Position numbers and translations under genes: made by a program. Positions 1 through 64,000 of a stretch of 64,000 nt of DNA are shown piece by piece; the first letter of the stretch is position 1, and the number at the start of each line of letters is the position of its first letter. The DNA comes from Lacunisphaera limnophila (GTDB lineage Bacteria > Verrucomicrobiota > Verrucomicrobiia > Opitutales > Opitutaceae), in NCBI RefSeq assembly GCF_001746835.1, contig NZ_CP016094.1, positions 3,177,501 to 3,241,500 on the forward strand, given 5' to 3'. The notes below the pieces were generated by a model. The model saw nothing but the letters and a program-made list of their open reading frames with translations. It was not told the origin of the DNA and ran no database searches.

Positions 1-2124
1 GCGTTCGACACCAACATCCCCGCGCTCGCCTACGAGGGGATGGTCGAATCGGAGAAGTATGGCTGCTTCGCCTGCCACGGTCCTGGCGGCGTCGGTGGCG
101 CGCCGAATCCCGGCAGTTTCAAGGGCCACATCCCCGCCTGGGATGGCGCCGAATACGCGGAGATTGTCCGCGACGAGGGTGAGCTGCGCGAGTGGATCCT
201 GGACGGTCATCCGCGGCGCCTGTGGGACAACCCGGCGGCGCGTCATTTCCTCGAGGGCCAGCTGGTGCAGATGCCCGTCTACCGGCGCGTGATCTCCGAT
301 GACCAGCTCGCTAAGATCATGGGCTACGTCCAGTGGCGCCGTACCGAGCGTCCGGCTGCCGAGCGGCACGATCCGGCGCGGCCGACGTTTCCTCCCGAGA
401 CCGGCCGGCCGGCCTCCCCGGTGTACCGGTCGCCGCTGCATATCGTGCTTTCCCCCGACGGCCGGCAGGCCTGCGTGGTCAACTACACCGCCAACCTGCT
501 TACCCTGCTCGATGTGCGTTCCCGGCAGGTGATTGCGGAAATTCCGGTCGGCGAACGCCCCACGCAGGCGCGGTATGCGCCCGACGGGCGCACGCTGTAT
601 GTGAGCTGCACGTGGGGCGGGAAGATTGATGTGGTGGACCTCGCCGAGCGGCGCGTGGTGCGGTCGTTGACCGCCGGCCACGAGCCCTGCGGCCTGACGG
701 TCTCGGCGGATGGCCGCCGCCTCTATGTCACCAACGTCGTTTCCAGCACGGTATCGATCCTGGATACGGAGACCGGCCAGACCGTGCACGAGACCCCGGT
801 CGGCGCGCAGCCACGTTTTGCGACGCTCACGCCCGACGGCGCGCGGCTGGCGGTCTCGAATGGGTTGTCCCCGTGGGTTTCGATCCTGGACGCTCGGGAC
901 GGACGGGAGACCGGCCGGTACGACATGGGCCGGGCGTCCATGCTGCGCGAGATCGTGTGCAGCCCGGATGGCCGCTGGGCCTTCCTGACCAACCTAGTTT
1001 CCCACAACGAGGTGCCGACCGTGCAGATGGAACGGGGCTGGATCAATTCCAACGGCTTCACCGTGCTGGACCTGGCGGAGCCGGGCCGGCGGGTCACGCT
1101 GTTGCTCGACCAATTGCTCTCCGGCGCCACGAATCCGAGCGGGCTCGTGCTGTCAGCCGATGCCCGCAAACTCTACGTGAGCCTGGCGGGCATCCATGAG
1201 ATCGCGATCGTCGATGTGCCCGCGGCGCTGGCGCTGGCGGCCGCCACGCGCACGCCCACCGAGATCCAGCTGCTGGAGGAGGACGTCGAGATCCTGCACC
1301 GCCGCGGGATAGCCCGGCGCCTGCCCGCCGGCGGGCTGGGGCCGCGTTCGCTCGCGTTGAGCGAAGCCACCGGCGAATTGTGGGTGGCCAACTATTTCAG
1401 CGATACGATCACGGTGCTCGACGCGGAGACCGGGGCGCAGCGCGCCGAGATCGCGCTCGGCCCGGTCCAGGCGATGAGCACCTGGCGGGAGGGCGAGTTG
1501 ATGGCCAACGACGGTCGGATCACCTACCAGAACTGGATCAGCTGCACGAGCTGCCACCAGGAGGACACCTCCAGTGACGGCCTGAACTGGGACCTCGCCA
1601 ACGACGGCCTCGGCAACGCGAAGAACAACAAATCGCTGCAGGACACCCATTTTTCCCCGCCGGCGATGTGGAGCGGCGTGCGCGCCGATGTGGCCGACGG
1701 AGTGGGGGCGGGGGAGCGGTTCCAGGGTTTCGTGCCGATGGCCCACGTGCAGGGCCCGATCACCGAGTACCTCTCGCATCCCGACCGGGCGCCGAGCCCC
1801 TACCGGCATGACGACCCGGTGATCCTGGAGCGCGGCAAAAAGCTCTTCGCCGCGGCCGGCTGTGATGTCTGCCATCCCGCGCCGTTCTACACGGATTTGA
1901 AATTCCACGACCTGGGCTTCGGCACCCCCAACGATTTCCGCAGCCGCTTCGACACGCCCTCGCTCAAGAGCACGTACCGCACGGCGCCTTACCTGCATGA
2001 TGGCCGCGCCGCCGACCTGCGCACGCTGTTCACCGAGCACAACCCGGACGACCTGCACGGCCGCACGCGCGGTTTCAGCCGGCAGGAACTGGATGACCTG
2101 ATCGCCTACGTGAGGACCCTCTGA
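1..2124 (+). CDS. Multihaem c-type cytochrome with YVTN beta-propeller and MauG-like C-terminus (5' partial)
   Basis: The frame is open from base 1 (residues AFDTNIPALAYEG precede the first Met at 40), so the start lies left of the window. Three haem c attachment motifs are visible: CFACH at nt 64-78, CTSCH at 1543-1557 and CDVCH at 1861-1875. Between them are repeated propeller blades of the YVTN type (for example DGRRLYVTNVVSSTVSILD). The last 170 residues resemble di-haem cytochrome c peroxidase/MauG, including the distal APYLHDGR signature. It should act outside the inner membrane in electron transfer or haem-based oxidation; the substrate is unknown. The stop overlaps the next start (TGATG), indicating translational coupling with the second cytochrome. 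Confidence 0.85.
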   Translation, partial: AFDTNIPALAYEGMVESEKYGCFACHGPGGVGGAPNPGSFKGHIPAWDGAEYAEIVRDEGELREWILDGHPRRLWDNPAARHFLEGQLVQMPVYRRVISDDQLAKIMGYVQWRRTERPAAERHDPARPTFPPETGRPASPVYRSPLHIVLSPDGRQACVVNYTANLLTLLDVRSRQVIAEIPVGERPTQARYAPDGRTLYVSCTWGGKIDVVDLAERRVVRSLTAGHEPCGLTVSADGRRLYVTNVVSSTVSILDTETGQTVHETPVGAQPRFATLTPDGARLAVSNGLSPWVSILDARDGRETGRYDMGRASMLREIVCSPDGRWAFLTNLVSHNEVPTVQMERGWINSNGFTVLDLAEPGRRVTLLLDQLLSGATNPSGLVLSADARKLYVSLAGIHEIAIVDVPAALALAAATRTPTEIQLLEEDVEILHRRGIARRLPAGGLGPRSLALSEATGELWVANYFSDTITVLDAETGAQRAEIALGPVQAMSTWREGELMANDGRITYQNWISCTSCHQEDTSSDGLNWDLANDGLGNAKNNKSLQDTHFSPPAMWSGVRADVADGVGAGERFQGFVPMAHVQGPITEYLSHPDRAPSPYRHDDPVILERGKKLFAAAGCDVCHPAPFYTDLKFHDLGFGTPNDFRSRFDTPSLKSTYRTAPYLHDGRAADLRTLFTEHNPDDLHGRTRGFSRQELDDLIAYVRTL

Positions 2125-5100
2125 TGACCGTCAAAAACATGAAGCTCATGGGGTGGGCCGGACTCGGGGTGCCGGTCCTGTTGTTGCTCGCGCAGGCCGC
2201 GCCGCCCGCGGCTGATCCCGCGCCGGTCTATCCGGCCGGGGGCATGCAGCCGCCCTATGGCCCGCTCTCGCCCGAATTGTCGCGGACGGTCCAGGCGGCG
2301 GATACCGGCAATCCGCCCTCGCGCTTCGGCCGGCTGATGAGCCGGCAGTGGGCCTATGGCGCGACCTGGACGCGGGAGAACCTGCGCCCGGTGCCGAATC
2401 CCCACCCGGCGCCCGAGCCGCAGCCGCGACGGGACCACCCGTTTGATGTCGCCGTATCCGGGGACGGGACCAAGGTCTACATCAGTTTGCTCGGCTCCGA
2501 GATGCGCCCGGGCAGCGAGGTCGCGGTCTACGATGTCGCCACGGACCGGATCACCCGTCGCATTCCGCTCAAGCTCGCGGGTCAGGCCGTCGCCCCCGGA
2601 TCGGCCCCCATGCGCCTGCATCTGCATCCGGATGGCCGCCACCTCTTCGTGGGCAACCGGTTTTCCAACTTCATCAGCGTCATCGACACCCGCCGCGACG
2701 AGGTTGTGCTCGAGATTCCCCTCGATTTCTACGCGCAGGGCATGACCTTTTCGGCCGACGGCCGGACCGCCTGGGTGGCCAACCGTTATCTGGACGAGGT
2801 CTTCGTCCTCGATATCGACCCCACGGCGGAGCCGTTCTCCGCCCGGATGCGGGTGATCGGCGGCCTGGACGACCAGGCCTACTTCGCGGCGGGTGGCGTG
2901 GGCGCCGTGCTCCAGGAATATTGCGGCACCACCGGGTGCCATGACACCAAGCGCGGTGGCTTTGTGGCCGGGGCCGACCTCAAGGCGAGTTTCATTTCCG
3001 CGTTGGATCACGTGGTGCCGGGCCGCTCCGTCGAGAGCCGGCTGCTGCGGGCCGTCACCCGCACACGCGATGGCGGGTATGCGGACACGATGCCGCTCTA
3101 CGCGAGCCATGCGAACAAGACGGTGGTCTTCGGCGACCCGGCGCGGGACGCCGGTTACCAGGCCATCGCCCGCTGGATCGACGGGACGCAGATCGGCCCG
3201 GGCATCGACGTGGGCAACCCGCGGAGCAAGCCCAGCATTGTCGCCCTCGGTACCGACGGTCACCACCTCTTCGTCGGCAACACCGGCACGCAGGACATCT
3301 CGATCGTGGACACCCGGCTCAACCGCGAGGTGGGCGGGATCTACATCCAGAATGTGGTCAATGAGCTGAAAATCATCCGGTCGCCCGCGACTGGGGACGA
3401 CTGGCTGTTTGTCACGACGATGGGTGTCGGCTTCGGCACGGCCAAGGAACGCGATCCCTGGGGTGGCGAGACCTGGGACAACACCAATGCGGCCTCCCAG
3501 TACACGGTCTGGCGCAATCCCGAAACCGCCGCCGTTTTCGCCAAGGAAAAGCAGGAGATCCTCGGTCCCTTCGAGGCCACCGACGGCACGGCCAGCTTCA
3601 AGTTCCGCGACATTCAGAACGATTACCTTATGATCAACGTGAGTCGGCTCGGCATCCCGGCCACGCCGCCCGCCGACGGGCTCAGGTACCTGCTGCGCGC
3701 CGACCGCTACGAGTCGCACCGCGGTTGGGTGCGGTATACCTCGGACACCGCCGAGTCGATGCTGCCGGACACGAAGGGTGACATCCCGCCGGACCTCATG
3801 CGGGTGGTGGGGGCGCTGCCGGACAAGGCGGTGGTCGTGGGCGACCGGATTTTCGTGGCCATGCAGGGGTCGGGCGAAGTGCAGGAACTGCGGGTCAATC
3901 CCGACGCACCGGACCCGAGTGATATCCTGACTCCGATCCGGAATTACGGCACGGGTGCGCAGCCCTTCGGCATTGCCGCCGGCGTACCGGGTACGATTTC
4001 GGAGGGGAAGCTCTTTGTCGCGAATTTCTACGGGAGTTCGCTCTCCGTGATCGACCGGGCCACAGGCGTGTCATTGGAGCGACCCACTGATCCGGCGTTG
4101 GTTAAACTCCCGCTCGGTGTGACCAGTGCCGAGCGCGGCGAGTTTCTCGTGCATACCTCGGCCTTCACCAGCGACAACGACCAGTCGTGTGTGAGCTGCC
4201 ATTACCGGGAACTCAGTGATGGCCGCGGCTGGGGGGTGAGCCAGATCCAGGGGCAGGAGTATCTCGCGGGCCAGACAAAGGTCGGCAACCTCGTCGAGGG
4301 CACGACCATGCTGCCGCCGCAGCAGAAGAGTCTCTGGGCGATCCAGCCGTTTTTCCTGGAGGGATCCCTGTCCGTCTACGACCCGCGCTCGATGCTGATG
4401 GAGCACTGCCCGGCCGACGACTTCAAGGCCGAGGTCGCGCGCGGGGAGGATTACCGCTGGCTCGAGGCGCACACCCCCGTGCTGGCCGTGCAGGACGTGC
4501 AGTCGAAGACCACCTCGTCGGCCGACAACGAATCGAACCTTGAGGAACGCCGCGCGGAGTTCTTTCGGCGGACGTCACTGAAATATTTCGGGAAGACCTT
4601 TGTGTTACGGGATTTTCAGCGGTTCGTCGGCGAGTGGCAGGCGCATGAGCCGCGGCTGATGCCGAATCCCTATGACCAAGCGGCCGCCTCGATCAACCGC
4701 GGCCGGGCGCTGTACAACCACCCGCAGCTGGGGTGTGCGTCGTGCCATCCGGCGCCGCATTTCGCCAAGAAGGATTTCCCGGGCAACCCGCGGCAGGTCG
4801 TGCCGCCGCAGGTGCCGCTGAGCGTGCGCGACACGGGCTTCACCCTGATCAGCATGCACCGGCTGGACTACCTCGCGGGGATCCGCCGCGACCTCGAGCC
4901 CTGGGATGCCGGTCGCGCGGAGACACCGGACCAGAACCAGCACATCACCCCGCTGCAGCTGCGCGGAGCCTGGGACCGGCCGCCGCTCTTCCTGCACAAC
5001 GCCATGGCCCGTTCGCTGCGGGAGGTCGTCGCCGCGCCCGGCGTGCCCGGCTTGCGCTGGTTCAAATATGAGCCCCTGTTCGGCGGTTCGCCCGAGCGGC

Positions 5101-5276
5101 CCGGCCGGCGCGAGATCGGGTTCAACGAGACCTACATGATCCTCAAGGGCACCAACGCCGCCAAGGTCCACCTCCAGACCGGCGGCCGCATCGCCAGCGA
5201 CGCGCATGGCGGCACGTCGCAGCTCACCCCCACACAGATCGACGATCTCGTGAACTACCTGGAGTCCATCGAATGA
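2124..5276 (+). CDS. Large exported multihaem YVTN-propeller cytochrome
   Basis: 1050 residues. A signal peptide is visible (residues 1-30, hydrophobic GVPVLLLLAQAAP). Propeller blades occur around residues 105-235, 360-400 and 610-660. Haem motifs are CVSCH (residues 689-693, nt 4188-4202) and CASCH (871-875, nt 4734-4748). There is also an unusual CX4CH (CGTTGCH, residues 267-273, nt 2922-2942) in a cytochrome-like insertion between blades. The C-terminal third matches the di-haem peroxidase/MauG layout, as in the upstream gene, so the two look like diverged paralogues. The start overlaps the upstream stop by one base and the end overlaps the next gene by four (ATGA). A periplasmic or surface redox role is inferred; the reaction is not known. 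Confidence 0.85.
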   Translation: MTVKNMKLMGWAGLGVPVLLLLAQAAPPAADPAPVYPAGGMQPPYGPLSPELSRTVQAADTGNPPSRFGRLMSRQWAYGATWTRENLRPVPNPHPAPEPQPRRDHPFDVAVSGDGTKVYISLLGSEMRPGSEVAVYDVATDRITRRIPLKLAGQAVAPGSAPMRLHLHPDGRHLFVGNRFSNFISVIDTRRDEVVLEIPLDFYAQGMTFSADGRTAWVANRYLDEVFVLDIDPTAEPFSARMRVIGGLDDQAYFAAGGVGAVLQEYCGTTGCHDTKRGGFVAGADLKASFISALDHVVPGRSVESRLLRAVTRTRDGGYADTMPLYASHANKTVVFGDPARDAGYQAIARWIDGTQIGPGIDVGNPRSKPSIVALGTDGHHLFVGNTGTQDISIVDTRLNREVGGIYIQNVVNELKIIRSPATGDDWLFVTTMGVGFGTAKERDPWGGETWDNTNAASQYTVWRNPETAAVFAKEKQEILGPFEATDGTASFKFRDIQNDYLMINVSRLGIPATPPADGLRYLLRADRYESHRGWVRYTSDTAESMLPDTKGDIPPDLMRVVGALPDKAVVVGDRIFVAMQGSGEVQELRVNPDAPDPSDILTPIRNYGTGAQPFGIAAGVPGTISEGKLFVANFYGSSLSVIDRATGVSLERPTDPALVKLPLGVTSAERGEFLVHTSAFTSDNDQSCVSCHYRELSDGRGWGVSQIQGQEYLAGQTKVGNLVEGTTMLPPQQKSLWAIQPFFLEGSLSVYDPRSMLMEHCPADDFKAEVARGEDYRWLEAHTPVLAVQDVQSKTTSSADNESNLEERRAEFFRRTSLKYFGKTFVLRDFQRFVGEWQAHEPRLMPNPYDQAAASINRGRALYNHPQLGCASCHPAPHFAKKDFPGNPRQVVPPQVPLSVRDTGFTLISMHRLDYLAGIRRDLEPWDAGRAETPDQNQHITPLQLRGAWDRPPLFLHNAMARSLREVVAAPGVPGLRWFKYEPLFGGSPERPGRREIGFNETYMILKGTNAAKVHLQTGGRIASDAHGGTSQLTPTQIDDLVNYLESIE

Positions 5277-6289
5277 ACCTGACCCCGGCCCGCACTTTCT
5301 TGGCGACGGTCCTTGCGCTGGCATTCCAACCCGCGCCGGCCGCAGATGCCCCGGCGATCCAGCCGCGGGAAATCAAGCATGAGCGGGACGGCTCGGTCAT
5401 GATGGCCATCCCCGCCACAGAATTTCTCATGGGTACGGCCGAGAGCCACCCGGATCTGCCCGCCAACCGCCTGATCCCCGGCCGGGTGAAGCCCACGGAG
5501 GTCAAACTGGCCCGCGCCTGGGAGGGCTGGGCGCTGGCGGACGAGCGACCGCAGCGGCCGGTGCGGCTCAAGGCCTTTGCCATCGACCGCCACGAGGTCA
5601 CCAACGCCCAGTACCGCCGGTTCCTGGCCGACGTGAAGCAGCACGGTGACACCGCCTGGGCGCACCCCGCGCAGCCGCCGGGCAAGGACCACACGCCCCG
5701 CTACTGGAAGGAGTTCAACCCGCTCCTGCGGGACCCGGAGTTCACGCGCCTCGCGCAGTTCAACCCGATGACCTTCACCGGCGACCGCACCCCCGTCGTC
5801 GGGGTGGACTGGTTCGACGCCTATGCCTATGCCCGGTGGGCCGGCAAGCGCCTCCCGACCGAAGCCGAATGGGAACTCGCCGCCCGTGGTCCGGATGGAC
5901 GGCGCTGGCCCTGGGGCAACGACTGGCAATGGGGCCTCTGCAACATCGTGGGCGAACGATCCGGCGCGGATGTCCGGGTGCCGGGCCGGGAAAAGGACGG
6001 CTACATCTACCCCGCGCCGGTCGGCAGCTTTCCGACGGGCCGCAGTCCTTACGGTTGTGACGACATGGCCGGCAACGCGGCCGAGTGGGTCGCCGACTGG
6101 TATGCGGCCGACGCCTATCAGACTGGGACGGGCGTGAACCCGACCGGCCCCGCCACGGGCACGATGCGCGTGGTGCGCGGGGGCAGTTCCCAAAACCTCC
6201 CGAGCAACACCCGCTGTGCGATCCGCGCCCAGCGCGAGCCTGAGTTCCGCACCTTCATCCTCGGTTTCCGCTGCGCCAAGGATCTCTGA
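5273..6289 (+). CDS. Exported formylglycine-generating-enzyme-family (SUMF1) protein, catalytic Cys pair absent
   Basis: 338 residues with a signal peptide (cleavage near AAD, about residue 25). The FGE-sulfatase/SUMF1 fold spans about residues 40-336: an early FLMGT strand, IDRHEVTNAQYRRF, GKRLPTEAEWELAARG, MAGNAAEWVADW and the closing LGFRCAKDL. In true formylglycine-generating enzymes a conserved Cys pair follows the RGGS motif. Here that segment reads RGGSSQNLPSNTRCAIRA and the pair is missing, so oxidation of a sulfatase cysteine is unlikely. No sulfatase gene is nearby. The ATGA overlap with the cytochrome gene points to a shared transcript and a role in the same periplasmic complex or maturation step. 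Confidence 0.85.
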   Translation: MNLTPARTFLATVLALAFQPAPAADAPAIQPREIKHERDGSVMMAIPATEFLMGTAESHPDLPANRLIPGRVKPTEVKLARAWEGWALADERPQRPVRLKAFAIDRHEVTNAQYRRFLADVKQHGDTAWAHPAQPPGKDHTPRYWKEFNPLLRDPEFTRLAQFNPMTFTGDRTPVVGVDWFDAYAYARWAGKRLPTEAEWELAARGPDGRRWPWGNDWQWGLCNIVGERSGADVRVPGREKDGYIYPAPVGSFPTGRSPYGCDDMAGNAAEWVADWYAADAYQTGTGVNPTGPATGTMRVVRGGSSQNLPSNTRCAIRAQREPEFRTFILGFRCAKDL

Positions 6290-6290
6290 C

Positions 6291-7373
6291 ATGACTACCC
6301 GCGTCCTTGCTTTTCTGCTCCTGACCCTCGCCGCCGGCGCCGCCGATCCCGTGCCGCCCGCCGGCATGGCCTACGTGCCGGCCGGGGAGTTCACAATGGG
6401 TAGCGACGAGGGCAATTTCGACGAGCGGCCCGCGCACCGCGTGCAGCTATCGGCGTATTTCATCGACCGGCACGAGGTCACGGTGGACGAGTACAATGCC
6501 TTCATCCGGGCCACCGATCGCTTTGATGTCATCGAGGGTCCTTGGTTCCGGATCTCGACTGCCGCCTGTGTCGACCTGCTCGCGCGTTACGAGCAGCGGT
6601 ACGGCTCAGTCTTCGCCGATTTTCGTCCACCAATGCTGACTGAACGAGCGGCCGCCGAGCGGCTCACCCGCGATGCCCTGCAGTGGAAGGCCGCGGTGGC
6701 CGCCTTGCGGGTGCTGCTGGGCGCGGACCGGGCGCTCGCCGACGGGACGGCGGCCGGCCTCGTTGCAGCCCCGGCCGTGCAGGCCCGGATAAAGGCCGAG
6801 GGCCGGCTGCCCGTCACGTTTGTCACCTGGCGCGACGCCTCCGCCTATGCGCGCTGGGCGGGTAAGCGGCTGCCGACCGAGGCGGAATGGGAGAAAGCCG
6901 CGCGCGGCCCCGACCGTCGGGTCTATCCTTGGGGCAACGAGTGGGACCCCGCGCGGGCCCGGGCCGGGTTGGACGTGGATGCCGGTCCGGTGGCGGTCGG
7001 GCAATTTTCCCAGGGGGCCAGCCCCTACGGCTGTCTGGATATGGCCGGGAATGTCTGGGAATGGTGCGAGGACTGGTTTGGTGAATCCTATTATCAGGAA
7101 TGTGCTGACGGTATCGTGAACCCGCGGGGGCCGGTCGGGCTGGCGAACGGCGAGCTGCCCGCGCCGGATCCCAAGGCGAATCACCTCCAGAACGCCCGCA
7201 AGCAGGGCCGCGAGCCCGACACGCGCAAGATTGTGCGCGGGGGCTGCTGGGCCGCCGGGGCCGGGATGATCGGTCAGACCGAATTCAACAACCGCAGCGC
7301 GCGCCGCCTGTGGTCCAATCCCGACTACTGGTCGCAGGACACGGGCTTTCGTTGCGCCCAGGACGCCCCATGA
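6291..7373 (+). CDS. Second exported FGE-family (SUMF1) protein with an internal insertion
   Basis: 360 residues starting at the ATG one base after the previous stop. This start gives a clean signal peptide (MTTRVLAFLLLTLAAGAA) and a following FGE domain. Family motifs are FTMGSDEGN, IDRHEVTVDEYNAF, GKRLPTEAEWEKAARG, MAGNVWEWCEDW, VRGGCW and DTGFRCAQD. About 100 extra residues (roughly 65-165, helical and Ala/Arg-rich) are inserted after the HEVT segment, and another insertion precedes RGGCW. The catalytic cysteine pair of genuine FGE enzymes is not seen. It is paired with the preceding paralogue and ends in an ATGA overlap with the lipoprotein gene. Function beyond the fold is unknown. Confidence 0.85.
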   Translation: MTTRVLAFLLLTLAAGAADPVPPAGMAYVPAGEFTMGSDEGNFDERPAHRVQLSAYFIDRHEVTVDEYNAFIRATDRFDVIEGPWFRISTAACVDLLARYEQRYGSVFADFRPPMLTERAAAERLTRDALQWKAAVAALRVLLGADRALADGTAAGLVAAPAVQARIKAEGRLPVTFVTWRDASAYARWAGKRLPTEAEWEKAARGPDRRVYPWGNEWDPARARAGLDVDAGPVAVGQFSQGASPYGCLDMAGNVWEWCEDWFGESYYQECADGIVNPRGPVGLANGELPAPDPKANHLQNARKQGREPDTRKIVRGGCWAAGAGMIGQTEFNNRSARRLWSNPDYWSQDTGFRCAQDAP

Positions 7374-7666
7374 AGCCAACCCGCCAACCGCTCGTTGCCC
7401 TTGCCCTGTGGCTGATCCTGCAACTCGCCGGGACCGGCTGCGGCCAGTCCACGCAGGAAACCGCCTACCTGAACGCCGAGCAGCGCGAGCGGGAGGCCGC
7501 GGTGGAAGCCGCGCCCGAGGTCATCGCCGAGTACCGGCGCGTGATCGCCCTCGAGCCCGGTTCGCGCTGGGCGAAACAGGCCGCCACCCGCATTGCGGCG
7601 CTCGAGGCGCGGCATCAGGCGGAGGAAACCCGCAAATCCGTCTTTCAGGAACACGGCGTGGACTGA
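7370..7666 (+). CDS. Small lipoprotein with TPR-like helical segment
   Basis: 98 residues. A lipoprotein signal peptide ends in the lipobox LAGTGC, about residues 19-24. The mature part is short, charged and helical. The stretch EVIAEYRRVIALEPGSRWAK looks like a single TPR-type helix pair. The start overlaps the preceding stop by four bases (ATGA), making this the fifth gene of the cytochrome/FGE-like operon. A membrane-anchored assembly or tethering role is possible, but the sequence does not say. The long-frame start is supported by the signal peptide. Confidence 0.75.
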   Translation: MKPTRQPLVALALWLILQLAGTGCGQSTQETAYLNAEQREREAAVEAAPEVIAEYRRVIALEPGSRWAKQAATRIAALEARHQAEETRKSVFQEHGVD

Positions 7667-7708
7667 ATCACGCCAGACCCGCGCCCTCGCTTTACCCCCA
7701 ACGACACC

Positions 7709-8437
7709 ATGAAAACGAACCTCACTCCCGCCGGCACCTGCCGGCTTGAGATCCGCGTCTCTGAACGCGAAACCTTCACGGAATACCACGTGACGGCTTC
7801 CCCTGAATCCCCCGTGGCGGCCGGACCGGCGGCGGAGCAACTGTTCGCGGCCGTGGCGGCCGCGCTGGTCGAGCACCGCATCCAGCCGGTGCAGGAAAAA
7901 ATCTACGGCCTGACCGCCGTGCGCGAGGAAGTGCTGCGCCAGCGGGACAGCATCTACCGGCTGCGCGGCCTTGACCGCACGATGCCGGTCACCTGGATCG
8001 AAGGCACCCCGCTCCATGCGGGTGGCTTTGCCGGGGTGCAGATCTGGGGCGTGGCCTCCCGCGATGGGCAGGCCTGTGTCAGCACGGTCGAGAATGACGT
8101 GACGGGTCGGGCCCGGCTGTGGACGGGCGCCGGCTTTCGCATGCTGCACCTGCCCGCGGTCCGCGGCACGCGGCCGGGCGGCGCGCTCGCTCCGTCGCGG
8201 TTGGAGCAGGCTGCGCAGATGTTTGCCAATGTTGGCGCCGGGCTGGCCGCCCATGGCATGAAATACACGCAGGTGAAACGCACGTGGATCTACCTGGCGC
8301 AGCTGCTGGAGTGGTACCTCGACATGAATCGCGTGCGGACCGACCATTACCGCCGGCACGGCCTCGGGTGGAAGGCGGGCCGGACTTTCCGGCCAGCACC
8401 GGCATCATGGGCCGGAGCGATGGGGAAGAATGTGTGA
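7709..8437 (+). CDS. Chorismatase (FkbO/Hyg5)/RidA-like protein, N-terminal half of a frameshifted gene
   Basis: 242 residues. The first about 220 residues resemble the N-terminal part of FkbO/Hyg5/XanB2-type chorismatases, a family built on the RidA (YjgF) fold. Recognisable segments are VSTVENDVTGRARLWT and the helix KYTQVKRTWIYLAQLLEWY followed by MNRVRTDHYRRHGL. After RRHGLGW the frame runs into a non-homologous tail and stops. The expected continuation (PDFPASTGIMGR) is present in the next frame, so the gene is broken by a one-base frameshift between about 8363 and 8380. The TGA at 8435-8437 overlaps an ATG (TGATG), so the second half might still be made by coupling. Starting from 7709 gives the full N-terminal domain. 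Confidence 0.65.
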   Translation: MKTNLTPAGTCRLEIRVSERETFTEYHVTASPESPVAAGPAAEQLFAAVAAALVEHRIQPVQEKIYGLTAVREEVLRQRDSIYRLRGLDRTMPVTWIEGTPLHAGGFAGVQIWGVASRDGQACVSTVENDVTGRARLWTGAGFRMLHLPAVRGTRPGGALAPSRLEQAAQMFANVGAGLAAHGMKYTQVKRTWIYLAQLLEWYLDMNRVRTDHYRRHGLGWKAGRTFRPAPASWAGAMGKNV

Positions 8438-8877
8438 TGGACGTGCTCGCCGTGGAGAATCTCCTCCCGGGCGCCGTGGTGACCACCGCCCTGAACCGCA
8501 GCGCGAAGCAGCATTCCTCCTTCAACTACGGCTCGTCCTTCTCGCGGGCGATGGCCTTCGAAATCGAGGGTCGGCAGACCATCCATGTTTCCGGCACCGC
8601 CAGCATCAACACGGCGGGCCTCAGCACGCATATCGGCGATGCCGAGCACCAGTGCATCGATACCCTGCTGAGCATTTCGGCGCTGCTGGCCGAGCAGGGC
8701 GGGGGATTGGGGCATATCACGTCGGCGACCTTGTTCTGCAAGGACCGCGCGGCGTGGGAGGCCTGGGAGCGGACCACCCAGTTGCTCGGGTTGCCGAAGA
8801 TTCCGAAGATCTGTCTGCTCGCCGACGTTTGCCGCGACGACCTGTTGGTCGAAATGGAGGCGGTGGCGGTGATCTGA
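8437..8877 (+). CDS. Chorismatase/RidA-like C-terminal half (frame-shifted continuation)
   Basis: 146 residues from the ATG that overlaps the upstream stop. The sequence (FSRAMAFEIEG, HVSGTASINTAGLSTHIGD, then a helix LLSISALLAEQ) matches the C-terminal RidA-like domain of chorismatase-type proteins. Homology continues upstream of this ATG in the same frame (PASTGIMGRSDGEE from about nt 8380), which argues that the ancestral product was one chain of about 390 residues and that this is its downstream half. A homologous intact enzyme would cleave chorismate to a hydroxybenzoate or dihydrodiol product plus pyruvate. Activity of the split form is uncertain. Either true inactivation or a base-calling error would explain it. 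Confidence 0.65.
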   Translation: MDVLAVENLLPGAVVTTALNRSAKQHSSFNYGSSFSRAMAFEIEGRQTIHVSGTASINTAGLSTHIGDAEHQCIDTLLSISALLAEQGGGLGHITSATLFCKDRAAWEAWERTTQLLGLPKIPKICLLADVCRDDLLVEMEAVAVI

Positions 8878-8906
8878 GCCCAAGCGACGACAGCTTTTGT
8901 GCTGAA

Positions 8907-8980
8907 GGGCGGGGTCTCCGAACCCCGCCTCGAACACGTTATCACAATCGAATAAGGCGGGATCAGCGATTCCGCCATAC
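8907..8980. repeat. REP-like bipartite palindromic element, copy 1
   Basis: The core GGCGGGGTCTCCGAACCCCG (8908-8927) is itself palindromic. It is followed after a spacer (TCGAACACGTTATCACAATCG) by a degenerate second palindrome, GGCGGGATCAGCGATTCCGC (8957-8976). Core, spacer and second arm line up with the element at 13896-13974. The remaining bases up to 9130 show only a small hairpin around 9104-9118 and no supportable gene. Confidence 0.7.
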
Positions 8981-9131
8981 AGCACAGAACGACATCGCTG
9001 CGGTGCCTCCACTCAACCCGTCCGGAGGCCGGGTTCCACCCCGAGGCACTGGTGCCAGCGGGGGAACATTACGCTAACATCACCGGCGGCAACCAGGGCG
9101 GTATGACCGCCGAGGTTGGATCGCGATCAAC

Positions 9132-9167
9132 AAAAAGCTCCGGCAACTCGTTGAATTGCCGGAGCTT
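9132..9167 (-). terminator. Rho-independent terminator of tRNA-Arg
   Basis: Perfect 12-bp inverted repeat (AAGCTCCGGCAA at 9135-9146, TTGCCGGAGCTT at 9156-9167) with a 9-base loop. Read leftward it is followed by a run of T (A9132-9136 on the + strand). It lies six bases beyond the tRNA 3' end. Confidence 0.85.
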
Positions 9168-9172
9168 GAAAG

Positions 9173-9249
9173 TGGTGCGGGCATAGGGAGTCGAACCCCA
9201 AACCTTCAGATTCGTAGTCTGACGCTCTATCCAGTTGAGCTATGCCCGC
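9173..9249 (-). tRNA. tRNA-Arg (anticodon ACG)
   Basis: Read leftward from 9249: acceptor GCGGGCA pairs with TGCCCGC; D arm GCTC/GAGC; anticodon stem TCAGA/TCTGA around loop CTACGAA (anticodon ACG); T arm TGGGG/CCCTA with loop TTCGACT; discriminator A and encoded CCA. Length is 77 including CCA. The ACG anticodon implies A34-to-inosine editing by TadA. Confidence 0.97.
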
Positions 9250-9349
9250 ACGAAGGAAGGGCGAATAAGCGAATTTCCCGGAGCAACAGCAAGCAGAATT
9301 TTAATGGGAAAACCCCGGTCGAAATTTTCGCGATGGGCGTAGGCAAAGG

Positions 9350-9982
9350 TCAGTCCGGCAGGCGCTTGACGCGGATGTGGCGGTAGCGGACGACGCTCTT
9401 GGGGTCGTGCGCCTGCAGGGCGAAGGTACCGGTGCCGAGTTTCCGCTCGAAGGCGGCGCCGGCCTGGGCGCCGGCGGGTTCCTTGTACTGCATCACGATC
9501 GTGTCATTCACCTTCACGGTCACCGTGTTGCCCTCAACGATGATGTGCTGGGTCCACCAGACGTTGTCCTGGGCGGCGACGAAGCCGACGCTGGCGAGGT
9601 CGTAGAGGCTGCCGGTTTTCTTCCAGTCGGACTGGGTGTTGTTGACCTGCGTTTCGAAGCCGGCCTGGGGCCAGTTGGTTTCCTGGTAGCGGGTGTGGAA
9701 GTAGATGCCGCCGTTCGCGCCGGGCTCGGTCATGACCTCGACCTTGAGCTCAAAATTTTTGAAGGGGACGGGATCGCCGGTATAAAACAGGTGGCAGCGC
9801 GGGCCGCGGGTGACGAAGGCGCCGTCCTCGATTTTCCAAGTGGCGGTGTTTTCGGTGGCGGGGGTCCAGCCGGCGAAGCTGGAGCCGTCCATGAGGCTGG
9901 TGAAGCCCTCCTCCGCCGCGGCGGCGAAGGCGGGGACGCTGACGAGCAGGGCGAGGGCGAACCGGAGGGGTAGGGGGCGCAT
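9350..9982 (-). CDS. Secreted DUF1080 (3-keto-disaccharide hydrolase-type) protein
   Basis: 210 residues from the ATG at 9982, chosen because it opens a clean signal peptide (MRPLPLRFALALLVSVPAFAAAA). The mature part is a single concanavalin-like jelly-roll of the DUF1080 family: FTSLMDGSSFAGWTP, WKIEDGAFVTRG, NFELKVEVMTEPGANGGIYF and a closing LQAHDPKSVVRYRHIRVK. This family is strongly expanded in Verrucomicrobiota and Planctomycetota. Some members hydrolyse 3-keto-glycosides, fitting polysaccharide or glycoside use in the periplasm. Substrate cannot be read from the sequence. It stands alone between the tRNA and hpf. Confidence 0.88.
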   Translation of the reverse strand: MRPLPLRFALALLVSVPAFAAAAEEGFTSLMDGSSFAGWTPATENTATWKIEDGAFVTRGPRCHLFYTGDPVPFKNFELKVEVMTEPGANGGIYFHTRYQETNWPQAGFETQVNNTQSDWKKTGSLYDLASVGFVAAQDNVWWTQHIIVEGNTVTVKVNDTIVMQYKEPAGAQAGAAFERKLGTGTFALQAHDPKSVVRYRHIRVKRLPD

Positions 9983-10025
9983 GGCCGCAGTGAAGACAGT
10001 CGAAGGGAGCGGGGCAAACGGAAAC

Positions 10026-10052
10026 AAAAAAAGGCCCGCGTTGCCGCGGGCC
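10026..10052 (-). terminator. Rho-independent terminator downstream of hpf
   Basis: GGCCCGCG (10033-10040), loop TTGC, CGCGGGCC (10045-10052). In the leftward direction a run of seven T follows (A10026-10032 on + strand). It sits 23 bases past the hpf stop. Confidence 0.85.
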
Positions 10053-10075
10053 GGAAAAATCGAGGCAGACGAGGC

Positions 10076-10453
10076 TCAGATCGCCTTCGGCAGTTCCACG
10101 CCGTCGAATTCGATCGGGCGCGGGTGGTTGCGTTTGTCCTTATGCTGGCCGTGGCGCTTGTGGAGGACGTGGTCGACCTTGTCGATCAGCAGGTCCACGG
10201 ACTTGTGCATCTCCTCGGACTCGGCCGAGCAGTTGATGTCGGGGCCCCGGACTTGGACGTGGGCCTTGGCGACGAACTTGTGCGCGTGGTCATGCTGGCG
10301 GTCGCACTCGAGTTCGACGCGGATCCTCACGATGTGCGTGTCGTGGCGAAACAGTCGCTCCATCTTCTCCTGCACAAAGGCTTTCAGCGAGGGAGTCAGA
10401 TCGAGGTGGATGCCGGTCACGATGACGTCGTGGGAGTTGTTGGTTTTGTTCAT
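10076..10453 (-). CDS. hpf: Short ribosome hibernation promoting factor (HPF/YfiA/RaiA)
   Basis: 125 residues. The ATG at 10453 follows a good ribosome binding site (AAGGAATAACC) and begins the conserved fold. Typical segments are VIVTGIHLDLTPSLKAFVQEKMERL, the strand RIRVELECDRQ, KFVAKAHVQVRGP and the helix SVDLLIDKVDHVLHKRHGQHK. The basic C-terminal helix end is what contacts 16S rRNA in this family. The length corresponds to short HPF without the dimerising C-terminal domain of long HPF. The role is stabilising inactive ribosomes in stationary phase. The gene is monocistronic with its own terminator. Confidence 0.93.
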   Translation of the reverse strand: MNKTNNSHDVIVTGIHLDLTPSLKAFVQEKMERLFRHDTHIVRIRVELECDRQHDHAHKFVAKAHVQVRGPDINCSAESEEMHKSVDLLIDKVDHVLHKRHGQHKDKRNHPRPIEFDGVELPKAI

Positions 10454-10670
10454 GGTTATTCCTTCGGTTGGACTGAAACAAAGGGCGTGGAGCGGGAGGG
10501 GGCTCCCGGCGTTCCTTGAGGGGGTTCCGATAGTGCGGGCCGTTGACCAACCGGGCCGAGCGACACTGGGAACAAGCACTTCATTCGACAAAGAGGATTA
10601 CTAGGCGGCATGGGCGGATTGGCAAATCTTCTCGGCTGCATATTCCGGGAAAATTATTGAACATGGGAGC

Positions 10671-11531
10671 ATGACCCATGCCGACGAGCCCCTGCCGCCG
10701 ACGATTCCGCCCCTGGTGAACCCGGCGGACCTGCCGGGTTGGGTCCTGCTCAGTGATGAGCGGCTGCTGGTGTTGGACAAGCCGGGCTGGCTGGTGGTGC
10801 ATCCCTCGAAGAACGGCCCGTGGTCGAGCCTGGCCGGGGCGGTGCGCGAAGGCTTGGGTATCGAAACCATCCGCTTTGTCTATCGGCTCGATCGGGAGAC
10901 ATCTGGAGTGGTACTTCTGGCGAAGGACGAGGCGACCGGCCGCCGGCTGGGCAAGGCGGTGCTGGCGCGCCGGATCGGCAAGGCGTACGTCACGATCCTG
11001 GAAGGGGAACTGCCAGGGCCGGTCACGGTGGACCAGTGGCTGGGGCCCGACCTGACCGCCGGGGTGTCGGTCAAACAACAGGTGGTCCCGGCCGGCACGG
11101 CCGGGGCGCAGGCGGCGACGACGGTCTTTCATCCGTTGGTGGTGCGCGGAGGCTGCACGCTGGCGGGGGTGGAGTTGGTGACGGGCCGCAAGCACCAGAT
11201 CCGGGCGCATGCCGCCTGGCTCGGCCATCGAGTGGTGGGGGACAAGCTCTACGGGCCGGATCCGCGGCTCTACCTGGAGTTCGCCGAGCAGGGCTGGACC
11301 GCGCGGCATTCGGCGCTGCTGCGATTCACGCGTCAGGCGTTGCATTGCGCGGCGATCGACCTGCGGCCGGCGCGGATGGATTACCTGCTGCGGGCGCCCT
11401 GGCCGGCGGACCTGGCGCGGTTTGCGGCGCGGGAGATGAGCCTGCCGGCGGTGGAGGCGGAGGCACTGATCGACGCGTTTATCGCGGAAAAGCTGCCCGC
11501 GCCGCCCGCAGGACAGCCGATAGAGTGGTGA
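10671..11531 (+). CDS. RluA-family RNA pseudouridine synthase
   Basis: 286 residues. After a 30-residue leader come the family motifs: LLVLDKPGWLVVHPS, the catalytic loop YRLDRETSGVVLLAKD (Asp in RLDRETSG is the nucleophile), GKAYVTILEG, and GRKHQIRAHAAWLGHRVVGD with KLYG. No S4 domain is seen at the N-terminus, so it is an RluA/RluC-catalytic-core type. It isomerises uridines in rRNA or tRNA; the exact site cannot be told. The 3' end overlaps the convergent carboxypeptidase-like gene by 53 bases. Confidence 0.92.
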   Translation: MTHADEPLPPTIPPLVNPADLPGWVLLSDERLLVLDKPGWLVVHPSKNGPWSSLAGAVREGLGIETIRFVYRLDRETSGVVLLAKDEATGRRLGKAVLARRIGKAYVTILEGELPGPVTVDQWLGPDLTAGVSVKQQVVPAGTAGAQAATTVFHPLVVRGGCTLAGVELVTGRKHQIRAHAAWLGHRVVGDKLYGPDPRLYLEFAEQGWTARHSALLRFTRQALHCAAIDLRPARMDYLLRAPWPADLARFAAREMSLPAVEAEALIDAFIAEKLPAPPAGQPIEW

Positions 11532-12228
11532 GGCGCTCCGCGAACGGCCGGGCGGAGGGCGTCTCGAGCGTGTAGTGCAACGGCCCGTGGTGATGCCGCA
11601 GGTAGATGGCCTCGGGCCAGGTATCGCGCAGGAGCGGATCGTTGATGGGCCGGATGATGCCGGGCTCGGCGGCCTCCCGCCCATCAATCACGGCGGCCGA
11701 CTCGATCGGGCCGTGGAGCCGGGCGGTCTCGATCATGACCGGGGCGAGGGACGGCTGGTTGAGGGCATTGAGTTCGTAGAGGTAGAAACCCTGCGCCTCC
11801 CAATCCTCGTGCAGGCAAATCACGAGGTCGAACTCGGGTTGGCGCTGTAACCAGCCGACATGGGCGCGGACCTCGGGGGACTGAGGTTCCTTGTAATCGC
11901 GGTTCAGGTCGGTGCCGGCGGCGTTCTCGCGGGTCTGCCGGAGGAATCCGGTGGGGTTGATGAGCGGGCACACGAACCAGGTGGCCGTGTCGTCGAAGAA
12001 GCCTGCTTCCATCAGGCTCAGCAAGGCCCAGGGCGGAGCCGGTTCGTCGCCGTGGATGCCGGCGGAAACGTAGATCCGGGGGCGGGTCGCCGCGGTGTGT
12101 TTGGTGTAGGCGATCAGCGGGTGGCCGTCGATCTCGCCAAAGGTCGTGGCCTCGAAACCGGCGCGGCGGGCCGCGGCGGCGAAACGCGGGGTGAAGACGG
12201 TGGGATCGAGCGGCAGGGGCGGGGCCAT
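11479..12228 (-). CDS. M14-type zinc carboxypeptidase / succinylglutamate desuccinylase-like hydrolase
   Basis: 249 residues from ATG 12228. Zinc-site motifs of the M14 superfamily are visible: SAGIHGDEPAP (His and Glu ligands), then PLINPTGF and GTDLNRDYKE, with a later His in CLHEDWEAQGFYLYE. No signal peptide is seen, so it probably acts in the cytoplasm. It could trim C-terminal residues or amides from small peptides or N-acyl amino acids. No neighbour indicates the substrate. The 3' end overlaps the pseudouridine synthase gene convergently. An upstream in-frame Met at 12294 adds only 22 low-quality residues. Confidence 0.8.
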   Translation of the reverse strand: MAPPLPLDPTVFTPRFAAAARRAGFEATTFGEIDGHPLIAYTKHTAATRPRIYVSAGIHGDEPAPPWALLSLMEAGFFDDTATWFVCPLINPTGFLRQTRENAAGTDLNRDYKEPQSPEVRAHVGWLQRQPEFDLVICLHEDWEAQGFYLYELNALNQPSLAPVMIETARLHGPIESAAVIDGREAAEPGIIRPINDPLLRDTWPEAIYLRHHHGPLHYTLETPSARPFAERLTTLSAVLRAARAAFPR

Positions 12229-12494
12229 GGGCTGGGGGCAGCTTGCGCGGCCGGGCACGGAGCACAAGCCAAGCAACGGAAGGGTTGGCCACAAAGAGGC
12301 ACAAAAAAGAGTTCTGCGCTGCGACGGGAATTAACCGCGCGCCTGTAGACGCATCGAGTGCTGCACTCGCTCCCTGTTTCTCGTGACTTTTTGTAGCCAT
12401 GCCTGCGTTGGGACAGGGCGATAGCCGTATCGCATGGGGCGCTGGCTCAGGTTTTGACACGGCCCGGCGCTTCGGCCTAGCTGACCGTTCTCCC

Positions 12495-13889
12495 ATGTCC
12501 AACGTCCGCGTCCGTTTCGCCCCCAGTCCCACCGGGTTCTTCCACATCGGCAGCGCCCGCACGGCCCTGTTCAACTGGCTTTATGCCCGGCACACGGGGG
12601 GCACGTTCGTCCTGCGGATCGAGGACACGGACCAGGCGCGCAACAGCGAGCAGTTCCTAAAGCTCATCTACGACAGCCTGACCTGGTTGGGCATGGATTG
12701 GGACGAGGGTCCGAACCCGGACGGGGTGGGCGAGCGCGGCGCGTTCGGTCCCTACCGCCAGAGCCAGCGCGGCGCCGTGTATGAGAAATACAAGCAGCAG
12801 CTTCTTGCCAGCGGCCGCGCCTACGAGAAGGACGGGGCGATCTGGTTCAAGCTGCTGGGCGAGCGCTACACGATCTTCGACGACCACCGGAAAAAAGAAG
12901 TCGAGAAGGTGAAGACCGCCCCCGTGTTGATCGACGACAAGATCCGCGGCCAGGTCGAGCGGCAGGAGGACGAGGATTTCGTGATATTCCGCTCGGACGG
13001 CAACCCGGTGTTTCATTTCGTGAACGTAGTCGACGACATCGAGATGAAGATCTCGCACGTCATCCGCGGCGAGGACCACCTGTCCAACACGAGCAAGCAC
13101 GTGCGGCTGTACGAGGGTTTCGGCGTGGCCGCGCCGGTGTTCGCGCACATCCCGCTGATCCTGAAGTCGCCCGAGATGGGGCAGGGCAAGATGTCGAAGC
13201 GGGACAAGGGGGCGCTGATCGAGGAATACCAGCAGCGTTATTTCCTGCCCGAGGCGCTGGTGAACTACCTCTCCCTGCTCGGCTGGAACCCGGGCGACGA
13301 CCGGGAGAAAATGCCGATCGCCGACATCATCCGCTTGTTCGACCTGCCGGCGGTGAACCAGAGCAATGCGAAGTTCGACGGGAAGAAGCTGGCGAACATG
13401 AACATGGTTTACCTGCTGGAGCAGCCGGCCGACCGGTTCGTGGCCTTGGCGAAGGATTGCTTCACGAAGCAGCCCGCCGGGACGTCGGTCATGGCGGACG
13501 AGACTTACTTCCGGACGATCATGCTGCTGGCGCAGCCGAAGATCAAATCGGTGGACGAGCTGGGAGCGTACACGGTCTATTTCTTCACGGAAGATTTCCC
13601 GGTCGATGCCAAGGTGAAGGACAAGGTCATGGCCAAGGGGGAGCCGAAGGTGCGCCTGGCGGAGTTGATCGCGGCGATACCGGGCATGGATTTCGCCAGC
13701 GACGCCACGGTGGAGGCCGGCATCAAGGCGCTCGCCGAGGGCAAGGGCCTGGGCTTCGGTGATTATCAGGCCGTCGCGCGCCTGGCGGTCACCGGCACCA
13801 ACGCCGGCCCGAGCATCACGGCGATCTTCCGCGTGCTGGGGAAGGACAAGGTGCTGGCGCGCCTGAGCCGTTTCGCGGCGACGGCGTGA
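12495..13889 (+). CDS. gltX: Glutamyl-tRNA synthetase
   Basis: 464 residues beginning at ATG 12495, immediately before the conserved [20 protein letters not shown] segment (HIGH-type motif HIGS). The class I second motif is KMSKRDKG. The intervening catalytic domain and the all-helical C-terminal anticodon domain (discriminating bacterial GluRS layout) are complete. It charges tRNA-Glu; because glnS is also present in this window, it need not be non-discriminating. An upstream in-frame Met (12399) would add 32 residues of no family resemblance and is rejected. It is followed by a large perfect palindrome. Confidence 0.95.
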
Positions 13890-13895
13890 AATTAT

Positions 13896-13974
13896 GTAGG
13901 GCGGGGTCGCCGAACCCCGCCTTCGTTCGAACGTGATATCGCCTTCGAGGCGGGGTTCGGCGACCCCGCCCTAC
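13896..13974. repeat. REP-like bipartite palindromic element, copy 2 (perfect 27-bp arms)
   Basis: The arms 13896-13922 and 13948-13974 are exact reverse complements. Each arm is itself a palindrome with core GGCGGGGTCGCCGAACCCCG, so the DNA can form one long or two short hairpins. The 25-base spacer includes TTCGAACGTGATATCGCCTTCG, similar to copy 1. It lies between the convergent gltX and cheR ends and could also serve as a bidirectional terminator. Confidence 0.85.
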
Positions 13975-14038
13975 ACCCAGCAGATCTCGCTCAGGGATTT
14001 CACGGCATGGCGCTCCGTGGTCGAGGCGAACCGTGCGC

Positions 14039-14914
14039 TCAGAAGCCGACGGCGGACTTCGGGGGCGTCGCCTGGTAGCAGGTGGTGCGCTCGTGCGTCA
14101 CCGGCGTGAAGATGTCGGTGACGGTCAGGGCGGACTCGGCGCCGCCGAGGAAGAAGTAGCCGTCGGGGGCGAGGTTCTTGAGCGCGTTCTGCATGATCTG
14201 GCGCTTGGTCTCGACCGTGAAATAGATCAGGACATAGCGCATGAAGATCAGGTCGAACTTGGAGAAGAAGGACCAGGGCCGGATCAGATTCAGTTCGCGA
14301 AACTCCACCTTGGCCTTGATGGCATCGGCCAGGTGCCAGCCATCGCTTTTTTGGCGGAAGTATTTGACGAGGTAGGACGCAGGCAGCCCGCGATTGACCT
14401 CGATCTGCGAGTAGATGCCGCGGCGGGCCTTGTTCACGACGGTGGGGGAAAGGTCGGTGCCGATGATCCGCACCTGCCAGTCCTGGAGCTGCGGGAAATG
14501 CTCGGTGAGGAGCATGGCGAGGCTGTAGGCCTCCTGACCGGTGGAGCTGGCGGCGGACCAGAGCGTGAGTTTCTTCTCGGCGGCGCGCGCGGCAATGAGT
14601 TTGGGCAGGACGTGCTTGCGCAGCGTCTCGAAGGGATGGATGTCGCGGAAGAAGAGCGTCTCGTTGGTCGTGAGGGCGTCGATGATCGCGGGCGTGACCA
14701 GGTGCGCGAAGCTTTGCTCGGACCGGATCTGTTCGACGAGGCCGTTGACACTCGCGTGATTGTGCCGGGTGGCGAGGCTGGCCAGGCGGGTCTCCACGAG
14801 GTATTCCTTGCCAGCCTCGAGGGAGATGGCGGCTTCACGCTGGAGCAGCTCGGCCACGAACCGGAAGTTGGAGGCACTCAGGGGGGTGGCGACGTCGGTG
14901 AGAAAATCTGCCAT
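14039..14914 (-). CDS. cheR: Chemotaxis receptor methyltransferase CheR
   Basis: 291 residues. There is an N-terminal helical domain (1-75), then an SAM-dependent methyltransferase domain with SAASSTGQEAYSLAMLL (motif I, SAM binding), IIGTDLSPTVVNKARRGIY and FDLIFMRYVLIYF. It methylates glutamates on chemoreceptors; the most likely substrate is the receptor encoded upstream at 16424-19663. That receptor lacks a C-terminal NWETF-type CheR tether. It is the last gene of the leftward chemotaxis operon, three bases after cheB. Confidence 0.95.
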   Translation of the reverse strand: MADFLTDVATPLSASNFRFVAELLQREAAISLEAGKEYLVETRLASLATRHNHASVNGLVEQIRSEQSFAHLVTPAIIDALTTNETLFFRDIHPFETLRKHVLPKLIAARAAEKKLTLWSAASSTGQEAYSLAMLLTEHFPQLQDWQVRIIGTDLSPTVVNKARRGIYSQIEVNRGLPASYLVKYFRQKSDGWHLADAIKAKVEFRELNLIRPWSFFSKFDLIFMRYVLIYFTVETKRQIMQNALKNLAPDGYFFLGGAESALTVTDIFTPVTHERTTCYQATPPKSAVGF

Positions 14915-14917
14915 GGT

Positions 14918-15997
14918 TCAGGCGGGGACAAGGGTGAGCTGACGAGAGATCTGGGGGGCGATTTCCCCGAGGGGCAGGATGCAGCGGGTGAGGCCCGCGT
15001 GGGCGACGGCGCCGGGCATGCCCCAGACGATGGAGCTGGCTTCGTCCTGGAGGATGATGGAGCCGCCGGCCTCGTGGATGTGTTCACAGCCGCGCAGACC
15101 GTCATGGCCCATGCCGGTCATGACCACGGCGAGGACGTGGCCACCGGCGACCGCGGCGGCGGAGCGGAAAAGGACGTCGGCGGCCGGCCGGCAGGAGTTT
15201 TCCGGCGGGGTATCGAGCAGGCGGCAGACCAGGTCGCCGGCGGGTAGGCGTTCCAGCGCCAAATGGCGGCCGCCCGGGGCGAGGTAGGCGTGGCCGGCCT
15301 GCAGGATATCGCCTTCCGCGGCCTCCTTGCAGCGGAGATGCGGGGAGAGCGTGTCGAGCCGGTGGGCGAGGGTCTCGGTGAAGAGGGGGGGCATGTGCTG
15401 CACGATGGCGACCGGAACCGGGACGGGCCGGGTCAGGCCGGAGAAGACCTTGCACAGGGCGTTCGGGCCGCCGGTCGAAGTCGCGATCACCAGCAGTTCG
15501 GCCCCGCCCGCGGGACCATGCGGGCAGGCGGCGCCCGGACGGGTGCTGGCGGCGTGGCCGGGGGTGGCGGGGACCGGAGCCGGCGAGGCGATGCGGCAAT
15601 GGGCGTGGATGCGCGGGAGCAGGTCGTGTTGGAGCAGCGCGATGCTCTGTTCGAGATTGGCGACGTCGGAGGGTTTCGTGACGTAGTCGCTGGCGCCGGC
15701 GGCGAGGGCATCGAGGGTGGCGACGGCGCCGCGGCGGGTGGCGAGCGAGAGCATGATGACCGGCAGCCGGGGATGGGTGCGGCGGATTTCACGCAGCGTG
15801 GCGAGGCCGTCGAGTTCGGGCATCTCCATGTCCAGGGTCACGAAGTCGGGATTCACCTGCGTGAGTTTCTGCAGCGCGATCCGCCCGTTGGCGGCGCTGC
15901 CGGCGACCTCGATGGCCGGGTCGGACTCGAGCACCGTGGCGACGAGCCGGCGCATGACGACGGCATCATCCACGACAAGGGCGCGCAGCTTGGGCAT
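14918..15997 (-). CDS. cheB: Chemotaxis methylesterase/deamidase CheB
   Basis: 359 residues. Receiver domain 1-125 with phospho-acceptor Asp56 (FVTLDMEMPELDG) and Lys in VTKPSD. A Pro/Ala linker is followed by the methylesterase domain with the catalytic triad: Ser in ATSTGGP, His in VQHMP and Asp in MTGMGHDG. It removes methyl groups from receptors when phosphorylated by CheA, opposing CheR. It sits between cheR and a cheY in the operon with spacing of 3 and 12 bases. Confidence 0.96.
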   Translation of the reverse strand: MPKLRALVVDDAVVMRRLVATVLESDPAIEVAGSAANGRIALQKLTQVNPDFVTLDMEMPELDGLATLREIRRTHPRLPVIMLSLATRRGAVATLDALAAGASDYVTKPSDVANLEQSIALLQHDLLPRIHAHCRIASPAPVPATPGHAASTRPGAACPHGPAGGAELLVIATSTGGPNALCKVFSGLTRPVPVPVAIVQHMPPLFTETLAHRLDTLSPHLRCKEAAEGDILQAGHAYLAPGGRHLALERLPAGDLVCRLLDTPPENSCRPAADVLFRSAAAVAGGHVLAVVMTGMGHDGLRGCEHIHEAGGSIILQDEASSIVWGMPGAVAHAGLTRCILPLGEIAPQISRQLTLVPA

Positions 15998-16009
15998 GGC
16001 CGGGCGGAT

Positions 16010-16381
16010 TTAGAGGACCAAACCGAGGAGGCGCAGCTTGTCGGCGAACATTTCCCCATCAAGCGGCTTCATGAGGTAGTCGTCCGCGCCGGCGGAGAGG
16101 GCCTCGATGACGCCATCCTGGGTGCTGTTGGCCGTGACCATCATGATCTTCATGCCGTCGTACCGCGGCTCGGTGCGGATGGCCTTGAGGAGCTCGAGGC
16201 CGTTCATGCGGGGCATGTCCCAGTCGAGGAGGGCGGCGTCGAAGGGGGTCACCTGTTCCTCGAGCCGGGCCAGGGCTTCCAGGCCGTCGGCGGCCTCGAC
16301 CGTCTCCCCCTGGATGTCCTGAGCATAGGAGCAGAGCAAGCTCCGCATGGTTTTTGAGTCGTCAACGATCAGGAGGCGCAT
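16010..16381 (-). CDS. cheY: CheY-type single-domain response regulator (second in operon)
   Basis: 123 residues, a receiver domain only. Acidic pocket DD at residues 7-8, phospho-acceptor Asp53 (ALLDWDMPRMNG), Thr/Ala switch in MMVTANS and conserved Lys in DDYLMKPL. It accepts phosphate from CheA and either carries it to the flagellar switch or acts as a phosphate sink, since a second CheY is encoded upstream of cheA and no CheZ/CheC/CheX phosphatase is in the cluster. Located between the receptor gene and cheB. Confidence 0.93.
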   Translation of the reverse strand: MRLLIVDDSKTMRSLLCSYAQDIQGETVEAADGLEALARLEEQVTPFDAALLDWDMPRMNGLELLKAIRTEPRYDGMKIMMVTANSTQDGVIEALSAGADDYLMKPLDGEMFADKLRLLGLVL

Positions 16382-16423
16382 GGGACGGTGGGTTGAGGGC
16401 GGGAGGAGGCGGTGGGAGCCGGG

Positions 16424-19400
16424 TCAGGCGGCGACGCGGTCGGGCGGGCGTTGGGTCGAACCGGAGCTGTGGCTGCGGTCCACGATGGCCTTGAGATCGG
16501 CGGCGAGCTTGGAGAGCTCCTGGGCGGCGCTGAGGGTGTTGCGGGCGCCCTCGGTGGTGGCGCGGGTGGCCTGGGAGATGCCCGTGATGTTCTTCGCCAT
16601 ATCGGCGCTGCCGGCGGCGGCCTCGCTGGCATTGCGGGCGATCTCGTTGGTCGTGGCGGATTGCTCCTCCACCGCGCTGGCGATGGTGGACTGGATATCG
16701 TTGATCTGGCCGATGATGCGGCTGATGTCACCGATGGCGGTGACGGCGCCCTTGGTGTCGGTCTGGATCGCCTCGATCTTGCGCGAGATGTCCTCGGTGG
16801 CGGCGGCCGTCTGGCGGGCGAGCTCCTTGACCTCGTTGGCCACGACGGCGAAGCCCTTGCCGGCCTCGCCGGCGCGGGCGGCCTCGATGGTGGCATTGAG
16901 GGCGAGCAGGTTGGTCTGCTGCGCGATGGAGGTGATGACCTTGATGACCTCGCCAATCTCGTTGGAGCTTTCGCCGAGCTTGGTGACGGTGGTGTTGGTG
17001 TCGGTGGCGGCCTTGACGGCGGCGGTGGCGACGCGGGCGGACTCGGCGGCGTTGCGGGCGATCTCCTTGATGGTGGCGTTCATCTCCTCGGCGGCGGTGG
17101 CGACGGTGCCGACGTTCTTGCTGACCTGCTCGGAGCCGGCGGCGACGACGTCGGACTGCTCGGAGGAGGCCGTGCTGGCCTCGGTCATCTGCTTGGCGGT
17201 GGCGGAGAGTTCCTCCGCGGCGGAGGCGACGGTCTGGGAGTGGGTGGTGACGGCCTCGAGGGTCTGCTTGAGGCTGGCTTCCGCGTGCTTGCGCGGCGTG
17301 ATGTCGGACGCGAGCAACACGATGCGGGTGACCTTGCCGGTCACGTCCACGCGCGGGTTGTACGTGGCCTGGATCCAGACCTCGTGGCCGCCCTTGCCGA
17401 CGGTGCGATACTCGGCGGTGATGAACTTGCCGGCGTTCAGGTCGTTCCAGAGCTGGCCATAGGCGGCGGACGCCGACTGGGCGGAGTCGAGCAGGATGCG
17501 GTGATGCTGGCCCTTGATCTCGCCGAGGGAGTACCCGTAGCTGCGGAGGAAGTTGTCATTCGCCGTAAGGATGGCGCCTTGGGCATCGAACTCGATGACC
17601 AGCTGGTTGCGATTGGTCTCGGCCAACTGGCGGTCGTTGTTGGTCGACTCCACCTTGGCGGCGGTGATGTCCGTGGCGATCTTCACGATCTTCGTCACGC
17701 GACCCACCTCGTCGAGCACGGGGGCGTAGACCGCCTGGATCCAGACTTCTTTGCCCTCCTTGTTGATCCGCTTGAACACATCGGAATTGCTTTTGCCGGC
17801 GTTCAGATCCGCCCAGAACTGGGCGTAGGTCGGTGTGCCACTGATGGCCGGGTCGACAAAGATGCGATGGTGGCGGCCCTTGATCTCATCCAAGGTGTAA
17901 CCCAAGGTCTTGAGGAAGTTGTCGTTGGCGAGTTGCACGATGCCCTTGGTGTCGAACTCGATGTAGGCGTAGTTGGTGTTGATGGCGTCGAGGATGGCCT
18001 TGGCGTTCTGACGCTCGACCTCGCTGGCGGTGATGTCGTAGCGGATGCCGATGTATTTCACCGGCTTGCCATTGTCGCCGAGCACCGGGGCGATGACGGC
18101 ATCGACGTAGTAGGGGGTGCCGTCCTTCTTGCGGTTCTTGACCACGCCGCGGAAGGTCTGGCCGCGACCGATGGTCGACCAGAGTTCCTTGAAGACCTCC
18201 TTGGCCATGTCGGGGTGGCGCACCTTGCTGTGGGGTTTGCCGATGAGCTCCTCGCGGCTGTATTGGGAGACCTCGGTGAACTTGTCGTTGCACCAGACGA
18301 TGTCGCCCTTGAGGTCGGAGACGGAGATGATGCTGGTCTGGTTGACCATCTCGGACTGGACGCGCAGCTCGGAAATCTGGATCCAGTCGACCTGGTCGGC
18401 CTTGAAGTGCCGCTTGAGGCCCTCGCTGGTGGCGTTGCAGGCGCGGGCCATTTCGGCGACCTCGTCGCGGCCGCTGACCTGGATGGCCTGGCTGAGATTG
18501 CCCTGAGAAAGCGCGACGATGGCGGCCTTGACGTGGTTGACCGACCGCACGAGGTGACGGACGAGGAAGTACATGAGCGCCATGGCGAGGGCGAGGGCCA
18601 CGACGCCGACGATCAAGACGGTGTTCTTCAAAGTGTGGGCAACGCGGAAGGCCTCGGCGGGTTCGGCGCGGACAAAGGTGGTGAAGCCGGAGCCGACGTA
18701 GCCGAGGGTCGGGACGCTGCGGGCGTAGCCGCCCACCTGGATGAAGTCGGTGCCGGCACTCCGGGACATGCGCTCGTTGCGACCGCTGACGACGGCGCTG
18801 TAGGGACTGCCGGGCTTGGCCGCGGCGATCGCGGCGCTCTCGTTCGTGCTGAGGAAGTTGACCTTGAACAGGTCGTCCGGACGCGTGTGCTCGTAGCCGG
18901 TCTCCGTGGGGTCCACGTCGATGACGAGGTTGCCGTGGCGGTCGATCACGCTGAGCTCCGCGGAGCCGAGCTCCTGGTTCTTGATCGTGCGGTAGGTCGA
19001 GGCGACGATCTCCTCGAGCATGGAGGCATTGAAGGCGTTGTGCCAGTAGCCCACGAGGTTGCCGCGGTTGTCGCGGATCGGGGCGGTGAATGTCATGGTC
19101 CAGGCGGGGGCCTTGGCGCCGTAGAGCGCATTGGCGAGTTCGTCGACGGCCGGGTCGGTCACCACGGTGCCGCTGAGCAGGGCGGAGCCATCCGCCGCCT
19201 TGCCGGTCGTGAACTGGCCGGAGGACACGGCGCGGAACCAGGGGGTGGTGGCGACGGAGCGGCCCAGCTGGTCGGTGATGCCGGCGAGGGGCCGGTCGGT
19301 GGCGTCAACCGTGTTGATGGCGACGATGCGGCCGCCGGGTTCGGTGATGAAGCTGTAGACGTAGCAGCCGTAGGCCTTGACGTAGTTGTTGATCACCGTG

Positions 19401-19663
19401 GTGAGCTCGGCCCGCTCGGCCTCACCGAGGTTGGTGAGGTCGCGGTGCGCCACGGTGTTGAGCCCGAAGGCCTGGACGTCGCCGTAACGCTCGAAGAGGT
19501 TGCGGTCCATGGTCGCCTGGATGTTGCTGGCGGCGGCGAGCAGGGCGTAGGAGCGCTCGCGCTCCAGGCTGGCGCCCATGCGGAGGACGGTGAGGTAAAT
19601 GGCCCCGATGCTGGCGACGATGAGCAGCGTGACGGGGACGAGGATCTTGTGGCTTAGTTTCAT
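16424..19663 (-). CDS. Methyl-accepting chemotaxis protein with periplasmic Cache-like sensor and three PAS domains
   Basis: 1079 residues from ATG 19663, which begins directly with a transmembrane helix ([20 protein letters not shown], residues 7-26). The periplasmic part (30-345) is double-Cache-like. The second TM helix is about 348-368, HAMP follows to about 420, then three PAS/PAC units (about 440-550, 560-670, 690-800) with DITA/DITP endings. The C-terminal MCP signalling hairpin carries the invariant tip [19 protein letters not shown]. There is no C-terminal pentapeptide tether for CheR/CheB. It probably combines external ligand sensing with cytoplasmic redox, energy or small-molecule sensing. 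It is the only receptor in the cluster, 31 bases after cheW. Confidence 0.93.
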
Positions 19664-19694
19664 GGCGGGCGGGGGTGAAAGGGGGGCGGTGGGC

Positions 19695-20126
19695 TCAGGC
19701 GGCGACATCGGCGCAGCGGGCGGCGTCAAGGATATGGAGGAGGCGCTGGGGGAGTTTCTGGACGCCAATAATCAAGTGCTGGGCGGCCGGGGACAGGGTT
19801 TCGGGGGGCAGTTCGAAACTGGCGGTATCGACCTCGAGCACATCGCCGATATCATCGGCGATGAGGGCGGCCACTTCGGCGCCGAGGCGGACCACGATCA
19901 GCATGGTCGGGGCTTCCGGGGCGCGACCGGGCAGCGCCAGTCGGCGGCGCAAATCCACGGCGGTCACGATCTGGCCGCGCAGGTTGATGAGCCCGTGCAC
20001 GGCGTCCGGGGCCAGCGGCACCGGGGTGAGCGGGCGGCCGCGGATGACCTCCTGAACCTCCAGGACATCAATCCCCATCAGCAGATGGTTGATCAGGAAA
20101 GTGCAGTACTGGCGGCTGGTGGACAT
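19695..20126 (-). CDS. cheW: Chemotaxis coupling protein CheW
   Basis: 143 residues, a single CheW/SH3-like domain. [21 protein letters not shown] at the start, then the coupling signature [21 protein letters not shown] and the strand [26 protein letters not shown]. It bridges the receptor to CheA. It is six bases downstream of cheA and directly upstream of the receptor gene. Confidence 0.94.
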
Positions 20127-20132
20127 GGGGAA

Positions 20133-22475
20133 TCAGGCGGCACGGTCGGCGGCGCGCAGGATGGCCGGGACGTCGACGAGGTCGGTGATGGTGCCCTGAA
20201 TGATGGCGGAGCCGGAGATGCCCGGGGCCGCGGTGCCTTCCTGGAGCTGGATGCGGTCCTCGACGATGTCGCGGATCTCGTGGACGACGAGGCCCACGGT
20301 CTTGCCGGGGCCCTGCTGGTAGACGATGACCGGCAGGCGGGCCTGGGCGGTGACCGCGCGGGCGCCGGGCAGGACCCGGTCGAGACGCACGAGCGGCAGG
20401 ATCCCGTCGCGATACTGGACCGCCTCACGGGTGCCGGAGCGTTCGAGCTTGCTGGCGGCGAATTCCTCGAGCCGGGCGGTCTTGTCGAGGGGCAGGGCGA
20501 GGTGGTCGCGGCCGGGCACGGAGAACAGCAGCAGGCGGGTCATGAGGCCGGCGCCGGCGGCGGCGAGGGCCGGATCGGCCACGGCGGTGGTAGGTTGCTC
20601 CCCGGTGATGCGGGCGTGGTTGGCCAGGCCCAGCACGTCGAGGATGAGGGCGACACAGCCGTCGCCAAGGATGGTTGCGCCCGCGAACATGGGCAGGCCC
20701 TTGAGCTGGCGGGAGAGGGGTTTGACCACGATTTCCTGGGTGTCGCACACCTCGGAGACGACGAGGCCGAAGCGGCGGCCGTCGGCCTGCAGCACGACGA
20801 TCTGGAGGTCGGAGGGGGCCTGGTCGAGTGGGCCGGCGGGCAATTTGAGTTCCCGGTCGAGGAAGACGAGCGGCATGAGCTGGCCGCGGAGGCGGAAGAC
20901 CGGCGAATCGTAGACGTGCTCGAGCGCGGCGCGGGCGGCGGCGCCCTCGAGCCGGACCAGTTCCAGCAGGTTGACCTGCGGGATGGCATACCGCTGCCGG
21001 GCGACCTCCACGAGCAGCGCCGGGATGATGGCGAGCGTCAGGGGGATCTTGATCTTGAGGGTGGTGCCCTGGCCGGGGGTGCTGTGGACGTCGACCGAGC
21101 CGCCAATCTTCTCGATGTTGGTGCGGACGACATCCATGCCGACGCCGCGGCCGGAAATGTTGGTGACCGTTTCCGCGGTGGAAAAGCCGGGGGCGAAGAT
21201 CAGGTTGACCGCGTCGCGGTCGGAGAGGCGGGCGGCCTGCTCGGGCGTGAGGAGGTTCTTCTCGAGAGCCTTGGCCTTGACGCGGGCGATATTCACACCG
21301 GCGCCGTCGTCGATGATCTCGATGATGACCTGGCCACCCTCGTGAAACGCGCGCATGATCAGCGACCCCTCCGGCGACTTGCCGGCGGCGGTGCGGACCG
21401 CGGGGGATTCCAGGCCATGGTCGACGGCGTTGCGGACGATATGGGTCAGCGGGTCGCGGATGGCCTCGATAATCGTGCGGTCCAGTTCGGTGTCGGCGCC
21501 AAAGGTATCGAGCCGGATCTGCTTGCCCAGTTCCTGGGCGATGTCGCGGACGATCCGCGGGAACTTGCCCCAGACTGTCTCGATCGGCTGCATGCGGGTC
21601 TTCATCATGTTTTCCTGCAGTTCGCCGGTGATGAGATTGATGCGCTGGGAGATCTCGCCGACCTGCTCGGGCCGGTGCTGCCGGCTGAGCGAAACCTGGC
21701 CGAGCTGGTTGCGTGCGAGCACCAGTTCCCCGACGAGGTTCATGAGCTTGTCGAGCAGGGTGATGTCGACGCGCACGGTGGAGCCGGCGGCGGCCGGGCC
21801 GGAAGCCGCCCGCGCCTCCCGGGGCGCCGCGCTGGGAGAGGGGAGATCGGCCGAGGGGAGATCGGCTGGTGCCGCGGCGGCGGGAGCGGCGGCATCGTCG
21901 AAGAGGCCCCAGTTCGCGGCGTCGGCGGCGGGGGCGGCCGGGGTCGCGGCCGCGGGTTCGTCATCGAAGAGGCCCCAGGTGGCGTTGGGGGTGGCCGCGG
22001 TCTCAGAGGCGGCGACCGGTGCCGGCGGAGGGAGAGGGCTCGGGACGGGGGTGGCCGCGGGGATCGGCGGCAGCGCCGCCGCCTTGCCGTCGCGCAGGTC
22101 CTGCAGCGTCTGGGTGAGGGCTTCGTGATCGGTGGTGCTCTCCACGCCGGTGGTGTCGATCGACTGCAGGATCTCGCGCAGGGCGTCGGAGAGGCGGAGG
22201 AGGGAGGAGCTGATCGCCGGGTTGATCTGCAGCCGGCCGGCGCGCAGGTGGTCGAGGAGTCCCTCGCCGACATGGGCGATCTTTTGGATGCGGCCGAAGC
22301 CGAGGCAGCCGGCCGTGCCCTTCAGGGTGTGGATGGCGCGGAAGATCTCGTTGAGCCGGTCGCCGGGGGCCGCGCCTTGCTCAAGTTCCAGGATGACCTG
22401 TTCATACCGGTCCAGTCCCTCATAACTTTCGGTCAGCATGTCCCGCACGAACTGCTGCTGGAGGTCGTTGTTCAT
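20133..22475 (-). CDS. cheA: Chemotaxis histidine kinase CheA with duplicated CheW-like domain
   Basis: 780 residues from ATG 22475 (the longer frame adds a Pro-rich leader). P1/HPt has phospho-His49 (IFRAIHTLKGTAG). A Pro/Ala linker (135-230) carries two copies of WGLFDD (Trp167 and Trp189) in place of a recognisable P2 domain. P3 dimerisation begins near LLDKLMNLVGELV, and the P4 kinase has the N box (HIVRNAVDHGLE), G1 (DDGAGVN) and G2 (GRGVGMDVV). P5 is CheW-like. The last about 150 residues (LLLFSVPGRDHLALPLDK to DVPAILRAA) form a second CheW-like domain. It phosphorylates both CheYs and CheB. Confidence 0.95.
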   Translation of the reverse strand: MNNDLQQQFVRDMLTESYEGLDRYEQVILELEQGAAPGDRLNEIFRAIHTLKGTAGCLGFGRIQKIAHVGEGLLDHLRAGRLQINPAISSSLLRLSDALREILQSIDTTGVESTTDHEALTQTLQDLRDGKAAALPPIPAATPVPSPLPPPAPVAASETAATPNATWGLFDDEPAAATPAAPAADAANWGLFDDAAAPAAAAPADLPSADLPSPSAAPREARAASGPAAAGSTVRVDITLLDKLMNLVGELVLARNQLGQVSLSRQHRPEQVGEISQRINLITGELQENMMKTRMQPIETVWGKFPRIVRDIAQELGKQIRLDTFGADTELDRTIIEAIRDPLTHIVRNAVDHGLESPAVRTAAGKSPEGSLIMRAFHEGGQVIIEIIDDGAGVNIARVKAKALEKNLLTPEQAARLSDRDAVNLIFAPGFSTAETVTNISGRGVGMDVVRTNIEKIGGSVDVHSTPGQGTTLKIKIPLTLAIIPALLVEVARQRYAIPQVNLLELVRLEGAAARAALEHVYDSPVFRLRGQLMPLVFLDRELKLPAGPLDQAPSDLQIVVLQADGRRFGLVVSEVCDTQEIVVKPLSRQLKGLPMFAGATILGDGCVALILDVLGLANHARITGEQPTTAVADPALAAAGAGLMTRLLLFSVPGRDHLALPLDKTARLEEFAASKLERSGTREAVQYRDGILPLVRLDRVLPGARAVTAQARLPVIVYQQGPGKTVGLVVHEIRDIVEDRIQLQEGTAAPGISGSAIIQGTITDLVDVPAILRAADRAA

Positions 22476-22497
22476 GCAGACAGAAACGGGCGGCGGG

Positions 22498-22890
22498 TCA
22501 GGCGACGGTGGCGGCCGCAATCGAACCGGGCAGCACCTTGCCGACGACCCCGAGGAGTTGGGCCTGCTGGAAAGGCTTGACGATCCAGCCGGTGGCGCCG
22601 GCGGCGCGGGCGAGGTTTTTCTTTTCCAGCTCCGACTCGGTGGTGAGAATGAGGATGGGCACGGGGCGGCCGCGGAGGGCGGCGCGGGCCTCGCGGGTGA
22701 ACGTGATGCCGTCCATCTGCGGCATGTTGACGTCGGTGATGATCAGATCGACGTGGTTGGCGGCCAGTTTCTGCAGGGCCTCGACACCGTTGGCGGCTTC
22801 CAGCGTTTCAAAGCCGGCCGTGCGCAACGTGAATACCACCATCTTACGCATGGTCAGCGCATCGTCCACGGCCAGCACGGTTTTTTTCAT
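22498..22890 (-). CDS. cheY: CheY-type single-domain response regulator (first in operon)
   Basis: 130 residues, receiver only. Asp9-Asp10 acidic pair, phospho-acceptor Asp53 (IITDVNMPQMDG), Thr in LILTTESE and Lys in GWIVKPFQ. This closely follows the classical motility CheY pattern and is directly upstream of cheA (22 bases), so it is the better candidate for the flagellar-switch effector of the two. A short Ala-rich tail follows the domain. Confidence 0.93.
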   Translation of the reverse strand: MKKTVLAVDDALTMRKMVVFTLRTAGFETLEAANGVEALQKLAANHVDLIITDVNMPQMDGITFTREARAALRGRPVPILILTTESELEKKNLARAAGATGWIVKPFQQAQLLGVVGKVLPGSIAAATVA

Positions 22891-22950
22891 AGGAGTCGGT
22901 AGGGAGTGATCGGCCGACGGCCCAACAACTTGAGTAAAAAAACACCCGCC

Positions 22951-24867
22951 TCAGAAGAGATCCACGTTGTGGCCAAGGCTGGCCACCGGCTCGCCGGCGG
23001 GGATCAGGGGTGCAGGCGTGGCCTTGGGGCGGGCGGGCTCCGGGACCGGTGGGGTCACGGGTTCGGCGCCCGCCGGCATCTCTACAAACAAATCCACATC
23101 CGGGGCCGCCAGTAGGGGGCCCGTCGGACCCATCTGGGCGGTCTGGCCCTGGTGGGTCAGGCGCTCGGACGCCATGGTGTAGCGTTTGGCGTGCTGGCGC
23201 AGTTTTTCCTTGGTCTTGAGGCACGGGTCCTGGTCCGTGCGGCCGACCCGTTCGAGCAGGGTCGACAGACTCTGGCGGGTGCCTTGGATCGCCTCGATCA
23301 GCCCGGGCATGCCGGTGATGGTGGCATGGGCTTGCTGGGCGGCGTGATGGATGGCAGCGGCGGTCTCGCCGATGCTGCCCATGACGGCGATCGCGTGGTC
23401 GCGCAGCTCGTGGAGCCGGCCCTCGCTTTCCGGGCTCCGGGCGACGAGCTGGTCGTGCTGCGCGGTGCCCCGTTGCTCGAACTCGGCCAGGAGTTCGAGG
23501 CATTCGCGCGTATCGTCGCGCAACTCGCCGAGGTCACGGGCGACCTGTTCGCTGACGTCGGAGATTTCGGCGGAGATGCCGGCCGTGCGGGCGGCCAGCA
23601 GTTCCAGCCCGGTGCCCTGGTCGATCTGGAGCGAGCGCACCTGGGCGTTCAGCGCGATGAGCCGCATGTTGATCGACAGGTCCCCCAGGGTGGTCGAGAG
23701 ACTGCTGGCAATGTTGCTGGCGGGACGGGCGGCGGCGTTGGCCTCCCTGGTCAGTTCCAGGGTCGAGACCACGATGCCCCGCACGCCGGTGAACGCATCG
23801 AGCAACTGCTGCACCATGCCGTCGGCGGACGCGGTCATCTGGGTGAATTCGTCCAGGGTCAGGGCGTTGCGGTCGATCTCGTCGGCCTGGGTCACGATGT
23901 GGCCGAGGTTGTCGATGATCTCCGTCTGGGCGCGCTGGAAGTCCTGCTCGATCTGGTCCAGCTGGGAGATCTGCACCTCCAGCAGGTGACCGAGGCCGGT
24001 GGCGTCGGTCTTCATCTCAGCCAGCGAGTCGAGCACGTGACCGCTTTTCTGGCTCACGATATCCTGGGTCTGGATGGCCGTGACGATGGCGCTGACCCGG
24101 CGGGTCAGTTCCCGGCTGAAGACCTGGATTTTCACGTCGCGCCGGGAATCGTTGCTCAGCTGCTCGTCGAGGGAGGCAATCGCCCCCTCGATCTGCGTGC
24201 GCCGGGCGCCGGTATGGCGGGAGTGCTCGTCGAAGTCGCGCACGAGCTTCGCCCGCACCCGGGAAATGGTGGCGTGGGTCTGGGCCAGCAGCGCGGTGTT
24301 CTGCTCGAAGGTTTCGCTGACCAGGGTGTGCAAGCGTTCGATTTCCGACACCACGGTGATGAAGGTGTCGCGTTGTTCCTGCTCGAGGGTGGCGGACTCG
24401 ATCTTGATCAGCACCTCGATGTAGGTGAGCGGGGCCAGCATCGATTCCATCTGATGCTGGAAGTCGAGCATGGCCTTCGTGCGTTGCTCAGTGCGGGCGA
24501 ACAGCTCGAGCAGGCGGGCGTGGTGGCCGATGCAATAGTCGATGTACTCGATCGGGCCGTGGAGGACCTGGACGGCCTCTTGAAACAGGGTCATGCCGTC
24601 GCGCTTGCCGCTGGCGATAGCCACGAGGTTCTCGCAGTGCTTGAACAGTTGCTCGATGCGGCCGTGCAGGGGGATGAAGGTCTCGCCGAGGGTGGTGAAG
24701 ACCTGCTCCATCTGGCCATTGGTCGTGCGGAGCTGCGCACTGGCGTGGTCGATCACGTCGTGGCGCTCGGGCCGGGCGATCGCCTTGGTCCGGCGTTTGA
24801 GGGATTGGAGCCACCGGTTGATCAGGCGAATGATCCTGGGGCGCTGACTGCGGGAAGGAGGGTTCAC
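22951..24867 (-). CDS. Long helical MCP-like signalling protein with C-terminal VDLF motifs
   Basis: 638 residues, almost entirely helical/coiled-coil. There is no signal peptide and no convincing transmembrane helix, so it is cytoplasmic. A segment around residue 270 (IQTQDIVSQKSGHVLDSL) resembles the QDI(V)xQ motif seen in atypical receptor-like proteins. RLIALNAQVRSLQ (about residue 405) looks like a degenerate MCP hairpin tip (compare [13 protein letters not shown] in the true receptor here). The Pro-rich tail carries PDVDLF and ends in NVDLF. Position between the STAS gene (3 bases) and cheY implies a role linking partner-switching and chemotaxis signalling. No named family recognised with certainty. 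Confidence 0.75.
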   Translation of the reverse strand: MNPPSRSQRPRIIRLINRWLQSLKRRTKAIARPERHDVIDHASAQLRTTNGQMEQVFTTLGETFIPLHGRIEQLFKHCENLVAIASGKRDGMTLFQEAVQVLHGPIEYIDYCIGHHARLLELFARTEQRTKAMLDFQHQMESMLAPLTYIEVLIKIESATLEQEQRDTFITVVSEIERLHTLVSETFEQNTALLAQTHATISRVRAKLVRDFDEHSRHTGARRTQIEGAIASLDEQLSNDSRRDVKIQVFSRELTRRVSAIVTAIQTQDIVSQKSGHVLDSLAEMKTDATGLGHLLEVQISQLDQIEQDFQRAQTEIIDNLGHIVTQADEIDRNALTLDEFTQMTASADGMVQQLLDAFTGVRGIVVSTLELTREANAAARPASNIASSLSTTLGDLSINMRLIALNAQVRSLQIDQGTGLELLAARTAGISAEISDVSEQVARDLGELRDDTRECLELLAEFEQRGTAQHDQLVARSPESEGRLHELRDHAIAVMGSIGETAAAIHHAAQQAHATITGMPGLIEAIQGTRQSLSTLLERVGRTDQDPCLKTKEKLRQHAKRYTMASERLTHQGQTAQMGPTGPLLAAPDVDLFVEMPAGAEPVTPPVPEPARPKATPAPLIPAGEPVASLGHNVDLF

Positions 24868-24870
24868 GAC

Positions 24871-25185
24871 TCAGGCACCGGCCGATTCCCGCACGATGTC
24901 GGCATACTGGCCCAAGCGGGTGAAGGTCAGGATCCTGTGCAGGTTGGGATGGGCGACGAGCAGCCGGATTTTGATACCGCGGGTGCGGCACTGTTTGATG
25001 GTGGAGACGATGAGGTTCAATCCGACGGAGTCGACGAGACGGCAGGCGCGCAAATCGATCGTGAGGATCGAGTTATCGGATACCTGGGCAGCGATGCGGC
25101 CCAAATCCGCGCGAATGCCCTCGGCATTGGTGCTCAAGATGTCGCTCGCGGCGACATAGTTGGCGGCGGTTACGGGCGGGTGCAT
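24871..25185 (-). CDS. STAS-domain anti-sigma-factor-antagonist-type protein
   Basis: 104 residues, a single STAS domain. ILTIDLRACRLVDSVGLNLIVS contains the phosphorylatable Ser53 in the loop characteristic of SpoIIAA/RsbV proteins; LLVAHPNLHRILTFTRLGQY follows. In such systems the unphosphorylated STAS protein binds a partner kinase, and a PP2C-type phosphatase reactivates it. Both activities are encoded as one fusion by the adjacent upstream gene (6 bases away). Its output target here is unknown; no sigma factor gene is in the window. Confidence 0.9.
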   Translation of the reverse strand: MHPPVTAANYVAASDILSTNAEGIRADLGRIAAQVSDNSILTIDLRACRLVDSVGLNLIVSTIKQCRTRGIKIRLLVAHPNLHRILTFTRLGQYADIVRESAGA

Positions 25186-25191
25186 AGCTAT

Positions 25192-26724
25192 TTAGATGAA
25201 GAAATCCATCGTCACAATACTGCCGTTGCCGGAGAAATATGTTTGGGCGGGCAGGTTATTGATCATCACCAAGCCGCGATGTTCGGTCAGGAGTTCATCG
25301 GCCGCCGCCTCTTCATGGCGTTTGTGGTCAAAATCATGGCCGGGGCCGCTGTCGGACACCCGGAGGCGGAGGCAACCGGTGGACGGGTGATACGAGGCCT
25401 GGACCCGGGCCCATTCATCCGGGGCCCCCTTGCAGCCGTGCTTCAGGGCGTTGATCAGCGACTCGCGCAGGCACACGAGAATTTCCGAAAGCTTGTCCTC
25501 CGGCACCCCGGGCAGTGCGGTCAGCACGCTGTTCTCGATGAAGGTCTGGTGTTCGTTTATTTCCGGGAGTTGGTCGCCGCGATAGGTTTGGGCAAGGATG
25601 GCAAAGGGCTGGTCGGCCACCGACTGCTCGATGCCGAAACTGGCCCGGACCACGACAATGTCATCGGCGGCGTGCATGGTCAGCTTGGACTTGTCCTCGC
25701 CGGGCTGACACAGCCGGAAAACCAGGCTCAGGGGATCGAGTTGCAGCCGGTCCGCGAGGTCGTCGAGCCCGTCGGACCAGAAGGCGATGTGGCCTACGGG
25801 TTGGGTTTGCTGGGAAGCGTGCGGCAGGTCGGGAAACCAGCCCAGGGGGTTGCTGGGTTCTTCACTCAGCGGGCTGGCCATGCCCTCGCCGTCGATGAGG
25901 TAGGGCTGGGGGAATCCGGTGTTGAGGCACCGAATGCTCATGGTTTCCAGGTTTGCCTGGAACGCGATCGCGGCCAGCGAGATGTCGATCTCATCGGCGT
26001 TGACCGATTCGAGGAGCATCCTGTTGGTGTGGCGGAAGACCTCCTCAATGGTGCCCCCGCATTGCAGCATGCCGCGCGCGAGGCCGTGAAAATACGAGGA
26101 TTGGTAGGCGGACTTCATGTCATGGCCCGAGGTGTCGGAGGCGATCATGACAAAGTTCTGTTCGTCCATCGGGAAGATGCTGAGGAAGTCACCGCTCACC
26201 GCGCCGAACGGCTGGTAGTGGGCTTGCAGGCGGCGGCCCAGCTTGGCGATCTGGTGCCGCAGCAGTTTCAGCTGGTTGCGGCCGACCTCCTGGGCAATCT
26301 GAGTGGCCTCGCGCAATTCGCGCTGCTGGCGGGTCGAGGCGACGGCGCGGGTCACATGGTCGGCCAGCACGCGGGGCACGATCGGCTTCTCCATGAAACC
26401 GTGCACGCCGTCCCGCAAGGCGCCGGCGATGAGGTCCTTGTCGCCGCACATGGTGAGGATGATGACGGCCAGGGTCGGGTCCTCGGCGCGCAGGATGCGC
26501 AGCAGATCGAGGCCCGTGCCGCCCGGCATCCAGTAGTCGGTGACAACGCAGACGTATTCGAGGGTGGAGCTGGATTTCAGCCAGGCGCTGGCCTCGTGGA
26601 CCGAGTGCAAGGCGGTTGTAGCGTAGCCGAGATTTCGCAGGTGGGCCTCCAGCACCATCAGCTGGGACCGATCGTCATCGACGATCAAGATACGGCCATG
26701 GGCGACCGGAGTGAGAGACACCAT
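25192..26724 (-). CDS. Response regulator - SpoIIE/RsbU phosphatase - RsbW-like ATPase fusion
   Basis: 510 residues, head gene of the chemotaxis operon. Receiver 10-130 with phospho-acceptor Asp63 (VVTDYWMPGG). A PP2C-type SpoIIE domain follows, about 165-365, with GAVSGDF, IASDTSGHD and AFWSDGLDDL metal-binding motifs. A C-terminal GHKL ATPase domain (about 395-510) has N box ESLINALKHG, G1 SDSGPG and HRGLVMINNL. One chain thus carries phosphorelay input, STAS-phosphatase and STAS-kinase-type modules. The following STAS protein is the obvious substrate. CheA could be the donor to Asp63, which would couple partner switching to chemotaxis. Confidence 0.92.
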   Translation of the reverse strand: MVSLTPVAHGRILIVDDDRSQLMVLEAHLRNLGYATTALHSVHEASAWLKSSSTLEYVCVVTDYWMPGGTGLDLLRILRAEDPTLAVIILTMCGDKDLIAGALRDGVHGFMEKPIVPRVLADHVTRAVASTRQQRELREATQIAQEVGRNQLKLLRHQIAKLGRRLQAHYQPFGAVSGDFLSIFPMDEQNFVMIASDTSGHDMKSAYQSSYFHGLARGMLQCGGTIEEVFRHTNRMLLESVNADEIDISLAAIAFQANLETMSIRCLNTGFPQPYLIDGEGMASPLSEEPSNPLGWFPDLPHASQQTQPVGHIAFWSDGLDDLADRLQLDPLSLVFRLCQPGEDKSKLTMHAADDIVVVRASFGIEQSVADQPFAILAQTYRGDQLPEINEHQTFIENSVLTALPGVPEDKLSEILVCLRESLINALKHGCKGAPDEWARVQASYHPSTGCLRLRVSDSGPGHDFDHKRHEEAAADELLTEHRGLVMINNLPAQTYFSGNGSIVTMDFFI

Positions 26725-26730
26725 GAAGCC

Positions 26731-26757
26731 CTATCGGACGTTCGCGGCGTTTCTTTA
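26731..26757 (-). promoter_or_regulatory. Sigma-28 (FliA)-like promoter of the chemotaxis operon
   Basis: Read leftward: TAAAGAAA (26757-26750), an 11-base spacer, then TCCGATAG (26738-26731). The flagellar sigma-28 consensus is TAAAGTTT-N11-GCCGATAA, so spacing is exact and 11 of 16 positions match. The -10 element ends only six bases before the ATG at 26724, so the transcript would have almost no leader. Position at the head of the che operon supports it. Confidence 0.5.
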
Positions 26758-26799
26758 GGTCATCCGCGTGATCGAGCCGCGGCGGTTACGGGGGGCCGG

Positions 26800-26866
26800 C
26801 CGAGGCGCGGTTCTGCCTTCGCCGAGGCTATGGCCGGCGCAGCCGGAGACCCCGCCCGACAGGACA
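26800..26866. repeat. Degenerate REP-like palindromic sequence
   Basis: Imperfect nested palindromes (CCGAGGCGCGGTTCTGCCTTC, then CGCCGAGGCTATGGCCGGCG) end in CCGGAGACCCCGCC. Its complement, GGCGGGGTCTCCGG, matches the core of copy 1 at 8908. It lies between the glnS end and the che operon head. The assignment to the same family is tentative. Confidence 0.4.
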
Positions 26867-26872
26867 ACGGGG

Positions 26873-28648
<1,776 letters not shown>

Positions 28649-28713
28649 TCCGCCCAAGAAAGGGGATTCCCAGCCCGGGAGGCAATGTCGCAATTGACGG
28701 CGCGGGCCGGCGG

Positions 28714-30444
28714 TCAATTCGCGGGGGGCAGCTCGGCGAGCAGGGCCTCGAAGCGGGCGCGTTGCGTCTCGTCCTGGGGATAACGCAGGGCCAGTTGGGC
28801 GATGGCCCGGGTATTGGCCGGCACCCCGGCCTGACGGTAGAGCACGGCGGCCTGGTAGAGCAGGGCGCTGTGGCGGGGGAACAGGCGGATCCCTTCATCG
28901 AGGACCTTGAGATGCTCCGGCTTGGGGGAGACGGCGCTGAGGGACCAGGCCTCGGCGATCGTCGCATAGACCTCGGGCAGCGGCGGCGGGAGGGTGCGGG
29001 CCTTGAACAGGGGGGCGAGGACCCCGGCCATCTGGGCGTTGGTGAGGCGACCGTCCGTGCCCTGCTCGGCCTTGAACCCGTCGAGCCGCAGGCGGGCGAG
29101 CGCGGCGTGGGCGGTGGGACTGGGGAGACCTTCCTTGGTGGCGACGTTGAGGTATTTCAGGGCGTTCTCGGGCTCGGGATCCACCTGGCCGAGGCCGGCC
29201 AGCAGCGCGGGCTCGCGACTGCCCCGACGGTAGGCGAGGCGGTATTCCTGGTGGGCTGCGGCGGGCTGTAGCGCGAGGCGCAGGGCGTCGCCCTTGATCA
29301 GGCCGATCTGGGCCGGGCTCGCGGTGGCCAGGGCGATATCGGCCGGGGCGAGCAGATCGCTGTCCTGCAGCTCATACTTCTGGTATTGGTGCCGGGTGTA
29401 GCGCAGGTAGGCGCGCAGTTGTTTTTCCATGTCGGCGTAACCGACCTTGAAGCAGTCGCGGAAGAGTTCCTCCGACAGCGGCTCGCGCGCGAGGCGGCCG
29501 ACAAACTGCACGAGCGCCTCCTTGTATTTCAGTTTCTCGCCGAAGAGGCAGTAATGCACGAACGCGTAGGCCTGCTTGGCCCAGAGGTTGTTGCCAAGCG
29601 GGGAGACGGCCTCGGGGTCGTCGTGGGTGATGGCGAGGAACCGGGCGAAGGGGATGAAGCGCCGGTTTTGCAGCACGATGTTGAACGGTTGCTCGCCGAC
29701 GATGGCACCGGCCACCGTGGCGTCGTCGGCCGCGGCCTCGAGCGGCGAGCCGCCGGAGGCGCTGCCCTTGTAAGAATCGATCTTGCCGAAGATCAGGGTC
29801 TTCCTCGTGAGCTCGATGTCCATGATCGTCTGGGCGAGGCCTTCCTCCATCCACGCCGGGGGACGGACCTCGCTCTGGCTGAGCAGGAAGTGGACGTATT
29901 CGCGGTAGAGCTGGCGGTAATGGTCGACCTGATATTCGGCCGCCGCGCCGCCGGTCGCGAGGAGCGCGGCCGGGTCGTTGATGGCCACGAGCTGCGTCTG
30001 GAGATCGACCACGATCGCGATCTGCTCGCGGTTGCGCAGGAGCAGGCTCGGCACCAGCTGGTCGCCGCGCGCGGGGCCGGCGGGCAGGAAGGGATCGAAG
30101 CTGTTTTTCCCGCCGCAGAGGATGAGGGAGGCGGAGACGACGCGCTGGGCCGAGACCGGCCACACGAGCCGCACGGCCTGCCGGAACTTGTGGAAATCGG
30201 CGAGGAGGCGGCGCGTCTCCCGCTCGGAGGCGTTGGTCAGGACCTCGAAATCCGCGATCCGGGTGTGCTGCCAGGACTCGACGGGCGGCAGGTCCTGCTG
30301 CTCGGTCACGGTCAGCGTGGGCAGCTCGAGGGTTTCGCCGGCGGTCACCACGTCATCCGCCCCGACGAGGGGGCGGGCCAGGCAACTGAGCAGGATGAGC
30401 CCACCTGTCAGGCGGGCGGTCATGGAGCGAGAAGGGGTAATCAT
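28714..30444 (-). CDS. Exported peptidase-MA-like protein with degenerate zinc motif and C-terminal TPR-like helices
   Basis: 576 residues. An N-terminal signal peptide is visible (LTGGLILLSCLARPLVGADD). Residues about 60-200 carry a layout like gluzincin 'peptidase MA' proteins: the strand DFEVLTNASERETRRLLADF, then REYVHFLL, then PPAWMEEGLAQ. The HExxH zinc motif appears as REYVH, with the first His replaced by Arg. The second His and the downstream Glu (WMEEGLA) remain. The C-terminal half (about 370-570) is TPR-like. It is probably a periplasmic scaffold rather than an active protease. An alternative start at the internal Met (30423) is possible. Confidence 0.7.
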   Translation of the reverse strand: MITPSRSMTARLTGGLILLSCLARPLVGADDVVTAGETLELPTLTVTEQQDLPPVESWQHTRIADFEVLTNASERETRRLLADFHKFRQAVRLVWPVSAQRVVSASLILCGGKNSFDPFLPAGPARGDQLVPSLLLRNREQIAIVVDLQTQLVAINDPAALLATGGAAAEYQVDHYRQLYREYVHFLLSQSEVRPPAWMEEGLAQTIMDIELTRKTLIFGKIDSYKGSASGGSPLEAAADDATVAGAIVGEQPFNIVLQNRRFIPFARFLAITHDDPEAVSPLGNNLWAKQAYAFVHYCLFGEKLKYKEALVQFVGRLAREPLSEELFRDCFKVGYADMEKQLRAYLRYTRHQYQKYELQDSDLLAPADIALATASPAQIGLIKGDALRLALQPAAAHQEYRLAYRRGSREPALLAGLGQVDPEPENALKYLNVATKEGLPSPTAHAALARLRLDGFKAEQGTDGRLTNAQMAGVLAPLFKARTLPPPLPEVYATIAEAWSLSAVSPKPEHLKVLDEGIRLFPRHSALLYQAAVLYRQAGVPANTRAIAQLALRYPQDETQRARFEALLAELPPAN

Positions 30445-30507
30445 GAAGGGGAAGGTCGCCGGTGATCACCCGCGGTGGGCGTCCCGACCCGCCCGGCCGG
30501 ATGAACG

Positions 30508-32229
30508 TCAGCGGATGAACGGAGAACCGGTGAGGCCGCGGTTGCTCGGCACGACGCCCTCGCTGTGCATGGCCTTGAGCAGGTCGGTGAGGTAGGGGAT
30601 GAGCTGCTTCTTGCGGCTGACGACCCCGGGGAGATCGAAGACCTCGTCCTGCTCCACCTGCGAGTAGGAGATGCGGTGGATGAAGTCGGCGTCGCCCTTC
30701 ACGAGCATGAGCGAGTTCTGGGTGTTGATGTCGGTGATGAGGAGCACGGCGAAGGCGAGGCGCTCGGTGGCGCGCAGTTCGGCCAGCGCGACCGCGAGGG
30801 GCTTGGCGTGCTGCCAGAAATTGTCGAAGCCGAGTTCCTCGACCTGGGAGACAGCGAAGCGGACCTCCTCCTCCTCGTAGACCTTGAAATCGGAGCGCAC
30901 GACCTTGTCGGCCGGGTTGCCGAGGATGACGGAGCCGGAGCTGAAGATCAGGCGGGCAAGTTCCTCGGCCTTGATGCCGGCGTGGGCCTGGAGCCAGTTG
31001 AGCACGTCGGCGTCCTTGCTGGTGGAGGTCGGGCTCTGGAGGAGGAGGGTGTCGGAGATGAGGCCGGACATCATGATGCCGGCGAGATCGGCCGTGGGGG
31101 TCAGGCCGTGGCGGCGGAACTGGTCGGCGACGATCGTGCAGGTGGAGCCGACGGGCTCGTTGACGAAGAGGATCGGCTGGGGCGTGGTCATCGGCCCAAG
31201 GCGGTGGTGATCGAGGATCTCGGTGATGGTGACCTCGTCGGCGCCGGGCACGGCCTGGGTGAGCTCGTTGTGGTCGACCAGCACGAGGCGGGTGGGCACG
31301 GGCTTGAGCAGGTCGGACTTCGTGAGGATGCCGAGGAGGGTGTGGTCCTCGCTCGTGACCATCATGGCGTGGGGGGCGTTTTGGCCGAAACGCTTGCGGA
31401 TGTCCGTGATCCGGGCGTCGGGATTGAGCGACGCGAAGTTGCGCTCGGTGAGCTGCTCGATGGTGGAGGCGGTGCGGACGAACCAGCCGGTGGTGGCGGT
31501 GTCCTGGGCGCTGACGAGGATGCTGACGCCGCGCTCGCGGGCGAGGCTCGTGATGGCGGGGTCGACGGGGAAGTTGCCGCTGACGATCAGGGCGCGGATG
31601 CCGAGCTCGATGGCGCGGCGCTGGATGTCAGCGCGATCGCCCACGATGATGATCGATTGGTCGGCGGGAATGCCGTCCTTCTCGGAGATGCTCCAGAACG
31701 TGCTGATGTCCATCGCGCCGATGCGGACGAACAGTTCCTCGAGGCGGTCGCCGTCGACCAGGTTCAGGACGGTGGCCTGGAGGGACTCGACGATGCGGGC
31801 GAGGCTGGTGCGCACCAGGCGCATGGCGCGGGGCTCGTCGAGCCGCGGGATGAAGAAGTGGCCGAGCTGCGCGAGCGTGAGCGTGCCGGTGGCGCGGTTG
31901 TCGGCGGTGACGACCGGCAGGACGTTGAGGCGGTGGCGGTCGATCATCCGCAGGGCTTCGGCGCAGGTGGCGCCCAGGGTGACGGAGTACGGGTTGACCG
32001 TCATGAGGTCGCGCACGCGCGGGGAGACGTCGCTGAGGTAGAGGGGCAGGGGCGTGTGGAAGCGCTCGAGGATGGCGTCGATGCGGGCGTTGGAGTTGCC
32101 GCAGCGGGCGGCGACATAGCCGGATTCCCCGCGTGCTTCCTTGAAGGCGGCGTAGGCGATCGCGGAGCAGATGGAGTCGGCGTCGGGATTGCGGTGGCCG
32201 ATGACGTAGATGGGGTGGGCGGGAACCAT
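30508..32229 (-). CDS. Manganese-dependent inorganic pyrophosphatase with CBS/DRTGG regulatory insert
   Basis: 573 residues from ATG 32229, just before the DHH-type motif YVIGHRNPDADSICSA. The regulatory insert after about residue 70 has a first CBS motif (LMTVNPYSVTLGATCAEALRM), a DRTGG-like region (DQSIIIVGDRADIQRRAIELG) and a second CBS motif (HAMMVTSEDHTLLGILTKSDL). The catalytic part resumes with VLVDHNE, ITEILDHHRLG, EPVGSTCTIVAD and the DHHA2 domain (GLISDTLLLQSPT). Family II pyrophosphatases hydrolyse PPi with Mn2+; CBS-containing members are controlled by adenine nucleotides and diadenosine polyphosphates. Cytoplasmic. Confidence 0.92.
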   Translation of the reverse strand: MVPAHPIYVIGHRNPDADSICSAIAYAAFKEARGESGYVAARCGNSNARIDAILERFHTPLPLYLSDVSPRVRDLMTVNPYSVTLGATCAEALRMIDRHRLNVLPVVTADNRATGTLTLAQLGHFFIPRLDEPRAMRLVRTSLARIVESLQATVLNLVDGDRLEELFVRIGAMDISTFWSISEKDGIPADQSIIIVGDRADIQRRAIELGIRALIVSGNFPVDPAITSLARERGVSILVSAQDTATTGWFVRTASTIEQLTERNFASLNPDARITDIRKRFGQNAPHAMMVTSEDHTLLGILTKSDLLKPVPTRLVLVDHNELTQAVPGADEVTITEILDHHRLGPMTTPQPILFVNEPVGSTCTIVADQFRRHGLTPTADLAGIMMSGLISDTLLLQSPTSTSKDADVLNWLQAHAGIKAEELARLIFSSGSVILGNPADKVVRSDFKVYEEEEVRFAVSQVEELGFDNFWQHAKPLAVALAELRATERLAFAVLLITDINTQNSLMLVKGDADFIHRISYSQVEQDEVFDLPGVVSRKKQLIPYLTDLLKAMHSEGVVPSNRGLTGSPFIR

Positions 32230-32317
32230 GTGGGCGAGGTCAGCGTAGGGGGACGCCGGTCGGGGGAAAGTAAAAAGGCCCGGGGCGGCCGAACCCACTT
32301 GGGGGTGGGCCGGCCGG

Positions 32318-33064
32318 TCAGGGGGTCTGGCCGGCGGTCCCGGTCAGTGAACCCACGGTCTGGCCACCCGGCGGCGGGGTGCCGTAGATGCGGGCGGAGG
32401 CGGGTATGGCCTGGCGCACGGACACGCCCTTGGTGCCATTACTGAGGGTCAGGCGGTTTTCGGTCTCGGTGAGGTTGGGGAAGAACTGCACGTTGCCACC
32501 CAAAAAGGCGATGTGGCCGCCGGTGTCCTTGTAGGTCCCGCTGACCGGGTCCCACAGGCCGGACACCTGCAGGCCGCGGGTGAAGGCGACGGGCGTGGCG
32601 GGTACGTCGCCGAGGCGCAGGCCGCCGACAAACTCGAAGCTCAGGATGCGGCCGGCGAATTCGGCCGACAGGGTGGTGCGGTTCGTGGGGTCCACGATGG
32701 CGGCGGGGGTGTTGCCGTTGAAGGTGGGGTCGTTCTTGGCGAAGTAGAATTGCGCGTCGGTGATGAGGCCGCGCTGCGCGAGGATGCCGGCCCAGGCATA
32801 GGGACCGGTGCCGAGGCCGGGATACTGCGCGGCGAGCGCGGTGGGGTCGGGGAGCCGGTCGTTGTTGTCGGCGGCATAGAGGCTGGCTGCCTTCACGATC
32901 TCGCGCAGGTTGTTGGCGTCGGCGGTGCGTTGGGCGTTTTCCCGGACCTTGCTGACGGTGGGGAAGATCAGGGCGGCCAGGATGCCGATGATGGCGATGA
33001 CGGTCAGCAGCTCGATGAGCGTGAAGCCGCGGCAGGAGACGGAAGGGCGCATTGGAGAAGGCAT
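32318..33064 (-). CDS. Prepilin-type N-terminal methylation domain protein (pseudopilin-like, lineage-specific)
   Basis: 248 residues from ATG 33064 (or 244 from 33052). A short leader is followed by the prepilin peptidase site and helix [19 protein letters not shown], with Glu at +5 after the cleavage Gly. The remainder is a globular domain with helix [18 protein letters not shown] and a closing [16 protein letters not shown]. This resembles the abundant pseudopilin-like secreted proteins of Verrucomicrobiota and Planctomycetota. The role is unknown; family members are thought to be processed and exported via a type II/IV-type pathway. Divergent from ilvE. Confidence 0.85.
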
Positions 33065-33182
33065 GGTGGGAGGAATGCGGCCCGCTTTTCCAGCACAGTT
33101 TGCGGGCAGGTTGCCAAATACAAGCGCATTCTGGATTCCCGGACTGGACATGGGCGGCGGGTTGCCGTCAGATGCCCGCACC

Positions 33183-34049
33183 ATGGTCGTATATTTTGAC
33201 GGCAACTATGTTGATGCCAATGACGCGAAGGTCTCGGTCTTTGATCACGGGCTGCTTTATGGTGACGGCATCTTTGAGGGCATCCGCATTTACGGCGGTA
33301 ATGTCTTCCGGCTCGACGAGCATCTTGCCCGGCTTGAGCTGTCCGCCCGGGCCCTCATGCTCGCGATCCCGCAGTCCCGGGCCGAGTTGGCCGCGGCCGT
33401 GTGTGAGACCTGCCGTCGCAATAACCTGCAGGATGGATACATCCGGCTCGTGGTCACCCGCGGGGTGGGCGACCTGGGCCTGGCCCCGTGGTCGTGTGCG
33501 AATCCCACCACGTTCATCATCGCCAGCAAGATCTCGCTTTATCCGCAGGAGTTTTACGACAACGGCCTGAGCATTGTCACGGTGCCGACGCGCCGCATCG
33601 CGCCGGACGCGCTGCCCCCGACCATCAAGTCGCTCAACTACCTCAACAACATCCTCGCCAAGATCGAGGCGAAGCAGGCGGGCGCGCTCGAAGCCATCAT
33701 GCTCAACGCGCAGGGCCACATCGCGGAGTGCACGGCGGACAATGTCTTCATCGTCCACCAGGGTGAAATCATCACGCCCGCCTCGTCCTCCGGCGCGCTC
33801 AAGGGCATCACGCGGGGCACGATCTTTGATGTGGCCCGGGACATCGGCGTGCCGATCCGCGAGGCCGACCTTACCCGGTATGACGTGTGGTGTTCCGACG
33901 AGTGTTTCCTGACCGGGACCGGCGCCGAGGTCATCCCCGTGGTGAAGCTCGACGGCCGCGTCATCGGGAGCGGCAAGCCCGGCCCGATCACGGCCCGGGT
34001 GCTGGCCGGTTTTCGCCAGCGCGTGCTGGTCGAGGGCACCCGGATCTGA
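33183..34049 (+). CDS. ilvE: Branched-chain amino acid aminotransferase (PLP class IV)
   Basis: 288 residues from ATG 33183 (the open frame upstream is antisense to the prepilin gene). Motifs: [17 protein letters not shown], the PLP lysine in [34 protein letters not shown] and the closing [21 protein letters not shown]. It transfers the amino group between branched-chain 2-oxo acids and glutamate. D-amino acid transaminase or 4-amino-4-deoxychorismate lyase share the fold, but EGIR and [11 protein letters not shown] favour IlvE. It lies 118 bases before mcsA and may be co-transcribed. Confidence 0.9.
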
Positions 34050-34167
34050 CGGGCTCCGCGCTTGCCACGGCCGGCGCGGGCGGCACAGTATTTGCAACAG
34101 GACAGGGACCGGTCCGGGCCATTTGCGTTTCCCGGGCGGGGCGCTATCCTGCCTTACACAATTTTCC

Positions 34168-34677
34168 ATGGCTAATCCACTGAAGTGCGACCTCTGCTCC
34201 AAGCCCGCCACCGTCCATCTTACCCAGATCGTTAACAGCAAGATACACAAGGTGGACCTTTGCGAGGCGTGCGCGCAGGCCAAGGGGGTCACCGACCCGA
34301 GCGGCTTCTCGCTGGCTGATCTCCTGCTGAAGGCCTCGCTCAACCCGGAACCCACGGGGGACGTCAAGTGCACCGCCTGCGGCTTCACCGCCCAGGATTT
34401 CAAGAAGACCGGCCGCTTCGGTTGCTCGGATTGCTACACGCATTTCACCCGCCTGCTCGAGCCCATGCTCGAAACCATGCACAAGGGTAGCGCGCATTCC
34501 GGCAAGGTCCCGCAGCGCGCCTTGGACCGGCGCTCGCTGTACGAGCGCCTGACCCGGCTTGAGACTGACCTCGACCAGGCCATCAAGGCCGAGCGGTATG
34601 AGGACGCGGCGCGCTACCGGGACGAGATCACGCAGGTCCGCCAGTCGGCCGGGCCGCAGGAGAACGCCGGCAAATGA
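34168..34677 (+). CDS. mcsA: McsA, zinc-binding activator of the McsB arginine kinase
   Basis: 169 residues from ATG 34168. Four CxxC pairs (CDLC, CEAC, CTAC, CSDC) form the expected zinc-binding N-terminal region. The C-terminal UVR-type helix hairpin (RLETDLDQAIKAERYEDAARYRDEI) matches the UvrB/UvrC-like motif of McsA. It activates McsB and delivers it to substrates or ClpC. The stop overlaps the mcsB start (ATGA). In Bacillus the gene follows ctsR; here no ctsR is present and ilvE occupies that place. Confidence 0.93.
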   Translation: MANPLKCDLCSKPATVHLTQIVNSKIHKVDLCEACAQAKGVTDPSGFSLADLLLKASLNPEPTGDVKCTACGFTAQDFKKTGRFGCSDCYTHFTRLLEPMLETMHKGSAHSGKVPQRALDRRSLYERLTRLETDLDQAIKAERYEDAARYRDEITQVRQSAGPQENAGK

Positions 34678-35756
34678 AGATCAACGAACTCATTGATTCG
34701 CCGTCCGAGCTGACCGACACCGCCGCCAGCAAGAGCGCCGTGGTGCTCATGACGCGCATCCGCCTGGCCCGCAACCTGGCCGGTCACCCGTTCCCGGGCT
34801 GGGCCCGCGACACGCAGAAGCGTGACATCCGCGACCAGTGCATGCAGGCCGTCGCCGCCCTCCCGCAGATGAAGCGCGGGCTGGCCATCCCGGTCGAGAC
34901 GCTGGACGAACTCCAGAAGCAGATCCTGGTCGAGCGCCACCTGATCAGCCGCGAGCTCTGCCACGCGAAGGCCGGCTCGGGCATCGTCATCAGCAAGGAC
35001 CAGTCCTGCGTCGTGATGGTCAACGAGGAGGATCACCTGCGCATCCAGGTCCTGCGCGCCGGGTTCCAGTTCAAGAAGGTCTGGAACACGATCAACGCCC
35101 TCGACACCGACCTCGAGGAGCACATGGACTTCGCCTTTTCGCCGACGCTCGGCTACCTCTCGGCCTGCCCGACGAACCTCGGCACTGCGATCCGCGCCTC
35201 GGCGATGATGCACCTGCCGGCGCTCGTCATCTCCGCCCAGATGGAGAAGGTCGTGCGCGCGGTGAACCAGCTCGGCATGGCCGTGCGCGGCCTGTTCGGC
35301 GAGGGGTCCGACGCCAGCGGCAGCATCTTCCAGATTTCCAACCAGACCACGCTCGGCGAGAGCGAGGAGGAGATCATCAAGCACCTGCACGGCGTGCTGA
35401 ACACCATCATCGAGCAGGAACTCAACGCCCGCGAGCGGCTCGTCGGCACGGAGCCGAACAAGCTGTTCGACAAGATCGGCCGCGCCTACGGCATCCTCCA
35501 GAACGGCCACCTGCTCAACTCCGGGGAGGCCATGAACCTGCTCTCGCTCATCCGCCTCGGCATCGACCTGGGGACCTTTGCCGACACCCAGCGCGCGCTG
35601 GTGGACCGCCTCTTCATCGAGTGCCAGCCCGGCCACGTCCAGCACGCCGCCAAGGGCGCCTTCGATCCCGCCCAGCGCGACGTCCTCCGGGCCGACCGCC
35701 TGCGCTCTGAATTTGCCAAAGTGCCCTCGCCGGACTTCACTCACGCCGCCAAGTAA
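34674..35756 (+). CDS. mcsB: Protein arginine kinase McsB
   Basis: 360 residues. Phosphagen-kinase fold: VVLMTRIRLARNLAGHPFP near the N-terminus (phosphate-binding arginines), catalytic Cys165 in LSACPTNLGTAIR, and GSIFQISNQTTLGESEEEI. The C-terminal RDVLRADRLR corresponds to the allosteric phospho-arginine pocket (RDxLRA) of Bacillus McsB. It phosphorylates arginines on damaged or misfolded proteins, marking them for ClpC-ClpP. Four-base overlap with mcsA, and 21 bases before clpC. Confidence 0.95.
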   Translation: MKINELIDSPSELTDTAASKSAVVLMTRIRLARNLAGHPFPGWARDTQKRDIRDQCMQAVAALPQMKRGLAIPVETLDELQKQILVERHLISRELCHAKAGSGIVISKDQSCVVMVNEEDHLRIQVLRAGFQFKKVWNTINALDTDLEEHMDFAFSPTLGYLSACPTNLGTAIRASAMMHLPALVISAQMEKVVRAVNQLGMAVRGLFGEGSDASGSIFQISNQTTLGESEEEIIKHLHGVLNTIIEQELNARERLVGTEPNKLFDKIGRAYGILQNGHLLNSGEAMNLLSLIRLGIDLGTFADTQRALVDRLFIECQPGHVQHAAKGAFDPAQRDVLRADRLRSEFAKVPSPDFTHAAK

Positions 35757-35777
35757 CCGATACCCAAGGCCTCCCTC

Positions 35778-38300
<2,523 letters not shown>

Positions 38301-38320
38301 CCCCGCCGCCCTGTTTTCCC

Positions 38321-38354
38321 GCCGCCGTCGACCTTGCGCGCCGGCGGCGTTTTG
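38321..38354 (+). terminator. Probable rho-independent terminator after clpC
   Basis: CGCCGCCG (38321-38328) pairs with CGGCGGCG (38343-38350), followed by TTTTGCTTTG. The loop is 14 bases. It lies 20 bases after the clpC stop and before the next gene. Confidence 0.6.
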
Positions 38355-38373
38355 CTTTGCTGGCCGGGTGTTG

Positions 38374-40185
38374 ATGCGACTTTTGCTCCCCGGCTTTTTG
38401 CTGCTCGTGCCGCTGATGGGACAGACCCCGGCGGAGCTGCCCGCCGAGGAACTGGCGCGGGCGCCCTCGGCGTGGCGGATTGCGACGCTGCTGGATGAGG
38501 CGACAGCGCAGGGCTGGGGGAGCATCACCCCGCTGCTGCGGACGGGCGCGCAGCAGGCCTATGAGGCGAACAGCGGCTATGCGGGGCAGTGGTACTACCT
38601 GTACCGCTGGGCGCGCCTGCTGGGCACGCCCAGCCAGAAGGCCACCACCGACTGGATCCAAGCCATCGACGCCGCCCGGGTGGCGCACCCGAACATGGCG
38701 ACGAGTTACGCGCTCCGTCCCGGCTCGCTCGCGGGGGGGTTGAGTCGTGAACTGCTGTTGGCCCTGCTCGGTAACGCGGCGCTGTCTGAGGAGTTTTTCC
38801 AGCTGCTGTCCCCGGTTGACCAGCCCCAGGAGGTGCTGGCGATCCTGCAGAAGATCCATCAGGCGGACCCGGCCCGGTTCTCGGCCTATGGCAGCCTGGC
38901 CCTGGCGGTTGCGGTGGTCCATGATGTGCCGGTGTCGCCGTATTGGCCACATGGGCAGGTCGCCGCCGAGGTCCTGCGGCGCCAACCCCCGCCCCCGGAG
39001 GAGTTGTTCGCCTACCTGACGCGGCTGGACCGGTCCGGCCTGACCCTCCACCGGCTGGCGCGGCTGCCGGCCAGCGAACTCAAGTTCCTGGTCGATATCG
39101 TCGCGCCTTTCTCCGAACTCGACTGGGCCCGGCAGAATGCCTCCCCCGGCCTGGACGACCTGGGCCGGGCCTACGACCTGATCCGCTACCGGCAGGACCG
39201 GTTCGCCGCCAACCAGTACAACTGGCCCGGCCCGGTCTACACCCTGCCCGTGATCCTGCAACAGGGCGGCATCTGCGTGGACCAGGCCTATTTTGCCAGT
39301 ACGACGGGCAAGGCGAAGGGCGTGCCGACGATCATGTTCCGCGGGGCGGGACTCGACGGCCGCCATGCGTGGTTCGGTTATCTCGGGGCGAACCAGCAGT
39401 GGCAGCTGGATTGCGGACGCTACGCCGAGCAAAAATACGTGACCGGCCTGGCCTTCGATCCGCAGACCTGGGGCAACATCAATGACCATGAGCTGCTGTT
39501 CATCGCCGAACGCTTCCGGGAACTGCCGACGTACAAGCTCTCGGTGCTGCATGCCGCGTTCGCGGTCGATTATCTCGGGGAGGGCAAGGTGGAGGCGGCG
39601 TGGAAGGCGGCGCGCGAGTCGGTCAACCGCGACCGCCGCAACGTGAACGGCTGGCAGATCCTGCTCGCGGCGCAGGGCGCCCGCAGCCCGGACCTGCGGG
39701 CCCGGGAGGCGCTGTTGCGCGAGGCCGTGCTGGCGTTCCAGAAATACCCGGACCTGGAGGTCGCGTTTTCGACGGCCTTGATCGACATCCTGCGCCAGCG
39801 GGGGGAGAGCAGCCTGGCCGACTTCGAGGAACAGCGGCTGGGCAAGAAATACCAGTCGGTCCGGCAGGATCTCAGCACCCGCCAGGCCGCCGCGACCCTC
39901 AAACGCAGCATGGCCAACGATGACATGGCCACGCAGATCAAGGTCTTTAACCGAATGCTGGAAACGGCCGGGCGCGGGGCCGGCCATGATTTTTACGATG
40001 TCGTGGTGTCCCCGTTTCTCCTTCACTTGGCCGGGCAGGGGCAGGTACCGGCGGCGTTGCGGTCCCTGGAACGGGTGCGGCGCACCCTGCGGGTCGAGCC
40101 GCGGTCGCAGCTCGACAGCGAGCTGACCGCACTGGCCGGCCGGCTCCGCTCGGGAAAATTTGAAAATAAAGCGCCCGGCGAATGA
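38374..40185 (+). CDS. Exported transglutaminase-like superfamily protein
   Basis: 603 residues from ATG 38374, which opens a signal peptide (MRLLLPGFLLLVPLMGQ). The N-terminal 290 residues are helical. Residues about 290-350 hold a papain-like/transglutaminase triad in the usual order: Cys in QQGGICVDQA, His in DGRHAWFGYL and Asp in WQLDCGRY. The C-terminal 220 residues are TPR-like helices. Such domains act as peptidases, transglutaminases or cell-wall-associated enzymes. The substrate is unknown. It is followed by ExbB/ExbD-like genes (55 bases), suggesting an energised envelope process. Confidence 0.8.
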   Translation: MRLLLPGFLLLVPLMGQTPAELPAEELARAPSAWRIATLLDEATAQGWGSITPLLRTGAQQAYEANSGYAGQWYYLYRWARLLGTPSQKATTDWIQAIDAARVAHPNMATSYALRPGSLAGGLSRELLLALLGNAALSEEFFQLLSPVDQPQEVLAILQKIHQADPARFSAYGSLALAVAVVHDVPVSPYWPHGQVAAEVLRRQPPPPEELFAYLTRLDRSGLTLHRLARLPASELKFLVDIVAPFSELDWARQNASPGLDDLGRAYDLIRYRQDRFAANQYNWPGPVYTLPVILQQGGICVDQAYFASTTGKAKGVPTIMFRGAGLDGRHAWFGYLGANQQWQLDCGRYAEQKYVTGLAFDPQTWGNINDHELLFIAERFRELPTYKLSVLHAAFAVDYLGEGKVEAAWKAARESVNRDRRNVNGWQILLAAQGARSPDLRAREALLREAVLAFQKYPDLEVAFSTALIDILRQRGESSLADFEEQRLGKKYQSVRQDLSTRQAAATLKRSMANDDMATQIKVFNRMLETAGRGAGHDFYDVVVSPFLLHLAGQGQVPAALRSLERVRRTLRVEPRSQLDSELTALAGRLRSGKFENKAPGE

Positions 40186-40240
40186 ACCTTTTCCGCCTTG
40201 TAGGCGTCGTAGAGCCCGATTCACTTTCCCAAACCATCCC

Positions 40241-40804
40241 ATGCTCGAAATCATCAAGGGCGCCGGCCTGCTCATCTATCCGCTTTCCCTGTGCTCTGTC
40301 ATTGCCGTCTACATCATCATTGAACGCCTCTACGCGTTGCGGAAGGGGGCGGTCCTGCCCGACGACCTGGTGGATGCGATCATCGAGGGCAAGTCCCCGC
40401 AGGGCGGCCGCCACTCGGTGATGGCCCGCATCGTGGACTATGCCGGCCGGCACAAGGGTGACCCGGAGGCGATCAAGGCCTTCGCCCGGCTGGAGATCAA
40501 CCGCATGGAGCGCGGGATCCCGTACCTCGACGTCATCTACATCGCGGCCCCGATGCTCGGCCTGACCGGCACGGTCATGGGCCTGCTGCGCGTGTTCGGC
40601 CAGATTTCGCCCGAGACGGGCCTGCCTGATCCCGCGGCCTTCACCAAGGGCGTGTCCCTGGCGCTGTCGGCGACGCTGATCGGCCTCGTGGTGGCGCTGG
40701 TGGCGATCGTGCCGGCGGGTTACCTCTCGCGGAAGATCGAGAACGACGCGGCCAAGATCGACCTGCTCCTCGAGCGCGTGCTGTCCACCCAGGCGAAGTC
40801 ATGA
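40241..40804 (+). CDS. MotA/TolQ/ExbB family proton channel protein
   Basis: 187 residues from ATG 40241. An N-terminal TM helix (GLLIYPLSLCSVIAVYIIIERLYAL) is followed by a cytoplasmic loop. Two more TM helices follow: LDVIYIAAPMLGLTGTVMGLLRVF (the AP-LGLLGTV-type signature of the family) and LSATLIGLVVALVAIVPAGYL. It forms the channel half of a proton-driven motor with the ExbD/TolR partner encoded immediately downstream (ATGA overlap). It is shorter than most ExbB proteins. Whether it serves TonB transport, Tol or another task is not decided. Confidence 0.9.
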   Translation: MLEIIKGAGLLIYPLSLCSVIAVYIIIERLYALRKGAVLPDDLVDAIIEGKSPQGGRHSVMARIVDYAGRHKGDPEAIKAFARLEINRMERGIPYLDVIYIAAPMLGLTGTVMGLLRVFGQISPETGLPDPAAFTKGVSLALSATLIGLVVALVAIVPAGYLSRKIENDAAKIDLLLERVLSTQAKS

Positions 40805-41199
40805 GCGGGTTGATGCTCAAGAAACGCCGGCGGCCCGAGCTCAACCTGCTGCCGTTGATCGACGTGCTCGTGATGCTCGTGTTTTTCGCGTTCGTCACGA
40901 TGCAGTTTCGCTCGATGACGACGATGAACCTGACCCTGCCCAAAGTGGAGACGGCGGGCAAAAGCGAGATCAAGGATTCGCTGACCATCAGCCTCACCAA
41001 GGAGGGCGGGGTGGAGGTCAACGGCCGGGTCGCCAGCTTTGAAGTGCTCGAACAACTCGCGCAGGAGATCGGCCGCGTCAGCAAGGATATCACCGTCGTG
41101 ATCCGCTCCGACGAGAACACCCCGCTGCGGTACGTGACCCAGGCGATGGACACCTGCCGCAAGCAGGGGTTGAACAAGATCCGGCTGCAGTCGCGGTAG
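40801..41199 (+). CDS. ExbD/TolR family protein
   Basis: 132 residues. A short basic cytoplasmic start is followed by one TM helix with the essential membrane Asp (LNLLPLIDVLVMLVFFAFVTM). A periplasmic domain ends in TVVIRSDENTPLRYVTQAMDTCRKQGLNKIRL, typical of ExbD/TolR. It completes the two-gene stator module with the preceding ExbB-like protein. No TonB or TolA gene is next to it. Confidence 0.92.
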   Translation: MSGLMLKKRRRPELNLLPLIDVLVMLVFFAFVTMQFRSMTTMNLTLPKVETAGKSEIKDSLTISLTKEGGVEVNGRVASFEVLEQLAQEIGRVSKDITVVIRSDENTPLRYVTQAMDTCRKQGLNKIRLQSR

Positions 41200-41272
41200 T
41201 TTCCCCCGGGGGTCGGGGCGGGCGTCTCCCCTCTTGCCTCGGCCGGGCCGGATGCTATCACGACTTCGCACC

Positions 41273-42352
41273 ATGGATTTCCCGAAACCGATCGACAAGC
41301 GTCCCCAGCTGGCCCTTTCCAGCAAATCGGGGCTGATTACCAAGATCGAGGAGCGTGAAGCCCTGCTGAAACAACGCGCCGACGAGCTCGCGGAGCTGGA
41401 GCGGAACCTGTTGGAGCAGCGGGAGCATCTGGATGCCTCCCGGCACGAACTGGAGGACAAGAGCCGGGCGCTGATCGAGGCCGAGCTCCTCCTGAAGAAC
41501 CAGAGGATGCTCCACCAGAAGCAGTTCGCCCGCCTCATGGAGCAGAATGACCTGGTGGAACTCCGCGCCGAGCTGGAGAAGAAGGAGGATGATTTCCGGA
41601 AGAAGGAGGATTTCTTCAACCAGACGCAGCAGCGCCTGAGCGAGCAGCTTTCGGCGCGCGAGGCGGATCTCAAGAAACGCGAGGCCTGGGTATCGGCCGA
41701 GCACGAGAAGGCCACCTCGAACCACAGCCGGCGGCTGCAGGCCATCGTCTTCACCGACGTGGTGAGCTACTCGGCCCTGATGCAGGCGAACGAGAGCCGC
41801 ACGATCCAGAAGGTCCGCACGGATCTCCAGCGCATGCAGACCGAGGGGGCCGGCCAGGGCGGCATGCTCATCAACACCATGGGTGATGGCATGCTCATGA
41901 TCTTCCCCAGCGCGATCCAGGCGGTGCGCTTCTCGCTGGCCATGCAGAACACCTTCAACCGCAACCCGGACCCGGACGCGCTTCGCCACCGCTTTGGCAT
42001 CCACATCGCCGACGTTGCGCTGTTGCCCGACGGGGGCATCGCCGGCGATGGCGTGAACATCGCCGCCCGTCTCGAATCCAAGGCGCCCAACGGCGGCATC
42101 TGCCTCAGCGAGATCGTGTATTTCATCGTGAAGGGCAAACTCACGCTGCCGCCGAGCGAGGTGGAGGAGATCGCCCTGAAGAACATCGCCGAGCCGGTGG
42201 CCGTCTACAAATATTCCCCCGAGGTGATCCGTTCCATGCCGGATAGCACCGTTTCCACCCCGCCGCAGGCCGTGCTGACGGAGGAGGAGCGGACGGCCGT
42301 CCCGTTCCCGTTCAGTGCGCCGGCTGACGCGGGCAGGCCGGTCCAGTCCTGA
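41273..42352 (+). CDS. Class III nucleotide cyclase with N-terminal coiled coil
   Basis: 359 residues from ATG 41273. Residues 20-150 form a long coiled coil rich in Glu/Lys/Arg. The cyclase homology domain (about 155-320) has metal-binding Asp162 (VFTDVVSYS) and Asp205 (NTMGDG), and the VNIAARLE motif with Asn262 and Arg266. The position that is usually Lys in adenylate cyclases and Glu in guanylate cyclases is Asn201 (LINTMGDG), so nucleotide specificity is open. No membrane segment; cytosolic. Likely makes cAMP, or acts on an unconventional substrate. It follows exbD by 73 bases. Confidence 0.88.
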   Translation: MDFPKPIDKRPQLALSSKSGLITKIEEREALLKQRADELAELERNLLEQREHLDASRHELEDKSRALIEAELLLKNQRMLHQKQFARLMEQNDLVELRAELEKKEDDFRKKEDFFNQTQQRLSEQLSAREADLKKREAWVSAEHEKATSNHSRRLQAIVFTDVVSYSALMQANESRTIQKVRTDLQRMQTEGAGQGGMLINTMGDGMLMIFPSAIQAVRFSLAMQNTFNRNPDPDALRHRFGIHIADVALLPDGGIAGDGVNIAARLESKAPNGGICLSEIVYFIVKGKLTLPPSEVEEIALKNIAEPVAVYKYSPEVIRSMPDSTVSTPPQAVLTEEERTAVPFPFSAPADAGRPVQS

Positions 42353-42374
42353 GGGGATCGAGGTGTATTCGCGG

Positions 42375-42445
42375 GAGGCGGGGTGCCCTCACCCCGCGAG
42401 ACAGACGCGGCGCGGGGATTTTGCGGGGTGGGGGCACCCCGCCTC
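42375..42445. repeat. REP-like bipartite palindromic element, copy 3
   Basis: The arms 42375-42397 and 42423-42445 are reverse complements with one mismatch. Each arm contains GGCGGGGTGCCC or its partner GGGCACCCCGCC. It has the same overall design as the elements at 8907 and 13896. It lies between the convergent cyclase and TPR genes. Confidence 0.75.
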
Positions 42446-42458
42446 CAAACTGCGGCGC

Positions 42459-42478
42459 GGCCCAGCTGGAGCTGGGCC
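42459..42478. repeat. Short perfect hairpin
   Basis: GGCCCAGCT-GG-AGCTGGGCC, a 9-bp stem with a two-base loop, without a T-run. It adjoins copy 3 of the REP-like element and may help end both convergent transcripts. Confidence 0.5.
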
Positions 42479-42491
42479 CTCCTGATAAGCG

Positions 42492-42989
42492 TCAAAGCTT
42501 GGCCGCCGCGTGCCGGATTGCGCGTTGGTAGGCGCGGATGCCCGGGTCCTCGGCGGTGTCGCACAGGGCATCGAGGGCGACGCGCAGGGCTTCGCCGGAT
42601 TGGCCCGCCGCGTGGAGCGTGAGGGCGAGGAAGGCGTCGAACTCGCGGTTGTCGGGGAACTGGAGCTGGGCTGAGCGCAGGACCGACGCGGACCGCTCGA
42701 ACTGGCCGAGCTGGCGCAGGGTGGAGCCGAGGCCGAGCAGCGCGCCGGCCAGTTCATTCCCGGGCAGGCCGAGAGCCACGGCCTTTTCATACCAAGGCAG
42801 GGCCTCCGCGTCGCGGCCGAGCACGTCGCAAGTCCAGGCGAGCTGGTAGGCGATCTCAGCTACGTTCGGATGGCGGGCGTCGAGCTGCTGCAGGCGCGGC
42901 AGGATCGCGGCCAGCTGCCCGTGCGCGCGCGCGCCGACAATGGCGTCGAGCTCCTCCTTCCAGGCGGGGATCTCCGGTGGTTCGTTCAT
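42492..42989 (-). CDS. Small TPR protein
   Basis: 165 residues from ATG 42989. Helical repeats of TPR type: HPNVAEIAYQLAWTCDVLGRDAEALPWYEKAVALG, then a second unit ending RSAQLQFPDNREF and a third from ALTLHAAGQSGEALRV. No signal peptide or catalytic motif, so a cytoplasmic protein-protein interaction module. Similar short TPR proteins occur as orphan genes in many bacteria. Nothing in the neighbourhood fixes its partner. Confidence 0.8.
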   Translation of the reverse strand: MNEPPEIPAWKEELDAIVGARAHGQLAAILPRLQQLDARHPNVAEIAYQLAWTCDVLGRDAEALPWYEKAVALGLPGNELAGALLGLGSTLRQLGQFERSASVLRSAQLQFPDNREFDAFLALTLHAAGQSGEALRVALDALCDTAEDPGIRAYQRAIRHAAAKL

Positions 42990-43000
42990 GGCATGTTTCT

Positions 43001-43063
43001 CACGCAAAGGCGCAAAGCCGCCAAGGGAGGGGAGGCTACCTTGCGTCTTGGCGGCTTGGCGTG
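43001..43063. repeat. Dispersed CGCAAAGGCGCAAA-type inverted repeat
   Basis: CACGCAAAGGCGCAAAGCC (43001-43019) continues to GCCAAG at 43025. It is mirrored by CTTGGCGGCTTGGCGTG (43047-43063), which has lost some bases. Related A/G-rich strings occur upstream of cysS (46598-46618) and before the M14-like gene (12288-12307). It fills nearly all of the gap between thrS and the TPR gene. Confidence 0.55.
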
Positions 43064-43066
43064 AAC

Positions 43067-45007
43067 TCAGGCCTTGGGCTGTGGGGGCACCGCCGCGGCC
43101 ACCTTCTTTTCCGGGAGGGCGCGGGTGGCAACCTCCTGCTTGAAGCGGGTGATGATGTCGTCGACGCGGTGCACGCCCTCATCGCCCTTGGCGCGGGAGC
43201 GGACGGAGACGCTCTGGGCCTCCGCCTCCTTCTGGCCGAGCACGAGGACGTAGGGCACCTTGTCGATCTCGGCGCGGCGGATCTTGGCGCCGAGCTTGTC
43301 GGAGTGGGTGTCGAGCGTCACGCGCAGGTCGGCGCCCTGTAGCTGGGCGAGGACGGCCTGGGCGTAGTCCATCACCTTGTCGCTGATCGGCACGAGGCGG
43401 ATCTGCTCGGGCGCGAGCCAGAGCGGGAAGTCGCCGCCGAAGTGCTCGATGAGCACGCCGCAGAAGCGTTCCATCGAGCCGAAGGGGGCGCGGTGGATCA
43501 TGACGGGGCGGTGCGCGGCGTTGTCGGCGCCGATGTAGGTGAGGTCGAAGCGGACGGGCAGGTTGTAGTCCACCTGCACGGTGCCGAGCTGCCACTCGCG
43601 GCCGATGACGTCCTTGATGACGAAGTCGATCTTCGGGCCGTAGAAGGCGGCCTCGCCGGGCTCCTCGGTGAAGGGCACCCCGAGGGTCTGGGCGGCGGCG
43701 CGGCAGGCGGCCTCGGCCTTGTCCCAGTTCGCCGGGTCGCCGGTGTACTTGTTGGAGTCGGGGTCGCGCAGGCCGACGCGCACGCGGTAGTCGGACATGC
43801 CGAGCGTGGTGAGCACGGTCTTCACGAGCGAGAGGCAGCCGATGATTTCCTGCGGCACCTGTTCCTCGGTGCAGAAGAGGTGGGCGTCATCCTGGGTGAA
43901 GCCGCGGACGCGGGTCATGCCGTTGAGCTCGCCGGACTGTTCCCAGCGGTAAACGGTGCCAAACTCGGCGAAGCGCACGGGCAGGTCGCGGTAGCTGTGC
44001 GGCTGCGAGGCGAAGATCTTGATGTGGTGCGGGCAGTTCATCGGCTTCAGGAGGAAGCCGTCGATGAGCTGGTCGTCGGGTAGGATGCGATCCTTACCGA
44101 TGGTCTCGGCGCCGGTGAGCTTATTGACCTTCTCGGCGAGGTGCACGGAGACGGCGTCGATGCGGTTCGACATCTCGGCGCAGGAGCAGCCGGAGGAGAT
44201 GAGCTGGTCGAGGTTGTCGCGCTCGATGACGGGCGGGAACTGCGAGTCCTTGTAGTAGGGGAAGTGGCCGGAGGTCTTGTAGAGCGAGAGGCGGCCGATG
44301 TGCGGCGTGAAGACCTGCGAGTAGCCTTGCTTGCGGAGCTCGGCGGAGATGAAGTCCTGCAGCTGCTGGCGCAGGATCGAGCCGTTGGGCGTCCAGAGGA
44401 TGAGGCCCTGGCCGACGTCCTCGTCGATGTGGAACAGCTTCAACTCGCGGCCGAGCTTGCGGTGATCGCGGAGCTTGGCTTGCTCGAGCTGGGTAAGGTA
44501 GGCGGCCAGTTCCTCCTTCGTCGCGAAGGCGGTGCCGTAGATGCGCTGGAGCTGCTGGTTGGTCTCGTCGCCGCGGTGGTAGGCGCCGGCGATGGAGAGG
44601 AGCTTGAAGGCCTTCAGCTTGGCCGTGTAGCGGATGTGGCTGCCGGCGCAGAGGTCGGTGAACTCGCCGTTGGTGTAGAAGGAGATTTTCTCGCCCTCGG
44701 GAATGTCGGCGAGGCGGCCCAGCTTGTAGCGTTCCTGGCCGCGGGCCTTGATGATCTCGACGGCTTCCTCGCGGGAGACCTCCTTGCGGTCGAAGCGCTG
44801 GTTCTCGTCGGCAATTTTCTTCATCTCGGCCTCGAGCTTCACGAGGTCGTCGGCGGTCAGCTTGTGCTCGAGGTCGATGTCGTAGTAGAACCCAGTGTCG
44901 GTCGGGGGACCGATGTCGAGTTTGGCGTCCGGAAACAGACGGAGGACGGCGGTCGCCAGCACGTGGGAGGCCGAGTGGCGGAGTTCTTCGAGCGGAGTCA
45001 TCGACAT
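43067..45007 (-). CDS. thrS: Threonyl-tRNA synthetase lacking the TGS domain
   Basis: 646 residues. The protein begins directly with the editing domain (HSASHVLATAV, later FTDLCAGSHIRYT, supplying the HxxxH and Cys-His zinc/editing residues). The class II catalytic core follows: KTSGHFPYYKDSQF, KPMNCPHHIKIF, RFAEFGTVYRWEQSGELNGM, and YGPKIDF, with APFGSMERFCGVLIEHF. The anticodon domain ends the chain. The usual 60-residue TGS domain is missing. An insertion of about 50 residues sits before LKPMNCPHH. Upstream in-frame codons do not encode a TGS. The total length is therefore ordinary, though the domain layout is not. Confidence 0.93.
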   Translation of the reverse strand: MSMTPLEELRHSASHVLATAVLRLFPDAKLDIGPPTDTGFYYDIDLEHKLTADDLVKLEAEMKKIADENQRFDRKEVSREEAVEIIKARGQERYKLGRLADIPEGEKISFYTNGEFTDLCAGSHIRYTAKLKAFKLLSIAGAYHRGDETNQQLQRIYGTAFATKEELAAYLTQLEQAKLRDHRKLGRELKLFHIDEDVGQGLILWTPNGSILRQQLQDFISAELRKQGYSQVFTPHIGRLSLYKTSGHFPYYKDSQFPPVIERDNLDQLISSGCSCAEMSNRIDAVSVHLAEKVNKLTGAETIGKDRILPDDQLIDGFLLKPMNCPHHIKIFASQPHSYRDLPVRFAEFGTVYRWEQSGELNGMTRVRGFTQDDAHLFCTEEQVPQEIIGCLSLVKTVLTTLGMSDYRVRVGLRDPDSNKYTGDPANWDKAEAACRAAAQTLGVPFTEEPGEAAFYGPKIDFVIKDVIGREWQLGTVQVDYNLPVRFDLTYIGADNAAHRPVMIHRAPFGSMERFCGVLIEHFGGDFPLWLAPEQIRLVPISDKVMDYAQAVLAQLQGADLRVTLDTHSDKLGAKIRRAEIDKVPYVLVLGQKEAEAQSVSVRSRAKGDEGVHRVDDIITRFKQEVATRALPEKKVAAAVPPQPKA

Positions 45008-45214
45008 GGTGAGTATGGGTTTGGTCCTGCCTACGATTGCAGGGCCGAAGGGGTATTTGGCGACAGGGAGGGGCGGGGTGTCAATGCCGAGTTGGACCGC
45101 GCACTCGGAGACGGATTTGTCACAGAGGCAGAGGAGGTAATACAGAGATCACGGAGACTCTAGGTCTCCGGCTGGGCTCGGTGTGGACACCGCGCCCGCT
45201 GCGACAAGGGCGGT

Positions 45215-46585
<1,371 letters not shown>

Positions 46586-46774
46586 GGGGGCGGCCCCAAA
46601 AGGCGCAAAAAGCGCCAAGGTTTCAACACTGGATTAGGCCCCAGGGTAACCAACGCCCGTGAATCGGGATAAGGGCGAGATTCGGGGCGATTAGCGGTTT
46701 AACTCGGGCGGTCCCGGGCCGAAAGTTTGGCGTGAAATACCCGGAATCTGTGGTTTAATGACGGTTTCCCCACC

Positions 46775-47785
46775 ATGGCCAAGACTCCCAAGCTCTCGCT
46801 CCTGCAACGTCCCCGCCGGCTGCGCCGCCAGCCCAGCCGCCGCGCCCTGGTCGCCGAGACCGTCCTCCGGGTGGAGGACCTGATCGCCCCGTTGTTCGTG
46901 GTCGAGGGCAAGGCCCGGCCCGACCCGATCGCCTCCATGCCCGGCGTGTTTCGCCTCGGCATCGACGATCTCGTGAAGGAGTGCCGCGAGTTGCACCAGC
47001 TCGGCGTGCCCGCTGTGGCGCTGTTCCCGAAACTTTCGCCCAAGCTCAAGAACGAGGAGGGGACCGAGGCCCTGAATCCCGAGACCCTCGTGCTGCGGGC
47101 GGTGCGCGCCGTGCGCAAGGCGGTGCCCGAGCTCACCATCATCACGGATGTCGCCCTCGATCCCTACACCACCCACGGGCACGACGGCGTGCTCAACGAG
47201 GCCGGGGACGACGTGGACAACGACCGCACCGTGGCGATCCTCAGCCGCATGGCGGTGCTGCAGGCGGAGGCGGGCGTGGATTTTGTGGCCCCCTCGGACA
47301 TGATGGACGGCCGCGTCGGCGCCATCCGGCTCGCCCTGGAGACCGCGGGTTTCAGCGATACCGGCATCCTGGCTTATTCCGCGAAGTACAACTCGGCCTA
47401 TTACGGCCCGTTCCGGGACGCGGTGGGCAGCGCCCAGGCCGCGGGCACCCGCCTCCTGAGCAAGGCGACGTATCAGATGAATCCCGCCAACCGCCGCGAG
47501 GCCCTGCGCGAGGTAGAACTCGATGTGGCGGAAGGCGCCGACATCGTGATGGTCAAGCCGGCAGGCGCCTACCTCGATATCATCCGCGAGGTACGCAACG
47601 CCACCGGCACGCCCGTGGCGGCCTACCAGGTATCGGGCGAGTACGCGCAGATCCACGCCGCGGCGCGGCTGGGCTGGCTCGACCTGGCCCGTTGCCGCGA
47701 TGAATCCCTGCTCGCGATCAAGCGTGCGGGGGCCGACATGATCCTGACTTATTTTGCCAAGGAAGTTGCGAAAGCCCTGCGCTGA
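46775..47785 (+). CDS. hemB: Delta-aminolevulinic acid dehydratase (porphobilinogen synthase)
   Basis: 336 residues. Schiff-base lysines in AYSAKYNSAYYGPFRDA and IVMVKPAGAYLDI. The active-site metal loop reads DVALDPYTTHGHDG, with Asp/Thr in place of the three cysteines of zinc enzymes, so a magnesium-type HemB. It condenses two 5-aminolevulinates to porphobilinogen in haem synthesis, which suits a genome with multihaem cytochromes. Divergent from cysS across a 189-base gap. Confidence 0.95.
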   Translation: MAKTPKLSLLQRPRRLRRQPSRRALVAETVLRVEDLIAPLFVVEGKARPDPIASMPGVFRLGIDDLVKECRELHQLGVPAVALFPKLSPKLKNEEGTEALNPETLVLRAVRAVRKAVPELTIITDVALDPYTTHGHDGVLNEAGDDVDNDRTVAILSRMAVLQAEAGVDFVAPSDMMDGRVGAIRLALETAGFSDTGILAYSAKYNSAYYGPFRDAVGSAQAAGTRLLSKATYQMNPANRREALREVELDVAEGADIVMVKPAGAYLDIIREVRNATGTPVAAYQVSGEYAQIHAAARLGWLDLARCRDESLLAIKRAGADMILTYFAKEVAKALR

Positions 47786-47804
47786 TATCCTCTGCCCTTA
47801 CCCC

Positions 47805-49202
47805 ATGTCCGTCCCCGTACCCCCCGGTCACGACTTCGCCTATCCTTCCCGCCGCCGTTTCCTTACTTCCGCCCTGGCGGCCGGGACCGCCCTGGCCCTG
47901 GCGCCCTCGCGCCTCGTGCGCGCAGCCGAGACGGCCCCGGCCGGCCGGAAGCTCAAGGTGGCCTTCGTGGGCATCGGCAACCGCGGACTCGACCTGGTCA
48001 AGACCTTCCGAGACACCGGCCTGATCGAGGCCGTGGCGATGTGTGACGTGGACCTGATGGCCGAGCACACCGCCGAGGCCCGCGGGATTTTTCCGGAAGC
48101 GCGTTTGTTTCAGGATTACCGCGAACTGTTCGCCCAGGCTGGCGACACCTTCGAGGCCGTGATCATCGCGACGCCGGATTTCACGCACTTCGTCGTCGCC
48201 ATGCACGCCATGCGGGCGGGCAAGCACATCTACCTCGAGAAACCGCTGGCCCACACCTTCCAGGAGGCGGAGTTGCTCATGGCCCAGGCGGCGCGGAGCG
48301 GCGTGGTCACGCAGATGGGCAACCAAGGCCACTCGGGGAACAACTACCACCAGTTCAAGGCCTGGCAGGAGGCCGGCATCATCGCCGACGTGACGCGGGT
48401 CGACATGTTCATGAATTCGCCGCGGCGCTGGCATGGCTGGGACGTGAAAGGCTACGAGAGCCACGAAGCCGTGCCCGCCACGATCGACTGGGATCTGTGG
48501 CACGCCAACCGGCCGGTGCACCCCTTCAGCGCGCGACTGCACCCGGGCAACTGGCGGGGTTGGTTCGATTACGGCAACGGGGCATTCGGCGACTGGGGCC
48601 CGCACATCCTCGACACCTGCCATCGTTTCCTGGCGCTGGGCCTGCCGCACACCATCGAGGCTGTGAAGCGCGATGGCCCGAACGATTTCATCTTCCCGCA
48701 GGCCACGACCATCCGGTTCGACTTTCCCGCCCGGGGCGCCATGCCCCCGGTCGAGGTGTTCTGGTATGACGGGGTGGCGAACCTGCCGCCGCTGCCGCCG
48801 GAGATGGCGAACGCGGCCACGCCGTTCAAGCAGCGGAACGGCAAATTCATTTACAGCAAAAAGCTGACCTTCCTCGGCGGCACTCACGGCGAGACGCTGC
48901 GCATCGTCCCGGAGGAGAAGATGCGCGAGCTGGGGCCGACCCTGCCGCGGATCACGGGCGGGTTCTCGGATCATTTCCAGAATTTTGCCCTGGCCTGTCT
49001 GGGCCGCGAGGAGACGAAGTCGCCGTTCCACATCTCGGGTCCGCTTTCGCAGGTCTTCATCCTGGGCGTGATCGCCCAACGGATCGGCGGACGGCTGGAA
49101 TTCGATCCGGTGGTGAAGCGTTTCACCAACAGCGACCGGGCGAACGAACTGCTGGTCCAGGAAGCGCCCCGCCCCGGCTGGGAGCATTACTTTCGGACCT
49201 GA
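47805..49202 (+). CDS. Tat-exported Gfo/Idh/MocA-family oxidoreductase
   Basis: 465 residues from ATG 47805. A twin-arginine signal (SRRRFLTSALAAGTALAL) is followed by an NAD(P)-binding Rossmann domain (KVAFVGIGNRGLDLV), then GKHIYLEKPLAHT (the EKP motif of the family). The C-terminal domain includes GNGAFGDWGPHILDTC. Members oxidise or epimerise sugars and glycosides. Exported versions are frequent in Verrucomicrobiota and Planctomycetota, and may work with DUF1080-type 3-keto-glycoside chemistry (a DUF1080 gene lies at 9350). The start is 19 bases after hemB. Confidence 0.9.
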   Translation: MSVPVPPGHDFAYPSRRRFLTSALAAGTALALAPSRLVRAAETAPAGRKLKVAFVGIGNRGLDLVKTFRDTGLIEAVAMCDVDLMAEHTAEARGIFPEARLFQDYRELFAQAGDTFEAVIIATPDFTHFVVAMHAMRAGKHIYLEKPLAHTFQEAELLMAQAARSGVVTQMGNQGHSGNNYHQFKAWQEAGIIADVTRVDMFMNSPRRWHGWDVKGYESHEAVPATIDWDLWHANRPVHPFSARLHPGNWRGWFDYGNGAFGDWGPHILDTCHRFLALGLPHTIEAVKRDGPNDFIFPQATTIRFDFPARGAMPPVEVFWYDGVANLPPLPPEMANAATPFKQRNGKFIYSKKLTFLGGTHGETLRIVPEEKMRELGPTLPRITGGFSDHFQNFALACLGREETKSPFHISGPLSQVFILGVIAQRIGGRLEFDPVVKRFTNSDRANELLVQEAPRPGWEHYFRT

Positions 49203-49235
49203 GCCGGGCGCACGGCGGGTGGGCCGGAGACCGGC

Positions 49236-50687
49236 TCAACGCGCCAGGTGGCTGTGGCGGCGGCTGTAGCCGAAGTAGATCGCGAGCCCCAGCCCCATCC
49301 AGACGATGAGGTTGATCCAGGTCACGGCGGGCAGGGAAAACATCTGCAGGACGCAGATCACGACGCCCAGCACCGGCACCGCCGGCACCCACGGCGTGCG
49401 GAAGGGGCGGGGAAGGTCCGGCTGCGTCCGGCGCAGCACCAGCACGCCGGCACAGACCAGCGCGAAGGCGAGCAAGGTGCCGATTGAGACGAGCTCGCCC
49501 AGGACATTCAGCGGGAACAGGCCGGAGATGATGGCGCACGAGATGCCGGTGATCCAGGTGGTGATGTGCGGCGTGCCGTATTTCGGGTGGATCTTCGCGA
49601 AGTAGGCGGGGAGCAGGCCGTCCCGGGCCATCGAGTAGAAGATGCGCGGCTGCCCGAGCAGGGAGACCAGGATGACGGAGGTCAGGCCGGCGAGGGTCGC
49701 GGCCTCGATCAGGTAGCGGAAGTAGGCGGGGGCTTCGATCTGCTGCAGCGCAAAAATGAAGGGGGCGTCGACGTTGAGCTGGGCGTAGGGCACCACACCG
49801 GTGAGGACCAGGGACACGGCGATGAACAGGAAGGAGACCGCCGCCAGCGTGCCCAGCAGGCCGATGGGCAGGTCGCGTTGCGGGTTCTTGGTCTCCTGGG
49901 CGGCGGAGGACACGCAGTCGAATCCGACGTAGGCGAAGAAGATGGCGCCGGCTCCGCGGAAGATGCCGCTCCAGCCGAACTCCCCGAAGGTGCCGGTGTT
50001 GGCCGGCACGAAGGGCGTCCAATTGGCCAGGACGGCGGCCCGGTGGCCGAAGAAATACCAGATCCCGTAGCCGATGAGCGCGAGCAGCACGCCGACCTTC
50101 ACGATCACCATCAGGTTGTTGAAGTTGGCGGACTCCTTGATGCCGATGTAGAGGATGTAGGTCAGGAGCAGCGAAATGAACACCGCGGGGAAGTTGATGA
50201 GCGCGCCCGTGGTCACGAGCCGGCCGTCGATGACGTCGAGGGGTGCCCGGGCGATGATGTCCGGCAGCGCGACGTTGAATTCACGCAGAATGTCGCGGGT
50301 TGCCCCGGACCAGCTCACCGCCACCGCCGCGCCGGAGAAGAGGTACTCGAGCACGAGGCACCAGCCGACGACCCAGGCGAAGAACTCGCCGAGGCTGCCG
50401 TAGGTGTAGGTGTAGGCGCTGCCGGAGACGGGGATCATGGCCGCCAGTTCGGCGTAGCAGAGGCCCGCGAAGAGGCAGGCGATGCCCGAGACGATGAACG
50501 AAAGGGCGATGGCGGGGCCGGCGTAGAGGGCGGCCGACTGACCGGCCTGGACAAAGATGCCCGCGCCGACGACGGAACCGATGCCCAGGCTGATGAGGCT
50601 GAGCGGACCGAGGGTGCGTTTATAGCCGTGTTCGGCGGACGCCTCGGCTTGGAGCGAGGCGATGGACTTGGTGCGGAGGAGGCTCAT
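49236..50687 (-). CDS. APC-family amino acid permease (cationic amino acid transporter type)
   Basis: 483 residues, about 12 or more transmembrane helices. The start MSLLRTKSIASLQAEA and GPLSLISLGIGSVVGAGIFV are typical of the CAT/YfnA group. Other conserved parts are GLCYAELAAMIPVSGSAYTYTY, FFAYVGFDCVSSAAQETKNPQRDLP and PRIFYSMARDGLLP. It imports amino acids by proton symport or exchange across the inner membrane. The substrate is not readable from sequence. It follows the Wza-like gene by 17 bases on the same strand. Confidence 0.92.
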   Translation of the reverse strand: MSLLRTKSIASLQAEASAEHGYKRTLGPLSLISLGIGSVVGAGIFVQAGQSAALYAGPAIALSFIVSGIACLFAGLCYAELAAMIPVSGSAYTYTYGSLGEFFAWVVGWCLVLEYLFSGAAVAVSWSGATRDILREFNVALPDIIARAPLDVIDGRLVTTGALINFPAVFISLLLTYILYIGIKESANFNNLMVIVKVGVLLALIGYGIWYFFGHRAAVLANWTPFVPANTGTFGEFGWSGIFRGAGAIFFAYVGFDCVSSAAQETKNPQRDLPIGLLGTLAAVSFLFIAVSLVLTGVVPYAQLNVDAPFIFALQQIEAPAYFRYLIEAATLAGLTSVILVSLLGQPRIFYSMARDGLLPAYFAKIHPKYGTPHITTWITGISCAIISGLFPLNVLGELVSIGTLLAFALVCAGVLVLRRTQPDLPRPFRTPWVPAVPVLGVVICVLQMFSLPAVTWINLIVWMGLGLAIYFGYSRRHSHLAR

Positions 50688-50704
50688 GAAGGGACGAAGC
50701 CGCC

Positions 50705-51310
50705 TCAAAAGGCGGAACGGGGCACCTGGATGGAGTCCCCCGGGAAAAGCAGCGGATCCTGCTCCGGCTGGCGCTGGGCGAGCCGCACGTCGAACTCGTA
50801 GGCCTTACGGTCGCGGGTCAGGGTGACCTTGGTTTCCTTGGCGTAGAGGGAGAAGCCGCCGGCCGACTGCACGGCCTTGGCCAGCGTGAGGTCGGGGGAC
50901 CACGGGATGCGCCCGGGGCGCTGGACCTCGCCGCCGATGTAGATGTAGCGCTCGGTGACATTCACTGAGACATCGAGCGTCGTGAAGTACTGCTTGGCGA
51001 TGTAGGTCTCGCGGATGCTCTGGGAGAGCTCGGCGGTGGTGAGACCGGAGGCGGTGACCGCGCCAATGTACTGGAGGCGGACGAAACCCTGTTCGTCGAT
51101 CTGCACGCTCGTGGTCTGGGGCTCGGGGATACCGAGCAGCGAAATGGTCATCGTGTCGCCGGGCCGCAGCTGGGCGGACAGGGAGGGAGCCTCGATGCGG
51201 GGATTGGTGCCGCCCGCCGTGGTGTCGTCGGTCACGCAGGCGGTCAGGAGCAGACTCAGCAGCGTCAGCAGGAGGGCGGGCAGTCGGCGGGAAGTCATGC
51301 GGCGATTCAT
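50705..51310 (-). CDS. Polysaccharide-export-type (Wza-like) lipoprotein
   Basis: 201 residues from ATG 51310 (or 197 from 51298). Lipoprotein signal with lipobox LLTAC. The Poly_export domain starts at LRPGDTMTISLLGIPEP and continues with SVQIDEQGFVRLQYIGAVTASGLT. A SLBB-like part follows (YIYIGGEVQRPGRIPW, KAVQSAGGF). It lacks the long C-terminal part of E. coli Wza and no capsule genes are adjacent, so the exported polymer and partner are unknown. Confidence 0.85.
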   Translation of the reverse strand: MNRRMTSRRLPALLLTLLSLLLTACVTDDTTAGGTNPRIEAPSLSAQLRPGDTMTISLLGIPEPQTTSVQIDEQGFVRLQYIGAVTASGLTTAELSQSIRETYIAKQYFTTLDVSVNVTERYIYIGGEVQRPGRIPWSPDLTLAKAVQSAGGFSLYAKETKVTLTRDRKAYEFDVRLAQRQPEQDPLLFPGDSIQVPRSAF

Positions 51311-51347
51311 CCAGTGCAGGATTGTGCGCCGGCTGGCAACAAGGCTT

Positions 51348-52136
51348 TTAACGCCCGCGCTTGGAGCTGCGGGGCTTCTCGTCCTCTTCCTCGGCGTCGT
51401 CGCCATCCTCGTCCTCATCCTCGTCGTCCTCATCCTTGTCGCCGTCTTTCTTCTCCTTGTCCTCGTCGTCGCCATCCTCGTCGTCCTCGTCCCACTTCAG
51501 GGAGGCGTCGTTCTTCATCTTCTCGTCCTCCTCCTCCTCGACATCGGGGAGACCGTCCTCCTCGGCGGGAGCGGCCTTCTCGCCCTCCTCGTCGTCGTCG
51601 CCGTGGCCCTCGGGGGTGTAGTCGAGGATGGCGGTGATCTCGGTGAAGAGATGGACGGCCTTGCCCTCGATGAAATCGTTGTTCTGGGCCTCGCGGATCT
51701 GGTCCTCGACCTCATCCACGGTGAGCTTCTCCTCGAGGTCGAGAACCTCGTTGAGCATCTTGACGCGGAGGCGGGTGATATGGTCGAGGAAATCGGCGTA
51801 GGGCCCGTTTTCCTCGTCGATCACGTCGGGCAGCGCGAAGAGCTTCTCCTCGGACTCCAGCAGCGGCTGCTTGATGCGGGAGAGGCGGACCTTGCCCTTG
51901 CCGAGATCCTTGATGATGCGGAAGGGGATGAAGGCGCGCTCGAAGAGGTCCTGATCGAAACCATACTCGCGCAGGGGCTCGATGAGCTCGATGATGTGGT
52001 CAACCTGGCGCGGATCGATGATGCTGAGGCCGTCCACGTCCCAGTGGACGGGATCGCTGATCTCGTCCACCCACCAGTTGTGGTCCTCGCCGAGACGGAC
52101 AATGCACCATTCGAGTTGGGGGGAGCCTTTCGCCAT
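51348..52136 (-). CDS. Hypothetical protein with extreme acidic C-terminal tail
   Basis: 262 residues from ATG 52136. The first about 180 residues are ordered and lineage-specific (LEWCIVRLGEDHNWWVDEI, DPRQVDHIIELIEPLREYGFDQDLF, helical segments to DFIEGKAVHLFTEI). The last about 85 residues are almost entirely Asp/Glu with Lys and a basic end (SSKRGR). The repetitive GAG/GAC/GAT codons produce false long frames on the other strand. No signal peptide. The acidic tail suggests binding to basic proteins or nucleic-acid-binding partners. No family recognised. The 209 bases upstream contain no further gene. Confidence 0.75.
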   Translation of the reverse strand: MAKGSPQLEWCIVRLGEDHNWWVDEISDPVHWDVDGLSIIDPRQVDHIIELIEPLREYGFDQDLFERAFIPFRIIKDLGKGKVRLSRIKQPLLESEEKLFALPDVIDEENGPYADFLDHITRLRVKMLNEVLDLEEKLTVDEVEDQIREAQNNDFIEGKAVHLFTEITAILDYTPEGHGDDDEEGEKAAPAEEDGLPDVEEEEDEKMKNDASLKWDEDDEDGDDEDKEKKDGDKDEDDEDEDEDGDDAEEEDEKPRSSKRGR

Positions 52137-52345
52137 AAAATTTTTACTTAATTGGGCTGGACCAAAAAGGCTGGCAGAAGGCCTTGTCAAATACTGAAAC
52201 GCAAAATGTTGGAATATTTGCGCGCAGTCGTTTTCCCCCCTGATCCAAGGGAGCGGAGGGTGGTCGGGGAAAACCGGATAACAAGGTAAAAAGGTTCGGG
52301 TGCGGGGCTTGAAAGTTGCCGGCCGGGTGCCACAGTCCGCGCCAC

Positions 52346-53407
52346 ATGGGCTGGCTCTATCAGAACGTCGCAAAACCCGCTTTCTTCCGGCTCGATCCCG
52401 AGCACGCGCACGAAGTGGCGGTTCACGGTCTCGCGCTGCTCGGGCGGGTGCGCCCGCTCTGCGCGGTCATCGAACGCCTGCACCGGCTGGCGCCGGCGCT
52501 CCACCGGCCGGTCGAGTGCTTCGGCCTCAAGTTTCCCAACGCCGTCGGTCTGGCCGCGGGTTTCGACAAGGAGGGCCGCGCCTGGCCCGCGGCGGCCGCG
52601 CTCGGGTTCGGCCACGTCGAGATTGGCACCGTCACGTTTCACGCCCAGCCGGGCAACCCCCGGCCGCGCTGTTTCCGCTACCCGGCGGAGCAGGCCGTGA
52701 TCAACCGCATGGGTTTCAACAATGGAGGCGCGGCCGCGCTGGCCGCCCGCCTCGCGGGCCAACCGGGCCCGGGCCGGCGCACGATCCCGCTCGGCGTCAA
52801 CCTCGGCAAGAGCAAGGTCACGCCGCTCGACGGCGCGCTGGAGGATTATCTCGGCAGCTTCCGGTTGCTGGCCGATCACGCGGACTACGTCGTGGTGAAC
52901 GTCAGCAGTCCCAACACGCCCGGCCTGCGCGAGCTGCAGGATGCCGCGTGGCTCAAGCCGCTGCTGGCGGCCCTGGTGGATGAGAACAAGGCGCGCGTCG
53001 CGGCCGGCAAACCGCGCCGACCCGTGCTGCTGAAGATCGCGCCGGATCTTTCGTATCCGCAGATCGACGCGGCCCTCGGGGTGATCACCGATCTCGCCCT
53101 TGATGGCATCATCGCCACGAACACCACGCTGGCGCGACCGGGCTTTTTCGCCGGCGTGGACCAGGCCGGCGGCCTCAGCGGTGCGCCGGTGCGCCGGCGT
53201 TCGACGGAGATCATCAATTACATCGCCCGGGCGACGAACGGCCGGCTGCCGATCATCGGCGTGGGCGGCATCATGGACGAGGCCGGGGCGGGCGAGAAGC
53301 TCGATGCCGGCGCCACGCTGGTGCAGCTCTACACGGGCTTGGTCTACCGCGGGCCGTTCTTCGCCGCCGAGGTGGCCCGGGCGCTGGCACTGCGGCAGCG
53401 GATCTGA
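52346..53407 (+). CDS. pyrD: Dihydroorotate dehydrogenase (quinone), class 2
   Basis: 353 residues from ATG 52346. An N-terminal amphipathic extension (LYQNVAKPAFFRLDPEHAH) is characteristic of the membrane-associated class 2 enzyme. FMN-barrel motifs: VGLAAGFDKEG, GTVTFHAQPGNPRPR, INRMGFNN, NVSSPNTPGLRELQ (catalytic Ser), IIATNTT and IIGVGGI. It oxidises dihydroorotate to orotate with quinone as acceptor in pyrimidine synthesis. Stand-alone gene, divergent from the acidic-tail protein. Confidence 0.95.
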   Translation: MGWLYQNVAKPAFFRLDPEHAHEVAVHGLALLGRVRPLCAVIERLHRLAPALHRPVECFGLKFPNAVGLAAGFDKEGRAWPAAAALGFGHVEIGTVTFHAQPGNPRPRCFRYPAEQAVINRMGFNNGGAAALAARLAGQPGPGRRTIPLGVNLGKSKVTPLDGALEDYLGSFRLLADHADYVVVNVSSPNTPGLRELQDAAWLKPLLAALVDENKARVAAGKPRRPVLLKIAPDLSYPQIDAALGVITDLALDGIIATNTTLARPGFFAGVDQAGGLSGAPVRRRSTEIINYIARATNGRLPIIGVGGIMDEAGAGEKLDAGATLVQLYTGLVYRGPFFAAEVARALALRQRI

Positions 53408-53578
53408 GCCGGACGAGTCAGGGCTGCGGCCGGGGATCGGTGCGGCCGATTGTGCGCGGCCAGCTCGCTGGCGCCACCGCCAAGGACGGAGTGGCGCGAG
53501 CAAGCTCGCCGCCCGCCCATCCCTGAATTCGCCGCAGGAGAAATTCCACCGGAAAGCCCGCGCCCGCGTGGGCCGACC

Positions 53579-54493
53579 TCAGATGTTCCAATCCGCACCG
53601 TCGACCAGGATCTCGTGCGCCTTGCGCGGGCGGACGACGAGGCTCGTCTCCTTGTAGTGGGCGACACTGTGGGGCGGGATGGAGTCGCGGACCCACACGT
53701 TGGCACCGATCACGGAGTGCGCGCCGATGCGGGTGTCGCCGCCGAGGATGGTGGCGTGCGCGTAGATGGTGACATGGTCCTCGATGTCGGGGTGGCGTTT
53801 CACGCCCTTGACCGGGTTGTTCTTGCCGTCGGTCTCGAAGGATTTGGCCCCGAGGGTGACGCCCTGGTAGATCTTCACGTGCGTGCCGATCGTGGCGGTC
53901 TCGCCGATGACCACACCGGTGCCGTGGTCGATGAAGAAGTGGGAGCCGATGTGGGCGCCGGGGTGCAGGTCGATGCCGGTGCGCTCGTGGGCGTACTCGG
54001 TGAGCATGCGCGGCAGGAGCGGGACCTGGAGCGCGTAGAGGACATGGGCCAGGCGTTGCAGCGAAATCGCCAGCACGCAGGGGTAGGCGAGGATGATCTC
54101 GTCGGTGCTGCGTGCGGCCGGATCGCCCGAGTAGGCGGCGGCCACGTCGGTCTGCACGAGGCGCCGGACCTCGGGCAGGCAGCCCAGGAATTGCTGGGTC
54201 AGGTGCTGCGCCGCGGTGGCGGCATCGGCGGTGCCGGCATAGCGCAGGCTTTTTTCCACCTCGGTGGTGAGGCGGGTGGCGATCTTCGCCAGCAGGCGGT
54301 CGAGCCAGACGGCCGCCTCGGCCTGGGTCAGGCCGCTGTCCTCGAAGAAGCCGGGGAAGAGCAGGTGCATCAGGTCGCGCGCCAGCTCGGTGACGCGGTC
54401 CTGCGAAGGCAGGTTCGCGCCGTCGAGGTGGTTGATGCCGCCACCCTGGGCGTAGGATTCGAGCAGGGCCTGCTTGATGGCGTTGGGCGTCAT
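53579..54493 (-). CDS. cysE: Serine O-acetyltransferase
   Basis: 304 residues. The helical N-terminal domain (1-170) is longer than in E. coli CysE. A left-handed beta-helix of hexapeptide repeats follows: GIDLHPGAHIGSHFFIDHGTG (catalytic His/Asp), VVIGETATIGTHVKIYQGVTLGA, HPDIEDHVTIYAHATILGG and TRIGAHSVIGANVWV. It acetylates serine to O-acetylserine for cysteine synthesis. Its layout is closest to the long EpsC-type SATs. The 171 bases after pyrD contain an imperfect palindrome (about 53461-53512) and no gene. Confidence 0.93.
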   Translation of the reverse strand: MTPNAIKQALLESYAQGGGINHLDGANLPSQDRVTELARDLMHLLFPGFFEDSGLTQAEAAVWLDRLLAKIATRLTTEVEKSLRYAGTADAATAAQHLTQQFLGCLPEVRRLVQTDVAAAYSGDPAARSTDEIILAYPCVLAISLQRLAHVLYALQVPLLPRMLTEYAHERTGIDLHPGAHIGSHFFIDHGTGVVIGETATIGTHVKIYQGVTLGAKSFETDGKNNPVKGVKRHPDIEDHVTIYAHATILGGDTRIGAHSVIGANVWVRDSIPPHSVAHYKETSLVVRPRKAHEILVDGADWNI

Positions 54494-54569
54494 GGAGCCG
54501 ACAGCTTCGTCAAAAAGGCCGGGTGGTCAAATGTGTTGGCGCGCGGGGGGAGTCATAGGGGCCGGGGGC

Positions 54570-54827
54570 TCACGTTTTGAGCGCCCTGAAGAAGTGTCTT
54601 TTCAGGAAGGTCTTTCCTGATCCGCTTTTGAGGTACTTCTCGAAGGCACGGGCGGTGGGTTCGTCGGCGAACCCGATGTAGGCAACAAGGTTCCAAGGCT
54701 TGAATTTGCGCGTATGGGGCGACTTGCCTTCGTTGTGATCGGCCAAGCGTTGCTTCAGGTCATGGCTTATCCCGACATAGTGTTGTTCCCGCTGGTGGAC
54801 GCTCTCGATGAGGTAAACGTAAACCAT
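54570..54827 (-). CDS. GIY-YIG domain protein (UPF0213/COG2827-like)
   Basis: 85 residues. The nuclease-like core starts VYVYLIES, followed by HYVGISHDLKQRLADHNEGKS, WNLVAYIGFADEPTARAFEKYLKSGSG and FLKRHF. The usual GIY...YIG appears as VYL...YVG, with the conserved Arg in KQRLADHN and Glu in AFEKYLK. Function of these small orphan proteins is unclear; DNA binding or nicking has been suggested. It lies next to inverted repeats and a tRNA gene. Confidence 0.85.
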   Translation of the reverse strand: MVYVYLIESVHQREQHYVGISHDLKQRLADHNEGKSPHTRKFKPWNLVAYIGFADEPTARAFEKYLKSGSGKTFLKRHFFRALKT

Positions 54828-54856
54828 GCCGACAGCTTGAGCGTAACGCCGTCCTC

Positions 54857-54959
54857 CGCCAAGCCTACGGACGGCAGCCTTCGCTGCTGTCTTTCGGCGG
54901 TCTGACCCGCGCCCATCGCGCCCTTTACCTAGGCTGGCCTGCCAGCCGTAGGCTTGGCG
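54857..54959. repeat. Inverted repeat between GIY-YIG gene and tRNA-Leu
   Basis: CGCCAAGCCTACGG (54857-54870) and CCGTAGGCTTGGCG (54946-54959) are perfect 14-bp inverted copies. The interior has further imperfect hairpins (for example CCTAGGCTGG-CCTG-CCAGCC around 54929-54948). It abuts the tRNA 3' end and resembles an intergenic palindromic element of a sequence type different from copies 1-3. Confidence 0.6.
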
Positions 54960-54964
54960 AAGGC

Positions 54965-55049
54965 TGGTGCTCGGGACAGGACTCGAACCTGCACGCCTTA
55001 CGGCACACGCACCTCAAACGTGTGTGTCTACCAATTCCACCACCCGAGC
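54965..55049 (-). tRNA. tRNA-Leu (anticodon GAG)
   Basis: Read leftward from 55049: acceptor GCTCGGG pairs with CCCGAGC, D-arm GGTGGAATTGGTAGAC, and anticodon stem CACGT/GCGTG around loop TTGAGGT (anticodon GAG). A long type II variable arm follows (TGCCGTAAGGCGT), then the T arm with TTCGAGT and an encoded CCA. Length is 85 including CCA. Confidence 0.95.
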
Positions 55050-55231
55050 GTTCCAACGATGGGAAAGCGGACTTAGGTAAATCTGTCCCGGCTTGTAAAG
55101 CACCGAAATGCGCTTGCGTCATGGTTTCTTCGTAAGGCACACTGCCTTTCCCGCGGGCCTGACCGGACGCGAGGAACACCAAGCACAACCAAGATCCACA
55201 CCGGGTAGCCACGCCCGTTTTTCCGCCCTTC

Positions 55232-57154
55232 ATGGACGACAATACGCCTGCCAACGAACCCAACGAACCGGGGTTGAACAAAATCGACCTCAGCCAGTTG
55301 CAGTCCTTCAACTTCGGGACCCAATGGACCGAGGTAAAACCGGTTTCTCCGGGTCGCCGTGAACGCGATTTCGATCGCGGTGACCGCCGTGACCGGCGGG
55401 ACGGCCCCGGCGCCCCGGGCGCCCAGCCCCGCGACCGGCGGGCCTTCCGCAAGCCGGCCGGTCCCGGCACGGGCGCGCCCAGTGGCGCCCCGGCGAGCCC
55501 GGGTCCCGACGGTGGCCAGGCCCCCGGCGGCGAGCCGCGTCGCTTCGATCGCGGCCCCGGTGGCCCGCGCCGTGAGTTCCGCGGCGAGCCGCGCGGTGAA
55601 TTCCGTGGTGAATTCCGCGGTGACCGCCGCGACGGCGGCGGCCAGTCGTTCGACCGTGCGCCGTACATCAGCCCGTATTTCGTCGCGACCTGCTACCCGG
55701 AAGACACCGGCTTTGCCGCCATCGTGAAAGCCGTGCGCGCCTCGTGCCGCACCTTCCAGCTCTTCGAAATCACCAAGGCGGTCCTCGAGAAGAACGACCG
55801 TTTCGTCATCGTCCTCCAGCGCGCCAAGGCCGTCGGTGGCGAGGGCCAGCCGGCTGCGAAGCCCGGCCCGCTCTACATGTCTATGCCCGACCACCTCCCG
55901 TTCGACACGGAGGACGCCGCGGTCCAGCACGCCCTGAGCAACAATCTCGGCGCGTTCTTCGACATGCAGGAGGTTGAGGTCGATCCGCCGAAGGGCAGCT
56001 ACCCCATTATCAACAAGTGCGGTGTCACCGGCGAGTTGCTCGGGCCGCCGAATTACCACCGCTACCAGCAGATTCTGCAGCAGCATTACGCGGCGAAGAT
56101 CAAGGGCATGTCCTTTGACCGGTTCCGCGACAGCATCGTGTCCGTCCGCGAGCCCGAGGTCGCCGCCGCGTGGCTGGAAAAGATGAAGAAGGCCGTGCGC
56201 TACACCTGGAAGCCCCCGGTCGCCCGCACGCCCAAGCCGACGGATGCTTCCGGTGCCGCCGAGGTCGCTCCCGCGGCCGAAGTTCCCGTTGAGGCCGCCG
56301 CTCCCGCGGTCGAGCCGGCCGCCGTTCCGGCGGCCGACGCCCCCGCCGAGAGCCCGGCGCCCGCCGAGGCCGCGCCGGTCATCGCCTTCGACAGCATCGA
56401 GGAGGCGCGCCTGCACCTGCTCACCAACGCCCGCGACCGGGTGGTGCGCACCGTCGAGTCCGTCCGTTTTCACGGCAAAAACATCGAGAAGCTGCCGCCG
56501 GGTGAAATCCAGCGCGCCCTCGAGGGTCACGTGGAGCGTCAGCGCCGTTTCCCCCTCGACACCGCCAACGCGCTGCGCGGCCGCCTGCGCCGCGAGGGCT
56601 TCACCATCTTCAAGAAGGGTTCGCGCGGCGTCTCCTATGTGTGCGCCGTCAAGCGCCGCTTCCGCGTGCCGGGCCAGGTTTTCTCCGAGAGCATCTCGGC
56701 GCTGATCGACTTCATCGAGAAGCACCCGATGGCTCACGTGAAGGACCTGCCCAAGCATTACCTCGGGTTCGACCTCACGGCTCCGGCCGCTCCGGCCGCC
56801 CCCGTCACCGCCGAGCCGGCCACCGGGTCCACCCCGTCGCAGGCTCCGTTCGCCGCCCTCACGCCCGAACAGGCCGAGAAGCTGCGCAAGATGAGCAACG
56901 ACCTGCGCTGGCTCGTGATGGAGGGTTACGTGACCGAATTCTCCGACGGCAAGCTCTTCGCCCCGCCGGTCATGGCCCCCCAGGCCGCCAAAAAGGCCGA
57001 GTCGGGTGAGGATGAGCACGATCCGGTGGATTTCCCTGACGCCCCCGCTCCCATCGCCGCCCCGGCGGCGGCGGAGGTTGCTCCTGCGGCCGAGTCCGCT
57101 CCGGTTGCCGAGGTTCCTGCCCCCGAGGAGCCCAAGCCCGAAGCCCAGGCCTGA
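55232..57154 (+). CDS. Large hypothetical protein with RG/RD-rich N-terminus and Ala/Pro-rich linkers
   Basis: 640 residues. Residues 40-140 are low-complexity Arg/Gly/Asp (GEFRGEFRGDRRDGGG-type repeats), as in RNA-binding disordered regions. A globular part (about 145-330) follows: YISPYFVATCYPEDTGFAAI, FQLFEITKAVLEKNDRFVIV, KCGVTGELLGPPNYHRYQQ. An Ala/Pro/Val/Glu linker is next, then a second globular part (about 395-510) with LLTNARDRVVRTVESVRFHGK and SYVCAVKRRFRVPG. A second linker region ends the chain. No signal peptide. Strong terminator downstream, so well-defined and probably well-expressed. No named family recognised; a nucleic-acid-associated role is a guess from composition. Confidence 0.8.
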   Translation: MDDNTPANEPNEPGLNKIDLSQLQSFNFGTQWTEVKPVSPGRRERDFDRGDRRDRRDGPGAPGAQPRDRRAFRKPAGPGTGAPSGAPASPGPDGGQAPGGEPRRFDRGPGGPRREFRGEPRGEFRGEFRGDRRDGGGQSFDRAPYISPYFVATCYPEDTGFAAIVKAVRASCRTFQLFEITKAVLEKNDRFVIVLQRAKAVGGEGQPAAKPGPLYMSMPDHLPFDTEDAAVQHALSNNLGAFFDMQEVEVDPPKGSYPIINKCGVTGELLGPPNYHRYQQILQQHYAAKIKGMSFDRFRDSIVSVREPEVAAAWLEKMKKAVRYTWKPPVARTPKPTDASGAAEVAPAAEVPVEAAAPAVEPAAVPAADAPAESPAPAEAAPVIAFDSIEEARLHLLTNARDRVVRTVESVRFHGKNIEKLPPGEIQRALEGHVERQRRFPLDTANALRGRLRREGFTIFKKGSRGVSYVCAVKRRFRVPGQVFSESISALIDFIEKHPMAHVKDLPKHYLGFDLTAPAAPAAPVTAEPATGSTPSQAPFAALTPEQAEKLRKMSNDLRWLVMEGYVTEFSDGKLFAPPVMAPQAAKKAESGEDEHDPVDFPDAPAPIAAPAAAEVAPAAESAPVAEVPAPEEPKPEAQA

Positions 57155-57164
57155 TCAAACTTCA

Positions 57165-57196
57165 AAAGCCCGCTCGAACAGAGCGGGCTTTTTTTT
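57165..57196 (+). terminator. Rho-independent terminator
   Basis: AAAGCCCGCTC (57165-57175), loop GAACA, GAGCGGGCTTT (57181-57191), continuing into T's to 57196. It starts 11 bases after the stop of the RG-rich protein gene. Confidence 0.92.
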
Positions 57197-57207
57197 GCGC
57201 CGCCACG

Positions 57208-57252
57208 GCGAGGTCGCCGTGTCTCCATGCTTGGAGTGCGGGCGACCTCGCC
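57208..57252. repeat. REP-like palindromic element (GGCGAGGTCGCC variant)
   Basis: GGCGAGGTCGCC (57208-57219) and GGCGACCTCGCC (57241-57252) are inverted copies, with further pairing of TCTCCA/TGGAGT inside. This is the same design as the elements at 13896 and 42375 with a different core. It lies between convergent genes, just after a terminator. Confidence 0.6.
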
Positions 57253-57264
57253 CGCGCGTAAGCA

Positions 57265-57699
57265 TCACTGCAGGCACACCCGGTGCCGGTCGCCGTCGAC
57301 GATGGCGAGGGTCACATGCCACGCTTCCGCCGGCAGCCACGTGCCGGTTTTCTCCGGCCATTCGACGGCCAGGCACCAGGGGCTGGTCAGGAATTCCTCC
57401 AGCAGCAGGTCATCGAGCTGGCGCCCGTGCTCCAGCCGGTAGGCGTCGAGATGGATGAGCTTCATCCGCTGCCCGGCATAGACCGCGTAGATCGCGAAGG
57501 TCGGACTCGTCACCTGGGCCGTCACACCCAAGCCCTGCGCCAGGCCCTGCACGAAGGTCGTCTTGCCCACGCCGAGATCACCATGCAGCGCGAGGACAGT
57601 GTCGGGGGGCAGTGCGGCGGCCAGTTCGGCCGCCAGAGCGCGGGTTTGCTCCGCGGATTCGGTCACCACGCCGGCCCGGAGTTTAGCGCAGATGTTCAT
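57265..57699 (-). CDS. tsaE: tRNA threonylcarbamoyladenosine synthesis ATPase TsaE
   Basis: 144 residues from ATG 57699. Walker A HGDLGVGKTTFVQGL (Lys46), then VTSPTFAIYAVYAG, HLDAYRLEHGRQLDDL and VEWPEKTGTWLP. These are the canonical TsaE (YjeE) motifs. With TsaB and TsaD it makes t6A37 on ANN-decoding tRNAs. The start overlaps the end of thiL by 17 bases, so it is the last gene of the CPBP protease-thiL-tsaE operon. The longer open frame upstream is out of frame with thiL and rejected. Confidence 0.93.
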   Translation of the reverse strand: MNICAKLRAGVVTESAEQTRALAAELAAALPPDTVLALHGDLGVGKTTFVQGLAQGLGVTAQVTSPTFAIYAVYAGQRMKLIHLDAYRLEHGRQLDDLLLEEFLTSPWCLAVEWPEKTGTWLPAEAWHVTLAIVDGDRHRVCLQ

Positions 57700-58639
57700 A
57701 ACCGCGGTAGGCTGCGAGGTTGAGCGCGCCGGCGGGCCGCCGGCCCGTGGGCACGAAGACGCCGAGGCGCGTGAGCCCGAGGGCGGGGAAGCGGCGCGAC
57801 CAGGCGCGGGCCAGCGGGGTCGTTGCGGCCGTGGGCCGCACGACCACGAGCAGTTCATAATCCTCACCGTCACCGAGGGCGTGCGCGAGCGGTTGAGCGC
57901 CGGTCTGGCGCGCCCGCCGGCGGGCGGCGGGACTGATGGGGATGGCCGTGGCGTCGAGAGCGGCGGTCAGGCCCCGTGGGGTCAGCGCGGCGAGGTCGTT
58001 GGCCAGGCCATCGCTCACATCCATCATGGCCACGACCTCCGGGCGACCCGCGAGCCAGGCACCCTCGGCAATGCGGGGGACAAAACGAAAATGATGGCCG
58101 AGCCGCGATCCACCCAACCGGCCGCTCACATACAGCTGATCACCCACACGCGCACCCCTACGCGTGATCAGGCGGCCGGAGGCTTCGCCATGCAGGGTGA
58201 GGAAGGCCCCGAAGAATCCCCGCGGGGCCTGCGTGATGTCCCCGCCGACGATCTTCACATGGTAACGCCGGGCGGTGGCGGCGAGTCCCAGGTAAAAGGA
58301 CCGGAGCCACGCGGTGCCGGTCTCCGGGGCAAGGGCGAGCGAGACCACGGCGGCCACTGGGCGTCCGCCCATGGCGGCGATGTCGCTCAGATTGCGCTTG
58401 AGCAGCTTGGCCCCGACGGCCCGGGCGGAAACCGAGTCGTCAAAGTGCCGGCCATGGATCACGGGATCGGTGGTCACGAGCTGGGCCCGGCGCGTCGCCG
58501 GGATCACGGCGCAGTCGTCGCCGATGCCGAAGGGCGCGGCGGGCGAGACATCGCCCAGCCACCGGCGGATCCGGCGGATGAGCTCGCGTTCACCCAGTGC
58601 GGCCACGGAGCGGGAGCGGGTGGTGGTGAACGGGCTCAT
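57683..58639 (-). CDS. thiL: Thiamine-monophosphate kinase
   Basis: 318 residues from ATG 58639. Motifs of the PurM/ThiL fold: FGIGDDCAVI and LVTTDPVIHGRHFD (nucleotide and Mg binding), KRNLSDIAAMGGRP, VKIVGGDITQAP, and MMDVSDGLANDL. It phosphorylates thiamine monophosphate to the diphosphate cofactor. Four-base ATGA overlap with the CPBP gene upstream and 17-base overlap with tsaE downstream. No TPP riboswitch is apparent. Confidence 0.92.
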   Translation of the reverse strand: MSPFTTTRSRSVAALGERELIRRIRRWLGDVSPAAPFGIGDDCAVIPATRRAQLVTTDPVIHGRHFDDSVSARAVGAKLLKRNLSDIAAMGGRPVAAVVSLALAPETGTAWLRSFYLGLAATARRYHVKIVGGDITQAPRGFFGAFLTLHGEASGRLITRRGARVGDQLYVSGRLGGSRLGHHFRFVPRIAEGAWLAGRPEVVAMMDVSDGLANDLAALTPRGLTAALDATAIPISPAARRRARQTGAQPLAHALGDGEDYELLVVVRPTAATTPLARAWSRRFPALGLTRLGVFVPTGRRPAGALNLAAYRGYEHLR

Positions 58640-59508
58640 GGGCTGGCCTGGGGCAGGCCGGAGAGGACGATCAGCACGGTGTTCAGGTTGAACAGGCTGT
58701 GGGCCACGATCGCCACGCGGATCGAGCCGGTCGCCTCGTAAGCGAGGGCGAGGATCATGCCCAGCACGGCCAGCGGCAGGAAGCCCGCCCAGTTGCCGTG
58801 CAGTGCGCCGAAGCAAACCCCGCTGACGAGGAGCGCGGGCGTGCGGCCGAGCCGCTGGCGCAGGTAGCGGTAGAGTCCGGCGCGAAAGATCAGCTCCTCG
58901 CTCAGCGGCGCCAGGCCGCAGGCGACGAGCAGCATGCCGGCGATGATCACCGGCGATTGGGTGGCGGAGAAGATCCCGATGAGGTCCTGCGGCTCATCCG
59001 GCAGCCCGGCCGCGCGCAACAGCCCGGTCCAGCCGAGACTCAACACCGTCAGCACCGGCAGGGCGACCAGCACCGTCCCGGCGGCGTAGCGGGTAATGTC
59101 GGTCCAGGGGAGGGTCGGGCCGGGGCGGAAGGGCGCGGGCTGGCTGCCGTAGTCCGAGTAGAGCCGGCGGCGCAGGACCGGGAAGAGCGCGCAGCCGCCC
59201 AGGATGCCAAGGTGGAAAGCCGCCCCGTAGACAAAGAGCTCCAGACCGGTCCGGTCCGTGGCCCCCGCGATGCGGGCGCCGGCGAGCGTTTGCACGAGGG
59301 TCTGGCCCAGGAAGCCGCCCGCGAAGACGAGCAGACCGGCGAACAGGAACTCGGGCACCGTCACCGGCCAGTGGGGCAGGGGTTGGTGACTGAGCCAGCG
59401 CTGGCGCCGTCGGGGCTCGCCGAGCAGCCAGAGCAACAACCCCGCGCCGCTGAAAAGCAGCGCGAGCTCAACGACCAGCAGGGCGATTTGGGCGGGGGAA
59501 TCGGGCAT
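58636..59508 (-). CDS. CPBP-family intramembrane metalloprotease
   Basis: 290 residues, seven or eight hydrophobic helices. The three CPBP (CAAX protease/Abi) motifs are present: SEELIFRAGLYRYL (EExxxR type), FGALHGN (FxxxH) and VAHSLFNLN (HxxxN/D). It is expected to cut substrates inside the inner membrane; physiological targets in this lineage are unknown. First gene of the leftward operon with thiL and tsaE, divergent from nuoA. Confidence 0.9.
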   Translation of the reverse strand: MPDSPAQIALLVVELALLFSGAGLLLWLLGEPRRRQRWLSHQPLPHWPVTVPEFLFAGLLVFAGGFLGQTLVQTLAGARIAGATDRTGLELFVYGAAFHLGILGGCALFPVLRRRLYSDYGSQPAPFRPGPTLPWTDITRYAAGTVLVALPVLTVLSLGWTGLLRAAGLPDEPQDLIGIFSATQSPVIIAGMLLVACGLAPLSEELIFRAGLYRYLRQRLGRTPALLVSGVCFGALHGNWAGFLPLAVLGMILALAYEATGSIRVAIVAHSLFNLNTVLIVLSGLPQASP

Positions 59509-59612
59509 GGACCGCCCTCATGCTTGGCAGGGCCAGGCTGGAAAAACCACCATGAAACACGCGCGGACCACGTCGGGGCCCCAACTTTCCCCTTGAACCG
59601 GTCCGCCCCCGC

Positions 59613-59999
59613 GTGAACGCTGCGGACGTGACCACCGCGTACCTGCCATTTCTCATCCAGATCCTGCTCGCCGGCGTGATCACGGTCGTCGTGATCGCCC
59701 TGAGCCACCTGCTCGGCCAGCGGGCGCGTGGCAGCAAGATCAAGGACGCCGCCTACGAGTGCGGCATCCACTCCGACGGCAGCACGCACACGCGCTTCTC
59801 GGTGAAGTTCTACGTCACGGCGATGCTGTTCATCCTCTTCGACATCGAGGTCGTGTTCCTCATTCCCTGGACGTTCGTGTACCGCGATTTCCTGGCCAAC
59901 CACATCTCGATCCTGGCCCCGATGATGTTCTTCCTCGGCGTGCTGGTGCTCGGCCTCTTCTACGAGGTCAAGAAAGGCGCGCTCGAGTGGGAGAAGTGA
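59613..59999 (+). CDS. nuoA: NADH-quinone oxidoreductase subunit A
   Basis: 128 residues from a GTG at 59613, the only start giving the full first TM helix. Three TM helices: LPFLIQILLAGVITVVVIAL, KFYVTAMLFILFDIEVVFLIPW and MFFLGVLVLGLFYEVKKGALEW. The conserved loop DAAYECGIHSDGST carries the Cys-Gly motif that lies near the quinone cavity in complex I. The subunit belongs to the membrane arm. Oddly, nuoB and the rest of the complex do not follow; the next gene is a c-di-AMP synthase. Confidence 0.92.
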   Translation: MNAADVTTAYLPFLIQILLAGVITVVVIALSHLLGQRARGSKIKDAAYECGIHSDGSTHTRFSVKFYVTAMLFILFDIEVVFLIPWTFVYRDFLANHISILAPMMFFLGVLVLGLFYEVKKGALEWEK

Positions 60000-60109
60000 C
60001 CCGCGCCCCGCGCGGCCAATCCCAACCGCCCCAAGTCCCGGCTCCCCCCATGGCGCGCACTATCCCCCATCGGCCGGTCGGTTTGTCTGGCACCCGGACT
60101 TTCTAGCCC

Positions 60110-61462
60110 ATGCGGCTCGACAAATACATCTCCCGCAGCCGCGTGGCCGACATCGGCAGCGCCGATCTGGAGGGCGCGCTGGTCGAGCTGCTCAACCTGA
60201 CGGTCGACCGCTTTCCCGACCTGAACAAGGACACGCTGCTCAAGGGCCTGCTGCGCCGCGAGAGCACGATGACGACCTACCTCGGCCTCGGCGTGGCCAT
60301 GCCGCACGTGCGCATGAAGATGGGCCGGCGCTACATCCTCGCCGTCGGCCGCAGCCACTACGGCATCCGCTACGACAGCACGATTGAGAGCGAGCCGGTG
60401 CACTTGGTGATCATGCTGATCGCCGACGACAAAACGCGCGACTACCTGCAGTTGCTCGCCGCCCTGGCGCAGCTGCTGAAGGAACCCGATTTTGTCACGA
60501 GCCTGGTCAAGGCCCCCGACCTCGACACGCTGTACGAGCGCCTCTACGCCGGCTTCGGCGGGGTGGCGGAGAAAGCCCTGCCGGCCGCCCAGACGCGGCT
60601 CAACCGCGTGGTGTTGCACGAGGCCGGCAAGATCGCCGCCGGCGGCGGCTGCCAGGCCCTGATGGTTTTTGGCGACGTGTTTTCCGGCCGCATCCGCGCC
60701 CCCAAGACCGAGGGAGCGATCAAGACGATCCTCGTCACGCGCAACCTGGCGGAGGGCGAGGCCCGGCCCGGGCGCTTCGATGAGAGCATCCAGGTGCGCT
60801 CGTTCTCCAACCAGCGCCTCGCCCAGCTCCGCAGCGCCGTCCTCGTGGGGCTGACGCGCGGCTTCATCACCTTCAAGGACCGCCTGTGCTGTATCGGCGG
60901 CATCGCCAACTCCAACCAGTTCGACTCGATCGTCATCGTGGATGTGGAGAAGGAGTTTTCCAGTCTGCTCACGGGTCATGCCGACCTGCTCCCGGCCGAC
61001 GTCAAACCCGAGGTGTTGGAACGCGTGATCGCCGTGGCGACCGAACTCGCCGTCGAGGGTCGCGAGGGTCGCCCGGTGGGATGCCTGTTCGTCGTCGGCG
61101 ACAGTGAAAAGGTCGGCAAGCTCACCAAGCCGCTCGTCCTTAATCCCTTTTTCGGGTACAAGGACGAGGACCGCAACATCCTCAATCCCTTCATGGATGA
61201 GACCGTCAAGGAGTTCTCCTCGATCGATGGGGCCTTCGTGATCCGCGGGGACGGGGTGGTGGAGGCCGCCGGCGCCCTGATTCAGGCAGCCGACTACAAT
61301 CACACGCTGCCCAGCGGCCTAGGCTCGCGCCACGCTGCGGCCGCCGCGATCTCGGTAGCCGCCGATTGCATCGCCCTGGTGGTTTCGTCGAGCAGCGGGC
61401 AGGTGACGCTGTTCCGTCGCGGTGTGATGATGCCGTTGACAGAAAACAAGGTAAGCGCCTGA
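60110..61462 (+). CDS. PTS EIIA-like / pyruvate kinase C-terminal-like / diadenylate cyclase fusion
   Basis: 450 residues, no TM segment. Residues 20-150 resemble a PTS EIIA type-2 domain with the phospho-acceptor-like His66 (GVAMPHVRM). Residues about 160-290 look like a pyruvate-kinase C-terminal-type alpha/beta domain. Residues about 300-445 form a DisA_N/DAC domain with DGA (373-375) and GLGSRHAAAAAIS, where the usual RHR is Arg407-His408-Ala409. DAC domains condense two ATP to c-di-AMP. A soluble enzyme with EIIA-like input suggests coupling of c-di-AMP to carbon or nitrogen PTS state. This would be distinct from membrane CdaA and from DisA. Confidence 0.85.
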   Translation: MRLDKYISRSRVADIGSADLEGALVELLNLTVDRFPDLNKDTLLKGLLRRESTMTTYLGLGVAMPHVRMKMGRRYILAVGRSHYGIRYDSTIESEPVHLVIMLIADDKTRDYLQLLAALAQLLKEPDFVTSLVKAPDLDTLYERLYAGFGGVAEKALPAAQTRLNRVVLHEAGKIAAGGGCQALMVFGDVFSGRIRAPKTEGAIKTILVTRNLAEGEARPGRFDESIQVRSFSNQRLAQLRSAVLVGLTRGFITFKDRLCCIGGIANSNQFDSIVIVDVEKEFSSLLTGHADLLPADVKPEVLERVIAVATELAVEGREGRPVGCLFVVGDSEKVGKLTKPLVLNPFFGYKDEDRNILNPFMDETVKEFSSIDGAFVIRGDGVVEAAGALIQAADYNHTLPSGLGSRHAAAAAISVAADCIALVVSSSSGQVTLFRRGVMMPLTENKVSA

Positions 61463-61617
61463 TCATAAGCTGGATGGGATCGAGCTAAACCCGCGCCCAA
61501 GCGCTGCGGCCGAAGACTGACCGGCTGGATCGAGCCGATATTGGGCGGATACAAGTTTTAGGTTGCACGGGCGGGGGGCGCGGCTTTGCTCTCGACCTTT
61601 CCAACCCATTTAAAGCC

Positions 61618-61782
61618 ATGCAAGAAACCGTCACCCTGGAATGCACCGAAGCCCGTAAAGAGGGAAAGCCGCCCTCGCGCTATCTCACGAAGCGCAACAA
61701 GAAGACCGTCACGGAGCGCATTGAGAAGAAGAAGTACAATCCCTTCCTCAAGCGCCACACGCTCCACAAGGAGATCAAGTAA
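61618..61782 (+). CDS. rpmG: 50S ribosomal protein L33
   Basis: 54 residues, read from ATG 61618 to TAA 61782. The sequence ([45 protein letters not shown]) is unmistakably L33. The zinc-binding Cys pairs of the C+ form are absent (only one Cys), so this is the zinc-independent type. It is monocistronic, followed by a terminator. Confidence 0.95.
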
Positions 61783-61837
61783 GGCTTCGCTGCGACCTCG
61801 GACGGCGGTCATAGACCGCCCCTGTAGGTAAAAATTT

Positions 61838-61868
61838 AAGGCCGGTTCCTCACGGGACCGGCCTTTTG
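61838..61868 (+). terminator. Rho-independent terminator after rpmG
   Basis: AAGGCCGGT (61838-61846) pairs with ACCGGCCTT (61857-61865), followed by TTGC. A smaller hairpin (GGCGGTC-ATA-GACCGCC, 61804-61820) precedes it. Confidence 0.8.
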
Positions 61869-61910
61869 CTTGACACCTTGACTGCGGCGGTTTCGCCGCG
61901 GCTCTTTCCG

Positions 61911-62177
61911 TTACTTCTTGTTCGCCTCGACCGGCACCGGCGGGGAGCCGGCGGCGAGTTGGGCCCGGCGGGCCGCCCGCCAGCTGTCCCGGTGCTTCCG
62001 GATCCAGTCGAGCAGGGCGCGTTCAAAACCGATGTCGTAGCCGAGCCGCTCGGACTCGATCCACTTGTGCTTCAGGATCTCCTCCCGCTCCGCCAAAAAC
62101 TCCTGGTAAAGGCTCGAATGCTTTACGAATTCGCGGCTGTCGCTGCTCTCGGTGGGATGGGGGGGAGCGGATGACAT
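61911..62177 (-). CDS. Small conserved hypothetical protein
   Basis: 88 residues. The helical segment LYQEFLAEREEILKHKWIESERLGYDIGFERALLDWIRKHRDSWR looks like one compact helical domain, with a Ser/Pro-rich start and an Ala/Pro tail. The pattern KWIESE..GYDIGFE.AL.DW..KH...WR is a motif met as a short stand-alone or domain-fused segment in other bacteria. No function can be assigned. Cytoplasmic by composition. Confidence 0.7.
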   Translation of the reverse strand: MSSAPPHPTESSDSREFVKHSSLYQEFLAEREEILKHKWIESERLGYDIGFERALLDWIRKHRDSWRAARRAQLAAGSPPVPVEANKK

Positions 62178-62284
62178 GAGGAACTCAGCTACAATACAGA
62201 GGGTTCCAGACTGGTCTGGTCGGCAGTGAATGGCCCGGCTTCTGCGTCATGTGGGCGTACGGTAGAGGTCTCGTCTCGCGCGTG

Positions 62285-63361
62285 TCAACTCGCGTGCGGC
62301 ACTTTCAAACGGGTCAGCAACGCCGCGGCGATTTCGCGGAAGACGGCCGCGGGCCGTCCGCCGGGTGCGCTCACCGTCACCGGCTGGCCGCTGTCGCCGC
62401 CGGCGCGGATGTCCGCATAAAGCGGCACCTGTCCGAGGAGCACCGTGCCGAGTTGCTCGGCGATGGTGGCGCCGCCGCCCTCGCCAAAGAGTGCCTGGCG
62501 CTGCCCGTTGGCATCCTCGAACCAGCTCATGTTCTCGGCCACGCCGAGCAGGGGGACGTTGACCTTCTGGAACATCAGACCGCCCTTGCGCGCCACGTTG
62601 GTGGCAGCCGGCTGCGGGGTCGTGACGAGGATGGCGCCGTCCAGCGGCAGGGTCTGGACCAGGGAAAGCTGGGCATCGCCCGTGCCCGGAGGCAGATCCA
62701 CCAACAGCACGTCGAGTTCGCCCCATTTCACGTTTTGGACGAACTGTTGAATAGTTTTCATGATCATCGGCCCGCGCCAGACGACCGGGGTGTTGTCATC
62801 CACCAGGAAACCCATGGACATGACCTTCACGCCAAAGCGCTCCAGCGGCACCAGGGTCTCGCCGTCCACCTCGGGCCGGCTGCCGCCGAGCCCCATCATG
62901 AGCGGCACGGACGGGCCGTAGATGTCGCAATCCATCAGGCCGACACGCCCGGGGAGGCCGCTTTTTTCCAAGATCTGGGCGAGGGCACAGGCGAGATTGA
63001 CCGCAAAGGTGGATTTGCCCACGCCGCCCTTGCCGGAGGCGATCGCAACGGAGTGCTTCAGGCCGGCCGGCGTGGTGCCGCCTCCCAGATTGGCCTGGCC
63101 AGGGGCCGGGGGGGCCTTGGCGGCGGAAACGGCCAGCTCGATGATCACGTCCTTCACGCCTGGCTGGGCGCGGAGGCATTTCTCGATCTCCGCCTTGAGC
63201 ATCGTCGGGACCTTGGGATCCGAGGTGGTGATCGCCACGGAGACCTTGGCCGTGCCGTCGGCAAAGGCCGCGGAGCGCACCAGCCCGAAGGACACGATGT
63301 CCCGGCTGAAACCGGGGTACTTCACTTGCTTCAGGGCTTCCTTGATGGTGTCGGCGGTCAC
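62285..63361 (-). CDS. Mrp/ApbC-family P-loop ATPase (Fe-S carrier type)
   Basis: 358 residues from GTG 63361, chosen because it opens the MIP18/DUF59 domain (TADTIKEALKQVKYPGFSRDIVSFGLV). Walker A with the deviant lysine is IASGKGGVGKSTFAVNL. GLMDCDIYGPSVPLMMG, LVDLPPGTGDAQLSL, TTPQPAATNVARKG and GVAENMSWFED follow. The CxxC that usually follows ENMS and holds the transferred Fe-S cluster is absent (FEDANGQRQALFGEGGG), as in HCF101-type members. It probably still delivers Fe-S clusters. An ATG at 63475 would run into the divergent tolB start and add unrelated residues. Confidence 0.88.
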   Translation of the reverse strand: MTADTIKEALKQVKYPGFSRDIVSFGLVRSAAFADGTAKVSVAITTSDPKVPTMLKAEIEKCLRAQPGVKDVIIELAVSAAKAPPAPGQANLGGGTTPAGLKHSVAIASGKGGVGKSTFAVNLACALAQILEKSGLPGRVGLMDCDIYGPSVPLMMGLGGSRPEVDGETLVPLERFGVKVMSMGFLVDDNTPVVWRGPMIMKTIQQFVQNVKWGELDVLLVDLPPGTGDAQLSLVQTLPLDGAILVTTPQPAATNVARKGGLMFQKVNVPLLGVAENMSWFEDANGQRQALFGEGGGATIAEQLGTVLLGQVPLYADIRAGGDSGQPVTVSAPGGRPAAVFREIAAALLTRLKVPHAS

Positions 63362-63473
63362 AGGGATGGGAAAATGGCTTGGAAAACGAGGCGCTTTGAC
63401 CTTGTGAGTAGGGTGCGGGGAGTAAAACAAAAACCCCGTCGAACTTTCCTCATTACTTTTCGTCCCACCTTCC

Positions 63474-64000
63474 ATGCGTAACGCTATTTCCTTCCTCCTG
63501 GCCTGCACCCTCCTGGTCTCCGCCTTCGCCCAGCGCGACATCGGCGTCATCGACGTCAAAGGCGACGCCAACGTGCTCGGCCTCTCGCTGAGTTCCTCCT
63601 CCCCCGAACTCCAGAATCTCGCGCTCACCGCCTTCAACGCCCACGGTCGCTTCAAGCTGCTCGCCAGCGGCGCCAGCTACGCGGTGAACTTCGCCCCCGC
63701 CGGCGCCAGCTCCGTGACCGTCACGATCACGCGCGGAGGCGCCACGGTCCATACCCAGACCGTGTCCGGGACCAACCAACGCAACGCCCTGCTGCGCGCC
63801 GCCGACGTGGCGGTGACAAAGATGAGCGGCCTGCGCGGCTGGTTCGCCGGCAAACTCGCCTTCGTCGGCGAGCGCACCGGCAAGCCCGAGGTCTACACCG
63901 CCGACCTGTTCTTCGGCGACCTCGTGAAGTGGACCAGCGACGGCAAGCAGGTGATGGGCCCGCGCTGGGCGCCCGACGGCTCGAAGATCGTCTACACCAG
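63474..64000 (+). CDS. tolB: TolB-like periplasmic beta-propeller protein (3' partial)
   Basis: The first 175 residues are visible; the frame is open to the window end. Signal peptide MRNAISFLLACTLLVSAFA with cleavage near AFAQ. A mixed alpha/beta N-terminal domain follows (LQNLALTAFNAHGRFKLL, NALLRAADVAVTKMSGLRG). The first WD40-like TolB blades are GKLAFVGERTGKPEVYTADL and GPRWAPDGSKIVYT. TolB links Tol-Pal and outer-membrane integrity. The Tol-type ExbB/ExbD pair at 40241-41199 is far away, so the partners cannot be decided here. Divergent from the Mrp-like gene. Confidence 0.85.
   Translation, partial: MRNAISFLLACTLLVSAFAQRDIGVIDVKGDANVLGLSLSSSSPELQNLALTAFNAHGRFKLLASGASYAVNFAPAGASSVTVTITRGGATVHTQTVSGTNQRNALLRAADVAVTKMSGLRGWFAGKLAFVGERTGKPEVYTADLFFGDLVKWTSDGKQVMGPRWAPDGSKIVYT

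Follow-up and report, generated by a model that had tools for sequence, protein, structure and literature searches.

A conserved gene set of Opitutaceae encoding a probable multi-heme redox complex related to the beta-gamma proteins of hydrazine synthase and lacking alpha

What do five tightly packed genes for heme-binding propeller proteins, FGE-fold proteins and a lipoprotein make together, and which known system do they resemble? The genes lie at the left end of the window, a 64,000-nucleotide stretch of the complete 4.2-Mb genome of Lacunisphaera limnophila (NZ_CP016094.1, genome positions 3,177,501-3,241,500). The reading proposed here, to which we assign a probability of roughly 0.6, is that they encode an extracytoplasmic multi-heme redox complex, related to the beta-gamma family of hydrazine synthase (HZS) but without alpha. 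The features of the locus, in window coordinates, are as follows.

1..2124, + strand: gene A (3' part), starting at genome position 3177087; 845 aa; predicted membrane anchor, two cytochrome c domains, propeller and di-heme domain
64..78, + strand: heme motif CFACH of the second mono-heme domain of A, from the sequence
430..1419, + strand: propeller of A; its alignment to hydrazine synthase beta spans the whole length and takes in the sixth-blade loop (PT.Q.ERGW)
1483..2121, + strand: di-heme domain of A, of the hydrazine synthase gamma / bCcP-MauG type (CTSCH, CDVCH, DLHGRT)
2124..5276, + strand: gene B, 1050 aa; diverged propeller/di-heme protein with an extra CX4CH heme motif
2922..2942, + strand: CX4CH heme motif of B (CGTTGCH; in orthologues CGTIGCH, CSAASCH, CSAAGCH and CATTGCH)
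4188..4202, + strand: first C-terminal heme motif of B (CVSCH), from the sequence
4734..4748, + strand: second C-terminal heme motif of B (CASCH), from the sequence
5273..6289, + strand: gene C, putative exported FGE-fold protein (PF03781), without the catalytic Cys pair
6291..7373, + strand: gene D, second putative exported FGE-fold protein, likewise without the catalytic Cys pair
7370..7666, + strand: gene E, 98-aa lipoprotein; found in loci L017 and L018 but not in G091 or the g178 genomes
7709..8437, + strand: gene F, N-terminal part of a tandem-Rid/chorismatase-like protein
8437..8877, + strand: gene G, C-terminal Rid domain in a different frame, overlapping F by TGATG; F and G are one fused gene in the other loci

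The reading frames of the window place genes A to E in immediate succession, all overlapping or nearly touching. A and B share TGATG at 2122-2126 (an overlap also found in L017 and L018), B and C share ATGA at 5273-5276 (also in L017, L018 and G091), a single base separates C (ending at 6289) from D (starting at 6291), and D and E share ATGA at 7370-7373. An earlier note on this DNA had described these four junctions and the same domain make-up, with A and B as heme/propeller proteins, C and D as FGE-like proteins and E as a lipoprotein, and all of this is borne out. Its extent of 1-7666 is correct for the five genes and too narrow at both limits: extending the locus leftward places the start of gene A 414 bp before the window, and on the right the set continues into the tandem-Rid gene at 7709-8877, which was missed because it lay outside those coordinates, although it is the member that ties the locus most clearly to a wider system. 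Fetching the left flank revealed a divergent DUF255/thioredoxin-like gene and a large FG-GAP/UnbV gene. To the right of gene E, a 42-base gap precedes the two frames that jointly make up one tandem-Rid protein.

Genomic neighborhood analysis indicates that the set is conserved. The order cytochrome c2, beta-gamma-like protein, B, FGE, FGE, tandem-Rid recurs in eight Opitutaceae-type genomes of four genera, so the set is not a chance assembly; it is complete in all seven complete loci, the eighth being cut by a contig end inside gene C. Identity within the set falls to about 40-60%, and the genes flanking the G091 locus differ from those of the window. Relatives without the FGE genes or with the genes scattered, which the earlier note had named as the finding that would speak against its proposal, were not encountered, and its idea of an extracytoplasmic redox set with genes that are kept together is thereby supported. 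The set is probably an undescribed redox machine of soil and water bacteria, built with HZS-like parts. The CRTAC1/FG-GAP gene was rejected as a core member: it adjoins the operon in G000, L016 and L017, but the G091 orthologue lies elsewhere, and each Opitutaceae genome searched holds 5-12 matches. No useful PADLOC match was obtained, and a defense system was likewise set aside.

Gene A is the key to the assignment. A hydrophobic N-terminus is followed by two mono-heme cytochrome c domains (CFACH twice), a seven-bladed propeller of the YVTN/YncE type and the di-heme domain. The protein aligns over nearly full length with chains B and C of the hydrazine synthase structure (PDB 5C2V), first the propeller with its sixth-blade loop (residues 289-618 with chain B, E 4e-45) and then the di-heme gamma domain (640-852 with chain C in two pieces, E 4e-22), with about 31% of residues identical across the region compared. 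The top curated models for A are all hydrazine synthase models, namely the beta-gamma fusion (NF052342, 216.5 bits against a cut-off of 1250, scored on the window part of A, which contains the whole beta-gamma region), beta (174.2 bits) and gamma (74.5 bits), all three scores lying far under the equivalog cut-offs. In a tree in which the HZS sequence is partial and taken from printed alignments, the A clade groups with HZS and O. terrae-type proteins (support 0.995 and 0.967). By these alignments, gene A encodes an HZS beta-gamma homologue fused to two mono-heme cytochrome c domains; the cytochrome c pair forms a separate gene in G091 and in G456/458/459. The description 'MauG-like' in the earlier note is thus superficially right, with the closer relative, hydrazine synthase beta-gamma, overlooked: A shares with MauG, MbnH and bCcP the di-heme fold, the two CxxCH motifs and a Trp at the bridging site, but it carries a propeller fused in front, its C-terminal His lies in DxHGRT as in HZS gamma, and its match to the CCP_MauG Pfam model is marginal (26.2 against 25.6 bits).

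To our knowledge, hydrazine synthase was long believed to have no relatives, and the locus bears on the evolutionary origin of that enzyme. Its likeness to hydrazine synthase (HzsA/B/C) lies in the beta propeller and the gamma di-heme order; in an alignment with Verrucomicrobiota homologues, A retains the sixth-blade loop, both CxxCH heme sites and the DxHGRT histidine. In the same alignment gammaHis144 corresponds to Trp and gammaAsp168 to Phe, and gammaCys165 falls in a gap; these are residues of the gammaI site, with roles taken from PMC12758564 and PMC12607021. Gln occupies the loop at chain position E219. With these three gamma residues lost and no HZS_alpha domain in the genome, hydrazine synthesis by the locus appears unlikely. 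The locus in turn adds to the hydrazine synthase plan two mono-heme domains, a second propeller cytochrome, a pair of FGE-fold proteins and the tandem-Rid protein.

That second propeller cytochrome, gene B, has the domain order of A in weaker form, with three heme motifs. Its matches to the hydrazine synthase structure are partial (5C2V chain B, E 6e-11; chain C, E 0.01), its identity to A is 24%, and in the tree with A and HZS it sits on a long branch without a placeable position. The CX4CH heme motif is kept in every B orthologue read. B is best described, as far as its motifs and alignments go, as a diverged propeller/di-heme protein with an added CX4CH heme motif. It occurs in 2 of 288 genomes of the phylum and in 8 of 252 genomes of the family, spread over four genera, and a plasmid collection yielded no match. 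A structure model built from few input sequences reached a pLDDT of 34, too poor for a fold search.

The distribution of alpha places the operon in a wider frame. Beta-gamma-like proteins, commonly of about 600-650 aa, are encoded in 59 of 288 Verrucomicrobiota genomes, counting the window's genome and G091. HZS_alpha (PF18582) accompanies them in 19 of the 21 beta-gamma genomes tested, the two exceptions being those same two genomes, and a genome search found it in none of the eight carriers of B. Where present, alpha is often adjacent to beta-gamma, and an FGE-fold domain lies at the C-terminus of alpha or follows it in 9 of the 12 alpha proteins examined near beta-gamma. L058 has HZS_alpha, FGE and beta-gamma fused in a single natural frame of 3,111 aa (1997-11332), an arrangement that speaks for a physical complex. 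On this comparison of gene content, there is a conserved (alpha-FGE)/(beta-gamma)/tandem-Rid module, and the operon represents a version of it without alpha. Elsewhere, in what is presumably an Akkermansia-like genus with 2.7-3.5-Mb genomes, the genes for alpha-FGE, beta-gamma and tandem-Rid follow one another close to a gyrA-like gene (L065, 7380-18977). G118 and G101 each hold 36 HZS_alpha domains, an unexplained expansion.

Clusters of HZS alpha/beta-gamma outside anammox, in clades I-IV and including O. terrae, are described by Hagglund et al. 2025 (PMC12758564). The present locus resembles them in its fused beta-gamma outside anammox, in the Trp at the gammaHis144 site and, in three loci, in a nearby FG-GAP/CRTAC1-type gene; it differs in having no alpha, a second propeller/di-heme protein, separate FGE genes and the tandem-Rid gene. 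FGE and Rid partners are not mentioned in the consulted sections of that paper. The open-access literature yielded no description of the alpha-less set, of the second propeller cytochrome or of FGE and tandem-Rid partners, and nothing relevant on HZS together with FGE, chorismatase, RidA or Akkermansia. While the HZS-like family was thus already known in 2025, the alpha-less variant and its partners appear to be new.

The FGE-fold proteins bear on what the complex might do. C and D both carry PF03781 (188.6 and 184.9 bits), the only Pfam domain found in them; the N-terminal DinB-type domain of EgtB and SenA is lacking, and the EgtB model scores only 101.7 and 88.8 bits against a cut-off of 360. 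The copper-binding Cys pair (RGGS region) is absent from C, D and their orthologues, as it is from the alpha-fused FGE domains. A tree places C and D among ordinary FGE, and the idea that they are detached alpha-FGE domains was rejected. From this one tree, recruitment of the FGE fold to HZS-like systems seems to have occurred more than once, and since C and D branch apart from the alpha-fused domains, a shared scaffold role would be a matter of analogy. Lipoprotein E, with a clear lipobox in the L018 orthologue (LLAGGC), is the least conserved member and is limited to close relatives of the window.

The earlier note had suggested a redox or protein-modification machine. In a protein-modification machine, the di-heme proteins would oxidize side chains of a partner, as MauG and MbnH do, and the FGE-like proteins would present or modify the target. 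Di-heme domains of the bCcP/MauG type are indeed present, with a bridging Trp in A, and FGE-fold proteins often bind polypeptides. The curated models for MauG (TIGR03791) and MbnH, however, score only 28.8 of 443.9 bits and 25.3 of 362.9 bits, far under the cut-offs. The Cys pair gone from C and D is retained by the genuine FGE of the same genome (SFLCTDQYC), which adjoins a sulfatase-like gene carrying the motif CTPSR. No candidate substrate was seen either: the set has no conserved short protein, and no E was found in four of the seven complete loci. Protein modification is, on balance, unlikely.

In the preferred reading, an extracytoplasmic multi-heme redox complex, the N-termini of the products would direct their export and membrane anchoring, and the products would form one complex by analogy with the fused alpha-FGE-beta-gamma frame. 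The two mono-heme domains of A would exchange electrons with a cytochrome pool, either in the membrane or soluble, and from these domains the path would lead on to a bis-His (gammaII-like) heme and then to an open, His-ligated (gammaI-like) heme, the putative reaction site for a small molecule. B would stand in for alpha as the partner. C and D would be non-catalytic scaffolds, and in relatives the alpha-fused FGE domain may serve likewise. Heme ligation, the contacts between subunits and the role of B are all predicted from sequence in this scheme. Since A shares its inter-heme Trp with bCcP and MauG but lacks three HZS gammaI residues, its chemistry would more likely be of the peroxide or MauG type than a reduction of NO to hydroxylamine.

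That last possibility, a nitrogen-oxide or hydroxylamine enzyme that reduces NO or a similar small nitrogen compound at the gammaI-like heme without condensation, would fit the full-length beta-gamma homology and the branching of A with HZS, and the nitrite-reductase-type Cytochrom_C552 model scores above cut-off in seven of the eight carriers, strongly in five. The model is nonetheless marginal in two carriers and missing in one, and the replacements at gammaHis144, gammaCys165, gammaAsp168 and E219 all speak against such an enzyme, which we regard as quite improbable. Mere detoxification by an exported di-heme peroxidase with accessory genes is very improbable: the bCcP-like heme order, the bridging-site Trp and N-terminal mono-heme domains similar to built-in electron donors agree with it, but a plain peroxidase would not need another large cytochrome, a pair of FGE-fold proteins and a conserved tandem-Rid protein as well, and the CCP_MauG match is marginal.

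The tandem-Rid protein, which has no evident signal peptide, is the remaining partner. A single ORF in L017, L018, G091 and three g178 genomes, it is divided between two frames in the window, which may reflect a true mutation or an assembly error. It shares with the FkbO/Hyg5 chorismatases its two Rid-fold halves, and the chorismatase model TIGR04444 is among its best matches, yet the scores in relatives (32.9-68.1 bits) lie far under the cut-off of 325 bits, and the N-terminal part in the window gives no match. At the position of the RidA active-site Arg105, whose role is described in PMC4433059, the C-terminal half has Lys. A structure model from few input sequences (pLDDT 47) was too poor for a fold search. 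The tandem-Rid profile matches 106 of 288 Verrucomicrobiota genomes: 54 of the 59 with beta-gamma and 52 of the 229 others (Fisher p 6e-23, kinship not corrected for). In 34 genomes of eight families, the gene lies within 0.9 kb downstream of beta-gamma on the same strand. In the proposed scheme, the protein might make or clear a small metabolite, perhaps derived from chorismate, that is used along with the complex.

Taken further, these associations could describe a whole family: HZS-like extracytoplasmic systems of beta-gamma, FGE-fold and dedicated tandem-Rid proteins, widespread in Verrucomicrobiota and performing an undescribed redox reaction for which the tandem-Rid protein supplies a possibly chorismate-derived cofactor or substrate, with alpha replaced by the second propeller cytochrome in the Opitutaceae form. 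We hold this broader picture to be possible but doubtful. This locus and its neighbors in the family tree have a beta-gamma core that is used both with and without alpha and that is repeatedly paired with two unexpected partners, the FGE fold and a tandem-Rid enzyme, and cultivable groups (Opitutaceae and apparently the Akkermansia-like genus) allow tests of the non-anammox function of the family.

Tandem-Rid genes without beta-gamma were also seen beside DUF1501, PPC and PSCyt2/PSD1 genes or a DHOR di-heme protein (L092, L094, L097, L098 and L100-L104). The exported systems that it adjoins in this way are unrelated, so the protein may meet a general need; the pattern suggests that it partners exported systems broadly within Verrucomicrobiota. 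In G099 (L087, 7937-10529), a close relative of the tandem-Rid gene adjoins a DAHP synthase gene, which fits a link to chorismate. A paralogue of the two cytochrome c domains, located at 75 kb, was set aside, its neighbors being uninformative. A two-cytochrome-c paralogue followed by a mono-heme gene with a CVMCH motif was observed in L014 (8740-10142) and L015 (8021-9340), and this pair is conserved in G000 and G091.
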